Assembly: GCA_963205185.1 (NCBI GenBank)
Contig: CAUJHZ010000028.1
Span: 1 to 46,020 of the forward strand
Source of the DNA: Planctomycetota bacterium
GTDB taxonomy: Bacteria; Planctomycetota; Phycisphaerae; Phycisphaerales; UBA5793
Direction: 5' to 3'
Length of the DNA: 46,020 bases
A model generated the notes under the pieces. That model had not been told where the DNA came from. It did not search any database and worked only from the letters and a program-made list of their open reading frames with translations. The translations under genes were made by a program, and so were the position numbers. The number at the start of each line of letters is the position of its first letter. The first letter of the stretch is position 1. Positions 1 through 46,020 of the stretch are shown piece by piece.

Positions 1-2
1 AC

Positions 3-245
3 ACCGGTCTGTTCCGCGGCAAGCGAACCATTGGCGGCGGACGCAAGCACGTCCGCAACGCGCTCTACATGGCCGCCCTCGTCGCCGCTCATCGCAATCC
101 GGTGTTCAAGACGCTCTACCAGCGGCTCCTCGCACTGGGCAAGCCCAAGAAGGCCGCCCTCATCGCCGTCACCCGCAAACTCCTCACCACCATCAACGTC
201 ATGATCCGAGACAACCAGCCATGGAATCCTTCAATAAACACTTGA
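3..245 (+). CDS. IS110-family transposase, C-terminal fragment (5' end outside window)
   Basis: The frame opening at base 3 has no start codon and runs 80 codons to TGA at 243-245. It carries the features of the C-terminal transposase_20 part of IS110-family (DEDD) transposases: a GGGRKHVRNALYMAAL stretch, then NPVFKTLYQRLLALGKPKK, then a KLLTTINVMIRDN tail. In the family this half contains the helix-hairpin-helix and serine region that works with the N-terminal RuvC-like DEDD domain in site-specific cut-and-paste without target duplication. The N-terminal catalytic half lies left of the window, so activity cannot be judged. No repeat marking the end of the element is evident in the roughly 40 bases before the next gene. 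Identification is by remembered family motifs. Confidence 0.85.
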   Translation, partial: TGLFRGKRTIGGGRKHVRNALYMAALVAAHRNPVFKTLYQRLLALGKPKKAALIAVTRKLLTTINVMIRDNQPWNPSINT

Positions 246-284
246 CTTCAAAGACAGTCGCTACTCGCAGCTGCGGTTCTCCTC

Positions 285-1271
285 TCACGTCAGCCGCTGC
301 ATGGTCTCTTCGAGGACGTCGAGATTGATCTTGAGGACGATGGGATTGCCCTCAGTGCGCAGGAACGCCGGGGCTGAGCCGGCGAGCAGGACGCGGCGGA
401 TGTCGGCGAGGCGCGCGTGGTTCTCGCCGTTGCCCAAGCCGCGCTCGGCCCGCTTTTTGGCGATGAGTTTGACCGGCGGGCTGTCGGCGATGCGGTCGGG
501 CCGAATCCAATACAACCGCTCGAGGTACACGGCGTCTTCGAGCCAGTGGCCGGGCCGGATCTCCGCCAGGTCGATGAGCATCGCCGGGTCTTCCGGGCGG
601 TTCGAGCGCGACATCGCGTTGGCCGGGTGCAGATCGCCGTGGCACCACTCGCCCTGCGCGCGGCCGCGCCACTCGTTCACCCACGTGTCGAGGTGCTTCT
701 GCGCCGTCTTGAGCGTCTTGTTCCAGCGCTGCTTGTCGGTGAGATTGTTTTCCTGGCACTGGTGACGGGCCCGCTCGAAGTGCGCGTGCCAGTCTTCTTT
801 CTTGTGCTCGGCGTTGCAGCGGAACTCGCGCGCCCGCCAGTAGAAGCGAGCCGCCGCGTCGGCCATGAGATCGATCGCGTCGGTCCGCTTGAGGCCAAAG
901 AGCGGCCCCTCGGGGAAGCGCTCCATGACGATCCAGGCCAGGTCGTAATCGCCCAGCGACTGGCCGCTGCCGTAGAGGCGGGCCGTGATGCCGTAGGGAT
1001 CGGCGTCGTTGGGCTGGAGGCGCTGGTTCCAGAGCAGTTCGGTCGGGCCGACGGGGATTTTGACGACGACCGACTCGGTGCGCCCGTCGTCGGTGCGCCA
1101 GGTGCTGCGGCCGGTGCGGGCCCCGCCGCGCTGCCAATCGGTGCGGAACCATGCGATGGGTCCCAGCCGGTCGCCGCACGTCTCGCGCATCAGCGCGGCG
1201 AAACGGTCGCCCAGGCCGTCCATGCCCGCCAGTTCCTGGGGCAGTTCAGCCGGCCCCATGCTGCTCGACAT
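285..1271 (-). CDS. Aminoglycoside phosphotransferase (APH)-like kinase family protein
   Basis: A protein of about 328 residues with the protein-kinase-like fold of APH/choline kinase enzymes. Visible motifs are a candidate nucleotide-binding lysine in ESVVVKIPVG, a hinge-like WIVMERFPEGPLFG, the Brenner-type catalytic loop WCHGDLHPANAM, and the metal-binding aspartate in MLIDLAEIRPGHWLEDAVYL. These enzymes transfer the gamma-phosphate of ATP to a small-molecule hydroxyl. The substrate here is unknown, and antibiotic resistance should not be assumed. The start is uncertain: ATGs at 1286, 1271 and 1259 are all in frame, and an AGGAG abuts the 1286 ATG too closely to serve it. The gene is divergent from the M28 peptidase, with roughly 110 bases between them, and ends about 40 bases from the IS110 fragment. 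Confidence 0.8.
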   Translation of the reverse strand: MSSSMGPAELPQELAGMDGLGDRFAALMRETCGDRLGPIAWFRTDWQRGGARTGRSTWRTDDGRTESVVVKIPVGPTELLWNQRLQPNDADPYGITARLYGSGQSLGDYDLAWIVMERFPEGPLFGLKRTDAIDLMADAAARFYWRAREFRCNAEHKKEDWHAHFERARHQCQENNLTDKQRWNKTLKTAQKHLDTWVNEWRGRAQGEWCHGDLHPANAMSRSNRPEDPAMLIDLAEIRPGHWLEDAVYLERLYWIRPDRIADSPPVKLIAKKRAERGLGNGENHARLADIRRVLLAGSAPAFLRTEGNPIVLKINLDVLEETMQRLT

Positions 1272-1383
1272 CTTCCATGACACCATCTCCTGCTGGAATG
1301 ATCCTATGCCGCAAGGCCCGGCCGGCGCGGCCGGTGGCGGGTATGGTTGGGCCGCATTCTGTCGCCTCTGCAGGGAGATTGAC

Positions 1384-3612
1384 TTGCCACCACTCCGCCA
1401 CCCGTTCCCGCGCCTCTGCATGGCCGTCACCGCCGCATGGCTGCTGCTGGCCGCCGCCCAGCCGCCCGCGACTACCTCTCCCGCCGCTCAGGGCGACGGC
1501 ACGATCGCGTACTATGCGCGCGACCAGCGCAGCGCTCAACTCGCATATGAAGCCGCGCTGCGCGACGCCATATCGCCCGAGAGATTGCGCCGCTGGCACG
1601 ACCTGACTTCTTCGCAGCCGCACGTCGCCGGCAGCGAAGGCGATCGCGTCCTGTGCGATCGCATCGAAGCGGCTTTCACCGAAATGGGCCTCAACGTCGA
1701 GCGGCACGAATTCGAAGCCTATCTCGCCCGGCCGATCAGCGCTTCGCTCTCCATCGCCGCGCCTGACGAAGTGCAACTGCCGATCGTCGAACGGCAACTG
1801 CCCGAAGATCCCGACACGGCCAGCGGCGAACTCACCTTCGGCTGGAACGCCTACAGCGGCAGCGGCGAAGTGACCGCCGAAGTCGTCTACGCCAATCGCG
1901 GCACAAAGGAAGACTTCGAACTGCTGCGCGACCTCGGCGTCGATTGCACTGGCAAGATCGTCATCGCGCGCTACGGCGGCAACTACCGCGGATACAAGGC
2001 GAAGTTCGCCCAGGCCGCCGGCGCCGCGGGACTCATCATCTTCACCGACCCGGCCGACAGCGGCTCAGGGCGCGGGGCGGTGTATCCTGAAGGCGGCTTC
2101 GCAAACGAGACCTACATTCAGCGCGGCTCGATCCTGACGCTCGACTATCCCGGCGATCCGCTCACGCCGTTTCAGCCGGCTGAAGAGGGCATCGAGCGCC
2201 TCGACCCGGTCGAGGTCGCACTGCCGAAGATCCCGGTCCAGCCCGTCGGCTGGAACGCGGCCGAGCAGATCATGTCGCGCATGACCGGCGAAGCGGCGCC
2301 GCCGCCGTGGGCCGGCGGCATGCCGATCGAGTATCGCCTCACCGGCGGCCCTGAACTGAAGGTGCGCCTCGCCGTGCGGCAGCAGCGGCAACTCATGACC
2401 ACGTGGAACGTGATCGCCACGCTGCCGGGCACCGACTGGCCGACCGAGCGCATCATCATCGGCGCGCACCACGACGCGTGGAGTTTCGGCGCGGGCGATC
2501 CCAACTCTGGCACGATTGCGGTGCTCGAAACGGCTCGCGTATTCGCCGAGCAGGCGGCGCAGGGACGCGAGCCGCGCCGGTCCATCGTCTTTGCCTGCTG
2601 GGGCGCGGAGGAGTTCGGCATCATCGGCTCCACCGAGTGGGTCGAGTCGCGCGAAACCATGCTCAGCACCGGCGCGCTCGCGTATTTCAACCTCGACATG
2701 GCGTCGATGGGCTGCAACTTCGGCTCATCCGCGGCGCCGACGCTCAAACCGGTCATCCTCGACGCCACGCGCTACGTGCCCCAGCCGCCCGTGCCCGGCG
2801 AGCCGCCGCCCGATGCGTCGGTCATGGTCTTCGACCGCTGGCTGCGCCAGGCGCAGGCGGCGGGAGAGACGGATGAGCCGAACTTCGGCGATCTCGGCGG
2901 CGGGTCAGACCACGTCGGCTTCTATTGCCACGTCGGCATTCCGTCGGCATCGATCGGCGGCAGCGGCGCGGCAGGGCATTCGTATCACTCGAACTACGAA
3001 ACGCTCACCTGGTATCGCCGCTTCGTGGGCGATGACTATGCCTCGGCGCGGATGGTCGCGCAGGTCACGGCCCTCAGTGCCGCGCGCCTGGCCAACGCGC
3101 CGATCATCCCGCTCCAGCCCGCCCGCTACGCCGCCGATCTTCCCGGGCATCTGCAGACGCTCACCAGACGGGCTCGCGAGATCAGATTCGCCGACGAACC
3201 GGCGGGAGAGCCCTTGAATGGCCCGACCGACGTCTTGCCCGAGTTTCAGTCGATCCTCGACGCGGCGCGATCGTTTCAAAACGAAGCCGAACTGCTTGAC
3301 GGCATGCTTCGGTCCCCGGCGATCGTCGCCCGGCAGGATGTCAACACGCTGAGCCGCATCAATCGAACCCTGCTCATGCTCGAGCGCGACTGGCTCGACT
3401 ACCGCGGCATGCCCGGCCGGCCGTGGTTCCGCAACGGCTGGGCGGCGACGGATGAAGACTCGGGCTACGGCCCTTGGATGCTGCCGGCGCTCCGCGCTGC
3501 CATCGAGCATGGCGACCGCCAGAAGTTCGACGAAGCGGTGCAGTGGTATGGCGACGTCTTCACGGCGCTGCGCGATCGCGTGCGCGGCCTGCGCGAATCG
3601 CTCGCGCTGTAG
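1384..3612 (+). CDS. Secreted M28 family carboxypeptidase (glutamate carboxypeptidase II-like)
   Basis: A protein of about 742 residues resembling glutamate carboxypeptidase II/transferrin receptor-type M28B metallopeptidases. Order: signal peptide, protease-associated insert (around VIARYGGNYRGYKAKF), zinc peptidase domain, and C-terminal helical dimerisation domain. Dinuclear zinc and catalytic motifs are GAHHDAWSFGAGDPNSG, FACWGAEEFGIIGSTEW (catalytic Glu pair), YFNLDMASM, and HSYHSNYET near the end of the peptidase domain. All expected residues are present, so it is probably an active exopeptidase acting outside the cytoplasm. I chose TTG at 1384 because GGGAG lies 6 bases upstream and this start gives a basic n-region followed by LCMAVTAAWLLLAAA. 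The first ATG in frame is at 1420 and would truncate the signal. It is convergent with the HD gene, with only 14 bases between stops. Confidence 0.9.
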   Translation: MPPLRHPFPRLCMAVTAAWLLLAAAQPPATTSPAAQGDGTIAYYARDQRSAQLAYEAALRDAISPERLRRWHDLTSSQPHVAGSEGDRVLCDRIEAAFTEMGLNVERHEFEAYLARPISASLSIAAPDEVQLPIVERQLPEDPDTASGELTFGWNAYSGSGEVTAEVVYANRGTKEDFELLRDLGVDCTGKIVIARYGGNYRGYKAKFAQAAGAAGLIIFTDPADSGSGRGAVYPEGGFANETYIQRGSILTLDYPGDPLTPFQPAEEGIERLDPVEVALPKIPVQPVGWNAAEQIMSRMTGEAAPPPWAGGMPIEYRLTGGPELKVRLAVRQQRQLMTTWNVIATLPGTDWPTERIIIGAHHDAWSFGAGDPNSGTIAVLETARVFAEQAAQGREPRRSIVFACWGAEEFGIIGSTEWVESRETMLSTGALAYFNLDMASMGCNFGSSAAPTLKPVILDATRYVPQPPVPGEPPPDASVMVFDRWLRQAQAAGETDEPNFGDLGGGSDHVGFYCHVGIPSASIGGSGAAGHSYHSNYETLTWYRRFVGDDYASARMVAQVTALSAARLANAPIIPLQPARYAADLPGHLQTLTRRAREIRFADEPAGEPLNGPTDVLPEFQSILDAARSFQNEAELLDGMLRSPAIVARQDVNTLSRINRTLLMLERDWLDYRGMPGRPWFRNGWAATDEDSGYGPWMLPALRAAIEHGDRQKFDEAVQWYGDVFTALRDRVRGLRESLAL

Positions 3613-3626
3613 GCGCTGATCATCCG

Positions 3627-4175
3627 TCAGTTGTGAACGGGCGCGCCGGCGAACTCGGTGATGAGGTCATTGAGCCGGGCGACCGGATCGGCCAGCCGCT
3701 TGTCGCCGTCTTCGAGCGCGATGTTGATGGCCCGATGGGCCTTATCGATGCAGCGCTCGCGCTGGCCGCCGGGCGTGGAGTCGCAGAGGTTGTCGTAGAC
3801 ATCCGCGAGTTTGATGATCTTCACCCGCCAGTCGCCCGCGGCCAGTTGGCGGTCGTACGCCGGCTCGCGCTCGGCGTCGGGCAGGCGCATGTCCTTGGTC
3901 ATCGCGGCGACAATATCCGCTACCTCGGCGCCGCAGGCGTAGAACACGTCGTCGTAATCGGCCGGCGTGTCTTCGATGACATCGTGCAGCAGCGCCGCAG
4001 AGAGCACGACCGGATCGTGCACGTTGAACACGTTGGAGACGACGATGGCGACGCGGAAGGGGTGGGCCACATAAGGCGTGCGGCCGTCCTTGCGGGCCTG
4101 GTTGACGTGGAAGCGGGCGGCGAGAGACGCAGCCTTCTGCCAGAGATGCGGGTTGCCGCTTGCGTCAGCGGTCAT
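3627..4175 (-). CDS. Small HD-domain alarmone hydrolase (SAH/MESH1-like)
   Basis: A protein of 182 residues consisting almost only of a SpoT-type HD phosphohydrolase domain. Motifs in order are YVAHPFRVAIVV (metal-binding His), AALLHDVIEDT (the HD pair plus the ED of (p)ppGpp hydrolases) and IIKLADVYDNLCD. No synthetase, TGS or ACT domain is present, which matches stand-alone small alarmone hydrolases that remove the 3'-pyrophosphate from (p)ppGpp. Activity is inferred from the motifs. Its ATG lies inside the end of ispF (11-base overlap), so the two genes are translationally coupled in one transcript. AAAGGA lies about 10 bases before the ATG. It could instead hydrolyse other nucleotides such as NADPH, as reported for MESH1. 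Confidence 0.85.
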   Translation of the reverse strand: MTADASGNPHLWQKAASLAARFHVNQARKDGRTPYVAHPFRVAIVVSNVFNVHDPVVLSAALLHDVIEDTPADYDDVFYACGAEVADIVAAMTKDMRLPDAEREPAYDRQLAAGDWRVKIIKLADVYDNLCDSTPGGQRERCIDKAHRAINIALEDGDKRLADPVARLNDLITEFAGAPVHN

Positions 4176-4698
4176 GCTCCAGAATTCCTTTCTTCACCAG
4201 CAGGGCCAGGGCGTGAACGGCGATGCCCCGGCCCGCGCCGAGCGCATCGAGCTTTTCGTGCGTTTTGCCCTTGAGGTTCACCCGCGCGGCCTCGATCCCG
4301 AGCTGTTGGGCAAGGTGAGTGCGGATGGCGTCCTTGTGCGGGGCGATTTTGGGCTTCTGAAGGATAATCGTCGCGTCCAGATTGCCCAACTCATATCCTG
4401 CTGAATCCATGCGACTTACGGCTTCCTGCAGGAAGATCCCCGAGTCCGCCCCCTTCCATTTCGGGCTGGTGTCGGGAAAGAGTTCGCCAATGTCCGGCTC
4501 GCCCAGGGCGCCGAGAATCGCGTCGGTGACGGCGTGAAGCAGGGCATCGCCGTCGCTGTGCCCCACCGGCCCCAGATCGTGCTCGATGCGGATTCCGCCG
4601 ATGATCAGCGGCCGGCCATCCCCGGCTGGCGCGAGGGGCTCGAGGCGGTGCAGATCAAAGCCGTGTCCGATGCGCCAGGGAAGAGTTGCACGAGCCAT
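4165..4698 (-). CDS. ispF: 2-C-methyl-D-erythritol 2,4-cyclodiphosphate synthase
   Basis: A protein of 177 residues, close to the family's usual 155-165 plus a short N-terminal tail. It converts CDP-ME 2-phosphate to ME-cPP with release of CMP in the MEP isoprenoid pathway. Zinc ligands are visible in RIGHGFDLHRL (Asp and His) and PVGHSDGDALLHA (His). The substrate loop GELFPDTSPKWKGADS and the cytidine-side KTHEKLDALGAGRG are also present. It is the first gene of a two-gene minus-strand unit and overlaps the alarmone hydrolase by 11 bases. No ispD is in the window. No strong ribosome binding site is visible before the ATG at 4698. Confidence 0.96.
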   Translation of the reverse strand: MARATLPWRIGHGFDLHRLEPLAPAGDGRPLIIGGIRIEHDLGPVGHSDGDALLHAVTDAILGALGEPDIGELFPDTSPKWKGADSGIFLQEAVSRMDSAGYELGNLDATIILQKPKIAPHKDAIRTHLAQQLGIEAARVNLKGKTHEKLDALGAGRGIAVHALALLVKKGILEHDR

Positions 4699-4886
4699 AG
4701 AAGGGGAGGATACGCGCTGCAGCCGGTTGATTCAGTCGGTCACTTCCGGATAACCCACCCCCCCGGGCCGCCGGAGGGCTTCAAAGGGGCCGTCGCCTCA
4801 AGCCGACCGCCATGCGGGTCCGAAAGACCTCCTGTCGCGCGCTAGCATTGAGGGCGACTCCAGCGGACGCAAGCGAGGAGATGAGC

Positions 4887-5408
4887 ATGGGAGAGTCAAT
4901 TCACATCACGAAACGCTGCGGACTGGCCCGAAAAGCGGGCATCCTCGCCTGCGCGGCGCTGGTCGCCACCGGCTGCGGCTACCGCCCCGGCGGCCAGGGC
5001 TGGACCGGATCATCCGAGACCTGGCCCAGCACCGAGTTCCGCCCCGCGACGCTGACGCTCGTTGACATCCGAACCGGCGAGGAACTCTGGACGCAGGACA
5101 TTCCCGTCGGCTACCAGATGGTGACGCACTTCATCGAGGGCGGCGGCACCGACAAGGTCGAGCGCCCCGACCGCCTCGAGTACCAGATCTTTCTCGCCGG
5201 CACGAAGTACGGCAAACTCCGCTCGGCCATCGCCGTCCCCCCGGCCACCTGCCGGCGCTGGGAACTCTCCTATCGCGACGGCCCCGAATATCGGGAGCCG
5301 GGCGTGCGCAACGGCCTGCTGGGCAACATGCCTCCGTGGTGGGAACTGCCCGCCAAGCCCCTGCCCGATCTCGACACCGACAGCGGCGACATGTATCAGA
5401 AGCAGTAG
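4887..5408 (+). CDS. Predicted lipoprotein of unknown function
   Basis: A protein of about 173 residues with a basic n-region (KRCGLARKAG), a hydrophobic core and a lipobox-like VATGC, so it is probably an exported lipid-anchored protein. The start at 4887 is preferred because GAGGAG at 4875-4880 is 6 bases upstream, whereas the ATG at 4881 abuts that site. The mature part is rich in Trp, Pro and acidic residues (TLTLVDIRTGEELWTQDIPV suggests a beta-rich fold) and has no domain I recognise. It is divergent from ispF and convergent with the secreted protein at 5586, with repeat copy A just downstream. Confidence 0.75.
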   Translation: MGESIHITKRCGLARKAGILACAALVATGCGYRPGGQGWTGSSETWPSTEFRPATLTLVDIRTGEELWTQDIPVGYQMVTHFIEGGGTDKVERPDRLEYQIFLAGTKYGKLRSAIAVPPATCRRWELSYRDGPEYREPGVRNGLLGNMPPWWELPAKPLPDLDTDSGDMYQKQ

Positions 5409-5419
5409 CGGCGCCGGTT

Positions 5420-5522
5420 GTCATGCCTGAGCGGGCAGGCATCCAGTCGGACGTGCAAGCGGATGCATCCTCTGCTTCAACGCGATGGATGGATCGTGGA
5501 TTCCCGCCTGCGCGGGAACGAC
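5420..5522. repeat. Palindromic-ended intergenic repeat, copy A (103 bp)
   Basis: The left arm starts GTCATGCCTGAGCGGGCAGG and ends in ATCCA. A CGTGCAAG box follows about 6 bases later. The right arm is TGGATTCCCGCCTGCGCGGG followed by AACGAC, nearly the inverse of the left arm and itself a palindrome. The same layout occurs at 9999-10108 and 24246-24369. It lies in the gap between convergent genes. Arms this strong could also act as a transcription terminator in both directions. Confidence 0.8.
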
Positions 5523-5585
5523 GGCTGCCGTCATTGCGCGTTCGTGAAGTCTACCGAGCGCGCCAGCCGACAGCATACACATCCA

Positions 5586-7112
5586 TCAGTTTGCGTGGAG
5601 CCTCGGGTCCGACAGGTCGAGGCGATACATGACCTGGTTGTAGTCGTAGCGCGGCGTGGCGATGGGATTGTTCGTGAAACTGCGCGTGTACGTGCCCTCG
5701 AGATAGATCAGCCGCCCGCCGTCCTGATCGAAGAACGGATGATGCGCTACGTTGTAGAACGAGTAGTTGTCGTGCGTGATGATCTTGCGCGCTTCTTTCC
5801 AGGGGCCGACGAGCGTGGGCGATTCGAGGTACCACACCTCGCCCAGCACCGATGATCCAAAGAGCTGTTGCAGAATCATGATGTAGCACTGGCGGTACTC
5901 GTTCCAGTAGACCGAGCCGCTGTGGCCGATGACCTTCTCGCCGGTCTCGACGTCGCGCGTCTGGATGAGCGCCTCATCCTCGCTCATCAACCCGGCGTTG
6001 ATGAGTTCGAGTTGCTGGCTCGCTTCGACGAGGCCCGTGTTGCGCTTCCACGCGTAGATGAGTTTGCCTGATGCGTCGCGATCAAGTTGCGAATTCTCCT
6101 TGGCGTACGTTGTGCCTTCCTTCAGGCAGGTGTATGCCTCGTAGGCGGCGTGGTCGATGAGGCTGCGGTAGTCCGCTTTGCAGCGCACCATCGCGTAGGG
6201 AGACGGGAAGTAGTAATACTCGGCGCCACCCTCGGTGACTTTGATCGGGTTGGCCCGCGCATGCAGCGGCGCATCGGTGGGGATCGACCTGATCGGTTCG
6301 AAGATGTCCTTGTCGTCGTTGTAGAGAGCAAAGCCCGCTTCGTAGATCTCGCCGAGCGTCTTCACGCGGATGAAGTGGCACAGCAGCCGCTCGCGGTCCG
6401 ACTCATCCTTCGCGGTCACGAGGCCGTCAAACCACACGGGGCCGGGTTTGTCGCCCAGCGGGCACATCTTCTTGCTGAATCCTTCCTCGTTGACGAAATA
6501 GCGCAGGTTGACGCCGACCGACGGATCGAGCCCGCCCTTGCCGGGCAGATCCGAAACCGCGCCCGAGCCGGAGAAGTTGCCCAGCGGATAGGCTGTGCGG
6601 CCGGTGTCGCCCCAGAACCAGTGGATCTGTCCGCGATAGATGATGCGCTGCACCGAGTCCTGCCCCGTCACCTGGGCGTTGAGCACGGGCTGCTCGATGG
6701 GAGGCGTGTCGCCGAGTTTCACGCTGTCGCTGTAGATGCCCTCGCCGGTGACGCGGTAGAGGCGCTGAGCGATGTTGACGCGATCGACCTGCAACGTCGC
6801 CTTGCCGCCGGGCTTCACTTCGATCGCTTTTCCCTCGTAGCCGAACCCGTCGGCGGGAAACGTGTAGCCGTGGCTCTTGACAAAGAAAAAGACCCGCTGG
6901 TTCATCAGGCCGGGATCGTCGATCGCCGCGACGCCGGCGCTGTCGGTCACATACGTGATTTCGTTGACGGTGCGGAGTTCGACGAGCGGCACGCCGCGCT
7001 GCGTCTTCGAATCAACGACCGTGATGCGAAACGGCTGCGCGAGAACAAGCGGCGCAGCAAGGGCGTTCACGATCACAACCAGCAGCAGAGAGTGCAGGCG
7101 GGAGTTTTTCAC
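5586..7112 (-). CDS. Secreted protein, N-terminal beta-sandwich plus propeller-like domain
   Basis: A protein of about 508 residues with a clear signal peptide (KNSRLHSLLLVVIVNALAAP ending LAQ). GTG at 7112 is chosen because GGAG lies 6 bases upstream and the signal begins there. The first 100 or so mature residues (FRITVVDSKTQRGVPLVELR) look like a carboxypeptidase-regulatory/Ig-like beta-sandwich. The rest has repeated Trp/Tyr-Gly strands such as GQIHWFWGDTGRT, GPVWFDGLVTAKDES and EVWYLESPTLVGPWKEARKI, reminiscent of five-bladed propellers of glycoside-hydrolase or DUF4185 type. No catalytic assignment can be made. A role in carbohydrate binding or cleavage outside the cell is a guess. It lies downstream of the subtilase, separated by that gene's terminator. 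Confidence 0.72.
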   Translation of the reverse strand: MKNSRLHSLLLVVIVNALAAPLVLAQPFRITVVDSKTQRGVPLVELRTVNEITYVTDSAGVAAIDDPGLMNQRVFFFVKSHGYTFPADGFGYEGKAIEVKPGGKATLQVDRVNIAQRLYRVTGEGIYSDSVKLGDTPPIEQPVLNAQVTGQDSVQRIIYRGQIHWFWGDTGRTAYPLGNFSGSGAVSDLPGKGGLDPSVGVNLRYFVNEEGFSKKMCPLGDKPGPVWFDGLVTAKDESDRERLLCHFIRVKTLGEIYEAGFALYNDDKDIFEPIRSIPTDAPLHARANPIKVTEGGAEYYYFPSPYAMVRCKADYRSLIDHAAYEAYTCLKEGTTYAKENSQLDRDASGKLIYAWKRNTGLVEASQQLELINAGLMSEDEALIQTRDVETGEKVIGHSGSVYWNEYRQCYIMILQQLFGSSVLGEVWYLESPTLVGPWKEARKIITHDNYSFYNVAHHPFFDQDGGRLIYLEGTYTRSFTNNPIATPRYDYNQVMYRLDLSDPRLHAN

Positions 7113-7191
7113 AGGAGGCTCCGTTCGCGGCGGAAGTGGAGAAGTCGTGGAACCATAGAAGCGCGAGCCGTCAGGTCTGCAGCGCCAATCG

Positions 7192-7222
7192 AAAACCCCC
7201 GCCGAGGCAGGCTCGGCGGGGG
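7192..7222 (-). terminator. Rho-independent terminator of the subtilase gene
   Basis: An 11-bp perfect stem (7196-7206 paired with 7212-7222, arms CCCCCGCCGAG/CTCGGCGGGGG) with a 5-base loop. On the minus strand it is followed by TTTT at 7195-7192. It lies 35 bases past the subtilase stop. Confidence 0.85.
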
Positions 7223-7256
7223 TGATGGAATCGCAAAACACCCGAGGAGGCCCCTT

Positions 7257-7511
7257 TTATTCGATCACGACCTCGGCGACGTTGCTGACACGCTGAAACT
7301 CGGCGGCCTGCATCCACACCCGCGTGCCCTGTGAGTTGGGCGGGATGCGCTTGCGCAGCAGGGCGTAGCCATCCTGATCGGCGGTTCGAACGCCCGCCTG
7401 CACCGGACTGGTCAGATCGAGCGTCACGTCGAGTTGCGGCACATAGGTGCTGCCCAGGCCGCGCACGCTGTAGACAAAGACGACCGTAGCGCCGGGGGTG
7501 GCGCGGGTGAC
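7257..7511 (-). other. Shared C-terminal domain, copy in subtilase
   Basis: The last 84 residues of the subtilase. They begin VTRATPGATVVFVYS, contain VRTADQDGYA and end QRVSNVAEVVIE. The pattern ATPG-x(2,4)-hydrophobic-VY, a central P/L-rich strand pair, TAD-x-x-G-x-A, and SN close to the C-terminus aligns by eye with 23220-23480 and 43822-44097. This copy lacks the cysteines found in the other two. Confidence 0.6.
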
Positions 7512-8849
7512 TTCGGCGTCGCCGTTCACGCCCGCGACGAAGCGCGACGTGGTCAGCCGCATCGGAATCTCGCCCGAGTAGGCTGCTTCGATGGCATTGC
7601 GCAGGTTGATGCGGCCATAGCCGTAGGTGTCATCGATGCCCTGCGAGCCGAGATCGTTGCAGGTCGTCTTGAGGAAGAACTCGACCTCGTCGGGCGTGAG
7701 CGCCGGGTTGGTGGACCAGAGCAGGGCCGCCAGGCCGGAGACCTGCGGGCAGGCCGCGCTGGTGCCGCTGAAATTGCGATACTGATTGTCGCCCTCGCTT
7801 GAGATGTTCCAGACTTCCTCGCCGGGCGCGACGAGATCGACCATGCGGCCGTAGTTCGAGAACGATGACTTGACATCCTGCCGGCTCACGGCCCCGACGA
7901 GTATCACGTCATCGGCATCGCGATCGTTCGTGGTCATGTTCTGGTTCGCGTTGCCCGCCGCCCAGATCATGAGTCCGCCGATCGACTTGATGTACGTCGC
8001 GGTGTCGCGCACGGCCTGGTTGTCCACGCCGCTGTAACTCAGGCTGGCGACTTTGTCGCCGTTCTCGATCGCGGTGGTCGCCGCGTGGTTGAGCCACTCG
8101 ATGGACGAGCCGCCGCCGCCGCTGTTGGTCACGCGGAGCATCCGGTGGCTCAGGTTCCAGCCCATGCCGGTCACGCCGATGCCGTTGTCGCCGTTGGCGG
8201 CAGCGCAGCCCGTGGCGTTCGTGCCGTGACCGTAGATGTCTTCGATGCGACCTCCCTGAGTTTCCCAGAGGCGGTCCACTGCGTTGTAGCCTTCCTGACG
8301 GTGCTGTTGCAGGTCTTCATGGGTGACGCGCACGCCGGTGTCGCACACGCCGACGGTGACTTCCGACGTACCGGTGTGGATGTCCCAGCCGGCGCACGAA
8401 TCGAAACGATCTACGCCGTGGTACCACTGCGAGCCAAACTGCGAATCGTTCGGGCAGTCCTGCGGGTAGACGCGCCAGTTGGGCTCGACGAACTTGAACA
8501 ACCCCGAAACGAGCAGGTGCTCGGCCACGCCGTTCTCGGTAAAGCCGAGAGGCAAGTCAAAAATGTACTGATCCGTCTGCCAGACGTGGTTGCGCACCGC
8601 GGCGATGGCGCCGATCATGGCGACGGCCTGGTCGTAACGCTGCTGCGCGTCGATGCCGCTCAAGCCCTGCTCAATCCAGTGCGACACCGGCCATGGGCGT
8701 GCGATCATCGAGCCTGAGAATTCCTGGTAGCCTGGCTGCTCGACGTAGCGCGCCTGGCCATGGTCGGCCAGAGAGATGTGGGCGCCGACCGATGCGGCCA
8801 GCGCGATACTGAGCATCTGCAGGTTTCGTGGGATGCGGGTGCGTGACAT
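7257..8849 (-). CDS. Secreted subtilisin-like serine peptidase (S8)
   Basis: A protein of 530 residues: signal peptide (about 1-28), an inhibitor-like propeptide ending near KFVEPNWRVYP (about 119-129), an S8 catalytic domain, then a C-terminal beta domain (about 447-530). The triad is complete: Asp170 in GVCDTGVRVTHEDL, His208 in IYGHGTNATGCAA and Ser364 in FSGTSAACPQVSGLAALLW. The oxyanion Asn300 is in WAAGNANQN. It should be an extracytoplasmic endopeptidase released by propeptide cleavage. GGAGGAG lies 6 bases before the ATG. The last 84 residues resemble the ends of two other secreted proteins in the window (22656-23480 and 43822-45528), which suggests a shared sorting or anchoring module. 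It has its own terminator. Confidence 0.94.
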   Translation of the reverse strand: MSRTRIPRNLQMLSIALAASVGAHISLADHGQARYVEQPGYQEFSGSMIARPWPVSHWIEQGLSGIDAQQRYDQAVAMIGAIAAVRNHVWQTDQYIFDLPLGFTENGVAEHLLVSGLFKFVEPNWRVYPQDCPNDSQFGSQWYHGVDRFDSCAGWDIHTGTSEVTVGVCDTGVRVTHEDLQQHRQEGYNAVDRLWETQGGRIEDIYGHGTNATGCAAANGDNGIGVTGMGWNLSHRMLRVTNSGGGGSSIEWLNHAATTAIENGDKVASLSYSGVDNQAVRDTATYIKSIGGLMIWAAGNANQNMTTNDRDADDVILVGAVSRQDVKSSFSNYGRMVDLVAPGEEVWNISSEGDNQYRNFSGTSAACPQVSGLAALLWSTNPALTPDEVEFFLKTTCNDLGSQGIDDTYGYGRINLRNAIEAAYSGEIPMRLTTSRFVAGVNGDAEVTRATPGATVVFVYSVRGLGSTYVPQLDVTLDLTSPVQAGVRTADQDGYALLRKRIPPNSQGTRVWMQAAEFQRVSNVAEVVIE

Positions 8850-8892
8850 CTGATTCTCCTCCGGGGGCCTTGGTTCTCGTTCGTGGTCGTAT

Positions 8893-8910
8893 GAGCCGTG
8901 AGATCGGCTC
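8893..8910. promoter_or_regulatory. Inverted repeat in the subtilase leader
   Basis: GAGCCG-6-CGGCTC, extended outward by ATGAG/CTCTCAT with one extra base, lies 44-61 bases upstream of the subtilase ATG. It could be an operator or a leader hairpin. A TAGAAT-like -10 hexamer on the minus strand lies just upstream without a convincing -35. Confidence 0.3.
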
Positions 8911-8993
8911 TCATTCTAATGCATGGCGGCGGCGATCTGTTCCTCAATGTTGCCCAAAGTGCCGCGCCATTTCACAAAATCCGCGTGCCAGTG

Positions 8994-9923
8994 TCATTTG
9001 GGGCGGCTTTTCGCCGCTGAAAGCAGTGATTCGACCTCTGAGCGGCGAGGGAGCGATGGAATCGCGCCCCTGCGGCTCACCGCCGCGGCCCCGGCCGCGT
9101 TGGCCAGCGCCAGTGTCTGCTCGATGCTCAGTCCTTCGCACCAGCCCACCGTCCAGGCGCCGGCAAAGGCGTCCCCGGCCGCCGTGGTGTCGATGACATC
9201 CACCCGCGGCGCCGGCCGCCGCGTGGTCGTCTGACCGTCGCAATGCACAGCGCCGTCGCGACCCAGCGTCACCACCACGTGCCCGCCCGAAAGCGAGCAC
9301 AGGTGCGAAGCGACCTGCGCCTGCGAGAGCGCCGGGTCATGCAGGTTGGAAACGACGCGGCTCTCCCATTCGTTCACGATCAGTACATCCACGCACTCGA
9401 GCAGCGCCGCAGGGAGGCGCTGAGCGGGCGCGGCATTGAGTATGACGGGCACGTCGTGCTGCCGCGCGATTTCCGCGGCGCGCTGCACCGCTGGCAACGG
9501 CGATTCGAGTTGCATGAGCAGGGCGTCGGCCTGTTCGATCGCCTCGCGGGCTGCTTCGACATCACGCGTGGTGAGCGCCATGTTCGCGCCCGAGGCGACG
9601 ATGATGCTGTTCTGCCCCGCGGCGTCAACGGTGATGACGGCAACGCCTGTGCGCTCGCCGCCTCGCGAGAGAAGGTGCGCGACGTCGATCTGTTCCGAGG
9701 CGAGCAGTTCGCGCAATTCGGCCCCCCATGGATCGCGCCCCACGCAGCCGATGAAGGTGACCTCGGCGCCCAGCCGCGCCGCGGCGACGGCCTGGTTGGC
9801 GCCCTTGCCTCCTGGGAACGTCTGGAAAGATCCACCCAGCAATGTCTCACCGGGCGCGGCAAAGCGCGGGGTCGTCACGACGAGATCCATGTTCACCGAC
9901 CCGACGACGACGATGCGCGGCAT
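8994..9923 (-). CDS. rbsK: Ribokinase (PfkB family)
   Basis: A protein of 309 residues, the normal length for ribokinase, which phosphorylates D-ribose at O5 with ATP. The N-terminal signature is VVVGSVNMDLVV, and the sugar-binding motif is FPGGKGANQAVAAARLGA (PfkB signature 1). The C-terminal catalytic motif is DTTAAGDAFAGAW (PfkB signature 2), in which the catalytic Asp is present and the first Gly of GAGD is Ala, as in many true ribokinases. No ribose transporter, RbsD or LacI-type regulator is adjacent, so the sugar source is unclear and another pentose or nucleoside cannot be excluded. The gene is separated from the upstream GH38-like gene by a repeat cluster. Confidence 0.9.
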   Translation of the reverse strand: MPRIVVVGSVNMDLVVTTPRFAAPGETLLGGSFQTFPGGKGANQAVAAARLGAEVTFIGCVGRDPWGAELRELLASEQIDVAHLLSRGGERTGVAVITVDAAGQNSIIVASGANMALTTRDVEAAREAIEQADALLMQLESPLPAVQRAAEIARQHDVPVILNAAPAQRLPAALLECVDVLIVNEWESRVVSNLHDPALSQAQVASHLCSLSGGHVVVTLGRDGAVHCDGQTTTRRPAPRVDVIDTTAAGDAFAGAWTVGWCEGLSIEQTLALANAAGAAAVSRRGAIPSLPRRSEVESLLSAAKSRPK

Positions 9924-9998
9924 GGAGCATCATATCGCGAGTTGAAGAGCCCGCTTGAGCACGCGTGACGCGCTCCGGGACGGCGTCAGCCGGTTTCC

Positions 9999-10108
9999 GT
10001 CATTCCTGCGAAGGCAGGAATCCACGCGCGTGCAAGGGCGCTCGATTGGGGAATCGAAGACGAACATCCCAGCCCGTTCGACTGGATGCCTGCCTGCGCA
10101 GGCATGAC
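9999..10108. repeat. Palindromic-ended intergenic repeat, copy B (110 bp)
   Basis: The left arm is GTCATTCCTGCGAAGGCAGG followed by AATCCA. The CGTGCAAG box lies about 7 bases further on, then a variable middle. The right arm is TGGATGCCTGCCTGCGCAGG followed by CATGAC. Left and right arms are inverses of each other. Translation in several frames gives spurious PAQAGI-type peptides. It fills most of the 279-base gap between the GH38-like gene and ribokinase, both on the minus strand. Confidence 0.8.
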
Positions 10109-10148
10109 GCTGCTGGCGCACCGTTGGCCACCCAACCCGCACAGGCGC

Positions 10149-10169
10149 GCCTGCCTGCGCAGGCATGAC
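10149..10169. repeat. Solitary right arm of the same repeat
   Basis: CCTGCCTGCGCAGGCATGAC repeats the right arm of copy B about 41 bases downstream without its own left arm. This is consistent with a decayed or tandem half-copy. Confidence 0.65.
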
Positions 10170-10202
10170 GGCACGTGCCGCGACGGCACATGTCAGAGTA
10201 AG

Positions 10203-12851
10203 TCATTCTCCAACGCGGTGCACGGTCGCCCAGACCTCGCGCTTCGCATCAAGATCGCGATACTCCTTGCGGCCCATCACCATGTCGGCGTACACGGTCG
10301 CGATTTCGCGCGGCCGCATGGTGAAGCGCACCTGCGACCATTGCAGCGGCCGGCCGCGAAAAGCGTAACACCCGCCCGTCTTCGGATCGATCGACCACTC
10401 CGGCGGCTCGGCGGGCGTCACTTCGAGCCAGCACGTATCTTCACCTGCTGCAACGTGCGCACCGACTTCGCCCATGAGGTTCGTCTTGGCGGCGCTGACC
10501 ACCGATCCAACAAGCTTGAGTGCGACTTCAGCCGGCTCGCCGTTGTACTCCACCAGTCGAATGATGAACGGATGCGTGCACGCGCCTTCACTGCGCCGCG
10601 CCATCTCGTGCCCGGCCCAGTCCGGCAGATGCTCGCCTGACTTGTTCGACTCGCGGAAGAATGCCGAGGCGAGCACGCCGGGCGCACCCTCGACGCTGAG
10701 CGGGCCGAAGACGGGCGGCACATCACCTTGCGACGATCCAGCCGTTTCAATCTCGCAGAGGCCGTACACGCGGTTGCACTTGTTGGCATGCGAATAGTTG
10801 TGCTCCCACGCGACTCGCATCAATTCCGCATGACTCGCCCGCGCGAAAGGCCAGATAAGAATCTGCATGTCGCCCGACCACGCGTCGTATCGATCCTCAT
10901 CCCATGGGTCGTAGACGTTGAGAACATGCTCGGCTCCATCATCCGTACGCAAGAACTGCTGCGCACCATCATGGACATACGCCACGCCGCGCGACGATAA
11001 TTCTGCCGCATCTCGGAACGCAACGACGTGTTGTGCCGTGAAGGGACGCTCGATCGTCTCGAACCACTGCGGCGAAGTCATCCAGTCGCCCTCGGGATAC
11101 TTGCGCTGAAATGAGCCGCTCGGATCAATCACGCTGACCGCGCCGACCGTATCAGCTGTAAGCGAATGGGCAAAACCCATTGCAATTGCGCTGCGCAGCG
11201 CACCGGAATAGCCGGGATCCGGCCTCCCGCTCTGATCCATAACCTCAATCAGCACCGCATCGAGCGTGTCGTGCAGGCTCACGACGATGTCGATAGCCGC
11301 TCCCGGCTCGTGGTCACTGGTTCGATAGATACCGACGCATTGTCGGCGCGGCTGCGCCGATTCGCCATCAACGCGCACGATGGATTGACTGAAGCGATCC
11401 GCCTTTCCGTTGATGACGCGCTGAAACGACAGGAGGGGCACATCGACCCGCAGTATTCCATCAGGGAAAGTTTCGGATCGGATCTGGGTAATCACGCCGC
11501 GTTTCTGATCGATGTCGACCTGTAGCGCGCCACGGTGAAGGCGCAGCATGGTGTCATCGATCTCCTGCACTTCCGCCGCCGGACGCGGTCGCGTCGCCCG
11601 CGTATGCGGCAGTGCGAATCCAAACGGCGGGACTCCGTCGGCCAGCCGCAATCCGGATGCCTCTCCACCTGGAGCATAACGCTGCGGCACCGGCCACGCA
11701 AGTTGATTCGTGAGCACGGGCGCCGGCGGCCCAGCGACGCGGGCGCCGATGATCGCAGCCGCCCGCTCTGCAATCCGATCCGCCATGCTCCGCGCTCGAG
11801 CAAATTGCTCGTAGCCCACGAAACCGCACAACCCCTCGCACTCGTGATTGTCATGGTGCTGCGCCGCCAGCAATTCGCGCCACGCTTCGTCGATCTCCCA
11901 GGTCGGATACACATCCCACTGCGCATACGGCCGACCGAGCAGGCTCGCCGTCGCCGCCAGTGATTCGGCGCCAAGGATCGCGTGCTCACATCCACGACTG
12001 GCGCGCGGATGCTTGTCACCATTCTTCCCAAGCGTCATCCCATGCCACACATCATCCATCGTGTAGCGGCGCACCGGCGCATCGACGCTGCCGATCTTCT
12101 CAATCACCTCTGAAAGCGTACCCGGTACGATTTCAAACTCCGGATTGGCGATCAACTCCTTCAACTTCGGCAGCAGCACTTCGCTGCGGCACATCCAGTC
12201 CTTGCTGGGCATCAACTCGACCCACTGCACGATCGCGGGCTCTTTCAGATCGCGCAGCAGTCTCGATTCAAACAGCGGCGCGAAGTCCTCGGGCCACTGG
12301 TGCAGGTTCAGCTCGTTGCGCGGCAGCGCGGGCAGATGCGAGCCGTCGATGCCCTCCCAGATGATCAGTGCATGCGGCTCGCGCGGCACTTCGGGCGTGT
12401 GCCACGTCCATTGAAAGAACAGGCACGCGCCGGTGTAGCCGCACTGGCGCAGCAACTGCGGCAACTGCGGGAAGAAGTAGAACTCCTCCTCCCAGAATGC
12501 GCGCGGCCGCACCCCGAGCAGCCGCCGCGTGGCGCGCACGCCGTACGTCAGTTGTCGAATGTTCGACTCACAGCCGTTGAACAGGCCGTAGGGCTGGCCA
12601 TAGGAACAGCCGACCGGCTCGATGACGCCCTGGGCGATCGCTTCGCGCAGTTCGGCCAGCGCTTCCGGGCACTCGGCGGCCATCTTCTCGTAGCCGATGG
12701 CGTCGAAGTTGACATTGCCCCGGACGCCCGCTTCGCGGCAGAGATGCAGCATGTCGCGCACGCTGCCGGGCAGCACGTCGTAACCCCACAGCCACTGCAT
12801 GTCCACCCAGTGCATGTGGTTGCCGAAGGTGAAGTGAACGGGCTTGCGCAT
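10203..12851 (-). CDS. Glycoside hydrolase family 38-like protein
   Basis: A protein of 882 residues with an N-terminal (alpha/beta)7-type domain, a helical middle and a large C-terminal beta domain, as in GH38 alpha-mannosidases. Family-like motifs are GNHMHWVDMQWLWGYD (H-x-HW-D region), NGCESNIRQLTYG (the GES..R segment), FWEEEFYFFPQLPQLL, and AQHHDNHECEG (the QHHD zinc-side motif). There is no signal peptide, so it probably acts in the cytoplasm on imported oligosaccharides or glycosides. In my alignment the position of the usual aspartate nucleophile (QPD) is QPY, residues 86-88, so mannosidase activity is doubtful. It is 15 bases downstream of the AbgT-type transporter and surely co-transcribed with it. 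Confidence 0.72.
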   Translation of the reverse strand: MRKPVHFTFGNHMHWVDMQWLWGYDVLPGSVRDMLHLCREAGVRGNVNFDAIGYEKMAAECPEALAELREAIAQGVIEPVGCSYGQPYGLFNGCESNIRQLTYGVRATRRLLGVRPRAFWEEEFYFFPQLPQLLRQCGYTGACLFFQWTWHTPEVPREPHALIIWEGIDGSHLPALPRNELNLHQWPEDFAPLFESRLLRDLKEPAIVQWVELMPSKDWMCRSEVLLPKLKELIANPEFEIVPGTLSEVIEKIGSVDAPVRRYTMDDVWHGMTLGKNGDKHPRASRGCEHAILGAESLAATASLLGRPYAQWDVYPTWEIDEAWRELLAAQHHDNHECEGLCGFVGYEQFARARSMADRIAERAAAIIGARVAGPPAPVLTNQLAWPVPQRYAPGGEASGLRLADGVPPFGFALPHTRATRPRPAAEVQEIDDTMLRLHRGALQVDIDQKRGVITQIRSETFPDGILRVDVPLLSFQRVINGKADRFSQSIVRVDGESAQPRRQCVGIYRTSDHEPGAAIDIVVSLHDTLDAVLIEVMDQSGRPDPGYSGALRSAIAMGFAHSLTADTVGAVSVIDPSGSFQRKYPEGDWMTSPQWFETIERPFTAQHVVAFRDAAELSSRGVAYVHDGAQQFLRTDDGAEHVLNVYDPWDEDRYDAWSGDMQILIWPFARASHAELMRVAWEHNYSHANKCNRVYGLCEIETAGSSQGDVPPVFGPLSVEGAPGVLASAFFRESNKSGEHLPDWAGHEMARRSEGACTHPFIIRLVEYNGEPAEVALKLVGSVVSAAKTNLMGEVGAHVAAGEDTCWLEVTPAEPPEWSIDPKTGGCYAFRGRPLQWSQVRFTMRPREIATVYADMVMGRKEYRDLDAKREVWATVHRVGE

Positions 12852-12866
12852 GTGTCACTGCTGAAT

Positions 12867-14645
12867 TCAGAACTGCGGGGTGTAAGTCAGTCCGCCATCG
12901 ATGCCCAGCGGCAGGCCGAGCCACATCCACACGAGCAGCATGATGGTCCAGACAATGGTGAAAACGATCGTGTACGGCATCATCATCGAGATCAGCGTAC
13001 CCATGCCCGAGCGCGGCACGTACTTTTGCATGAACACGAGGATGATGATGAGGTAGGCGTTCAGCGGCGTGATGATGTTGCTGGTCGAATCGCCGATGCG
13101 GTAGGCCGCCTGCGTAAGTTCCGGGGAAATGCCGACCATCATGAACATGGGTACGAAGATCGGCGCGAACATGGCGTACTTGGCGCTCATCGACCCGACA
13201 AAGAGATTGAACACCACGGTCACCAGGATGAACGCGACCATCAGCGTGTAGGGCGAGAAGCCGGCCTGGCCGAGTGCCTGCCCGCCGGCGAGCGCGAGCA
13301 TGCGATCGAGGCCGGAGTACTTGAACAATTCAGTGAATTGCGCCGCGAAAAACGCCAGCACGATGATGGGCGCCATGTAGGCGATGGAATCGACGAGCAG
13401 CTTCGCCACATCCTTGTCGTTGCGCAACTTTCCGACTGACACACCGTAAAAGATGGCGCCGGTGATAAAGCAGAGGAAGATCATCGGCACGATGCAGTTC
13501 ACCCAACGGTCGAAGTGTTCGGCGCTGGGAACGAGGATCAGATCATCCTTCACCAGGGCGGTGGCCGGCGGCGGCCCCTGCGTTTGGGTGTCCCACACTT
13601 CCGCAATGACATCGTTCTTCGGGTTCGCGGGATCGGGCATTTTGTAGGTATGAAGCGGCCATCCGGGAACAATGATCATCGCCAGCAGGATGCCCAGCGC
13701 CAGAAGGAAGCCGATCGCGCCGAACCCGAGGCCGCGAATCTCTTCGGCCTTGAGGCGCTGCTCGGCGAGTTCTTCGGCCGAGGGCGTCATTGGACCGCCG
13801 TCTTCCGGCGATTTCCGATTCAACCGACGCTCGACGAACCATGATGTGACGGCCCATCCCAGAAACGTCACCACAATGGTCGATGCGATCATGAACCACC
13901 AATTGCACGCCGCGTTGACCCGGTAATTCTCGTCTACAACCTGCGCACCCAGTGTGGTAAAGTTGGCGAGCATCGGATCGAGGCCAGTGATGAACAGATT
14001 GGCGTTGAAGCCGGCGGCCACGCCGGCGAACACCGCGGCTATCCCGGCCAGCGGTGAGCGGCCCACTGACTTGTAGAGCGCTGCAGCCAGCGGCGGCAGG
14101 ACGACGTATCCTGCGTCCAGCGTCATCGAACTCATCACCCCGACGAAAACCATTGTGGGCGTGAGAAGCGCATCGGGCACCACGAGCATCACGCTCTTGA
14201 GCGACGCGGCGAGTAACCCCGTGCGCTCGGCGATCCCGATGCCGAGCATGCCCACGAGCACCACTCCCAGTGGCGGGAACGCCATGAAGCTCTTCACCAT
14301 GTTCGCCAGAGTCCAATAGAGGCCCTCGCGGCTCAATACGTTTCTCGCCTCGAGCGTCTCGCCGGTGGGCACCCACTGGACCTCCGGCTCGCCGGTGGCT
14401 TCATCGATCACCGGCTTCTCATGTACCGAGCCATCTTCGGAGACGACTTGCATCATCACCGGCGTCGGCAGCGACTTGCGCACGACCCACTCGTTCTTGG
14501 CCGCGAAATACGACAGAATCATGACACCCAGCGCACCGATCAGAAACAGCGTCGCCGGGTCCGGCAGTTTGTTGCCGACCCACTCGATGAAGTCCAGAAT
14601 GCCTTTTGATCCGGATCCGTGCCCGCTGGTGGTCGAGGTGGCCAT
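12867..14645 (-). CDS. AbgT-family transporter
   Basis: A protein of 592 residues with about 11-13 hydrophobic segments. Two AbgT hallmarks are visible: NLFVGSMSAKYAMFAPIFVP and YRIGDSTSNIITPLNAYL. Family members import p-aminobenzoyl-glutamate or export sulfonamides using a cation gradient. It is longer than AbgT (about 510 residues) because of two hydrophilic insertions, one near residues 50-105 and one near 330-380. The first 15 residues are Gly/Ser-rich. AGGAG lies 8 bases before the ATG. Its partner gene is a GH38-like enzyme, not the amidohydrolases AbgA/AbgB, so the substrate may not be a folate fragment. Confidence 0.88.
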   Translation of the reverse strand: MATSTTSGHGSGSKGILDFIEWVGNKLPDPATLFLIGALGVMILSYFAAKNEWVVRKSLPTPVMMQVVSEDGSVHEKPVIDEATGEPEVQWVPTGETLEARNVLSREGLYWTLANMVKSFMAFPPLGVVLVGMLGIGIAERTGLLAASLKSVMLVVPDALLTPTMVFVGVMSSMTLDAGYVVLPPLAAALYKSVGRSPLAGIAAVFAGVAAGFNANLFITGLDPMLANFTTLGAQVVDENYRVNAACNWWFMIASTIVVTFLGWAVTSWFVERRLNRKSPEDGGPMTPSAEELAEQRLKAEEIRGLGFGAIGFLLALGILLAMIIVPGWPLHTYKMPDPANPKNDVIAEVWDTQTQGPPPATALVKDDLILVPSAEHFDRWVNCIVPMIFLCFITGAIFYGVSVGKLRNDKDVAKLLVDSIAYMAPIIVLAFFAAQFTELFKYSGLDRMLALAGGQALGQAGFSPYTLMVAFILVTVVFNLFVGSMSAKYAMFAPIFVPMFMMVGISPELTQAAYRIGDSTSNIITPLNAYLIIILVFMQKYVPRSGMGTLISMMMPYTIVFTIVWTIMLLVWMWLGLPLGIDGGLTYTPQF

Positions 14646-14870
14646 CGCCTCGTCTCCTGTGGTCTGAGCAGACGTGTCTGGGGAAACTGCCGCGGGTTGG
14701 TTATAGCGGGCTCACGGGTCTCGCGAAAGCCCCCGGGGCCAATCTGTCCGTCGGCTTGGCTGGGCGAATCCTCGTCGCCGCGCCGGGCGCATCGGCGGAG
14801 ATTGACGCTCGCCGGCGCTTCGATCCGACTGTACAATTGCAATTCACTCTCGCGTCGCCCCCTGTCTTGG

Positions 14871-16607
14871 ATGAACACCGTGAACCAAACGGTCGCGGGC
14901 ACCCCGGCCACCACCCTGGCTCCCCCGGTACAAGTCGCCGCGCCGTGGTCGATGAGCGGCCGCGTCCGCCGATGGCTCGTTGTGCTCATCCTCGCCGCCC
15001 AGAGCATCTTTCCGATCTGGCTCAGTCTCAACGACCACCCGCTGTACGCCCCCGACGAGGGCCGCTACGGCTCGGTGAGCGAGGCCATGGTCCAGACCGG
15101 GAACTGGCTCGTTCCGATGATCGATGGCCACCCGCACCTGACCAAGCCGCCGCTGGTGTACTGGCTGCAGGCGGCGGCGCTGAAGGCGGTCGGCGAAGAC
15201 GAATTCGCCCTGCGCCTGCCATCGGTGCTCGCCGCGACACTGATCGTGCTGATCACCTTCGGGCTGGGCGCCAGGTGGGGTGGGGCGCGGCGCGGGTTGA
15301 TCGCCGCGGGCCTGCTCTCGCTCATGCCCCTGCATGTTGCCGTAGGTCGGCTGGCGATCACCGATTCGGTGCTGACGCTCTTCTGGCTGGCCGCGCTCGC
15401 CGCCGGCTGCATGGCTGTGGAGCGCGGCGGCGAGTCTGATCGCCGGTCCTGGCCGTGGGCCGGGGCGATGTGGCTCGCCGTGGCGCTGGGCCTGCTTGCC
15501 AAGGGGCCCTTGGCGCTGGCGCCCGTTGCGGTGCTGCTCATCTGGCTGGCGCTCACCGGCCGATGGGCCCTGGCGCGGCGGCTGCACCTCTGGGGAGCGG
15601 CCCTGGCGTGCCTGCCTCTCGCCCTCTGGGCCTGGCGGATCGTGCAGAGCGAGCCGCAGGCGATCTCCATCTGGCGCTATGAGATGCTCAATCGCGCCAC
15701 GGGCAGCGGCGACCACCCCGAGCCATTCTGGTTCTACCTTCCGATCGTCATCTGCGGGCTCTTTCCCGCCACGGCCACGTTGAGCCTGCCCGGCGTCGAA
15801 TATTCCTGGCGCGACGGCTGGAAGTACTGTCGCACCGCCGGCATCGGCAGCCTGCTGGCGCTGGCGATCGTTGTGCCGCTGATCGGCTTCACGTTCATGA
15901 GCGGCAAACTCGCGACCTACGTCCTCCCCCTGGCGCCACCTCTGGCTCTGCTCACGGCTGGCGTGCTTGAGAATCGGCTCCTGTCGGCGAGTCGCCACGC
16001 GAAGCAGGCGAAGAAGGCCCTCCAGTCGATCGCCGCGGTCTGCATCAGTTCGGCAATCGTGCTTGTCGTCGTGCTCGTCGGCATCGCCCGGCTCACGCCG
16101 CAAGCCCTCTGGGTCGCCGTCCTCGTATCGCTGCTCCCATTGACGGCGCTGATGATCTGGCGCCTCTGGCCGCTCATCAGCGGCGACCTGTACCGCTCGA
16201 TGGCCGCCCTGGCGCTGCTGTGGGTCGCGGCAGGCATCGCCTGGATCGGCGCGTTCGAGTTTGAAGATGCGGTCTTGAGAGCGTACGGCACGGCACAACT
16301 CATGGACGTGGTGCACGAACAGCCCGGGTTGCGCGACCCCATCATCGCCACCGTCGGCTACGACGATCCGACACTGTTTCGCTACGTCCAGCACCCCGCC
16401 ACGGCGTTGAAAGGTTCGCAGATCGAGCAGTGGGTCGATTCGCTCTCCGCCGACGATCGCTGCCGCGCCGTGCTGCTGGCCAAGGAAGATGTCTGGCGGC
16501 AGATCATGGAGCGCCGCCCGCAAGTCTCAAGCCTCCTAGCCGACGTCGGCAAAGGCACCTACCGCATCAACACGAGCGTCATCATCCTGCGCCCTCTGCA
16601 GCAGTGA
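14871..16607 (+). CDS. ArnT/PMT-like membrane glycosyltransferase (GT-C)
   Basis: A protein of about 578 residues with 11-12 predicted membrane segments. The GT-C catalytic loop is NDHPLYAPDEGRYGSVSEAM, where the DE pair is the conserved acid motif, followed by LVPMIDGHPHLTKPPLVYWL, typical of ArnT/dolichyl-phosphate-mannose transferase homologues. Such enzymes move a sugar from a polyprenyl-phosphate carrier to a lipid or protein on the outer face of the inner membrane. The C-terminal 100 residues form a soluble domain. The start at 14871 is the first ATG before a run of conserved sequence. It has no strong ribosome binding site (a CTTGG precedes it). It is convergent with the response-regulator operon, with 15 bases between stops. 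Confidence 0.85.
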   Translation: MNTVNQTVAGTPATTLAPPVQVAAPWSMSGRVRRWLVVLILAAQSIFPIWLSLNDHPLYAPDEGRYGSVSEAMVQTGNWLVPMIDGHPHLTKPPLVYWLQAAALKAVGEDEFALRLPSVLAATLIVLITFGLGARWGGARRGLIAAGLLSLMPLHVAVGRLAITDSVLTLFWLAALAAGCMAVERGGESDRRSWPWAGAMWLAVALGLLAKGPLALAPVAVLLIWLALTGRWALARRLHLWGAALACLPLALWAWRIVQSEPQAISIWRYEMLNRATGSGDHPEPFWFYLPIVICGLFPATATLSLPGVEYSWRDGWKYCRTAGIGSLLALAIVVPLIGFTFMSGKLATYVLPLAPPLALLTAGVLENRLLSASRHAKQAKKALQSIAAVCISSAIVLVVVLVGIARLTPQALWVAVLVSLLPLTALMIWRLWPLISGDLYRSMAALALLWVAAGIAWIGAFEFEDAVLRAYGTAQLMDVVHEQPGLRDPIIATVGYDDPTLFRYVQHPATALKGSQIEQWVDSLSADDRCRAVLLAKEDVWRQIMERRPQVSSLLADVGKGTYRINTSVIILRPLQQ

Positions 16608-16622
16608 CTTCCAGCGGCGCGC

Positions 16623-17654
16623 TCAGGCCGCAGGCGTGGCGCTGATGGTCGCGCCGCCCGGCGCCGGTTCGCACAGGACGACCTGCCCCTTGCCGCCTCG
16701 CTTGGCGACATAGAGCATCTCGTCGGCGATGCGAATGAGTTCTTCGCCCGAACTCGCCCGGCTCGTGCGGGCGCAGGAGATGCCCACCGACATCGCCAGC
16801 GGCTGGTCGGTGCACACGGTCCGCGTGACCGCATCCTCGTAGTCTTGCTTGATGCGCCGCGCGAGGTTGACGGCCGTTGCGGCGTCGGTGCGCGGGAGAA
16901 TGATGACGAATTCGTCCCCGCCATAGCGGGCGGCGAGATCGGACTCGCGCCGGTTGGCGAGGATCACCTTGCCCGCCAGGCGCAGCATGTCGTCGCCGTG
17001 CTGGTGGCCAAGCGTGTCATTGAGCGTCTTGAAGCCGTCGAGGTCGATCATGATGCACGCGAGATCGCCCGAGTGGCGCAAGGTTTCGGCAAAGAGGCGC
17101 GGCAGGTCTTCGTTGAGATGGCGGCGGTTGGACAGTCCGGTGAGCGCATCGGTCAGCGCCATCTCTTCGAGCCGCGCCACCATTGACGTGAGCTGCGAGT
17201 GGCTGCGCCGCACCTGCTCGAGCGAGAGTTCCAGCTCGCGCTGCAGCCGCACGTTCTCCTGCTTGGTCCGCCAGCGCGAGAGGTTCTTCTCGACCATGAG
17301 CGGCAGGATCGAGAGAAACTCGCCGGCCTTCACGACGTAGTCATACGCGCCTTCGCGCAGCGCCTGCAGGGCGGTGCGGTGATCGGATTCGCCGGTGACC
17401 ATGATCACCGGCAGCATCGGCTGCCTGATGAGGAACTGCTGCAGGGCCGTGAGTCCCGTGCCGTCGGGCAGGTTGTAGTCGCACAGGGCCAGATCGACCG
17501 ACGACAGATCGCCGCCGACGGCCTGGGCAATCGTCGAGCAGACCCGAACGCAGTCGCATTCGAAGTGATCCTGCAGCACGTCCCTGATGAGCGACGCGGT
17601 GTCGGGGTCGTCTTCGAGTACGAGCAGTCGTGGTGGCTGGGTGCGCTGCGTCAT
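16623..17654 (-). CDS. Response regulator with diguanylate cyclase (REC-GGDEF)
   Basis: A protein of about 343 residues: receiver domain (about 10-130), a coiled-coil linker (about 140-180), then a GGDEF domain. The receiver has the acidic pair in VLEDDPD, phospho-acceptor Asp in LALCDYNLPDG, Thr in VTGES and Lys in YVVKAGEF. The cyclase has RYGGDEF intact and an RESD inhibitory site five residues before it, so it should make c-di-GMP and be product-inhibited. It is the last gene of a kinase, regulator and cyclase operon and is the probable output of the kinase. The start at ATG 17654 is chosen to begin the receiver; a GGAG lies 12 bases upstream, which is a little far. Confidence 0.93.
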   Translation of the reverse strand: MTQRTQPPRLLVLEDDPDTASLIRDVLQDHFECDCVRVCSTIAQAVGGDLSSVDLALCDYNLPDGTGLTALQQFLIRQPMLPVIMVTGESDHRTALQALREGAYDYVVKAGEFLSILPLMVEKNLSRWRTKQENVRLQRELELSLEQVRRSHSQLTSMVARLEEMALTDALTGLSNRRHLNEDLPRLFAETLRHSGDLACIMIDLDGFKTLNDTLGHQHGDDMLRLAGKVILANRRESDLAARYGGDEFVIILPRTDAATAVNLARRIKQDYEDAVTRTVCTDQPLAMSVGISCARTSRASSGEELIRIADEMLYVAKRGGKGQVVLCEPAPGGATISATPAA

Positions 17655-17715
17655 GGGCGCGTCATTCTCCAATGACAAGGGTTCAGGGCGATCCTCGCCC
17701 CCGTGGTGAATCCGC

Positions 17716-18183
17716 TCAGGCTGCAGAGGCCCCGGGCAACTGGCGATGCACCGTCGTCCAATAGACCGCCGCCGCCTCGATGCGACGCAGCATGTCCTGC
17801 GTGTCGCGAACCTTGCAGGTGTAACTGCTCGCGCCATTGCTCAGCGCGCGGCGTTCAGACTCATCATCATCCAGCCCCGTCATCACCACCACCGGCAGGT
17901 CGCGCAGGCGATGGTCGGCGCGAACCCGCACGAGCACCTCGTGCCCGTCAGCGCCGGGCATTTCGAGATCGAGCAGGACCAGATCCGGCCGCGGCGACGA
18001 CTTGTCCGAGCCGACCCGCTGCAGGAAGCGGATGCCATCACACCCATCGACGCACTCGAACACCTTGATGGGGCGGCCGAGCGACTCGATGGCGTCGCGC
18101 ACGAGCATCCGATAGTCAGGGTCGTCATCGACCAGCAGGATCACCGCTTCACTCACCTTGCCGCCTCGCGTTCCGGTTGACAT
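17716..18183 (-). CDS. Single-domain response regulator (Rcp1/CheY-like)
   Basis: A receiver-only protein of 155 residues. Key residues are the acidic triad in LLVDDDPDYRML, phospho-acceptor Asp in LVLLDLEMPGADGHEVL, Thr in VVMTGLDDD and Lys in SYTCKVRD. The ADGHEVL stretch and the overall length match the response regulators often encoded beside phytochrome-type or membrane histidine kinases. It has no output domain and is probably a phosphate shuttle between the upstream kinase and the downstream REC-GGDEF protein, or a phosphate sink. AGGAGTGGAG lies 4-8 bases before the ATG. The gap to the kinase is 56 bases and the gap to the cyclase is 61. Confidence 0.92.
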   Translation of the reverse strand: MSTGTRGGKVSEAVILLVDDDPDYRMLVRDAIESLGRPIKVFECVDGCDGIRFLQRVGSDKSSPRPDLVLLDLEMPGADGHEVLVRVRADHRLRDLPVVVMTGLDDDESERRALSNGASSYTCKVRDTQDMLRRIEAAAVYWTTVHRQLPGASAA

Positions 18184-18239
18184 GTCGCTCCACTCCTGGC
18201 CTTGTTATTTCGACGCGTTCCAGCCCCGCATGCAGCGCA

Positions 18240-19904
18240 TTACGCCGCCGACCGGTTTGCGGGCGAGCCGAGATCGGCAGAGACGATACGGCTCGCCGGA
18301 ATTGACACTTTGAACGTACTCCCGACGCCCACTTCGCTCTGGAGCGTGATTTCGCCGCCCCAGTGCTCCACGACCGCCCGCACGCTCGCCAGTCCGATAC
18401 CTCGGCCCGGCACGCCGGTGGTGCCCGCCTCCGAGCCGCGGCGAAAGACCTGAAAGACCCGCTGCTGGTCGGACGCGGCGATGCCCGGCCCGGTGTCCGC
18501 CACCGACACGTGCAGCGTCCGCTTTTCGAGTGCATGCGAGATGGTGATGCGCCGCGTCGGCCGCTGGCCCATGTACTTGGCCGCGTTGTCGATCAGGTTC
18601 AGAAACACCTGCCGGGCCAGGTTGCGCTCGACGTGCACGGTGGGCAGCGTGGTCTCGATGCCGCACTCGATGCCGCGTTCGCCCAGTTCGTGTTCAAGCG
18701 CCTGGATGATGCCTGCGACCAGTTCGTGCAGATCGACCGGTTCGCATTCGCCGGGTCTCGTGCGGATGCGGCTCAGTTCGAGCAGATCATCGAGCATGGA
18801 CGACTCGAGTTCGACGTTGGCGGCGATGCGTTCGAGTCGGTGCCTGGCTTCTTCGGGAAGCGAGTCGCCGAAGCGCCGCTGCAGCATTGTCGTCATGCCG
18901 GCGATGTTGCGCAGCGGAGCGCTCAGGTCGTGGCTCACCGTTCGCAGAAACTCGTTCTTGGTCTCGATCTCGAGTTCGAGGCGATGGTTGGCCGCGTTGA
19001 GCGCGGCGGTGCGCTCGTCCACCTGCTGTTCGAGCGATTCGTTGGCGCGCAGGAGTTCGCTGCGCGCCTGCGCCAGCGTGCCGGCGGTTTCAAGCACCGA
19101 TCGAGCCAGCAGTCCGAGTTCGTCGTTGCGCCGCAGGGGCAGGTGCGGCAGGCGCTCGCCCGACGCGAGCATCGTGACGGCCCGCATGATCCGCCGCAGC
19201 GGCCTTGTAAGACGGCGCATGAGCAGTGCCGTGATCGGCACGGAGATCAGACAGGCCACGCACACCACGCCGATGACCAGCGCCCGCATGCGCTGCACCG
19301 TCGCGCGATGCACGGGATCAATGAACGCGAACGTGACGTGTCCGAGCAGATCGGCTCCGCCGGCTGCACCGGTCGAAGAGAAGATCGGCGTGCGCAAGAC
19401 GCGCGCTTCGGGCGCCGGCGCATAGTTGAGCAGCGTGGGCAGGCTCTGCGTCAGCGCCGCCTGCTCGTGCTCTCCGAAGCGTTTGAGGTAGTGCTGGTAC
19501 AGATCCTCGTTGTTCACATGCTGCGAGAGCGATGCGCCGAACCGATCCTCCACTTGAACGAAGGCCACGGCCGAGTCGATGGCAACCGCGTCGAGCCGGT
19601 CGCGCAGCGCCGTCGGGTTGCGATGCTCGAGCGGTTGGCGAAACTCGTCGGCCAGATGCCCGCCGATGCGCACCGTCTCGCGCGCCAGCGTCTCCTCGAG
19701 TTGCGACTCGATGAGCCGCTCGAGCATGAGGTTGCTCGTGCCCACGGTGACGACGACCATCGCCAGCACGAGCAGCAGTACGCGGAACTGGAGCCGGTGC
19801 CGGATAGGCACAAGATTCGAGTTGTCGCCATCACGTTCTGACACGTCTGCCGCCTTTGGAAGCCGCGCGACGGGCGCGCAAGCTCCTGAAGAGACTTCGG
19901 CCAT
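18240..19904 (-). CDS. Membrane sensor histidine kinase
   Basis: A protein of about 554 residues. Order: first membrane segment (about residues 35-60, VLLLVLAMVVVTVG), a periplasmic sensor region of about 150 residues without a recognised fold, second membrane segment (ALVIGVVCVACLISVPI), HAMP (RRLTRPLRRIMRAV), coiled coil, HisKA with FLRTVSHDLSAPLRNIAG, then HATPase with NLIDNAAKY (N box), DTGPGIA (G1) and GRGIGLA (G2). All catalytic motifs are intact. The start is uncertain: ATG 19904 is used, but a GTG at 19844 would also precede the membrane segment. It heads the operon with the two response regulators, so it likely tunes c-di-GMP. It is divergent from rplK. Confidence 0.92.
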   Translation of the reverse strand: MAEVSSGACAPVARLPKAADVSERDGDNSNLVPIRHRLQFRVLLLVLAMVVVTVGTSNLMLERLIESQLEETLARETVRIGGHLADEFRQPLEHRNPTALRDRLDAVAIDSAVAFVQVEDRFGASLSQHVNNEDLYQHYLKRFGEHEQAALTQSLPTLLNYAPAPEARVLRTPIFSSTGAAGGADLLGHVTFAFIDPVHRATVQRMRALVIGVVCVACLISVPITALLMRRLTRPLRRIMRAVTMLASGERLPHLPLRRNDELGLLARSVLETAGTLAQARSELLRANESLEQQVDERTAALNAANHRLELEIETKNEFLRTVSHDLSAPLRNIAGMTTMLQRRFGDSLPEEARHRLERIAANVELESSMLDDLLELSRIRTRPGECEPVDLHELVAGIIQALEHELGERGIECGIETTLPTVHVERNLARQVFLNLIDNAAKYMGQRPTRRITISHALEKRTLHVSVADTGPGIAASDQQRVFQVFRRGSEAGTTGVPGRGIGLASVRAVVEHWGGEITLQSEVGVGSTFKVSIPASRIVSADLGSPANRSAA

Positions 19905-20063
19905 CGGCTCGCCGAGGTGGGGCCGGAGTCGCAGAACCCACCCTCGGCGGGCGGTTGGGGCACGGCAACTCGATCCAGACGCTGCAGGGCGCATAATCCG
20001 CACAGGCGGACCTGGGGGCCTTGGCCATCCCCTCCTGGCCGCCGTCGAGCGATCTGGCGCCTC

Positions 20064-20093
20064 TTGTCCACCTGCCGGGCAGCGGCCTATGAT
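20064..20093 (+). promoter_or_regulatory. Candidate sigma-70-type promoter of the rplK operon
   Basis: TTGTCC (20064-20069), an 18-base spacer, then TATGAT (20088-20093). It lies about 110 bases before the rplK ATG. The leader between them contains a CCCGGC/GCCGGG hairpin near 20163-20178, a possible site for ribosomal-protein feedback. Confidence 0.5.
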
Positions 20094-20203
20094 CCGTTTC
20101 GTCAATTTGAACCGCTTGCACCACCGTGCGTCCGCTGACCCCTGGCCGGGTCTCGGACCCACCCCGGCAGTCGCCGGGCAGCATCCGTGGGAGGTCCCTC
20201 TCG

Positions 20204-20629
20204 ATGGCCAAGAAGATCAATTCTCAATTTAAGATTCTCGCGCCGGGAGGGCAGGCCACGCCCGCTCCGCCGCTTGGTCCCGCGCTGGGCGCCAAGGGCA
20301 TCAACCCCGGCCAGTTCATTCAGAAGTTCAACGAAGCGACCCGCCAGTTCAACGGCAAGGTGGTCGGCTGCATCGTCACGCTTTACGACGACCGCAGCTT
20401 CGAACTCGAGATCAAGTCCTCGCCGGCTTCGGTGCTCATCAAGGAAAAGGCCGGACTCGATAAGGGCAGCGGCCTCGTGGGCAAGGAGACGGTCGGCTCG
20501 ATCACCCGCGCCCAGGCCGAGGAGATCGCCAGGGAGAAGATGGCCGACCTGACGGCCGCCGATCTCGATGCCGCCGTTCGCATCATCATGGGTACCGCCC
20601 GCTCGATGGGCGTGAAGGTGGAGGGCTGA
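20204..20629 (+). CDS. rplK: 50S ribosomal protein L11
   Basis: A protein of 141 residues, the exact family length. It binds 23S rRNA at the GTPase-associated centre and supports factor-dependent GTP hydrolysis and RelA activation. Recognisable stretches are INSQFKILAPGGQATPAPPL, GPALGAKGINPGQFIQKFN, and C-terminal AAVRIIMGTARSMGVKVEG. GGGAGG lies 9 bases before the ATG at 20204. It is first in rplK-rplA-rplJ-rplL, with 4 bases to rplA. The usual upstream neighbours secE and nusG are absent; a histidine kinase lies there on the other strand. Confidence 0.98.
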   Translation: MAKKINSQFKILAPGGQATPAPPLGPALGAKGINPGQFIQKFNEATRQFNGKVVGCIVTLYDDRSFELEIKSSPASVLIKEKAGLDKGSGLVGKETVGSITRAQAEEIAREKMADLTAADLDAAVRIIMGTARSMGVKVEG

Positions 20630-20633
20630 AGCC

Positions 20634-21311
20634 ATGGCCAGATTGAGCAAGCGCGCCAAAGCCAACGCCGAACTCGTCCCCGCCGAGCCGCTCCCTCTCA
20701 AGGACGCCGTGACGGTGCTCAAGAAGTTCAAGGGCCCGAAGTTCGACCAGACGGTCGAGATCTGCTTTACGCTGGGCATCGACACGACGCAGGCCGACCA
20801 GCTCGTGCGCGGCGCCGTCGCCCTGCCGCACGGCGTGGGCAAGAGCAAGCGCGTCATCGCGTTCTGCGGCAGCGACGACGCTGCGGCAGCCCGGGAAGCC
20901 GGGGCGATCGAAGCCGGCGCCGATGACCTCGTCAAGAAAGTGTCCGACGGCTGGATGGATTTCGACGTCGCCGTCGCTTCGCCTGACATGATGAAGATCG
21001 TCAGCCGCCTCGGCCGCCAACTCGGCCCGCGCGGCCTGATGCCCACACCCAAGGCCGGCACGGTGACCACCGACATCGCCAAGGCGGTGCGCGAGTACTC
21101 CGCCGGCAAGGTCGAATACCGCAACGACAAGGGCGGCAACGTGCAGGCCGCCGTCGGCCGCATGAGCTTCAGCGAGGATCACCTCGCGGACAACATCGAC
21201 TTCTTCATTCAGACGATCATGAAAGCCAAGCCCTCGTCAACCAAGGGCCAGTTTGTCAAGAAAGTCACCATCAGCGGCACGATGACGCCCGGCGTCCGCG
21301 TCGTCGTCTGA
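20634..21311 (+). CDS. rplA: 50S ribosomal protein L1
   Basis: A protein of 225 residues, near the usual 229-235. L1 forms the mobile stalk that helps eject deacylated tRNA from the E site, and in many bacteria it represses its own operon. Signatures seen are FDQTVEICFTLGIDTTQADQ, RGAVALPHGVGKSKRVI, and GRQLGPRGLMPTPKAGTVT (the L1 signature), ending TISGTMTPGVRVVV. It begins 4 bases after rplK, so the two are coupled. Confidence 0.98.
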   Translation: MARLSKRAKANAELVPAEPLPLKDAVTVLKKFKGPKFDQTVEICFTLGIDTTQADQLVRGAVALPHGVGKSKRVIAFCGSDDAAAAREAGAIEAGADDLVKKVSDGWMDFDVAVASPDMMKIVSRLGRQLGPRGLMPTPKAGTVTTDIAKAVREYSAGKVEYRNDKGGNVQAAVGRMSFSEDHLADNIDFFIQTIMKAKPSSTKGQFVKKVTISGTMTPGVRVVV

Positions 21312-21315
21312 ACCT

Positions 21316-21343
21316 CTGGTCCCTGGTTCCTGGTCCCTAGTGC
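21316..21343 (+). repeat. Heptamer tandem repeat between rplA and rplJ
   Basis: Four head-to-tail 7-base units: CTGGTCC, CTGGTTC, CTGGTCC and CTAGTGC, then a partial CTG. The array begins 5 bases after the rplA stop and ends 20 bases before the rplJ ATG, in what would be the L10 mRNA leader. Confidence 0.75.
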
Positions 21344-21363
21344 CTGACTGAATCGAGCCTCCC

Positions 21364-21909
21364 ATGAGCAAAGTCGTCAAAGACCTCATCATCAACGAGT
21401 ACCGCAACCGCTTCGACGGCGTCACCGATGCGCTGCTCGTGGACATCCGTGAACTCAAGGCGGATCAGAACATCGAACTGCGCAAGGGCCTTCGCAGCAA
21501 GGGCATCCGCGTCACCGTGGTGCGCAACGCGCTGGCGACCAAGGCCTTCGAGGGCACGGCGCTGAGCCCGCTCGACCCCCTGCTCACCGGCCCCAGCGCC
21601 GTGGTGTACGGCGGCGAGACGGTCATCGACGTCGCCCGCGAAGTGGTCGATTTCGCCAAGAAACTCCGCAAGATGGAACTCAAGGGCGCCATCCTCGACG
21701 GCGAAGTCTTCAAGGGCAAAGCCGGCGTCGAAGCCCTGAGCAAGTACCCCACGCGCACCGAAGCGCTCGGCCAGGCTGTGCAGCTCGTGCTCAGCCCGGG
21801 TTCAGCCCTCGTCGGCGCCGTCACCGGCCCCGGCGGCGCGCTCATGGCCATCGTCAAGAGCATCGAAGAGAAGCTTGAAAAGGGCGAGACGATCGCCAAG
21901 GTGGGATGA
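21364..21909 (+). CDS. rplJ: 50S ribosomal protein L10
   Basis: A protein of 181 residues. L10 anchors L7/L12 dimers on the ribosome. The N-terminal rRNA-binding part includes KDLIINEYRNRFDGVTDALL, LRSKGIRVTVVRNALATKAF and LTGPSAVVYGG. The C-terminal helix that binds L7/L12 dimers is represented by GPGGALMAIVKSIEEKLEKG. The leader between rplA and rplJ is only 52 bases and is filled largely by a heptamer repeat. No classical L10-binding kink-turn leader was recognised. Confidence 0.97.
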   Translation: MSKVVKDLIINEYRNRFDGVTDALLVDIRELKADQNIELRKGLRSKGIRVTVVRNALATKAFEGTALSPLDPLLTGPSAVVYGGETVIDVAREVVDFAKKLRKMELKGAILDGEVFKGKAGVEALSKYPTRTEALGQAVQLVLSPGSALVGAVTGPGGALMAIVKSIEEKLEKGETIAKVG

Positions 21910-22038
21910 ATCACCGGCGGGCCGCGCCCGCCACGCAACCGAACCAACCCGCGCATCCGACGGGCCTGCAAAGGTTAAATGATCGATGGTCGATCACCTC
22001 TTGGATGCCGAGTCTGTCTGATTTGATTGGAGCACATC

Positions 22039-22446
<408 letters not shown>

Positions 22447-22481
22447 TTCAGCCGATTTCGGCCTGAATATCGGCCCTTTCG

Positions 22482-22517
22482 CAACGCCCGGGCTGCCCCG
22501 GGCGTTGTGTCTTTTCT
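22482..22517 (+). terminator. Rho-independent terminator of the rplKAJL operon
   Basis: An 11-bp perfect stem CAACGCCCGGG/CCCGGGCGTTG (22482-22492 with 22497-22507), a 4-base loop, then TGTCTTTTCT. It lies 35 bases after the rplL stop. Confidence 0.9.
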
Positions 22518-22568
22518 CGATAATCCGACCCCGATTCGCCCGTGCTTATCTGGAATGCGCGCGGTTTC

Positions 22569-22577
22569 TGGTATACT
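22569..22577 (+). promoter_or_regulatory. Extended -10 promoter of the 22656 gene
   Basis: TGGTATACT is an extended -10 (TG-N-TATACT at 22572-22577) about 79 bases before the ATG at 22656. No good -35 hexamer is present, as is usual for extended -10 promoters. Confidence 0.5.
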
Positions 22578-22655
22578 CGGCTTCGGGCGGCTGTCTCGGC
22601 CGATCGGTCCGGGCCGCCCGGCATCTGGGAATCCATAGATGAGAAGGAGAAAGAA

Positions 22656-23480
22656 ATGAATGCACGTCTCTGCACCGCGATCATGGCCATGGGCTTCGGC
22701 ACTGCCGCCCTGGCGCAAACCGGCACGCTCGACCAGGTCTCGCCGATGACCAACGCCGGCTTCAACCTCAGCGCCTCTTCGCTGCAATGGCAGCAGCAGG
22801 TGCGCGTCGGCGTCGCCGGCTAACTGGAGGGCTTCGAACTCATGATCCAGGGTAACGCCGGCGCCCAGTTCAACGCGCGCGTCCGCATCGGCGACGGCTG
22901 GAACACCGGCGCCATCGTCTTCCAGAACCTCTTCACCAAGCCCAACAACGGCAACGAAATCATGTTCATCGACGTGACCTCGGCGAACATCAACCTCGGC
23001 GTCGGCGACACCTTCGTCATCGAAACCCAGGGCAACGACACGGGCGCCGGGCTCGTGGGCAGTTACGATCCCTCCAATCCGCAGTACCCCGAGTTTCTCT
23101 TTCTCAATGGCCCCGGCTGCTTCTCCGACTGCGGCTGGCGGCACGGCTTCAACACCTACATGATCGAAGGCGGCGGACTGACGCTGGATCTCTCCGGCCC
23201 GTGCCCCGGCCAGGTCACTGTTGACATCAGCGGCGCCACGCCCGGCGGACGCGTCGCCATCGTCTACGGCACCTGCAACGGCAGCACGACGATTCCCGGC
23301 GGGCCGTGCGCCGGCACCGTGCTCGACGTCGGCGGCGCCACGCTGCTGCGCTTCGTCACCGCTGACGCCAACGGCAACGCCAGCACCAGCGGCAACGCCC
23401 CGCAAGGCGCGTGCGGCCGCATCTGCGTCCAGGCCGTTGACGCCACGACGTGCGAAACGAGCAACGACGAAGGCCTCTGA
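22656..23480 (+). pseudogene. Secreted protein gene interrupted by one in-frame TAA
   Basis: The reading frame from ATG 22656 (AAGGAG 6 bases upstream) begins with a signal peptide, LCTAIMAMGFGTAALAQ. It stops at TAA 22821-22823, codon 56, then continues in the same frame without a further stop to 23480. Across the stop the sequence reads VRVGVAG-stop-LEGFEL and continues as one beta-rich protein of about 274 residues. Changing one base (TAA to CAA, Gln) restores it. The last 86 residues form the shared C-terminal domain with four conserved-looking Cys. It may be a fresh nonsense mutation, a sequencing or assembly error, or a readthrough site. The function of the intact protein is unknown; it would be exported. 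Confidence 0.85.
23220..23480 (+). other. Shared C-terminal domain, copy in broken secreted gene
   Basis: The last 86 codons: VDISGATPGGRVAIVYG, IPGGPCAGTVLDVGG, FVTADANGNAS, ACGRICVQAVDATTCETSN. It aligns by eye with 43822-44097 (IPNGNPCSGTALELG, VCGGYLQLVDITRCATSN) and more loosely with the subtilase end. Confidence 0.65.
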
Positions 23481-23510
23481 TCCCTCGCTTGCCTGCTGCT
23501 CGCATCACAT

Positions 23511-23544
23511 CACACGACCCCGCGCCCCGGCGCGGGGTCGTGTG
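23511..23544. terminator. GC-rich perfect palindrome, probable terminator
   Basis: A 16-base arm (23511-23526, CACACGACCCCGCGCC) and its exact inverse (23529-23544) with two central bases. It is 31 bases past the stop of the broken gene. No T-run follows, so termination by hairpin alone is uncertain. Confidence 0.6.
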
Positions 23545-23616
23545 CGTGACGGGGGACTTCGACGACCGGCATTGTGGCCCTGTTCCGCCGCGCCGCGGGT
23601 TCGTACACTCTCTCCC

Positions 23617-24177
23617 ATGGCCGCTGCCAAGACCATCCACCGGGCGATCTACTCCGGCTCGTTTGACCCCGTCACGCTGGGGCATCTGGACGTCATTGCG
23701 CGCGGCAGGCGGATGTTCGATGACCTCATCGTCGCCATCGGCCGCAACATCGCCAAGCGCGAACTGTTCAGCATGAAGCAGCGGCGGCAGATGGTCGAGC
23801 GGCTCATTGCCGACATGAAAAACGGCGAGCCGGGCGCGGGCAACGTCCGCGTGGAGACCTACCAGGGCCTGACCGTCGATTTTGCGCGCAGCGTGGATGC
23901 GACGATCATCCTGCGCGGCATTCGCAACATCAGCGATCTCGCCTACGAGTGCCAGCTGGCCATGACCAACCGCCAGGTCGCCAACATTGAGACGGTGTTC
24001 ATCGTCACCGACCAGGCATTCAGTTACACGAGTTCGAGCCTGATCCGCCAGATCGCGGCCCTGGGCGGCGACCTCGATTCGCTCAGCGCCATCGTGCCGC
24101 AGATTGTGGTCGAGGCGCTCAAGGAAATGAAGGCGGCGCGCGGCTTCGAGTATCTCATCGAAGATCACGTCGAGTGA
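23617..24177 (+). CDS. coaD: Phosphopantetheine adenylyltransferase
   Basis: A protein of 186 residues, somewhat longer than the usual 160-170 because of short extensions at both ends. It catalyses the ATP-dependent adenylation of 4'-phosphopantetheine in coenzyme A synthesis. Nucleotidyltransferase motifs are AIYSGSFDPVTLGHLDVI (the T/HxGH loop), TIILRGIRNISDLAYECQLA and FSYTSSSLIRQIAALGGDL (the ISSSxxR-type loop). The start is ATG 23617; no clear ribosome binding site precedes it. It follows the palindrome that ends the broken secreted gene and is followed by a repeat-rich gap. Confidence 0.96.
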   Translation: MAAAKTIHRAIYSGSFDPVTLGHLDVIARGRRMFDDLIVAIGRNIAKRELFSMKQRRQMVERLIADMKNGEPGAGNVRVETYQGLTVDFARSVDATIILRGIRNISDLAYECQLAMTNRQVANIETVFIVTDQAFSYTSSSLIRQIAALGGDLDSLSAIVPQIVVEALKEMKAARGFEYLIEDHVE

Positions 24178-24245
24178 TCACGAGGCCGCAAGGTCGAGAC
24201 GAGCCGCGACGGTGAGGGCGCGTCGCCCAAAGGGGCGACAGCACC

Positions 24246-24369
24246 GTCATGCCTGCGCAGAGCCCGCCCCTGCGCAGGCAGGGGCAGGCATCCACGAGCG
24301 TGCAAGCGCGCACCTTTTGACTTTGAACGCGGATCAAGTGTCGTGGATTCCCGCCTGCGCGGGAATGAC
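24246..24369. repeat. Palindromic-ended intergenic repeat, copy C (124 bp)
   Basis: The left arm is GTCATGCCTGCGCAGAGCCC with a nested inversion (CCCCTGCGCAGGCAGGGG), then GGCATCCA. The CGTGCAAG box lies 5 bases further on. The right arm is TGGATTCCCGCCTGCGCGGG followed by AATGAC. It is the longest copy because of the nested left arm. Confidence 0.8.
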
Positions 24370-24456
24370 TGACTCCGGCATGCGCCGTCGAGGCACATGC
24401 CGTCGCACCTGCAAGGGGCATCTGTCTGCACGCCGAAAGCGTGATCGTCAGGCCTT

Positions 24457-24519
24457 CCGGGCGTCGCGCTCGCTGCGCTCCCTGGACGCCCGGCTACTCA
24501 CGATGAGGCCATCGGCCTC
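24457..24519. repeat. Two adjacent hairpins
   Basis: The first has arms CCGGGCGTC (24457-24465) and GACGCCCGG (24485-24493) around a 19-base loop that is itself partly self-complementary (CGCTCGCTGCG). The second is GAGGCC-ATC-GGCCTC (24505-24519). They may be REP-like elements distinct from copies A to C. Confidence 0.6.
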
Positions 24520-24548
24520 GGGCAGGAGCGATGTTTGTCCCTGCCCGT

Positions 24549-24585
24549 TCGTGGATACCAGCCTCCGCCTTCGCTGGGGCAGGCT
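24549..24585. repeat. Degenerate right arm of the palindromic repeat, copy D
   Basis: TCGTGGATACCAGCCTCCGC followed by CTTCGCTGGGGCAGGCT resembles the right-arm layout of copies A and C (TGGATTCC-palindrome) with several substitutions and no partner arm. Confidence 0.4.
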
Positions 24586-24621
24586 CGGCGCGGCTCGTCT
24601 CGGCGTGCGGCCTCGTCTGTC

Positions 24622-25638
24622 CTACCCCTCCTCGGGCAGCCGGCCGACGCTCATGGCGGCGAGGGCGTCGAGGTTGGGCGTCATGCTCGCGGCCTGCGAG
24701 GCGCGGGCGCGGAGCACGTCGATGCGCTGCCTCACCTCCTCGGCCATGCGCGTGTTGGGAAACTCGTCGATGATGGTCTCGCCGACCTGCACGGCGGTGG
24801 CCCAGTCGTGATCCTGCACGGCGAGTTTGAACTGCAGGCCGATGTTGGCCCGCGCCTTGTTGATCACGCCGCGCGCCACTTCCTGCAGCGGCGCCGCTTC
24901 GTCGGGCGTGAGGAAGACGTCGAGATCCTTGAGCAGTTGCATCGCGTGCTCGACATGACCGGCGCCGGCGGCTTCGAGGAACTCGCGCTCGAGCGACTTC
25001 TTGTGCGCCTCCCACGCCTTGCGGACGCGCTGCTCGAGCCCGCGCGTGCGGTGGGAATCGGGAAAGAGGCGGGCGATGCGCGCCGCCTCTGCATACGCCG
25101 CGCCCCAGTCGCGCGCATCAAGCACGGCCTGGAAGTGGTCGAGCGCCTCGGTGATGCGCCGATTCACTCCGTCGGCGCGGCTGCGATCGATGCGCGCGAG
25201 GAACTCTTCGGCCTCTTCGCGGTAGCCGAATCGCTCGCGCATTTCATCGACCAGCACCATCGCGGCCTGCCAGTCTTCGTTGGCGATGTCTTCTTCGATG
25301 GCGCGCTGCAGCATGGCCCGCTCCTGCCGGCGGTAGGCGATGTGCCGGGCCGAATCCGACAGCAGTGTGTGCTCGTTGATCTTCTCGAGCAGTTCGAGTT
25401 GCTGGCGGGACATCTCCGCCACCGCCGCGCTCTCGCGCCGCGTGTGCACGAGCGCCAGCGTCAGGGGGATGGTCGCGGAAACGAGCATGAAACAGACCAC
25501 TCCGGCCGCGACCATCGCGTCGCTGCCGCCCTCGGTCACGAAGTTGCCGCGCCCCAGCAGCACCACCGCGACGCTCAGCCCGAGCAACAGGACATAAGAA
25601 AGCGCGATCCAGAGATTGGTCTTTGATGAAGGGCGCAC
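24622..25638 (-). CDS. Membrane protein with two N-terminal TM helices and TPR-like helical region
   Basis: A protein of about 338 residues. GTG at 25638 is chosen because AAGGAGG lies 6 bases upstream. Two membrane helices follow the start (LWIALSYVLLLGLSVAVVLL and VVCFMLVSATIPLTLALV), then a coiled coil (MSRQQLELLEKINEHTLL). About 200 residues of helix pairs follow, with TPR-like spacing such as DWQAAMVLVDEMRERFGY, DWGAAYAEAARIARLFP and DWATAVQVGETIIDEFP, three copies of a D-W-x-x-A unit. It probably presents a protein-binding surface in the cytoplasm. No function is known to me. It lies 58 bases downstream of the cupin gene and is probably in the same transcript. Confidence 0.75.
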   Translation of the reverse strand: MRPSSKTNLWIALSYVLLLGLSVAVVLLGRGNFVTEGGSDAMVAAGVVCFMLVSATIPLTLALVHTRRESAAVAEMSRQQLELLEKINEHTLLSDSARHIAYRRQERAMLQRAIEEDIANEDWQAAMVLVDEMRERFGYREEAEEFLARIDRSRADGVNRRITEALDHFQAVLDARDWGAAYAEAARIARLFPDSHRTRGLEQRVRKAWEAHKKSLEREFLEAAGAGHVEHAMQLLKDLDVFLTPDEAAPLQEVARGVINKARANIGLQFKLAVQDHDWATAVQVGETIIDEFPNTRMAEEVRQRIDVLRARASQAASMTPNLDALAAMSVGRLPEEG

Positions 25639-25696
25639 GAGAAACCTCCTTGCTTGTCGCGCCGGGGCGCAGCAGCGCCCGGCGCACGGCGGCGCT

Positions 25697-26065
25697 TCAG
25701 GAGCCGGGCGTCGGCTTGCCGCAGTCAAAGGTCGTCGGCACCATGCACAGGAACTGCAGCGATTCGCCCGCATCGGCCCGGAACTGGTGCTCCGTGTTGG
25801 GCTCGATGAACAGCGAATCGCCTGAACGGATCGCGCGCGACTGGCCCGCGACCTCGACGGTTCCGGCGCCGGCGACGACGTAGATGCCGTGTTCGTAGTT
25901 GTGTTGATGGCGCGGCGTGTGGCCGCCGGGCGAGACGGTAAAGTGTCGCATGGCAAAAGTCGGCGCCCCGTCGCCGCGCCCCAGCAGCAGGCGCATGCCC
26001 ACCGCCTCGGCGCCGGGCATCGACATCGGGAGTGCGGGCATTTCCTCAATACGGCGAAGCAGCAT
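25697..26065 (-). CDS. Small cupin-domain protein
   Basis: A protein of about 122 residues, a single-domain cupin. Motif 1 is GGHTPRHQHNYEHGIYVVAG, matching G(X)5HXH(X)3-4E(X)6G, and motif 2 is GDSLFIEPNTEHQF, with its conserved His. The three His and one Glu expected to bind a metal are present. Such proteins may be sugar-binding sensors, dioxygenases or isomerases; the sequence does not decide. ATG 26065 is preferred, with a G-rich Shine-Dalgarno-like stretch about 7 bases upstream. It is divergent from the MBL-fold gene by about 90 bases. Confidence 0.85.
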   Translation of the reverse strand: MLLRRIEEMPALPMSMPGAEAVGMRLLLGRGDGAPTFAMRHFTVSPGGHTPRHQHNYEHGIYVVAGAGTVEVAGQSRAIRSGDSLFIEPNTEHQFRADAGESLQFLCMVPTTFDCGKPTPGS

Positions 26066-26158
26066 GTTTTGACCCCCCTGCATACGCGCCTGTCTCCCTA
26101 TTCTAGTTTACGAAGCGGCCGGCGTTGCGGGTGCTTCAAAACCCCGGAGATTCGCCCG

Positions 26159-26818
26159 ATGCCCCCTGATAATCCATCCAGCCCGACGATCCGGTCCTGC
26201 ACCCTCGGGCCATGGGAGACCAACTGCTACATCGTCTCCACCCCCGGCAGTGATGAGTGCTGGATCGTCGATGCGGGATTCGACCCTGATCCGCTCATCG
26301 AATTCATTCGCAGCGTCAACCTGCGCCCTTCGCGGCTCGTGCTGACGCACGCGCATCTCGACCACATCGCCGGGGTCAGGCAAGTGCTTGACGCATTCGG
26401 CCCTGTTCCGCTGGCTATTCACGAGGCGGAGGCCGAGTTCCTGCTCGACCCGGATCTCAACCTCTCCGCATTTGTCGAGATGCACGTCACCACGCCCCCG
26501 GCCGATGAACTGCTGCGCGACGGTCAGCTGCTGACGCTGGGCGATTCGCAGTGGAAGGTGCTGCACACGCCCGGCCACAGCCCCGGCGGCATCACGCTCT
26601 ACCATGCGCCATCGCACCAGGCGATTGTCGGCGACACGCTCTTTGCCGGCTCGATCGGGCGCTACGACTTTCCCACCAGCGACGGGCCGCTGCTGTTTCG
26701 GTCGATCCGCGAAAGACTGCTCACGCTGCCCGATGAAACGCGCATCTATCCGGGACACGGGCCCGAGACGACCATTGGTCGCGAGCGCCGGAGCAACCCG
26801 TTCCTCACCAGCCAGTAG
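26159..26818 (+). CDS. MBL-fold metallohydrolase (glyoxalase II-like)
   Basis: A protein of about 219 residues with the metallo-beta-lactamase fold. Metal ligands are visible in LTHAHLDHIAGV (HxHxDH), HTPGHSPGGITLY, VGDTLFAGSIGRYDFP (bridging Asp) and IYPGHGPETTIGRERRSNPF (last His). The GRYDFP and GHGPETTIGRER stretches are those of YcbL/glyoxalase II-like proteins that hydrolyse thioesters such as S-lactoylglutathione or a related thiol adduct. The substrate is inferred. GGAG lies 9 bases before ATG 26159. Its stop is 3 bases from that of the convergent lipoprotein. Confidence 0.92.
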   Translation: MPPDNPSSPTIRSCTLGPWETNCYIVSTPGSDECWIVDAGFDPDPLIEFIRSVNLRPSRLVLTHAHLDHIAGVRQVLDAFGPVPLAIHEAEAEFLLDPDLNLSAFVEMHVTTPPADELLRDGQLLTLGDSQWKVLHTPGHSPGGITLYHAPSHQAIVGDTLFAGSIGRYDFPTSDGPLLFRSIRERLLTLPDETRIYPGHGPETTIGRERRSNPFLTSQ

Positions 26819-26821
26819 CGA

Positions 26822-28147
26822 CTATCGCCCATTGCGCTGCAGATCGGCCTGGTTGAGTTGGGCCGCGGCGGCGCGAACCGCCTCTTCGTCCGCCAGGCCC
26901 ATCGCCCAGAGGTTCAATTGGAACAGAACCTTGGTGTCCATGGCGATGAGCACGAACGGGTGCGCCGGGTTGCTCGTGGCGCAGGGCACACCTGAACCCT
27001 TGAAGAGTTCGACGGGCGCGCTGCGATCGCGCAGGAACTGGTAGTAGACGCGGCTGAGGCTGCTGTAGATGATGCCGTCGCCCGTGTGCCACGCGGCGGC
27101 GATACTCGGCGACGGCAGGCCGCGCACGCGCTGCCCCTCGGGCCAGCGGGCGTCGTATTCGAAGATGCGCTGCTGGCCGCTGTGAAAAAAGAGAATGCGC
27201 GGCGAGCCGTCGGGCGCTGCCGGCGACTGGATCCCCGCCAGCGCCTGGAACGCCATGAACGCCGTACCTTCGTCCGTCAGCCGTTCGCGCTGCAGCGGCC
27301 GGCGCATGGCGTCGGCTGAGCGCGTGTCGAAGACGACCAGATCGAGCGCCTTGTCGGTCCCGAGCTGGAAGGCGAAGAGCACGTTCTCGTTGCCGCACCA
27401 GATCGGGAACATGAGATCGCCGGTTCCGTCGCCGGCGCGGTAGACTTCGTTGTCGCCCTGCACGAACAGCTCGAAGTGCGATTCACCTCCCTCGCCGATG
27501 CGTTGGCACCACGCGAGGCGCCCCGACGACGAGCGCGCGGCGAAGGCGTTGACGCCCGAATTGAGCAGCCACTTTGTTTCGCCCGTCTCCCACTGCACAA
27601 AGCCGATGCGCCGCGCATCGGGCCCTTGCGGCGACTCGATGAGAAACCCTGATTCATCCGCGCCGCGGCCGAGAACGCCGGCGCCTTCGAGTCGCCGATG
27701 TTCCACGAGTCGCTGACTGGGCTTGTCGCCGGCGACCCGTTCGATGCGATAGATGATGATGTCGAGTTTGGGCTCGGTGACCGTTTCATCGGCGAGAATG
27801 CAGTCCCAGACTTCATCCTCCGCCAGTTCTGGAGCGGGCGCCTGCACCGCCATGTATTGCCCGCCGGGACTCACGAGCGGCAGCAGGTGCCGGTCGTATT
27901 CGATCGAGCCGAGCGATGCGATCCAGGTGGTGACCGCCGAGTTGCTCGTGCTCAGTCCGGCGGGGACGTAGGTGTTGAGCAGGCTGGTGTCGGGCGGCGT
28001 CTCCGGGCGCACCACATCGGAGTACGTGAGCCGGGGTTTGTCGGCCTTTTCGGCCACGCAGCCTGTCGCGCACAGCGATGCCGCCAGCAGCGCCAGAAGC
28101 GTGGTCCGGCTCCAACCGGGCGATCGAGTTCGAGCACCATTGATCAT
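26822..28147 (-). CDS. Predicted lipoprotein at the tail of the T2SS operon
   Basis: A protein of about 441 residues with a signal sequence (TTLLALLAASLCATGC) ending in a lipobox-like CATGC. The mature part looks beta-rich with repeated strand-turn units such as GQYMAVQAPAPEL, RIGFVQWETGETKWLL and PRILFFHSGQQRIFEYD. This suggests a WD40/TolB-like propeller, though I recognise no named domain. It starts 7 bases after the gspD stop, so it is translated from the same mRNA. That position suggests a role with the secretin, for example as a pilotin-like or outer-membrane accessory protein, but true pilotins are much smaller. The start is ATG 28147, with AAAGGA about 11 bases upstream inside gspD. 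Confidence 0.75.
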   Translation of the reverse strand: MINGARTRSPGWSRTTLLALLAASLCATGCVAEKADKPRLTYSDVVRPETPPDTSLLNTYVPAGLSTSNSAVTTWIASLGSIEYDRHLLPLVSPGGQYMAVQAPAPELAEDEVWDCILADETVTEPKLDIIIYRIERVAGDKPSQRLVEHRRLEGAGVLGRGADESGFLIESPQGPDARRIGFVQWETGETKWLLNSGVNAFAARSSSGRLAWCQRIGEGGESHFELFVQGDNEVYRAGDGTGDLMFPIWCGNENVLFAFQLGTDKALDLVVFDTRSADAMRRPLQRERLTDEGTAFMAFQALAGIQSPAAPDGSPRILFFHSGQQRIFEYDARWPEGQRVRGLPSPSIAAAWHTGDGIIYSSLSRVYYQFLRDRSAPVELFKGSGVPCATSNPAHPFVLIAMDTKVLFQLNLWAMGLADEEAVRAAAAQLNQADLQRNGR

Positions 28148-28154
28148 GAGCGAT

Positions 28155-30923
28155 TCAGTCCTTTGGCGGCTGGTCCCAAGGCGCATCCGACTTCCGCTCG
28201 GCGAGGCTGAACTTCGCGCTGCTGCGCGGCTTGTCGGGCCGGTCGGCGGCGCTCGACGGGCTCTGCATCCACGGCAGGCTGCTGCGGCCGTCGTCGAGCG
28301 GCTCGTTCTCAGGCTGCTGCTCGCGCTGCCGGTAGTACGGTTCGTTCCAGTGATCGAGGCTCGCAGGATTCTCTTCGACATCCGCGCCTTCGAGTTTGCG
28401 ACGGCTCTCGTTGAGCAGGCGGTAATCGTCCTCGCCCATGGCGCGTATCTTGTCCTCCGAGTCGAGGATGATCGGCCGGATGAACGCGACCAGCTCGGTG
28501 CGCGATTCAGACTTCTCCGTCGAGCGGAACAGGCCGCCGATGAGCGGAATGTCGCCCAGCAGCGGCACCTTGCGGACGATGTCATTGAGCACGGTGCGCC
28601 GGATGCCGCTGATGACCACCGTCTGCCCGTCGCGGATCGTCACCTTCGTCGTCGTCTCGCGCCGGTCGAGAATCGAGCCGCCAAAGAGCGTCTGGCCCGG
28701 CACCACGCTGGACAACTTCAGGTTCACGCGCAGATCGACGTTGCCTTCGACCGTGATGTGCGGCCGCACGCTGAGTTGAATGCCCACGGCGAGGTATTCG
28801 AAACTCTGGGTCACGCCGCCTACGTCGGTCGTGGCCGACTCGGTGATGAACGGGATGTCCTGGCCATCGAAGAAGTTGGCCTCTTCGTTGTCGCTCGTGA
28901 CGACCTTGGGCCGGAAGAGCACGTTGACATCCGTCACCTGCGAAAGCGCCTGCAGCGCGACGTTGAGATCGACGTTGACGCCCAGCGTGGACGTGTCAAA
29001 GAGCGCGTTGATGAGTTCGTTCTTCTCGCCCTCAATGCTGCTGTTGACGACGATGCGATTGTCTTCGTTGGGCCCGCTGGCGACGTTGCCGCTGCCCCAG
29101 CGGATTCCCAGCGAGGTGGCGTCATCGACGCTCACTTCGGCGACGATCGCCTGAATGAGCACCTGCCGGCCCGGCGCATCGAGCATCTCAATGAGCGTGC
29201 CCATGGCTTCGCGCAGCTCCGGCGGGGCCACGACCATCAGGCCGTTCATGCGCGGATACGGCATGACGCGCACCTGGCCGATCAGGTTCGAGATCTTGCG
29301 CGCATCAGGATCGGGCGAGCCCGACTGCCACGGAAAGGCGATCGCTTCGCCCTGCTGCTGTGTCTGCTGTTGCGTCTGCTGCTGCTGGTTGCCGATCTGC
29401 GAGACGTTGGATCGCTCCGTGAGTTCCTGGGTGGTCCGCTCCACGTCAGCTCCGCGAGCGCCCTCTTCAGCCAGCAGTGCATTGATGCGGATGGAAAGGT
29501 CTTCGGCGTCGGCGTATTTCAGTTCGTAGATCTGAGGCTTGTTCACGTCGCCGGGCACGTCGAGGCGGCGGATGAACTCCTCAACGAGGGGATAGACCGT
29601 GGGAATCTGCGAGGTCACAAAAAGCAGGTTCTTGGTGTTGTCCGCCTTGAACGACAGTTGCCCCGCGAGTGCGGAAAGTTTGGGTCCTTCGCCTTCCTGG
29701 TTGCGGGAGGTGTTCTGCTGCTGCCGCGCCGCATTGCCGTCGAAGAAGAAGCCGCTTTCAAAGGTCTGAACGTCTTCGCTTTCCTGCGCGAAGATCTCGT
29801 TGAGCATCTCGGCCATCTTCACCGCGTCGCTGTTCTGCAGATGGATGACAATCGGCAGCGGCTTGCCATGCTCGATGTCCCACTGATCTCTGATCTGGGT
29901 GCGCACCTGCTCGATGATGTCGCGCTCGGCCCGCACCGTAACCGAGTTAAGCGACTTATCCGTCACCACCTTCAGTTGCGTCGAGGTGGTCAGCCCTTCA
30001 TCCTGACCACCCGGTCGCGGCCGACCTCCGAAGATATTCTGATTGCGGCCGCCCTGCTGCTGCTCTTCCTCCTGGCCGAAGATGCCGACGATGAGCTTGG
30101 CCACGCGGTCGGCGCTGGCGTACTTGAGATAAAACGTCTCAAGTTGCAGGTTGCTCCCGGCGATGTCGAGCTTCTTGATCTGCTCCTGCAGGCGCTGCAA
30201 CGTGCCGACGTTATAAAGTGCGATGATCTGGTTCGAAGCGTCCTCCACCTCGATCTTCATGTTCGGCGGGCCCTGGGCCTGGATCTTGTCCTTGATCGTC
30301 GAGGCCTTGCCATACTTGATCTGAAACACCTTCTCGACGACCATGCCCGTGTCATTGCGGCCAAGCACCGGGTCATCCGGGCCGAGCACGGGCACCATGC
30401 CCTCCTGAATGTTGGCGACGTTGAGCACGGCCAGGTGCGTGCCGCGATCGATCACCGCGATGCGGCTGGCAAAGAGCGTGTCCACGAGCAGGTTGAGCGC
30501 CTGCTCGCGCGTGAGCGGCGTGGAGTTGATGATGGTGATCTTGATCTGCTGGCTGAGCATGAGCGGATCGGGCTGCACGGGACGGCCAGAGAGACGCTGA
30601 AGCAGCAGCATCGCCTGGTCGATGGGCATGCCGTTGAACGAGAGGAGTTCGAGATCGCCCTCGGTGGGCGCGCTGGTCGCACCGGGCTGCGGCTGCGGAT
30701 TCTCGAGCGGCTCTGGCTGGCCGAAGTCGAGGCCGCCGTCATCGCCGCCTTCGAGTCCGAAGTCAAAAATCGGCTGATCGTCCTCGTTGCCGGTCTGCGT
30801 CTGATCGGGCGGGGCGCCGAAATTCAGCGGCGAAGCCGGAGCATCTTGCGCTCCGGGCGCGGCGGCGGGCGAGACGAGTGCGGATGCAGCCAGGGCCAGG
30901 CACGTTCGGCGATAGTGTTTCAT
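28155..30923 (-). CDS. gspD: Type II secretion system secretin GspD
   Basis: A protein of about 922 residues: signal peptide, an acidic low-complexity N-terminal segment (about 30-85), several N domains, then the secretin barrel. Recognisable features are LNVANIQEG and VFQIKYGKASTIKD in the N domains, and VLIQAIVAEVSVDDATSLGI at the start of the secretin domain. TTTKVTIRDGQTVVISGIRR and VPLLGDIPLIGGLFRSTEKS form the secretin signature. It assembles into the outer-membrane channel for folded exoproteins. Oddities are a Gln-rich insert (QQQQTQQQTQQQGEAI) between N domains and a hydrophilic tail of about 110 residues after the barrel. ATG 30923 is chosen because the signal peptide starts there. 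Confidence 0.96.
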   Translation of the reverse strand: MKHYRRTCLALAASALVSPAAAPGAQDAPASPLNFGAPPDQTQTGNEDDQPIFDFGLEGGDDGGLDFGQPEPLENPQPQPGATSAPTEGDLELLSFNGMPIDQAMLLLQRLSGRPVQPDPLMLSQQIKITIINSTPLTREQALNLLVDTLFASRIAVIDRGTHLAVLNVANIQEGMVPVLGPDDPVLGRNDTGMVVEKVFQIKYGKASTIKDKIQAQGPPNMKIEVEDASNQIIALYNVGTLQRLQEQIKKLDIAGSNLQLETFYLKYASADRVAKLIVGIFGQEEEQQQGGRNQNIFGGRPRPGGQDEGLTTSTQLKVVTDKSLNSVTVRAERDIIEQVRTQIRDQWDIEHGKPLPIVIHLQNSDAVKMAEMLNEIFAQESEDVQTFESGFFFDGNAARQQQNTSRNQEGEGPKLSALAGQLSFKADNTKNLLFVTSQIPTVYPLVEEFIRRLDVPGDVNKPQIYELKYADAEDLSIRINALLAEEGARGADVERTTQELTERSNVSQIGNQQQQTQQQTQQQGEAIAFPWQSGSPDPDARKISNLIGQVRVMPYPRMNGLMVVAPPELREAMGTLIEMLDAPGRQVLIQAIVAEVSVDDATSLGIRWGSGNVASGPNEDNRIVVNSSIEGEKNELINALFDTSTLGVNVDLNVALQALSQVTDVNVLFRPKVVTSDNEEANFFDGQDIPFITESATTDVGGVTQSFEYLAVGIQLSVRPHITVEGNVDLRVNLKLSSVVPGQTLFGGSILDRRETTTKVTIRDGQTVVISGIRRTVLNDIVRKVPLLGDIPLIGGLFRSTEKSESRTELVAFIRPIILDSEDKIRAMGEDDYRLLNESRRKLEGADVEENPASLDHWNEPYYRQREQQPENEPLDDGRSSLPWMQSPSSAADRPDKPRSSAKFSLAERKSDAPWDQPPKD

Positions 30924-30942
30924 GTATCTCGCGTTCCTGTTT

Positions 30943-31026
30943 GGCCGCACTCTCAAGCGGCCGGCGTTTTCTCTCTGCTCGTGAGCCGATGATGACTCAA
31001 GCGGCGCTCCGGTCCACCACGACCGG
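30943..31026 (-). promoter_or_regulatory. Two hairpins in the gspC-gspD gap
   Basis: GGCCGC-8-GCGGCC at 30943-30962 and CCGGTC-6-GACCGG at 31009-31026 lie in the only long gap (121 bases) of the operon after gspE. They could be mRNA processing or stability signals that raise secretin output. No T-run follows either, so they are not classical terminators. Confidence 0.4.
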
Positions 31027-31044
31027 TCGCCGACACTTCAAGGT

Positions 31045-31734
31045 TCAGTTGTTGTCGCCGGTTGCGGCTTCTTCGGAAGCGCTGTCGTCGCCGAAGTCCA
31101 GACCGCCGCCGCCCGCCGCGGTGGACGACGCGGGATTGCCAAAAAGGTTCGCCGCCGGCGCCGTGCCGCCGGACCCGCCGCCGAAATTGACCACCGGCAG
31201 GGCCTCGAGTCGATCGAACAGGTTCAACTCAAACTCCGAGCCCCCCCAGCGCACTTTGGCTTTCCACGGCTTCTCGATCGCCAGCAGTTCGACGCTGCCG
31301 CCCTTGTCGCCCACGCGGAGGAACGGCCCGTCGTTATAAACATTGGAGGCAAACACGGCGCCTTCGCGGCCGGCGAATCCGATGAGTTTCGGCCCGCCGT
31401 AGGTTCGCGGCGGCGGCGTCGGCCTCGGCTGGGTATCCACGATCACTGGCTCACGCTCCGGGCGCGGCCGGGCCGGCGTGAAGAACGGCGAGCGCTTGCT
31501 GATGAACTCCACATCCGACTTGACCGCGTCGTTATAGGCCAGCGCCGCGGAATCACCCGAATCGACCTTCTGAGTCACCTGGTGCAGCGAGCCGGCAAAC
31601 AGCGCCGAGAGCACCTTGGGCGCCACCCAGAGCAGCACCACCGCCGCCGCCGCCAGCAGTCCGATCGCCGCACGCGACACCCCGGGCAGACCGCGCCAGG
31701 TATTATAAAGTGCATTGGCGTTCATGACATTCAT
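31045..31734 (-). CDS. GspC-like inner-membrane T2SS protein
   Basis: A protein of 229 residues with one N-terminal membrane helix (AAIGLLAAAAVVLLWVAPKV), a proline-rich linker (RPTPPPRTYGGP) and a beta-rich periplasmic region (GRERE-like strands such as GREGAVFASNVYNDGPFLRV and VELLAIEKPWKAKVRWGG). A Gly-rich acidic tail ends it. The topology and the place just before gspD match GspC, which links the inner-membrane platform to the secretin through an HR domain. There is no PDZ domain. It overlaps gspM by 4 bases (ATGA). The assignment rests more on topology and position than on similarity. Confidence 0.65.
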   Translation of the reverse strand: MNVMNANALYNTWRGLPGVSRAAIGLLAAAAVVLLWVAPKVLSALFAGSLHQVTQKVDSGDSAALAYNDAVKSDVEFISKRSPFFTPARPRPEREPVIVDTQPRPTPPPRTYGGPKLIGFAGREGAVFASNVYNDGPFLRVGDKGGSVELLAIEKPWKAKVRWGGSEFELNLFDRLEALPVVNFGGGSGGTAPAANLFGNPASSTAAGGGGLDFGDDSASEEAATGDNN

Positions 31735-32324
31735 TCCTTACTTCGATACCACGCGTCAGCGACGAGCGTGACTTCGACTTCCGCCCGATCGGTGAGCCGC
31801 CGCACGCGCACCGACGCGACCTGCGCAATGGACGGCACCATTTCCAGATCGCCGATGACCGCCATGGCAATATGAGGCTTGGCGGTAAACTTCACCTCAA
31901 TCGGCCCTCTTACATATTCGACGCCCGACTTGGCCGCATCCGTCTTGAGTTTGGTGGAAGAGCGCTCCGTCATCGACGCGCGATCTTTCGTGAGGTCGTA
32001 CTTTGACAGCACTTCGCTGATGGCGACTTTCGCTTCGAGCACGCGCGACTGATCGGCGCCCGGCGGCAGCACGTTGCCCCACTTCTTGTGCCCGTCGGCG
32101 ATGATGTCACGATTGGCTTCGTCGGGCTCGCTGTACCTGTCGATGTTCATCACCGCCTGGTCGGCGCGGTTCCGCTGCTCGGCCATGAGCACGAGCAGCG
32201 GCTCGATCAGAATGAAATACAGCGCCAGGCCGATGACGAGCCAGACGAGCCACTTCATGGCGCGCGGCAACTGGCGGTAGGTCGCGCTCAAGCCGCCCCG
32301 GGATGTGGATCCATTGCTGTTCAC
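31731..32324 (-). CDS. GspM/PilO-like T2SS inner-membrane protein
   Basis: A protein of 197 residues with a single membrane helix near the N-terminus (AMKWLVWLVIGLALYFILIE), a coiled-coil region (LLVLMAEQRNRADQAVMNID) and a C-terminal ferredoxin-like beta/alpha part (VEYVRGPIEVKFTAKPHIAM, then RVRRLTDRAEVEVTLVAD). This is the layout of GspM and PilO, which pair with GspL/PilN in the assembly platform. It overlaps both neighbours by 4 bases. The assignment rests on topology and position. Confidence 0.7.
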   Translation of the reverse strand: MNSNGSTSRGGLSATYRQLPRAMKWLVWLVIGLALYFILIEPLLVLMAEQRNRADQAVMNIDRYSEPDEANRDIIADGHKKWGNVLPPGADQSRVLEAKVAISEVLSKYDLTKDRASMTERSSTKLKTDAAKSGVEYVRGPIEVKFTAKPHIAMAVIGDLEMVPSIAQVASVRVRRLTDRAEVEVTLVADAWYRSKE

Positions 32325-34171
32325 GGTTCGAAATCATCTCCGTCGGGCGAGGGCTGGCTGCTCAACTGCCGCCTGCGCTCGAGCAGTTTGTTCCATTCTT
32401 CCTGCAGGCGCGGGTCGGTAGACTTGATGGCGGCGCGGGCGAGCAGCGCCTTTTGCACTTCGTCATCGTTCATCTTGCCGATCTGCTCATCCGTGAGCGG
32501 GGGCGGCGGCGCCTTGGGCGCGCTGCTCAATCCCGCCGTGCCGCTGGCGCCGGTGCTGCTGCGCGCCGCGCCGGGCGAGGCGCCGTTCGAATTGCCCGCC
32601 GGCGGGAAGACAAAGCCGCTGCCATCTGAGTTGCCGCTCTCCTGCGACGGACGATTCCGCGGCGTGCGCGATGGCGGCCCGAATCCGCCCAGACTGAAAC
32701 TCGTGAAGTTATATTCGCCCGGCACGACCTCTTCGGGCGGCTGGTCGTAGAGCACCGTCGCGAGCGGCTCGTCGCTGGGCCGCTTGGCCTTGGCCGTCGC
32801 GTTGGCCACGATCGCCTGCAGCTCGAATTCGATCTTGTTCTCACCCCAGGTGAAGTTCGGCGCCTTCACTTCGGCAAAGATGCTCGACTCGTTGAGCCGG
32901 CTGTGAAATTCGAGCACCTGGCTCTGCTCACCCAGCGGCGCCGCGCCGCTGATAGTCACCATCGACGAACTGTCAATGTTAATGGAGTCGAATTCGATGT
33001 CATACGGCGCCATGCCGGAGATGTCGGCGAGAATCTTGGTCATCGGCCAGCGGTGGCTGCGCAGCGTGCGGAAGAAGTCCGCCTCGGCCTGCCGATCCTT
33101 GAACACCTTCTCGACCTCTTCGAGATCGCGGGTCTTATGTTCGAGGATGGCCAGGCGCGCCCACCCGCCCAGAATCGGCGCCGCGAGGATGAGCACGGCC
33201 GCCACGATGGCGACGCGGCGGGCGCGCGACGGATCGCTGAGCCAGTTGAGGGCCGAAACGAGAAAGCCGCGCGGCGCTTCCGGGGCCGCCGGCAGCAGGT
33301 CGGCCATGCCGCCCCGAGGACCCATCACCGCCAGCGCTGCGCCGGCGCACAGGCCGAAGCGATTCCACCACGCGCTGTCGCCGCCGGCGCCGGCAATCGA
33401 CTTGCCCAGCCGCTGGAGCACGTCTGGCTCGATGACCAGCACCTGCCGCTGCGCGCGGGCCGCGTTGCTCATGCGCGCTTCGAGTTCAGCCAGCGCCTCA
33501 TCCGATGCGCCCGCGCTCATCGCCGTTTCGACGGCGATGCGTGCCGCGTCGGCCGACCACTGCGCCTCGCCAAGCCGCGCCGTGCGCACTGCCGTTACGC
33601 CTTCCAGGTGCGAAGCGAGTTCCATCGACCGCTGATCGCGATCGAGCGAAGCGATCGTCCCCTGGTTGATGCCGCTGTGCACGAGCAGTTCCAGCAGCGC
33701 CGCAGCCTCGGCGCAGCACGTCACGTTCTCGATGCTCGCGGGCCAGTCGGCGCCCTGCTCGCCCGGCCAGCCGAAGGCCACCGCGATGCGATTGTCCACC
33801 GGCGTGCGCCAGGGCATGAGCGCCACCGCGCGGCGGTGGTCGGGCAGCATCGCGGGCAAGTCGGCTTCAGCCTGCAGCCGCGCCGCCTCAGCAGCTGCGG
33901 CGTCGTCAAGCGGCGGTATCTCCAGCACCCGGCAGACCACCGACCCGCCCGGCAGCACACGCACCACGCGCTCGGCCGCCCACCGGTTCAGCAGCGCCGC
34001 CAGGCGGTCCGCGTCGCGAGAGGGCAGTGACTGGTGCTCGACGACGTGAAAGCGGCCGCTGCGCACTTCGGCGAGCAGCGCGCTGATCTGATCGCCCTGG
34101 CGGTGCACCGCCGCGACGCGGCGCGGTGCGTCATGACCGTTGAATCGGGTTGGAGTGTTGAGTCGCGTCAT
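32321..34171 (-). CDS. GspL/PilN-like T2SS assembly-platform protein
   Basis: A protein of 616 residues. The N-terminal half is an actin-like (PilM/GspL cytoplasmic) region without a nucleotide motif I can identify. A membrane helix follows near residue 320 (VAIVAAVLILAAPILGGWA), then a coiled coil (KTRDLEEVEKVFKDRQAEAD) and a PilN-type periplasmic ferredoxin-like domain (IEFDSINIDSSSMVTISGAA). The last 130 or so residues are a low-complexity Pro/Ser/Gly region plus a charged helix (LTDEQIGKMNDDEVQKALLA). GspL recruits the GspE ATPase to the membrane. It is longer than typical GspL (about 400) because of this tail. It overlaps gspK and gspM by 4 bases each. Confidence 0.75.
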   Translation of the reverse strand: MTRLNTPTRFNGHDAPRRVAAVHRQGDQISALLAEVRSGRFHVVEHQSLPSRDADRLAALLNRWAAERVVRVLPGGSVVCRVLEIPPLDDAAAAEAARLQAEADLPAMLPDHRRAVALMPWRTPVDNRIAVAFGWPGEQGADWPASIENVTCCAEAAALLELLVHSGINQGTIASLDRDQRSMELASHLEGVTAVRTARLGEAQWSADAARIAVETAMSAGASDEALAELEARMSNAARAQRQVLVIEPDVLQRLGKSIAGAGGDSAWWNRFGLCAGAALAVMGPRGGMADLLPAAPEAPRGFLVSALNWLSDPSRARRVAIVAAVLILAAPILGGWARLAILEHKTRDLEEVEKVFKDRQAEADFFRTLRSHRWPMTKILADISGMAPYDIEFDSINIDSSSMVTISGAAPLGEQSQVLEFHSRLNESSIFAEVKAPNFTWGENKIEFELQAIVANATAKAKRPSDEPLATVLYDQPPEEVVPGEYNFTSFSLGGFGPPSRTPRNRPSQESGNSDGSGFVFPPAGNSNGASPGAARSSTGASGTAGLSSAPKAPPPPLTDEQIGKMNDDEVQKALLARAAIKSTDPRLQEEWNKLLERRRQLSSQPSPDGDDFEP

Positions 34172-35616
34172 CGTTCGAGGTAGTCGATTATCTGAATGGG
34201 AAGCGAAGAACGGTCGATCGTAACCACCAGTTCAACCTCAGTCCTGCCCGGCAAACCCACGCCGCGGCTCGTGATCACGTACACGCTGCTTTTCACGTCA
34301 ACGAGCGGCGCCATGGCCGCAAGCGTTTCGCGGCTGAGCGTCGGAATCTGAAGCAGTTCGATGAGGTTCGTGATTCCGTCGGCCTTGCTGTTGCGCAGCA
34401 GGTCGATCTGGTCCGCCATCGCCTCATCGACGCCCGGGAGCAATTCGAGCACCTCGACAGGCGCCTTGTTGATGTTGATGCGCCCGGGAACGTAGGCGTA
34501 GGTCGTGCCGATGGTGCTCTCAGCCAGCACGCGACCGATCTGCTCATCGGTCAGGTCGCGCGCGCCGAGCGTCTGCTGTTGCGGTTGCTGCTGGTTGCGC
34601 TGATTGCGCCGGCCTTGTGTTCCTCCGGTCGTTGCGCCGCCGCTTTCGCCGCCGGTGCTGCCCGCCGGCTGGCCCGAGCGCGTGATGGTGCTCAGCGGAG
34701 TGGTGATGAGACCCGCCAGCGTGTTGCCCTCGGCCCGCGAATACTGGAACAGCGCGTTGGCCTGGGCGATGTCCACTCCCAGCGCTTTGCTGATTTCGGA
34801 AACGGCCGAGGTGCTCAGCGAGATCTTGCCCGGCTGCGGCGTCAGCGGGCCCGGCTCGCGTGAGGCCGCCGTGAGCAGCGCCGACCACCCGGCGTCGAGC
34901 CGGCCGTCGCCATTGTCATCGGGCAGCGAGGCATCGCCGTCGTCCTCGTTGGGATCGAGCAGGCCGTTGAAGTTCCAGTCTTCTTCACGGAGCAGTTCGG
35001 GCGTAACGCCGTAGACAAGTTCGAGTTCCTGGATCGATTTGAACGGCCCGTTGCGCGGGTTGTAGGGCTTGAGGTCGTTGTTGTAATACCCGGCCTCGGC
35101 GCCGCCTTCGCGCACATCTCCGTCCGGATCGATCCAGTCGAGAATCGACGCGACGATCTCAGGGGTGATATCTTCGAGTTTGTTCAGGGCTTCTTCGTCG
35201 AGCGTGTTGATGTTGGCCCTGGCGTGGCCGTCGGCCGGCCCGTCCACGAGCTGGTCATCGTTCCAGTGCTGGATGTGGTACTCGGCCACGAGCAATCCGT
35301 TGGAGTCGGTGATCTCGCCGTGCGCGAGTTCCTCCATGTCGGCCTCGAAGTTGGGCAGATCGATCTCCTGCTCGGTGTCGATGAGCCACTCGAGGTAGGC
35401 CATGTATGACTCGACGCCGGCGCGGGCGGCCCATTTGGCGCGCACGCGGCCGAGCGCTTCGCGGCCGGACATTGCCTGGCGCTGGGCGGAGAGTTGCAAG
35501 GGGATGACGATGAGCGAGGCGATCGTAACCACCCACAGCACGAGCATAAGCGTCGAGCCGCGCCGCGGGCCGCGCACCGAGCGCGGCGCCGGGATTTTGG
35601 AGCGCGCTGCCATCAT
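34168..35616 (-). CDS. gspK: T2SS minor pseudopilin GspK
   Basis: A protein of 482 residues, longer than the usual 300-350. The N-terminus RRGSTLMLVLWVVTIASLIV is a GspK-type class III signal lacking the +5 Glu, as expected for the tip pseudopilin. KWAARAGVESYMAYLEWLID follows. Two SAM-like/helix-hairpin-helix regions are seen: ANINTLDEEALNKLEDITPE and ININKAPVEVLELLPGVDEA. Between them lie a calcium-binding-like DDGDASLPDDNGDGRLDAG segment and a Gln/Gly-rich linker. It caps the pseudopilus with GspI and GspJ. It overlaps gspJ and gspL by 4 bases. Confidence 0.9.
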   Translation of the reverse strand: MMAARSKIPAPRSVRGPRRGSTLMLVLWVVTIASLIVIPLQLSAQRQAMSGREALGRVRAKWAARAGVESYMAYLEWLIDTEQEIDLPNFEADMEELAHGEITDSNGLLVAEYHIQHWNDDQLVDGPADGHARANINTLDEEALNKLEDITPEIVASILDWIDPDGDVREGGAEAGYYNNDLKPYNPRNGPFKSIQELELVYGVTPELLREEDWNFNGLLDPNEDDGDASLPDDNGDGRLDAGWSALLTAASREPGPLTPQPGKISLSTSAVSEISKALGVDIAQANALFQYSRAEGNTLAGLITTPLSTITRSGQPAGSTGGESGGATTGGTQGRRNQRNQQQPQQQTLGARDLTDEQIGRVLAESTIGTTYAYVPGRININKAPVEVLELLPGVDEAMADQIDLLRNSKADGITNLIELLQIPTLSRETLAAMAPLVDVKSSVYVITSRGVGLPGRTEVELVVTIDRSSLPIQIIDYLER

Positions 35617-36548
35617 CCGTCTCCCCTCGGCCGGCCGCCGCCACCACCGCTGCGTCCACCGCCGTCGCCGCCGCGCGTGCCGCCGCCGGCTCCACCACGG
35701 TCGCGCGGCCGGCGGCGCGACCCGCCGCTGCCGCCGCCGGAATCTCCTCCGCCGCCTCCGCCGAAATCGATCGTCGGCGCTCCCGAGCCATTTTCCGAGT
35801 CGAAGAACTCGAGGTTCTCGATGTCGCTCGACGGGTCGTAGGTTTCATCCACTGCGGGATCAAAGGGCAGCGGGATCCGGTCGATGGCGACGGTCAGGCG
35901 CGACGCGACCTCAGCGCCGGTGGATGGGATGACGCCGCGACAGGTGACGCGCAGCGCGTGCGGCAGGCCGTCGGTGTCGCTGTCCCACGTGCTCAGCCAC
36001 GTCGTTCCGTCAAAGGCTTCGAAGTCGAGTGAGCGGATGTTGACGCCCAGCGGCACGGCGACCCCGCCGCCTTCATAGTTCTCATCCACGATCGGATCGG
36101 CCCGCCGCCAGATCACGCCCGTCACGACCGGATCAGTCTTGAGACGGTAACTCACTTCGTGAATCGTCGATTCGCGGTAAGTCGGATCATCGTCGGACAC
36201 GGGGCGAACCGGCCGCATCGAACGGCAGAAGAGCAGGATCTCATCGTGCTGATCGGCGCCCGAACTGGTCGTGTCTTCAATGCGCACGATGGTGTCGAGC
36301 AGCCTGGTGTCGCGGACGATGTTGGCCATGTCGCGCGCGATCGATCGCGTGATGGAATTGACCGACTCGACGGCCGCCTGCCTCTGCGCGGATCGGTCGC
36401 GACCGTCGGCGAGGCGGCGGATGGAGATCGTCGCAGCGCCGGCGAGGATCGAGGCAATGACGCTGGCGACGACGAGTTCGATGAGCGTGAAGCCACGCTG
36501 CGACGCGGCGGGCCGGCGAGCCCGGGATGTGGCGTTGATCTGCATCAT
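35613..36548 (-). CDS. gspJ: T2SS minor pseudopilin GspJ with Gly/Arg-rich tail
   Basis: A protein of about 311 residues. The prepilin motif is QRGFTLIELVVASVIASILA with cleavage after Gly and Glu at +5. A beta-rich head follows with SYRLKTDPVVTGVIWRRAD and RSLDFEAFDGTTWLSTWDSD, matching GspJ. The last 55 residues are a low-complexity Gly tail with clustered Arg and Asp (GGSRRRPRDRGGAGGGTRGG), not usual for this family. The start is ATG 36548, which overlaps the gspI stop (ATGA), and the stop overlaps gspK. Confidence 0.9.
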   Translation of the reverse strand: MMQINATSRARRPAASQRGFTLIELVVASVIASILAGAATISIRRLADGRDRSAQRQAAVESVNSITRSIARDMANIVRDTRLLDTIVRIEDTTSSGADQHDEILLFCRSMRPVRPVSDDDPTYRESTIHEVSYRLKTDPVVTGVIWRRADPIVDENYEGGGVAVPLGVNIRSLDFEAFDGTTWLSTWDSDTDGLPHALRVTCRGVIPSTGAEVASRLTVAIDRIPLPFDPAVDETYDPSSDIENLEFFDSENGSGAPTIDFGGGGGGDSGGGSGGSRRRPRDRGGAGGGTRGGDGGGRSGGGGGRPRGDG

Positions 36549-36988
36549 GGCCGCTCCACGGGTTGAGTGGGTTCGCGTTCGGGGTCGGGTTCTTCGCCCA
36601 GCCGCCGGGCCATGAGCGTCTGCACTTCGGCCGTCTGCTCGCCCGCGCCCGTCTGCCACCACACGCGCGCCGTCACGCGGAAGGGCTCGTTGGGCGCCGT
36701 GTCGTCGATGCTGATGCGGAAGGTGAAGCGATCGAGCGGCGGCTCGACCGTTCCGCTCATCTCGCCCGCCTTGAGGTACTCGGCCGGACCCAGCGCCAGC
36801 ACGTCGCTCAGCAGCGAGTCGAGCACCATCGCCGCTTCCTCGATCTGCTGGCCGCGCGCCTGCGCGTTGAGCGAACGGCTCGCGATGCCGAGCACCGCGA
36901 CCAGCGCGCCCGAGAGCACCATGCCCGCCACGAGCACATCCATCAGCGCCAGGCCGCGGCGGATCGGATTGGCTTGCCGCCTCACCAT
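36545..36988 (-). CDS. gspI: T2SS minor pseudopilin GspI-like
   Basis: A protein of 147 residues. The N-terminus RRGLALMDVLVAGMVLSGAL is a degenerate class III signal. Cleavage after Gly would leave Leu at +1 and Asp, not Glu, at +5. The rest has a GspI-like small beta domain (RFTFRISIDDTAPNEPFRVT, then ARVWWQTGAG). It would form the tip complex with GspJ and GspK. It overlaps gspH by 7 bases and gspJ by 4. The assignment is supported mainly by order and the N-terminal helix. Confidence 0.75.
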   Translation of the reverse strand: MVRRQANPIRRGLALMDVLVAGMVLSGALVAVLGIASRSLNAQARGQQIEEAAMVLDSLLSDVLALGPAEYLKAGEMSGTVEPPLDRFTFRISIDDTAPNEPFRVTARVWWQTGAGEQTAEVQTLMARRLGEEPDPEREPTQPVERP

Positions 36989-37620
36989 CGCTCGTCTCCG
37001 GCGCCTTGCGCGTTGAGGTCTTCGGGTGTCAGGCGCAGCCGCGTGGCTTCTTCGCTCAGCGTCATCGAGCGCATCTCGCTGGGCAGGAGCGTGACGGTTT
37101 CGACCACATCACCAAAGGCGATGTCGAGTTCGATGCTGGGCCGCACGCGATTGGGCGCCACTTCGACGCGAAACGAGCCGCGCTCGAGTTGTCCGTCAAA
37201 CAGCGCTGCCGCGAGCGTGATGTCGCGCTCGAAGGTGACCGGCGGCGTGAGGTTGTCGCGCTTCCACTGGCCTTCGGCCGGCCGCGTGTCCGGCGTCTGA
37301 CCCATCGCCGTCGTCGATTCGAGGCGCTCGACCCACATCTGGTTCGAGCCCGAGTCGTACACGAGCGCCACGGGCGCCTGGCTGGCGACCTGCCGGTGCG
37401 CGAGGGTGTCGAGGACGTTCTGCACGCGCTGCACCATCACCCGGCCGCGGCGCGGCAGGGTGTTGGTCATGCGCACCGTCGTCACGCCGGCGAGGACCGA
37501 GAGGATCACGATGACGACGATCATCTCGACGAGCGTAAAGCCGCCGCGCCTTCGCGCGGTTGGCTGGTTCGAGATGTTCGCGGTGCGGTTCATGATCCGG
37601 TCCGTGCGGGTCGAGACCAT
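36982..37620 (-). CDS. gspH: T2SS minor pseudopilin GspH-like
   Basis: A protein of 212 residues. The signal RRRGGFTLVEMIVVIVILSV has Gly at -1, Phe at +1 and Glu at +5. The beta-rich head includes VALVYDSGSNQMWVERLEST and RGSFRVEVAPNRVRPSIELD. This matches GspH/FimT-type minor pseudopilins. It overlaps the gspG stop by one base (TGATG) and gspI by 7 bases, so it is translationally coupled on both sides. Confidence 0.85.
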   Translation of the reverse strand: MVSTRTDRIMNRTANISNQPTARRRGGFTLVEMIVVIVILSVLAGVTTVRMTNTLPRRGRVMVQRVQNVLDTLAHRQVASQAPVALVYDSGSNQMWVERLESTTAMGQTPDTRPAEGQWKRDNLTPPVTFERDITLAAALFDGQLERGSFRVEVAPNRVRPSIELDIAFGDVVETVTLLPSEMRSMTLSEEATRLRLTPEDLNAQGAGDERW

Positions 37621-38057
37621 CAGCCGATGATGTCGGCGTCGTCGCCTTCGCCGCCCTCGCGGCCGTCGGCGCCGTAACTGACGATGTCGTAGTCGACGTG
37701 GATGGTGGGCGGAATCACCAGGGCGTAGTCATTGCCCCAGGGGTCCTTCAGATCGGCTTCCTTGTTGATGCCCTTCTGCCATGTGTCCGGCGCGTCCTTG
37801 GGTTTGTCCCAGAGCAGCGCGCGAAGCGTGTCGCCGCTGTCGGGTTCGCGCCCGAGATCGGTGTACACCAGGTCGAGCGAGGTGCGCAGGCTCGCCATCG
37901 ACGCCTTGGCCGCGGCGACCTTGGACTGTCCGATGCGGCCCATGAGGCGCGGCGCGACCACGGCGGCGAGCACGCCGATGATGATGACCACGACGATGGC
38001 TTCGATGAGCGTGAAGCCGCGCCGCGAGCGACGTTGAGAACGGTTTCCGGTTTGCAT
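37620..38057 (-). CDS. gspG: T2SS major pseudopilin GspG
   Basis: A protein of about 145 residues. The signal RRGFTLIEAIVVVIIIGVLA is canonical. The C-terminal calcium-binding region of GspG is clear: LKDPWGNDYALVIP, then YDIVSYGADGREGGEGDDAD. GspG polymerises into the pseudopilus that drives exoprotein through the secretin. ATG 38057 is preferred because GGAG lies 9 bases upstream; a TTG at 38072 is in frame but has no ribosome binding site. Confidence 0.96.
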   Translation of the reverse strand: MQTGNRSQRRSRRGFTLIEAIVVVIIIGVLAAVVAPRLMGRIGQSKVAAAKASMASLRTSLDLVYTDLGREPDSGDTLRALLWDKPKDAPDTWQKGINKEADLKDPWGNDYALVIPPTIHVDYDIVSYGADGREGGEGDDADIIG

Positions 38058-38085
38058 GGTTCGAATCTCCAAATGGGCGGCCGGT

Positions 38086-39354
38086 TCAGCCGATCGCAGC
38101 CTGAAGCGAGAGCATGGGAAGAATGACGGACAGAATGACGAAGCCGATGATGATCGCCATGAACACGACGATGACCGGCGGCAGCGCCGAGGTGAACAGT
38201 TTGAGCGATGCGGTCGTGCGCCGGTCGAACGACTGCGCCGCCTGCGTGAGCATGGTGTCGAGCCGGCCCGATCGCTCGCCGAGGTCGATGATCTGAATGA
38301 GGATCGGCGGGAAGTAGCCGCTCTTTTCCATGGGCTCGGCGATCGACTTGCCGGCGCGGATCTTGTCGGCCACCTCGTCGATGACCTGCTCCATCGCCTT
38401 GTTGCCCAGCGTGTCGCGCGTGATGACGATCGCGTCGATGATCGGGATGCCCGAAGCCATCAGCGTGCCCAGCGTGCGCGTAAAGCGGCCGACCGCCACG
38501 TCGCGCGTCAGCGCGCCGACGATGGGGATGCTCAGCAGCATGCGGTCGCGCTCGTAGCGGATGTGCGGCTGGGCCATGGCGGACTTGTACGCCGCGTACG
38601 CCAGGCCGATGGCGGCGAGCACGAGCCACCAGTAGGCGCCCATGAAATCGGCAAAGCCCTTGACGATCACCGTCGGCAGCGGCAGCGTGATGTTCTGCCC
38701 TTCGAGGCTGGAGAGCACGCGCGGGATGATGAACGTCACGATCACGGCGATGCCCACGGCCAGCACGCAGATGAGAATCGCCGGATACATCAGCGCCGCC
38801 GCGACAGAGCGCTTGGTCTCGAGTTCGCGATCGAGCAGGTCGGCCAGTTGCATCATGACCACTTCCAGCCGGCCCGACGCCTCGCCGGCGCGGAGCATGC
38901 CGACGATCATGTCATCGAACGGCTTGCCCCATTCAAGCGCCGCCTGCGCGAGGCTGCGCCCGGCTTCGATGCGGCTCATGAGGTGCTCGATGACCGCCTT
39001 CTGCCGCTCACTGGACGCCTGCTTTTCAACGGCGCGCAACGCGCTCATCAGCGGCAGGCCGGCTTCGAGCGCCGTGGCGATCTCGCGGATGAAGCCCGCC
39101 AGTTCGCTGCGCCGCATGGTGCCCTTGGCCCCGCTGGTGGTTCGGCCGATGTCGGCGCTGGCCGCGCCCGGCGCCGAGCGGAACGACGGAGCCGAGCGGC
39201 TCGCGGCGACGTGCCCGTTGAGCGGCGCCAGTTGCGTGGCCGTCTCGCCGCGCTGCTTGAGCGCGCGGATCGCGTCGGCGCGGTCGTTCGCGTCGATCGT
39301 GCCCGCCATCGACTGGCCGGCGCGGGTCACGGATTGGTACTGAAAAGTCGGCAT
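38086..39354 (-). CDS. gspF: T2SS inner-membrane platform protein GspF
   Basis: A protein of 422 residues, typical length. It has two T2SSF domains (about 80-205 and 285-405) and three membrane segments (MYPAILICVLAVGIAVIVTF, YWWLVLAAIGLAYAAY, and VFMAIIIGFVILSVILPML). Family stretches are FIREIATALEAGLPLMSALR, VGRFTRTLGTLMASGIPIID and LGERSGRLDTMLTQAAQSFD. GspF couples the GspE ATPase to pseudopilus assembly. It starts 17 bases after gspE. Confidence 0.95.
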   Translation of the reverse strand: MPTFQYQSVTRAGQSMAGTIDANDRADAIRALKQRGETATQLAPLNGHVAASRSAPSFRSAPGAASADIGRTTSGAKGTMRRSELAGFIREIATALEAGLPLMSALRAVEKQASSERQKAVIEHLMSRIEAGRSLAQAALEWGKPFDDMIVGMLRAGEASGRLEVVMMQLADLLDRELETKRSVAAALMYPAILICVLAVGIAVIVTFIIPRVLSSLEGQNITLPLPTVIVKGFADFMGAYWWLVLAAIGLAYAAYKSAMAQPHIRYERDRMLLSIPIVGALTRDVAVGRFTRTLGTLMASGIPIIDAIVITRDTLGNKAMEQVIDEVADKIRAGKSIAEPMEKSGYFPPILIQIIDLGERSGRLDTMLTQAAQSFDRRTTASLKLFTSALPPVIVVFMAIIIGFVILSVILPMLSLQAAIG

Positions 39355-39371
39355 GCGTCAGGTTCCGGCGG

Positions 39372-40982
39372 TCAGGACGCCCTCGTCCCACCAGTCATCT
39401 GCAGTTCTTCCTCGGCGTCCTGCGTGGCGCGCAGCACTTCGTCAATCGTGGTTCGGCCGGCGGCGGCCTTGATGAGCCCGTCGGTTCTCATGCGCAGATG
39501 CGTTTCATGCGCTTCGCTGAGAATGTCCAGCGCGCCCAGACGCTGGCTGATGGCGCGGCGCATCGGACCGTTGATCTCGAGCACCTCAAAAAAGCCGATG
39601 CGCCCGCGATAGCCCGAGCCGTTGCACTTCTCGCAGCCGGCGCCTTCGTAGCACTTGCCCTCGAACATCGTCATCTCCGTTTGCGACAGGCGATGGCTGA
39701 TCGCCTCGGGGATCGGCACCTGGCGCCGGCAGTGCGGGCAGATGCGCCGCCCCAGGCGCTGGGCGATGACCCCTTCGAGCACCGACGACACCAGGAACGG
39801 CTCGACGCCCATGTCGATCAGGCGCGTCACCGCGGAAACCGCGTCGTTGGTGTGAATCGTCGAAAATACAAGGTGGCCCGTGAGCGCCGAACGGACCGCG
39901 ATCTCCGCCGTCTCGCCGTCGCGGATTTCGCCGACCATGATGATGTCCGGGTCCTGGCGCAGAATGCTGCGCAGGCCGCTGGCAAACGTCAGCCCGCGCT
40001 TGGGGTTGACCGGGATCTGGTTCACGCCGTGCAATTCGTATTCGACCGGGTCCTCGATAGTGATGATCTTGAGTTCAGGCGAGTAGATCTTCTGCAGGCC
40101 GGCGTACAGCGTCGTGGTCTTGCCGCTGCCCGTCGGGCCGCTCACCAGCAGCATGCCGTGCGGCACGTCGAGCAGGCGGTCCATCACCTTCACGTCCTTG
40201 TCGCTCATGCCCAGTTCGGTCAGATCGAGCGGGAGCGATCCTTTGTCGAGAATACGAAGCACGACGGACTCGCCGTAGAGTGTCGGAACGGTGCTCACGC
40301 GCAGATCGACCTTGCGGCCTTCGAACCGCAGCGTGATGTGGCCGTCCTGCGGCACGAAGCGCTCGGCGATGTTCATTCCCGCCATGATCTTGATGCGCGA
40401 GATGATCGCCGGCTGGAGGTGGCGCGGCGGAGGCGTCTGCTCGATGAGCACGCCGTCGATCCGATACTTGATCTTGAGTTCGGTTTCGAACGGTTCGATG
40501 TGCACGTCCGACGCGCGGCCCTTGATCGCCTCGAGGATGATAAGGTTGACCAGGTTGATCAGCGTGGGCTGCTCGGCCATGCGGTGGAGGTCATCCGCCT
40601 CGATGGCTTCGATATTGCGATCGAGGATGTCCTCGCCGCCCCCGTCGCCGCGCAGACTCTCGGCCATGCGCGCCGCCGTCGTGCCATACTGCGCTTCAAA
40701 GAGCTTCTTGAACGGCTCGGCGCTCATGCCGCAGCGCACGACCGGCCGTTGGGCGAGCACCGCCACCTCGTCGGCCGCCGCCAGATCCAGCGGATCGAGC
40801 ATCACCACCACGACGGCGTCGCCGTCGAATCGCACCGGCACGAGGCGATGGTCGATCGCCTGCTCGGCGGGAATGACCGACGCGACGGCCGGATCAACGT
40901 GCTCGAGCGGCTCGTCGTACCACTCGATGCCCAGCCGCGTGCAGCGCTGGCGAACCTGATTTTCGACGGCAATTTCACTCAT
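39372..40982 (-). CDS. gspE: T2SS assembly ATPase GspE
   Basis: A protein of 536 residues with an N1E domain, a linker, then the secretion ATPase core. The Walker A is VSGPTGSGKTTTLYAGLQ and the Asp box is LKIITIEDPVEYEL. The Walker B is DIIMVGEIRDGETAEIAVRS and the His box is LVFSTIHTNDAVSAVTRLID. A tetracysteine zinc site follows (CPHC and CEKC). All catalytic residues are present. It powers pseudopilus extension at the inner face of the membrane. The gene overlaps the upstream secreted-protein gene by 4 bases (ATGA). Confidence 0.97.
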   Translation of the reverse strand: MSEIAVENQVRQRCTRLGIEWYDEPLEHVDPAVASVIPAEQAIDHRLVPVRFDGDAVVVVMLDPLDLAAADEVAVLAQRPVVRCGMSAEPFKKLFEAQYGTTAARMAESLRGDGGGEDILDRNIEAIEADDLHRMAEQPTLINLVNLIILEAIKGRASDVHIEPFETELKIKYRIDGVLIEQTPPPRHLQPAIISRIKIMAGMNIAERFVPQDGHITLRFEGRKVDLRVSTVPTLYGESVVLRILDKGSLPLDLTELGMSDKDVKVMDRLLDVPHGMLLVSGPTGSGKTTTLYAGLQKIYSPELKIITIEDPVEYELHGVNQIPVNPKRGLTFASGLRSILRQDPDIIMVGEIRDGETAEIAVRSALTGHLVFSTIHTNDAVSAVTRLIDMGVEPFLVSSVLEGVIAQRLGRRICPHCRRQVPIPEAISHRLSQTEMTMFEGKCYEGAGCEKCNGSGYRGRIGFFEVLEINGPMRRAISQRLGALDILSEAHETHLRMRTDGLIKAAAGRTTIDEVLRATQDAEEELQMTGGTRAS

Positions 40983-42223
40983 TGGCGGCGATCACCTTCA
41001 TTTTCAAAACTCGCGCCTCGCGTCAGCGCCTGCAACTGCTCCGGCCTGAGCACTGTGCGGATCTGTGCGAGCGTGGACTGAACGAGCGAATGGCGCGATT
41101 CGAGCAGCGACTGCGCGCGCGCTTCCAGAGCCCCCGGTTCGCCCGCCCCACCCGGCTGCATCCGGCCGTCGCCCTGCTGCGTCGGCGGAATGAGGCGCTG
41201 CATTTCGCGTGTCAACTCGACTTCAACCAGTTCGCGGTTAATAGGTTCCAGACGGGCGTGGTAGTCGCCCACCATCGCGCCCACCGCGCCCTCCTGCTCG
41301 GGCGTCAAGGCGGCCAGCTGGCGCACCCGCGCCACGTCCGCCGCAACCCGGTCCGAGCCGAACACGCGCGGCCAGACTCGCTTCTGGAACGATTCGCGAA
41401 AGCGCCGGCCGTCTTCAGGCGGCAACTGCTCGGCGATCCGGTCCACGTACTGCAGGTTCAGGTCGCGCAACTGGATGTGAAGCCGGATCAACCGCTGCTG
41501 AAGGGCCTCCATCCGGCTCGGGCTGTCCTTGGCGTCCGCCTGGTAGGAGAGTGCATCGAGCTGGTCCGCCACGCGGAGGCGCTCTGCCAGCGGCGTGTCA
41601 AAATCGATCGCATACTGATCCGCCACGCCCTGGCAGTGCTCCCGCACCTCGTCGGGCAGGTCGAGGTCATCCAGCAGCGCCACCAGATCGACGCGCTCGG
41701 CCATGAGCCGCGCCGCCATCAGCACTCCGACGCGGCGGAGCCGGTCGCGCTCGAAGCGGGGCCAGCGCGCCGCCTGTTCTTCGGTCAGCAGTTGCTTGAC
41801 GTCGGCGAAAAAGCCCATTTCGTAGGCGCTGGATTGCCGGCCCCACTCCGCCCGCTTGCGCTCGTAGTCGGCGATCAACTGATTGAGCGTGCCGAGGTCC
41901 TCGCCCGGTTGCACCGAGGCTTCGCGGAGGCGCTCGAGTTCGGCATGGGCTTCATCGGCCGAGGCGTTGAACGCGCTGCGGTAGCCCTGGTACATGGCCC
42001 GCACGAGGTCTTCCTGGCTTTCGTCAAGATCGAGCGTTTCGACGAGCGCCTCGATGTCTTCGCCGTTGACGGTCGCAATGCGCCCCTGGTAGAAGGTCCG
42101 CATGGCGATCTGCGCTGAAGCGCTGCGGCCCAGGCCCAGCGCCGCGACCATCCCCAGCGCCAGCAGCGCGCATCGCAGCGCACCGGGCGAAGTGGCGGTC
42201 AGACTGAAGCGCGGTCGTGGCAT
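40979..42223 (-). CDS. Secreted helical protein heading the T2SS operon
   Basis: A protein of 414 residues with a signal peptide (CALLALGMVAALGLGRSASA). Almost all of the rest is predicted helical and charged. Motifs resemble LTxxQ/Spy-CpxP-type periplasmic proteins: LDLDESQEDLVRAMYQGYRS, LLTEEQAARWPRFERDR, LAALTPEQEGAVGAMVGDY and VLRPEQLQALT. Four such L-x-x-x-Q units suggest a repeated helical hairpin. Its stop overlaps the gspE start (ATGA), so it is coupled to the secretion genes and may be a periplasmic chaperone or assembly factor for them. The function is inferred from position alone. Confidence 0.78.
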   Translation of the reverse strand: MPRPRFSLTATSPGALRCALLALGMVAALGLGRSASAQIAMRTFYQGRIATVNGEDIEALVETLDLDESQEDLVRAMYQGYRSAFNASADEAHAELERLREASVQPGEDLGTLNQLIADYERKRAEWGRQSSAYEMGFFADVKQLLTEEQAARWPRFERDRLRRVGVLMAARLMAERVDLVALLDDLDLPDEVREHCQGVADQYAIDFDTPLAERLRVADQLDALSYQADAKDSPSRMEALQQRLIRLHIQLRDLNLQYVDRIAEQLPPEDGRRFRESFQKRVWPRVFGSDRVAADVARVRQLAALTPEQEGAVGAMVGDYHARLEPINRELVEVELTREMQRLIPPTQQGDGRMQPGGAGEPGALEARAQSLLESRHSLVQSTLAQIRTVLRPEQLQALTRGASFENEGDRRQ

Positions 42224-42534
42224 TGCGCGGGGTTTCCTGCTCTGAGAATGCGGGTTTTTGCCTTACAGACCCGCGGGACCATGAGATGATCGTAGACGAG
42301 ACAGCGGACGACGCTGCCCGCGCCACGGCCAATTTGCCCAGCTCGGACTTGTACTCTGGAATCGGGTGGCTTCCTCGGCCCCACCTCGGATCACCCTACC
42401 GCTCCGGACACCCATCAAGACGTTCCAACGTCGGCGATCCGGCCCCGATTGCACTCCAAATGACATCCTGCCGGTTATCGCTCCGACCCCCCTCATCCGC
42501 CGCTCACACCCGCCACGCTACCATCACCGCGACC
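42224..42534. other. Divergent intergenic region, T2SS operon / pgsA
   Basis: 311 bases with no convincing gene. It must contain the outward promoters for both the 13-gene minus-strand operon and pgsA. A weak GCGGGT-13-ACCCGC inverted repeat lies near 42250-42274. I found no hexamer pair good enough to name a promoter. Confidence 0.6.
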
Positions 42535-43170
42535 ATGTCCACCGCTGTCAAGAGAGCCCTGCCCAACCTCATCACGCTCACCCGGCTCGCGCTGGCCATC
42601 GCCTTTTTCGTCCTTCTCGCGTGGTACCGCTACCCCGACTCGCCGCGCTGGATCATTAATACTTCCATCGCCCTGTTCCTGTTCGGCGTGCTGACTGATG
42701 CGCTCGACGGCTACCTCGCCCGCCGCTGGCAGGTGGTCTCCGTCTTCGGCCGGGTGATGGACCCGCTGTGCGACAAAATCCTCATCCTCGGGGCCCTCAT
42801 CATGCTGGCCGGGCCCGGCTTTGTCTGGATCAATCTCAGCCAGCCGGCCCAGCCGCGGCACGTGCTCGTTACGGGCATCTATCCCTGGATGGTCGTCATC
42901 ATCCTCTTTCGCGAGATGCTCGTCACCGGTCTGCGCAGCCTGGCCGAGAGCCGGGGCATCGAGTTTTCCGCCGCACTTTCAGGCAAGGCGAAGATGATTC
43001 TTCAGTCCGCCGTGATCCCCATCGTCCTGCTGCTGGTGGGCAACTTCGACCCGCGGCAGGAGCAGTGGGCGGCGATCACGCGCGATGTGCTGGTCTGGAG
43101 CATGCTCGTGGTCACGATCATCAGCGGCGTGCCGTATGTGCTGCGGGCCCGGCTGCTGCTCAAGGCGTAA
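42535..43170 (+). CDS. pgsA: CDP-diacylglycerol-glycerol-3-phosphate 3-phosphatidyltransferase
   Basis: A protein of about 211 residues with 5-6 membrane segments. The CDP-alcohol phosphotransferase motif D(x)2DG(x)2AR(x)8G(x)3D(x)3D is complete in TDALDGYLARRW followed by FGRVMDPLCDK. The N-terminus PNLITLTRLALAI is typical of PgsA. It makes phosphatidylglycerol phosphate from CDP-diacylglycerol and glycerol 3-phosphate. It is followed after 25 bases by pgpA, the next enzyme, which supports PgsA over other family members. No ribosome binding site is obvious before ATG 42535. Confidence 0.93.
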   Translation: MSTAVKRALPNLITLTRLALAIAFFVLLAWYRYPDSPRWIINTSIALFLFGVLTDALDGYLARRWQVVSVFGRVMDPLCDKILILGALIMLAGPGFVWINLSQPAQPRHVLVTGIYPWMVVIILFREMLVTGLRSLAESRGIEFSAALSGKAKMILQSAVIPIVLLLVGNFDPRQEQWAAITRDVLVWSMLVVTIISGVPYVLRARLLLKA

Positions 43171-43195
43171 TCGAACCGCGACCGATGGACTCAGG

Positions 43196-43738
43196 GTGTG
43201 GCGCAAATGGATCATCACGGTCGGCGGACTGGGCCTGCTGCGGCCGGCGCCTGGCACGTGGGGCAGCCTGCCGCCCTGCGCAATGGCGTTCATCGCCGTC
43301 TGCCTCGGCGCTGAAGCGCTCACCATCAACCTGATGCTGCTGGCCCTGGCGGCCGCGTCGAGCGCGGCGTGCGTGGCGCTCGGGCCGTGGGCGGAGCGGC
43401 AGTTTCAGGGCAAGGACCCCGGCGTGGTCGTGCTCGACGAGACGGCGGGCATGAGCCTGGCGCTGCTGCTCGTGCCCTTGGCGCGGCAGGCGGCCGAGGG
43501 CGCGGCCGAGGGCGCCGCGGCGGGCGCGGACAGCGCCTCGATCGGCTTTGCCTTCATCGTGATTGCCGCGGCGTTTGTGCTCTTTCGCATTCTCGACATC
43601 ATCAAGGTGCAGCCGGCGAACCTCATCCAGCAGTTCCCCGGCGGCTGGGGCATCCTCCTCGACGACATCGTCGCCGGCCTGTACGCCAACCTGATCCTGC
43701 AACTGTTCCTGCGCCTCGGCCTGCCGATGCTGGCATAG
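43196..43738 (+). CDS. pgpA: Phosphatidylglycerophosphatase A
   Basis: A protein of about 180 residues with several membrane segments. PgpA signatures are RPAPGTWGSLPP, GVVVLDETAGM and GWGILLDDIVAGLYANL, with the conserved acidic residues present. It removes phosphate from phosphatidylglycerol phosphate, finishing phosphatidylglycerol synthesis after PgsA. A short Ala/Glu/Gly repeat (QAAEGAAEGAAAGADSAS) is inserted between the second and third conserved regions and may be a cytoplasmic loop. GTG 43196 is chosen because it opens the conserved N-terminus; no ATG in frame fits. It is convergent with the secreted FG-GAP-like gene. Confidence 0.9.
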   Translation: MWRKWIITVGGLGLLRPAPGTWGSLPPCAMAFIAVCLGAEALTINLMLLALAAASSAACVALGPWAERQFQGKDPGVVVLDETAGMSLALLLVPLARQAAEGAAEGAAAGADSASIGFAFIVIAAAFVLFRILDIIKVQPANLIQQFPGGWGILLDDIVAGLYANLILQLFLRLGLPMLA

Positions 43739-43821
43739 CCGGCGACGCGGCAACCGACGCGGCCGGCAACCTCCGCTGCACCGCAGCATCTGCTGGAGAA
43801 GAAGCGACCCCGGCGGGCTGG

Positions 43822-44097
43822 CTACTCAATCCGCACGATGTTGCTCGTCGCGCAGCGGGTGATGTCGACGAGTTGGAGATAGCCGCCGCAGACGCTGCGC
43901 GGGACGGTGCGCTTGATGCGGCCGGCGCCGAACTGGCCGGCCGAGCCGGTGTGGGCGACCTGCAGGCCGAGTTGGCCGAGTTCCAGCGCCGTGCCTGAAC
44001 ACGGGTTGCCGTTGGGGATGACAAAGTTGCCGGTCCGCTTGGCGTAGAGCAGCGCGATCCGCGCCCGTTGATCCGGCGTCGCCTGGAACCAGCGCAC
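43822..44097 (-). other. Shared C-terminal domain, copy in FG-GAP-like protein
   Basis: The last 91 residues: VRWFQATPDQRARIALLYAK, IPNGNPCSGTALELG, RSVCGGYLQLVDITRCATSN, then seven residues to the C-terminus. Three Cys align with those at 23220-23480 and the SN lies at the same distance from the end. Confidence 0.65.
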
Positions 44098-45528
44098 TTT
44101 AATCTCTCCGCCCGGCCCGCTGAAGCAGTCGGGAACCTTCTGCAAGGTAAGCACCGGCGGCGGACAGTTGCCCGGCTGCCCGGGGTTGAGGTCGAAGATG
44201 TACGCCGCGCCGACCGTGAACTCATCACCGCGATCGGGGCAGTTCCATTGTTCTGCCCCGACGATGACCTGACCCTCTGACTCACCGTTGCCCAGAGCAA
44301 GCTCGGAGCCGAACAGATCGTTGGCGGTGCTGTCCTGTCCGTTCAAGCCTTGAGCCGCAACCCATTCGCCAGATCGGCTGTCGCGTTCAAGTACATACGC
44401 CGAGCCCGATCCACCACCGAACGCTGAATCCACGGGGGCGCCGACGATAAGACGGTTCGCTCCATCCTTGTTCAGGTCCACCGACCAGCCGAAGCGTATT
44501 TGACCCGGATTTGCAATCGGCGGCGTGATGTGCGCTTCGAGCGTCCATGAACCGTTGTCGTGCCGGTCGTAGATATAAACAGCGCCTGGTCCCGCAGGCG
44601 CCCCATTGCCGCCTTCGTGTGGTCGACCGACGGCCACGCGATGGGTGACGCCCGGCACATCGTTCACGAGGCCAACGGCGACGTCATAACCGAAGAAGTC
44701 CTGGACGTAAGGAACGGGTGCCTGGAACTGCGCTTCGACGATCCACTCGTCGTTGAGTGCATCAAACCGATAGAAGTAGACGGTGCCGGGCAACTGACGA
44801 GCAACATACGCATGGCCTGGCGCTCCCACCGCCAGAACACTTACGCCGTTCCCCTCAATGTGATCGAGTGCAAAGCCATAGGCATCTTCGGGCGCTTGAT
44901 CAGGGGCTTCAATGCTCCACGCTTGACTCCAGACACCCTGCATATCTGCTGTGAACCCATGTACGGCGCCGATTAGACCATGTCCATCTGACCCCGGCGC
45001 GCCAACAACGCATACGGAACGTTCACCGGTTCTTGCCCAAGTCACTTCATGACCGAACCAAGAATTGGCCACTCGGGGTTGCGCAGTCAGCATTTGGATG
45101 TAAGTCCACTGCCCCATCTGGTGATCAAAACTGAACAGATCGACGACTCCAGCCGTGTACACATCGCCACTTTCCTGCGATCGTCCGACCGCTAACAGAT
45201 CTGTCGTGGCGAACTCAATGGAGGCTCCGAAGTTGTCGATAGGGTGTAAGCCGGGCGGGCTCAACTCTGATTCGAACGTCCATTGCGATGGACCCGAAAG
45301 CACATACGTCCGCACCTTGCCGCCACTTTGCTCGTAGTGCCCCTCCGCGAGTCGTCCATCGAACACCGCCAGCCGCCGACCAAACGTCTGGAATTCGGTG
45401 CACGAAGGTGCGGTTAGCTGTTCGAGCTGCATTGGTGGACAGGGCGGGAGATTGGCCGGAGCACCCGCAGAGGCGGCGAGTCCAGTCATAGTGCCAAGCA
45501 CGCTAAGACCAAGTGACCGAATGACCAT
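43822..45528 (-). CDS. Secreted FG-GAP-like beta-propeller protein
   Basis: A protein of about 568 residues. ATG 45528 is chosen because GGGAG lies 6 bases upstream. The signal peptide is VIRSLGLSVLGTMTGLAASA. The body has about seven repeated blades with FG...VA.GAP motifs of FG-GAP/integrin-alpha type: NSWFGHEVTWARTG with CVVGAPGSDGHG, AYGFALDHIEG with LAVGAPGHAY, FFGYDVAVG with VAVGRPHEG, and IRFGWSVDLNKDGANRLIVG. The last 91 residues are the shared C-terminal domain. It is presumably extracellular and adhesive or ligand-binding. Base composition is visibly less G+C-rich than in the T2SS region, and an IS5 element lies just upstream, so it may be acquired. Confidence 0.82.
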   Translation of the reverse strand: MVIRSLGLSVLGTMTGLAASAGAPANLPPCPPMQLEQLTAPSCTEFQTFGRRLAVFDGRLAEGHYEQSGGKVRTYVLSGPSQWTFESELSPPGLHPIDNFGASIEFATTDLLAVGRSQESGDVYTAGVVDLFSFDHQMGQWTYIQMLTAQPRVANSWFGHEVTWARTGERSVCVVGAPGSDGHGLIGAVHGFTADMQGVWSQAWSIEAPDQAPEDAYGFALDHIEGNGVSVLAVGAPGHAYVARQLPGTVYFYRFDALNDEWIVEAQFQAPVPYVQDFFGYDVAVGLVNDVPGVTHRVAVGRPHEGGNGAPAGPGAVYIYDRHDNGSWTLEAHITPPIANPGQIRFGWSVDLNKDGANRLIVGAPVDSAFGGGSGSAYVLERDSRSGEWVAAQGLNGQDSTANDLFGSELALGNGESEGQVIVGAEQWNCPDRGDEFTVGAAYIFDLNPGQPGNCPPPVLTLQKVPDCFSGPGGEIKVRWFQATPDQRARIALLYAKRTGNFVIPNGNPCSGTALELGQLGLQVAHTGSAGQFGAGRIKRTVPRSVCGGYLQLVDITRCATSNIVRIE

Positions 45529-45623
45529 CTTCGACTCCCATTCCACGCAAACGTGCGTCCTCGATTCGTCCCGTTAGTTTGCGGGTGTGTCGGATCGGTT
45601 ACTGCATCCGACACAAAACACCA

Positions 45624-45886
45624 TTAGAAGTCTCGGTAGTACACACCGCCTCGGTCGTCTTTGTTCGGTGCCAACACCGCGTCCCACCCAGGACAGCCGA
45701 TCATTAAATCATCGTTGTGCGGCGATGCACCATCTACATCACCCGCAAAAATGATGGATCGCCCCAAGTAGGGCGATAGTCGTTCGTACGAAGCTAGACA
45801 GTCGATTTGGTAGTAGTCGACACACTGGGCCACGGCAGCCCAAGTTTCGTGATCACCCTCCGGTCCCGGGTCGAGCGAATCGCTAA
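45624..45886 (-). pseudogene. 3' fragment of an unrecognised gene cut by the IS5 element
   Basis: About 86 codons open on the minus strand, ending YYRDF-stop at 45624. The composition is protein-like (NHND-rich, GCPGWDAVLAPNKDDRGGVY, YLGRSIIFAGDVDGASPHND), but the upstream end runs directly into the putative IS5 terminal repeat at 45887. The only ATG upstream lies inside the IS. This is consistent with a gene whose 5' part lies beyond the insertion, to the right of the window. I do not recognise the family. The last stretch could be the head of a prepilin-like protein, but this is weak. Confidence 0.5.
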
Positions 45887-46020
45887 GAGCCCCTAACACA
45901 ATGGCACGCGGCTTGCTAAGTGCCGTGCAGTGCAAGGAGGCACGCACATGGCCAAGCCGCTTCTCGATGATGAACTGTGGAACCTGATCGAGCCCATCAT
46001 TCCCGTCAAACCACGGCGAA
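45887..46020 (+). mobile_element. IS5-family element, left end (continues past window)
   Basis: The putative terminal repeat begins GAGCCCCTAACACA at 45887, preceded by TAA at 45884-45886, which could be a 3-base target duplication of the IS427 type. The transposase starts at 45948. The right end is outside the window, so neither the repeat nor the duplication can be confirmed. Confidence 0.6.
45948..46020 (+). CDS. IS5-family (IS427-like) transposase, N-terminal fragment
   Basis: The first 24 codons of a transposase: MAKPLLDDELWNLIEPIIPV then KPRR. The LLDDELWNLIEPIIP stretch is the recognisable N-terminal helix of IS427/IS1031-type (DUF4096) transposases. AAGGAGG lies 7 bases before the ATG. 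In the family the DDE catalytic residues follow and would lie beyond the window edge. Confidence 0.85.
   Translation, partial: MAKPLLDDELWNLIEPIIPVKPRR

Follow-up and report, generated by a model that had tools for sequence, protein, structure and literature searches.

The question raised by this locus is why three otherwise unrelated exported proteins should share the same C-terminal tail. The window, the whole 46,020-nucleotide stretch of a Planctomycetota genome (Phycisphaerales, UBA5793) that was analysed, encodes a FG-GAP repeat protein (43822..45546, minus strand; PF14312, E 2.3e-20) and a secreted subtilase (7257..8849, minus strand; PF00082, E 2.8e-44), each an open frame with a signal peptide by a heuristic test, together with a broken secreted gene (22656..23480, plus strand). 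The tail of the FG-GAP protein (43825-44139) carries a domain of the four-Cys type at 43825..44115, with the stop codon directly after it at 43822-43824. The broken gene ends in another four-Cys domain (23187..23477), and the tail of the subtilase (7260-7553) contains a Cys-free type at 7260..7541. All three are profile matches, and an earlier note on this DNA had located the tails correctly. The broken gene opens with a signal peptide at 22656 and has an early in-frame TAA at 22821-22823; the remaining frame, including the tail, is open to 23480. Either the gene became a pseudogene recently or the assembly is wrong at this place.

The proposal that one domain is common to the three tails was borne out by shuffle tests and by a profile built from them. 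The FG-GAP and broken-gene tails align with a score of 119, whereas 2000 shuffles gave at most 65, and the broken-gene and subtilase tails with a score of 64, against a shuffled maximum of 45. Taken as a pair, the FG-GAP and subtilase tails score only 30 (p 0.145), which is not significant, and their kinship therefore rests on the broken-gene tail and the wider family.

That family is large. The three-tail profile matches the genome of the window in at least 150 places, with all of the best 150 at E < 4e-9, so that the further members anticipated by the earlier note exist in quantity. Another 51 places came from a profile of the Cys-free type and one more from a broad profile, giving 202 distinct places on 54 of the 76 contigs. 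As these include a few fragments, a fair figure is ~200 copies in the 4.55 Mb genome. The three tails thus belong to one undescribed domain family of ~95 residues. Its members are divergent (22–44% identity to the first row of a family alignment), and neither a short invariant motif nor a cleavage motif was seen in the tails. Among 35 diverse tails, none scored above the curated cut-off of any Pfam or NCBIfam model, the best values being E 0.022 and 0.072 for single members only. A sequence search of the PDB with the tails found nothing convincing (best E 0.96 and 0.35), plasmid records gave no match to a four-Cys-type tail used as the query, and no description of a planctomycete C-terminal sorting domain of this kind was found in the open-access literature.

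AlphaFold2 models were built for the subtilase and FG-GAP tails only, from sequences of the window and of related loci. The subtilase tail reached a mean pLDDT of 97.4 and the FG-GAP tail one of 90.8, and nine strands follow in the same order in each. Both modelled tails are predicted with high confidence to be Ig-like nine-strand sandwiches. The expectation of one fold for all three tails is supported for these two, judged by strand order and by the same class of PDB matches; the broken-gene tail is placed with them by its alignment to both. Foldseek searches of the PDB with the tail models gave no match at E <= 0.001. VIA-align returned matches at Z 9–10 to antibodies, Nir2, neocarzinostatin, and Ig/FnIII domains of enzymes, which are taken as indicating a common fold only. 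The FnIII domains of PelI and Pel3 are among the fold matches (Z 8.8–9.2), with unrelated Ig folds, including antibodies, scoring alike.

The shared Cys pattern described for the window's tails is a real feature of the family. An iterated profile, run on regions fetched around most of the first matches, gave 156 copies in 156 open frames. All four Cys are present in 93 copies, only the second and fourth in 23, only the fourth in 11, and none in 24, with other patterns in five. The first and third covary, with both present in 93 copies, neither in 58, and a single one in five; likewise the second and fourth occur together in 120, are both absent from 24, and stand singly in 12. Because the members of each pair come and go together, the pattern suggests two disulfides, C1-C3 and C2-C4, in most copies.

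Placement at the extreme C-terminus was confirmed well beyond the window. In its own genome, a stop codon is present for 155 copies, and in 149 it lies no more than 15 residues beyond the domain. Of the other six, five have 21–23 residues after the domain and form a sub-type whose last loop is longer (IRRGxGGADSVKT), while the sixth is followed by 109 further residues. At loci of relatives (records titled Phycisphaerales UBA5793, PLA5, PLA1, PNC21, and OFTM274), 87 of 90 copies end within 15 residues of the protein end, and for planctomycetes of other families the figure is 28 of 30 within seven residues, counting domains whose frame has a stop codon. In three long exceptions (L053, L160, L184) the domain follows the signal peptide directly or at a short distance, and so lies at one protein end or the other. 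One copy per protein is the rule.

The proteins that carry the domain are predominantly exported, as the earlier note had supposed. A crude test found signal peptides in 135 of 149, many of the form AxA-Q, compared with 123 of 320 in a background of long open frames that includes shadow frames. In ten sampled 20-kb stretches, three domain proteins were counted among 38 signal-peptide candidates, a ratio that is not a secretome fraction because so crude a test also picks up pseudopilins, lipoproteins, and cytoplasmic proteins. Outside the domain the proteins are unrelated, as claimed for the first three. A Pfam scan of 128 identified S8, M14, and M28 peptidases, FG-GAP, Kelch, and SBBP propellers, beta-helices, DUF3466, CHRD, CBM96, and GSDH, with no Pfam match for many. 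No enzyme class or substrate is common to the cargo. Roughly 18 proteins consist of a signal peptide and the domain only.

The best explanation, with about an even chance of being right, is that the domain is a folded C-terminal address tag for export or anchoring. It would fold outside the cytoplasm, where most copies may acquire two disulfides. A single partner shared by all copies, located in the envelope or on the cell surface, would recognise the folded domain and either export the cargo or hold it there. This reading is favoured by the fixed terminal place and the diversity of the cargo, and by the tail swapping and PEP-CTERM pattern described below. Against it stand the ~18 proteins without other cargo and the three copies beside a signal peptide, as a pure secretion signal needs neither. 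The divergence of the tails and the lack of a short invariant motif or of a visible cleavage motif also count against it.

These same proteins make a plain binding or adhesion module a serious rival. Such a module would be exported by another route and would then bind polysaccharide, matrix, or its own copies, in the way that carbohydrate-binding modules bind after export, with the protein end being simply the usual place of addition. Free-standing and signal-peptide-adjacent copies, and one subtilase with two copies in tandem, are what this would produce. Many bacterial exoenzymes and adhesins also contain Ig-like sandwiches, and the fold matches include several such proteins. However, binding modules usually occur at internal positions and in multiple copies as well, whereas here 149 of 155 are last and mostly single, and a cargo that shares neither enzyme class nor substrate fits poorly. 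A binding role is possible, but less likely than an address tag.

The subtilases of the genome allow the presence of the domain to be followed within one enzyme family. There are 13, of which 11 carry the domain; among those of the exported type it is present in 11 of 12, which supports the address-tag reading. The single exported-type exception (L188, C57:24000-29000) has a C-terminus that looks like a PKD domain plus another beta domain, and over 356 residues of the catalytic part it is 59% identical to the window's subtilase. Another (L187, C74:78602-79618) has no signal peptide in the 839-residue frame that was read, unlike the exported ones, and probably belongs to an intracellular system. 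The subtilase with two tandem copies (L195, C76:250344-250931) adjoins a single-copy paralogue that is 93% identical.

Tails and cargo have separate histories. When ten domain-bearing subtilases are compared, the distance between tails shows no correlation with the distance between catalytic parts (Mantel r 0.09, p 0.25). Tails that share 80% identity with that of the window's subtilase are attached to catalytic domains only 35–36% identical to its own, while domain-bearing subtilases closer to it in the catalytic part (52–54%) have tails that are ~36% identical. Genome-wide, 340 tail pairs share at least 60% identity, and in 266 of these the cargo has no detectable similarity. The same is seen in DNA. 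Between the gene of the FG-GAP protein and its paralogue L103, the final 100 codons match at 94–96% of positions, with synonymous differences of 10–15%, compared with 40–61% agreement and synonymous differences of 50–72% over most of the cargo. In 158 gene pairs the tail DNA is similar over 180 nt or more, and the median start of the similar tract lies 287 nt ahead of the stop codon, where the domain begins. Most tracts do not extend past the stop, and only 11 of the 158 continue for more than 12 nt beyond it.

The domain itself is hence the unit of exchange or homogenisation. This pattern is best explained by copying of tails between genes or by gene conversion, because the agreement at synonymous sites stops at the stop codon, which protein-level selection alone would not give. 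The bounds of the tracts fit as well, since homology confined to the domain would limit them. Exchange of tail DNA across the whole domain makes this a clear case of concerted evolution at a protein end.

Exchange of this kind would also be expected of a stabilising cap, or of a largely neutral module that is spread and kept alike by gene conversion and read by no partner. Similarity from domain start to stop codon across unrelated genes is what repeat recombination would give, and the loose sequence constraint across tail types agrees with it. Nevertheless, this alternative is improbable. Retention by 11 of the 12 exported-type subtilases and the joint gain or loss of the putative disulfide pairs argue against it, and it gives no account of why so many unrelated folds receive the domain. 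The sharp lineage boundary described next is a further argument against such a module.

All six genomes of the window's family (f1), which span two genera, hold at least 150 copies each, and the domain occurs in 0 of 25 genomes from other families of the order. In a larger draw of 201 genomes of the order, the same six were recovered along with a single copy in one of the 195 others. Across the phylum, with the best 12 candidates per genome scored, 60 of 392 genomes have a match. A distant planctomycete family (f62) holds 23–78 copies in each of eight genomes, and six genomes from further families have 4–11 copies each.

PEP-CTERM is a C-terminal tag already known from this phylum, and its counts run the other way. 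PEP-CTERM tails number 0–9 per genome in f1, none in f62, and 0–16 in f2 to f4, and reach 30–123 in 10 of the 12 genomes of the sister families f5 and f6. A high count of the domain and a high count of PEP-CTERM exclude each other in this panel, but the panel contains few independent lineages. Exosortase was detected in all f1 to f6 genomes tested, including the domain-free relatives. It does not accompany the tags in every genome, as PF09721 was not found in five of the eight f62 genomes (31–78 tails; genomes 87–90% complete). The genome of the window has two exosortase genes (C47:22170-22925 and C7:139055-139825) and only seven PEP-CTERM tails.

The window also encodes genes of a type II secretion system (T2SS), all on the minus strand: a GspD-like secretin (28155..30956; PF00263, E 1.1e-43), GspK- and GspJ-like genes (34168..36662; PF21687, E 4.9e-15, and PF11612, E 3.7e-6, just under the cut-off), and a GspG-like major pseudopilin (37620..38072; PF08334, E 7.3e-26). 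The T2SS moves folded proteins. In Pel3 and PelI, loops 3 and 5 of an FnIII domain are part of the T2SS signal and recruit these enzymes to the system (PMC7949064). On these two grounds the T2SS is a candidate partner, and the domain could be the recognition element of the system encoded here, a version that overlaps the address-tag reading. The T2SSG pseudopilin (PF08334) is present in 20 of 20 domain-positive genomes. However, it is also present in 24 of 25 domain-free relatives, whose systems would work without the domain. The suggestion that domain counts would track T2SS presence was thus not upheld, as the presence of a T2SS does not discriminate between the two groups. Furthermore, the FnIII of Pel3 is N-terminal and one among several signals, and a common Ig-like fold is weak evidence of a common role. 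Recognition by this T2SS is accordingly an unlikely form of the address-tag reading. Beyond the shared sandwich, the FnIII domains of PelI and Pel3 differ in belonging to one enzyme family, in being cleaved after secretion (PMC7949064), and in having no sequence similarity to the planctomycete domain, and many unrelated Ig folds match it equally well.

C-terminal tags are already known as a kind, and what is new here is a family of different make-up. The T9SS C-terminal domains of Bacteroidota are folded beta-sandwiches of ~80–100 residues that terminate a wide range of unrelated proteins exported by Sec. The planctomycete domain resembles them in its Ig-like sandwich, its extreme C-terminal place, and its Sec-exported cargo, a likeness of build and not of homology, and differs in having free-standing copies. 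The T9SS models TIGR04183 and PF18962 gave no match at E <= 1 among the 35 diverse tails. SprA_N was found in 0 of 30 genomes, with no control genome positive either, and the absence of T9SS domains from the listed fold matches proves nothing.

PEP-CTERM likewise tags many unrelated exported proteins, is present in sister families, and sits close to the protein end, 87% of its regions having fewer than ten residues after them (PMC1569441). Its profile spans 24 residues and includes a membrane segment, whereas the planctomycete domain is predicted to be folded and soluble with two putative disulfides, is strand-forming to its last residues, and is abundant in different lineages. PF07589 gave no match at E <= 1 among the 35 tails. 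GlyGly-CTERM, the tag associated with rhombosortase, is also C-terminal and found in T2SS-bearing bacteria, and for it, too, no particular T2SS subclass could be singled out (PMC3237569). Its tripartite build, with a Gly-rich motif, a transmembrane helix, and basic residues at the end, is lacking in the planctomycete tails, and TIGR03501 gave no match among the 35.

A further point against the address tag is that no receptor or dedicated machine was found, with both T2SS and exosortase also occurring in domain-free relatives. It is conceivable, and tentatively proposed, that some Planctomycetota possess a dedicated and undescribed export or surface-anchoring machine which reads a folded Ig-like C-terminal tag on ~200 proteins. 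The tag would stand where sister families have PEP-CTERM, and its copies would be kept alike by gene conversion. The routing of proteins to the surface and the outside is poorly known in planctomycetes, and here an unannotated domain is carried by ~200 proteins of a single genome, very roughly one gene in twenty. As the tag can be counted, a search for its receptor by phylogenetic profiling becomes possible, and hundreds of exported proteins now listed as 'hypothetical' would gain an annotation for their ends.

Some of the small genes for a signal peptide and the domain stand in rows, at L039:1-2239 (C7:1-2239 in the genome of the window), L038:1629-3871, and L093:9431-11525. The rows in L038 and L093 come right after a subtilase gene. 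In L038 and L039 the small genes alternate with 56-residue remnants of a subtilase-type tail, as if the unit had been duplicated. Their products might act on the protease, or the genes might be relics.
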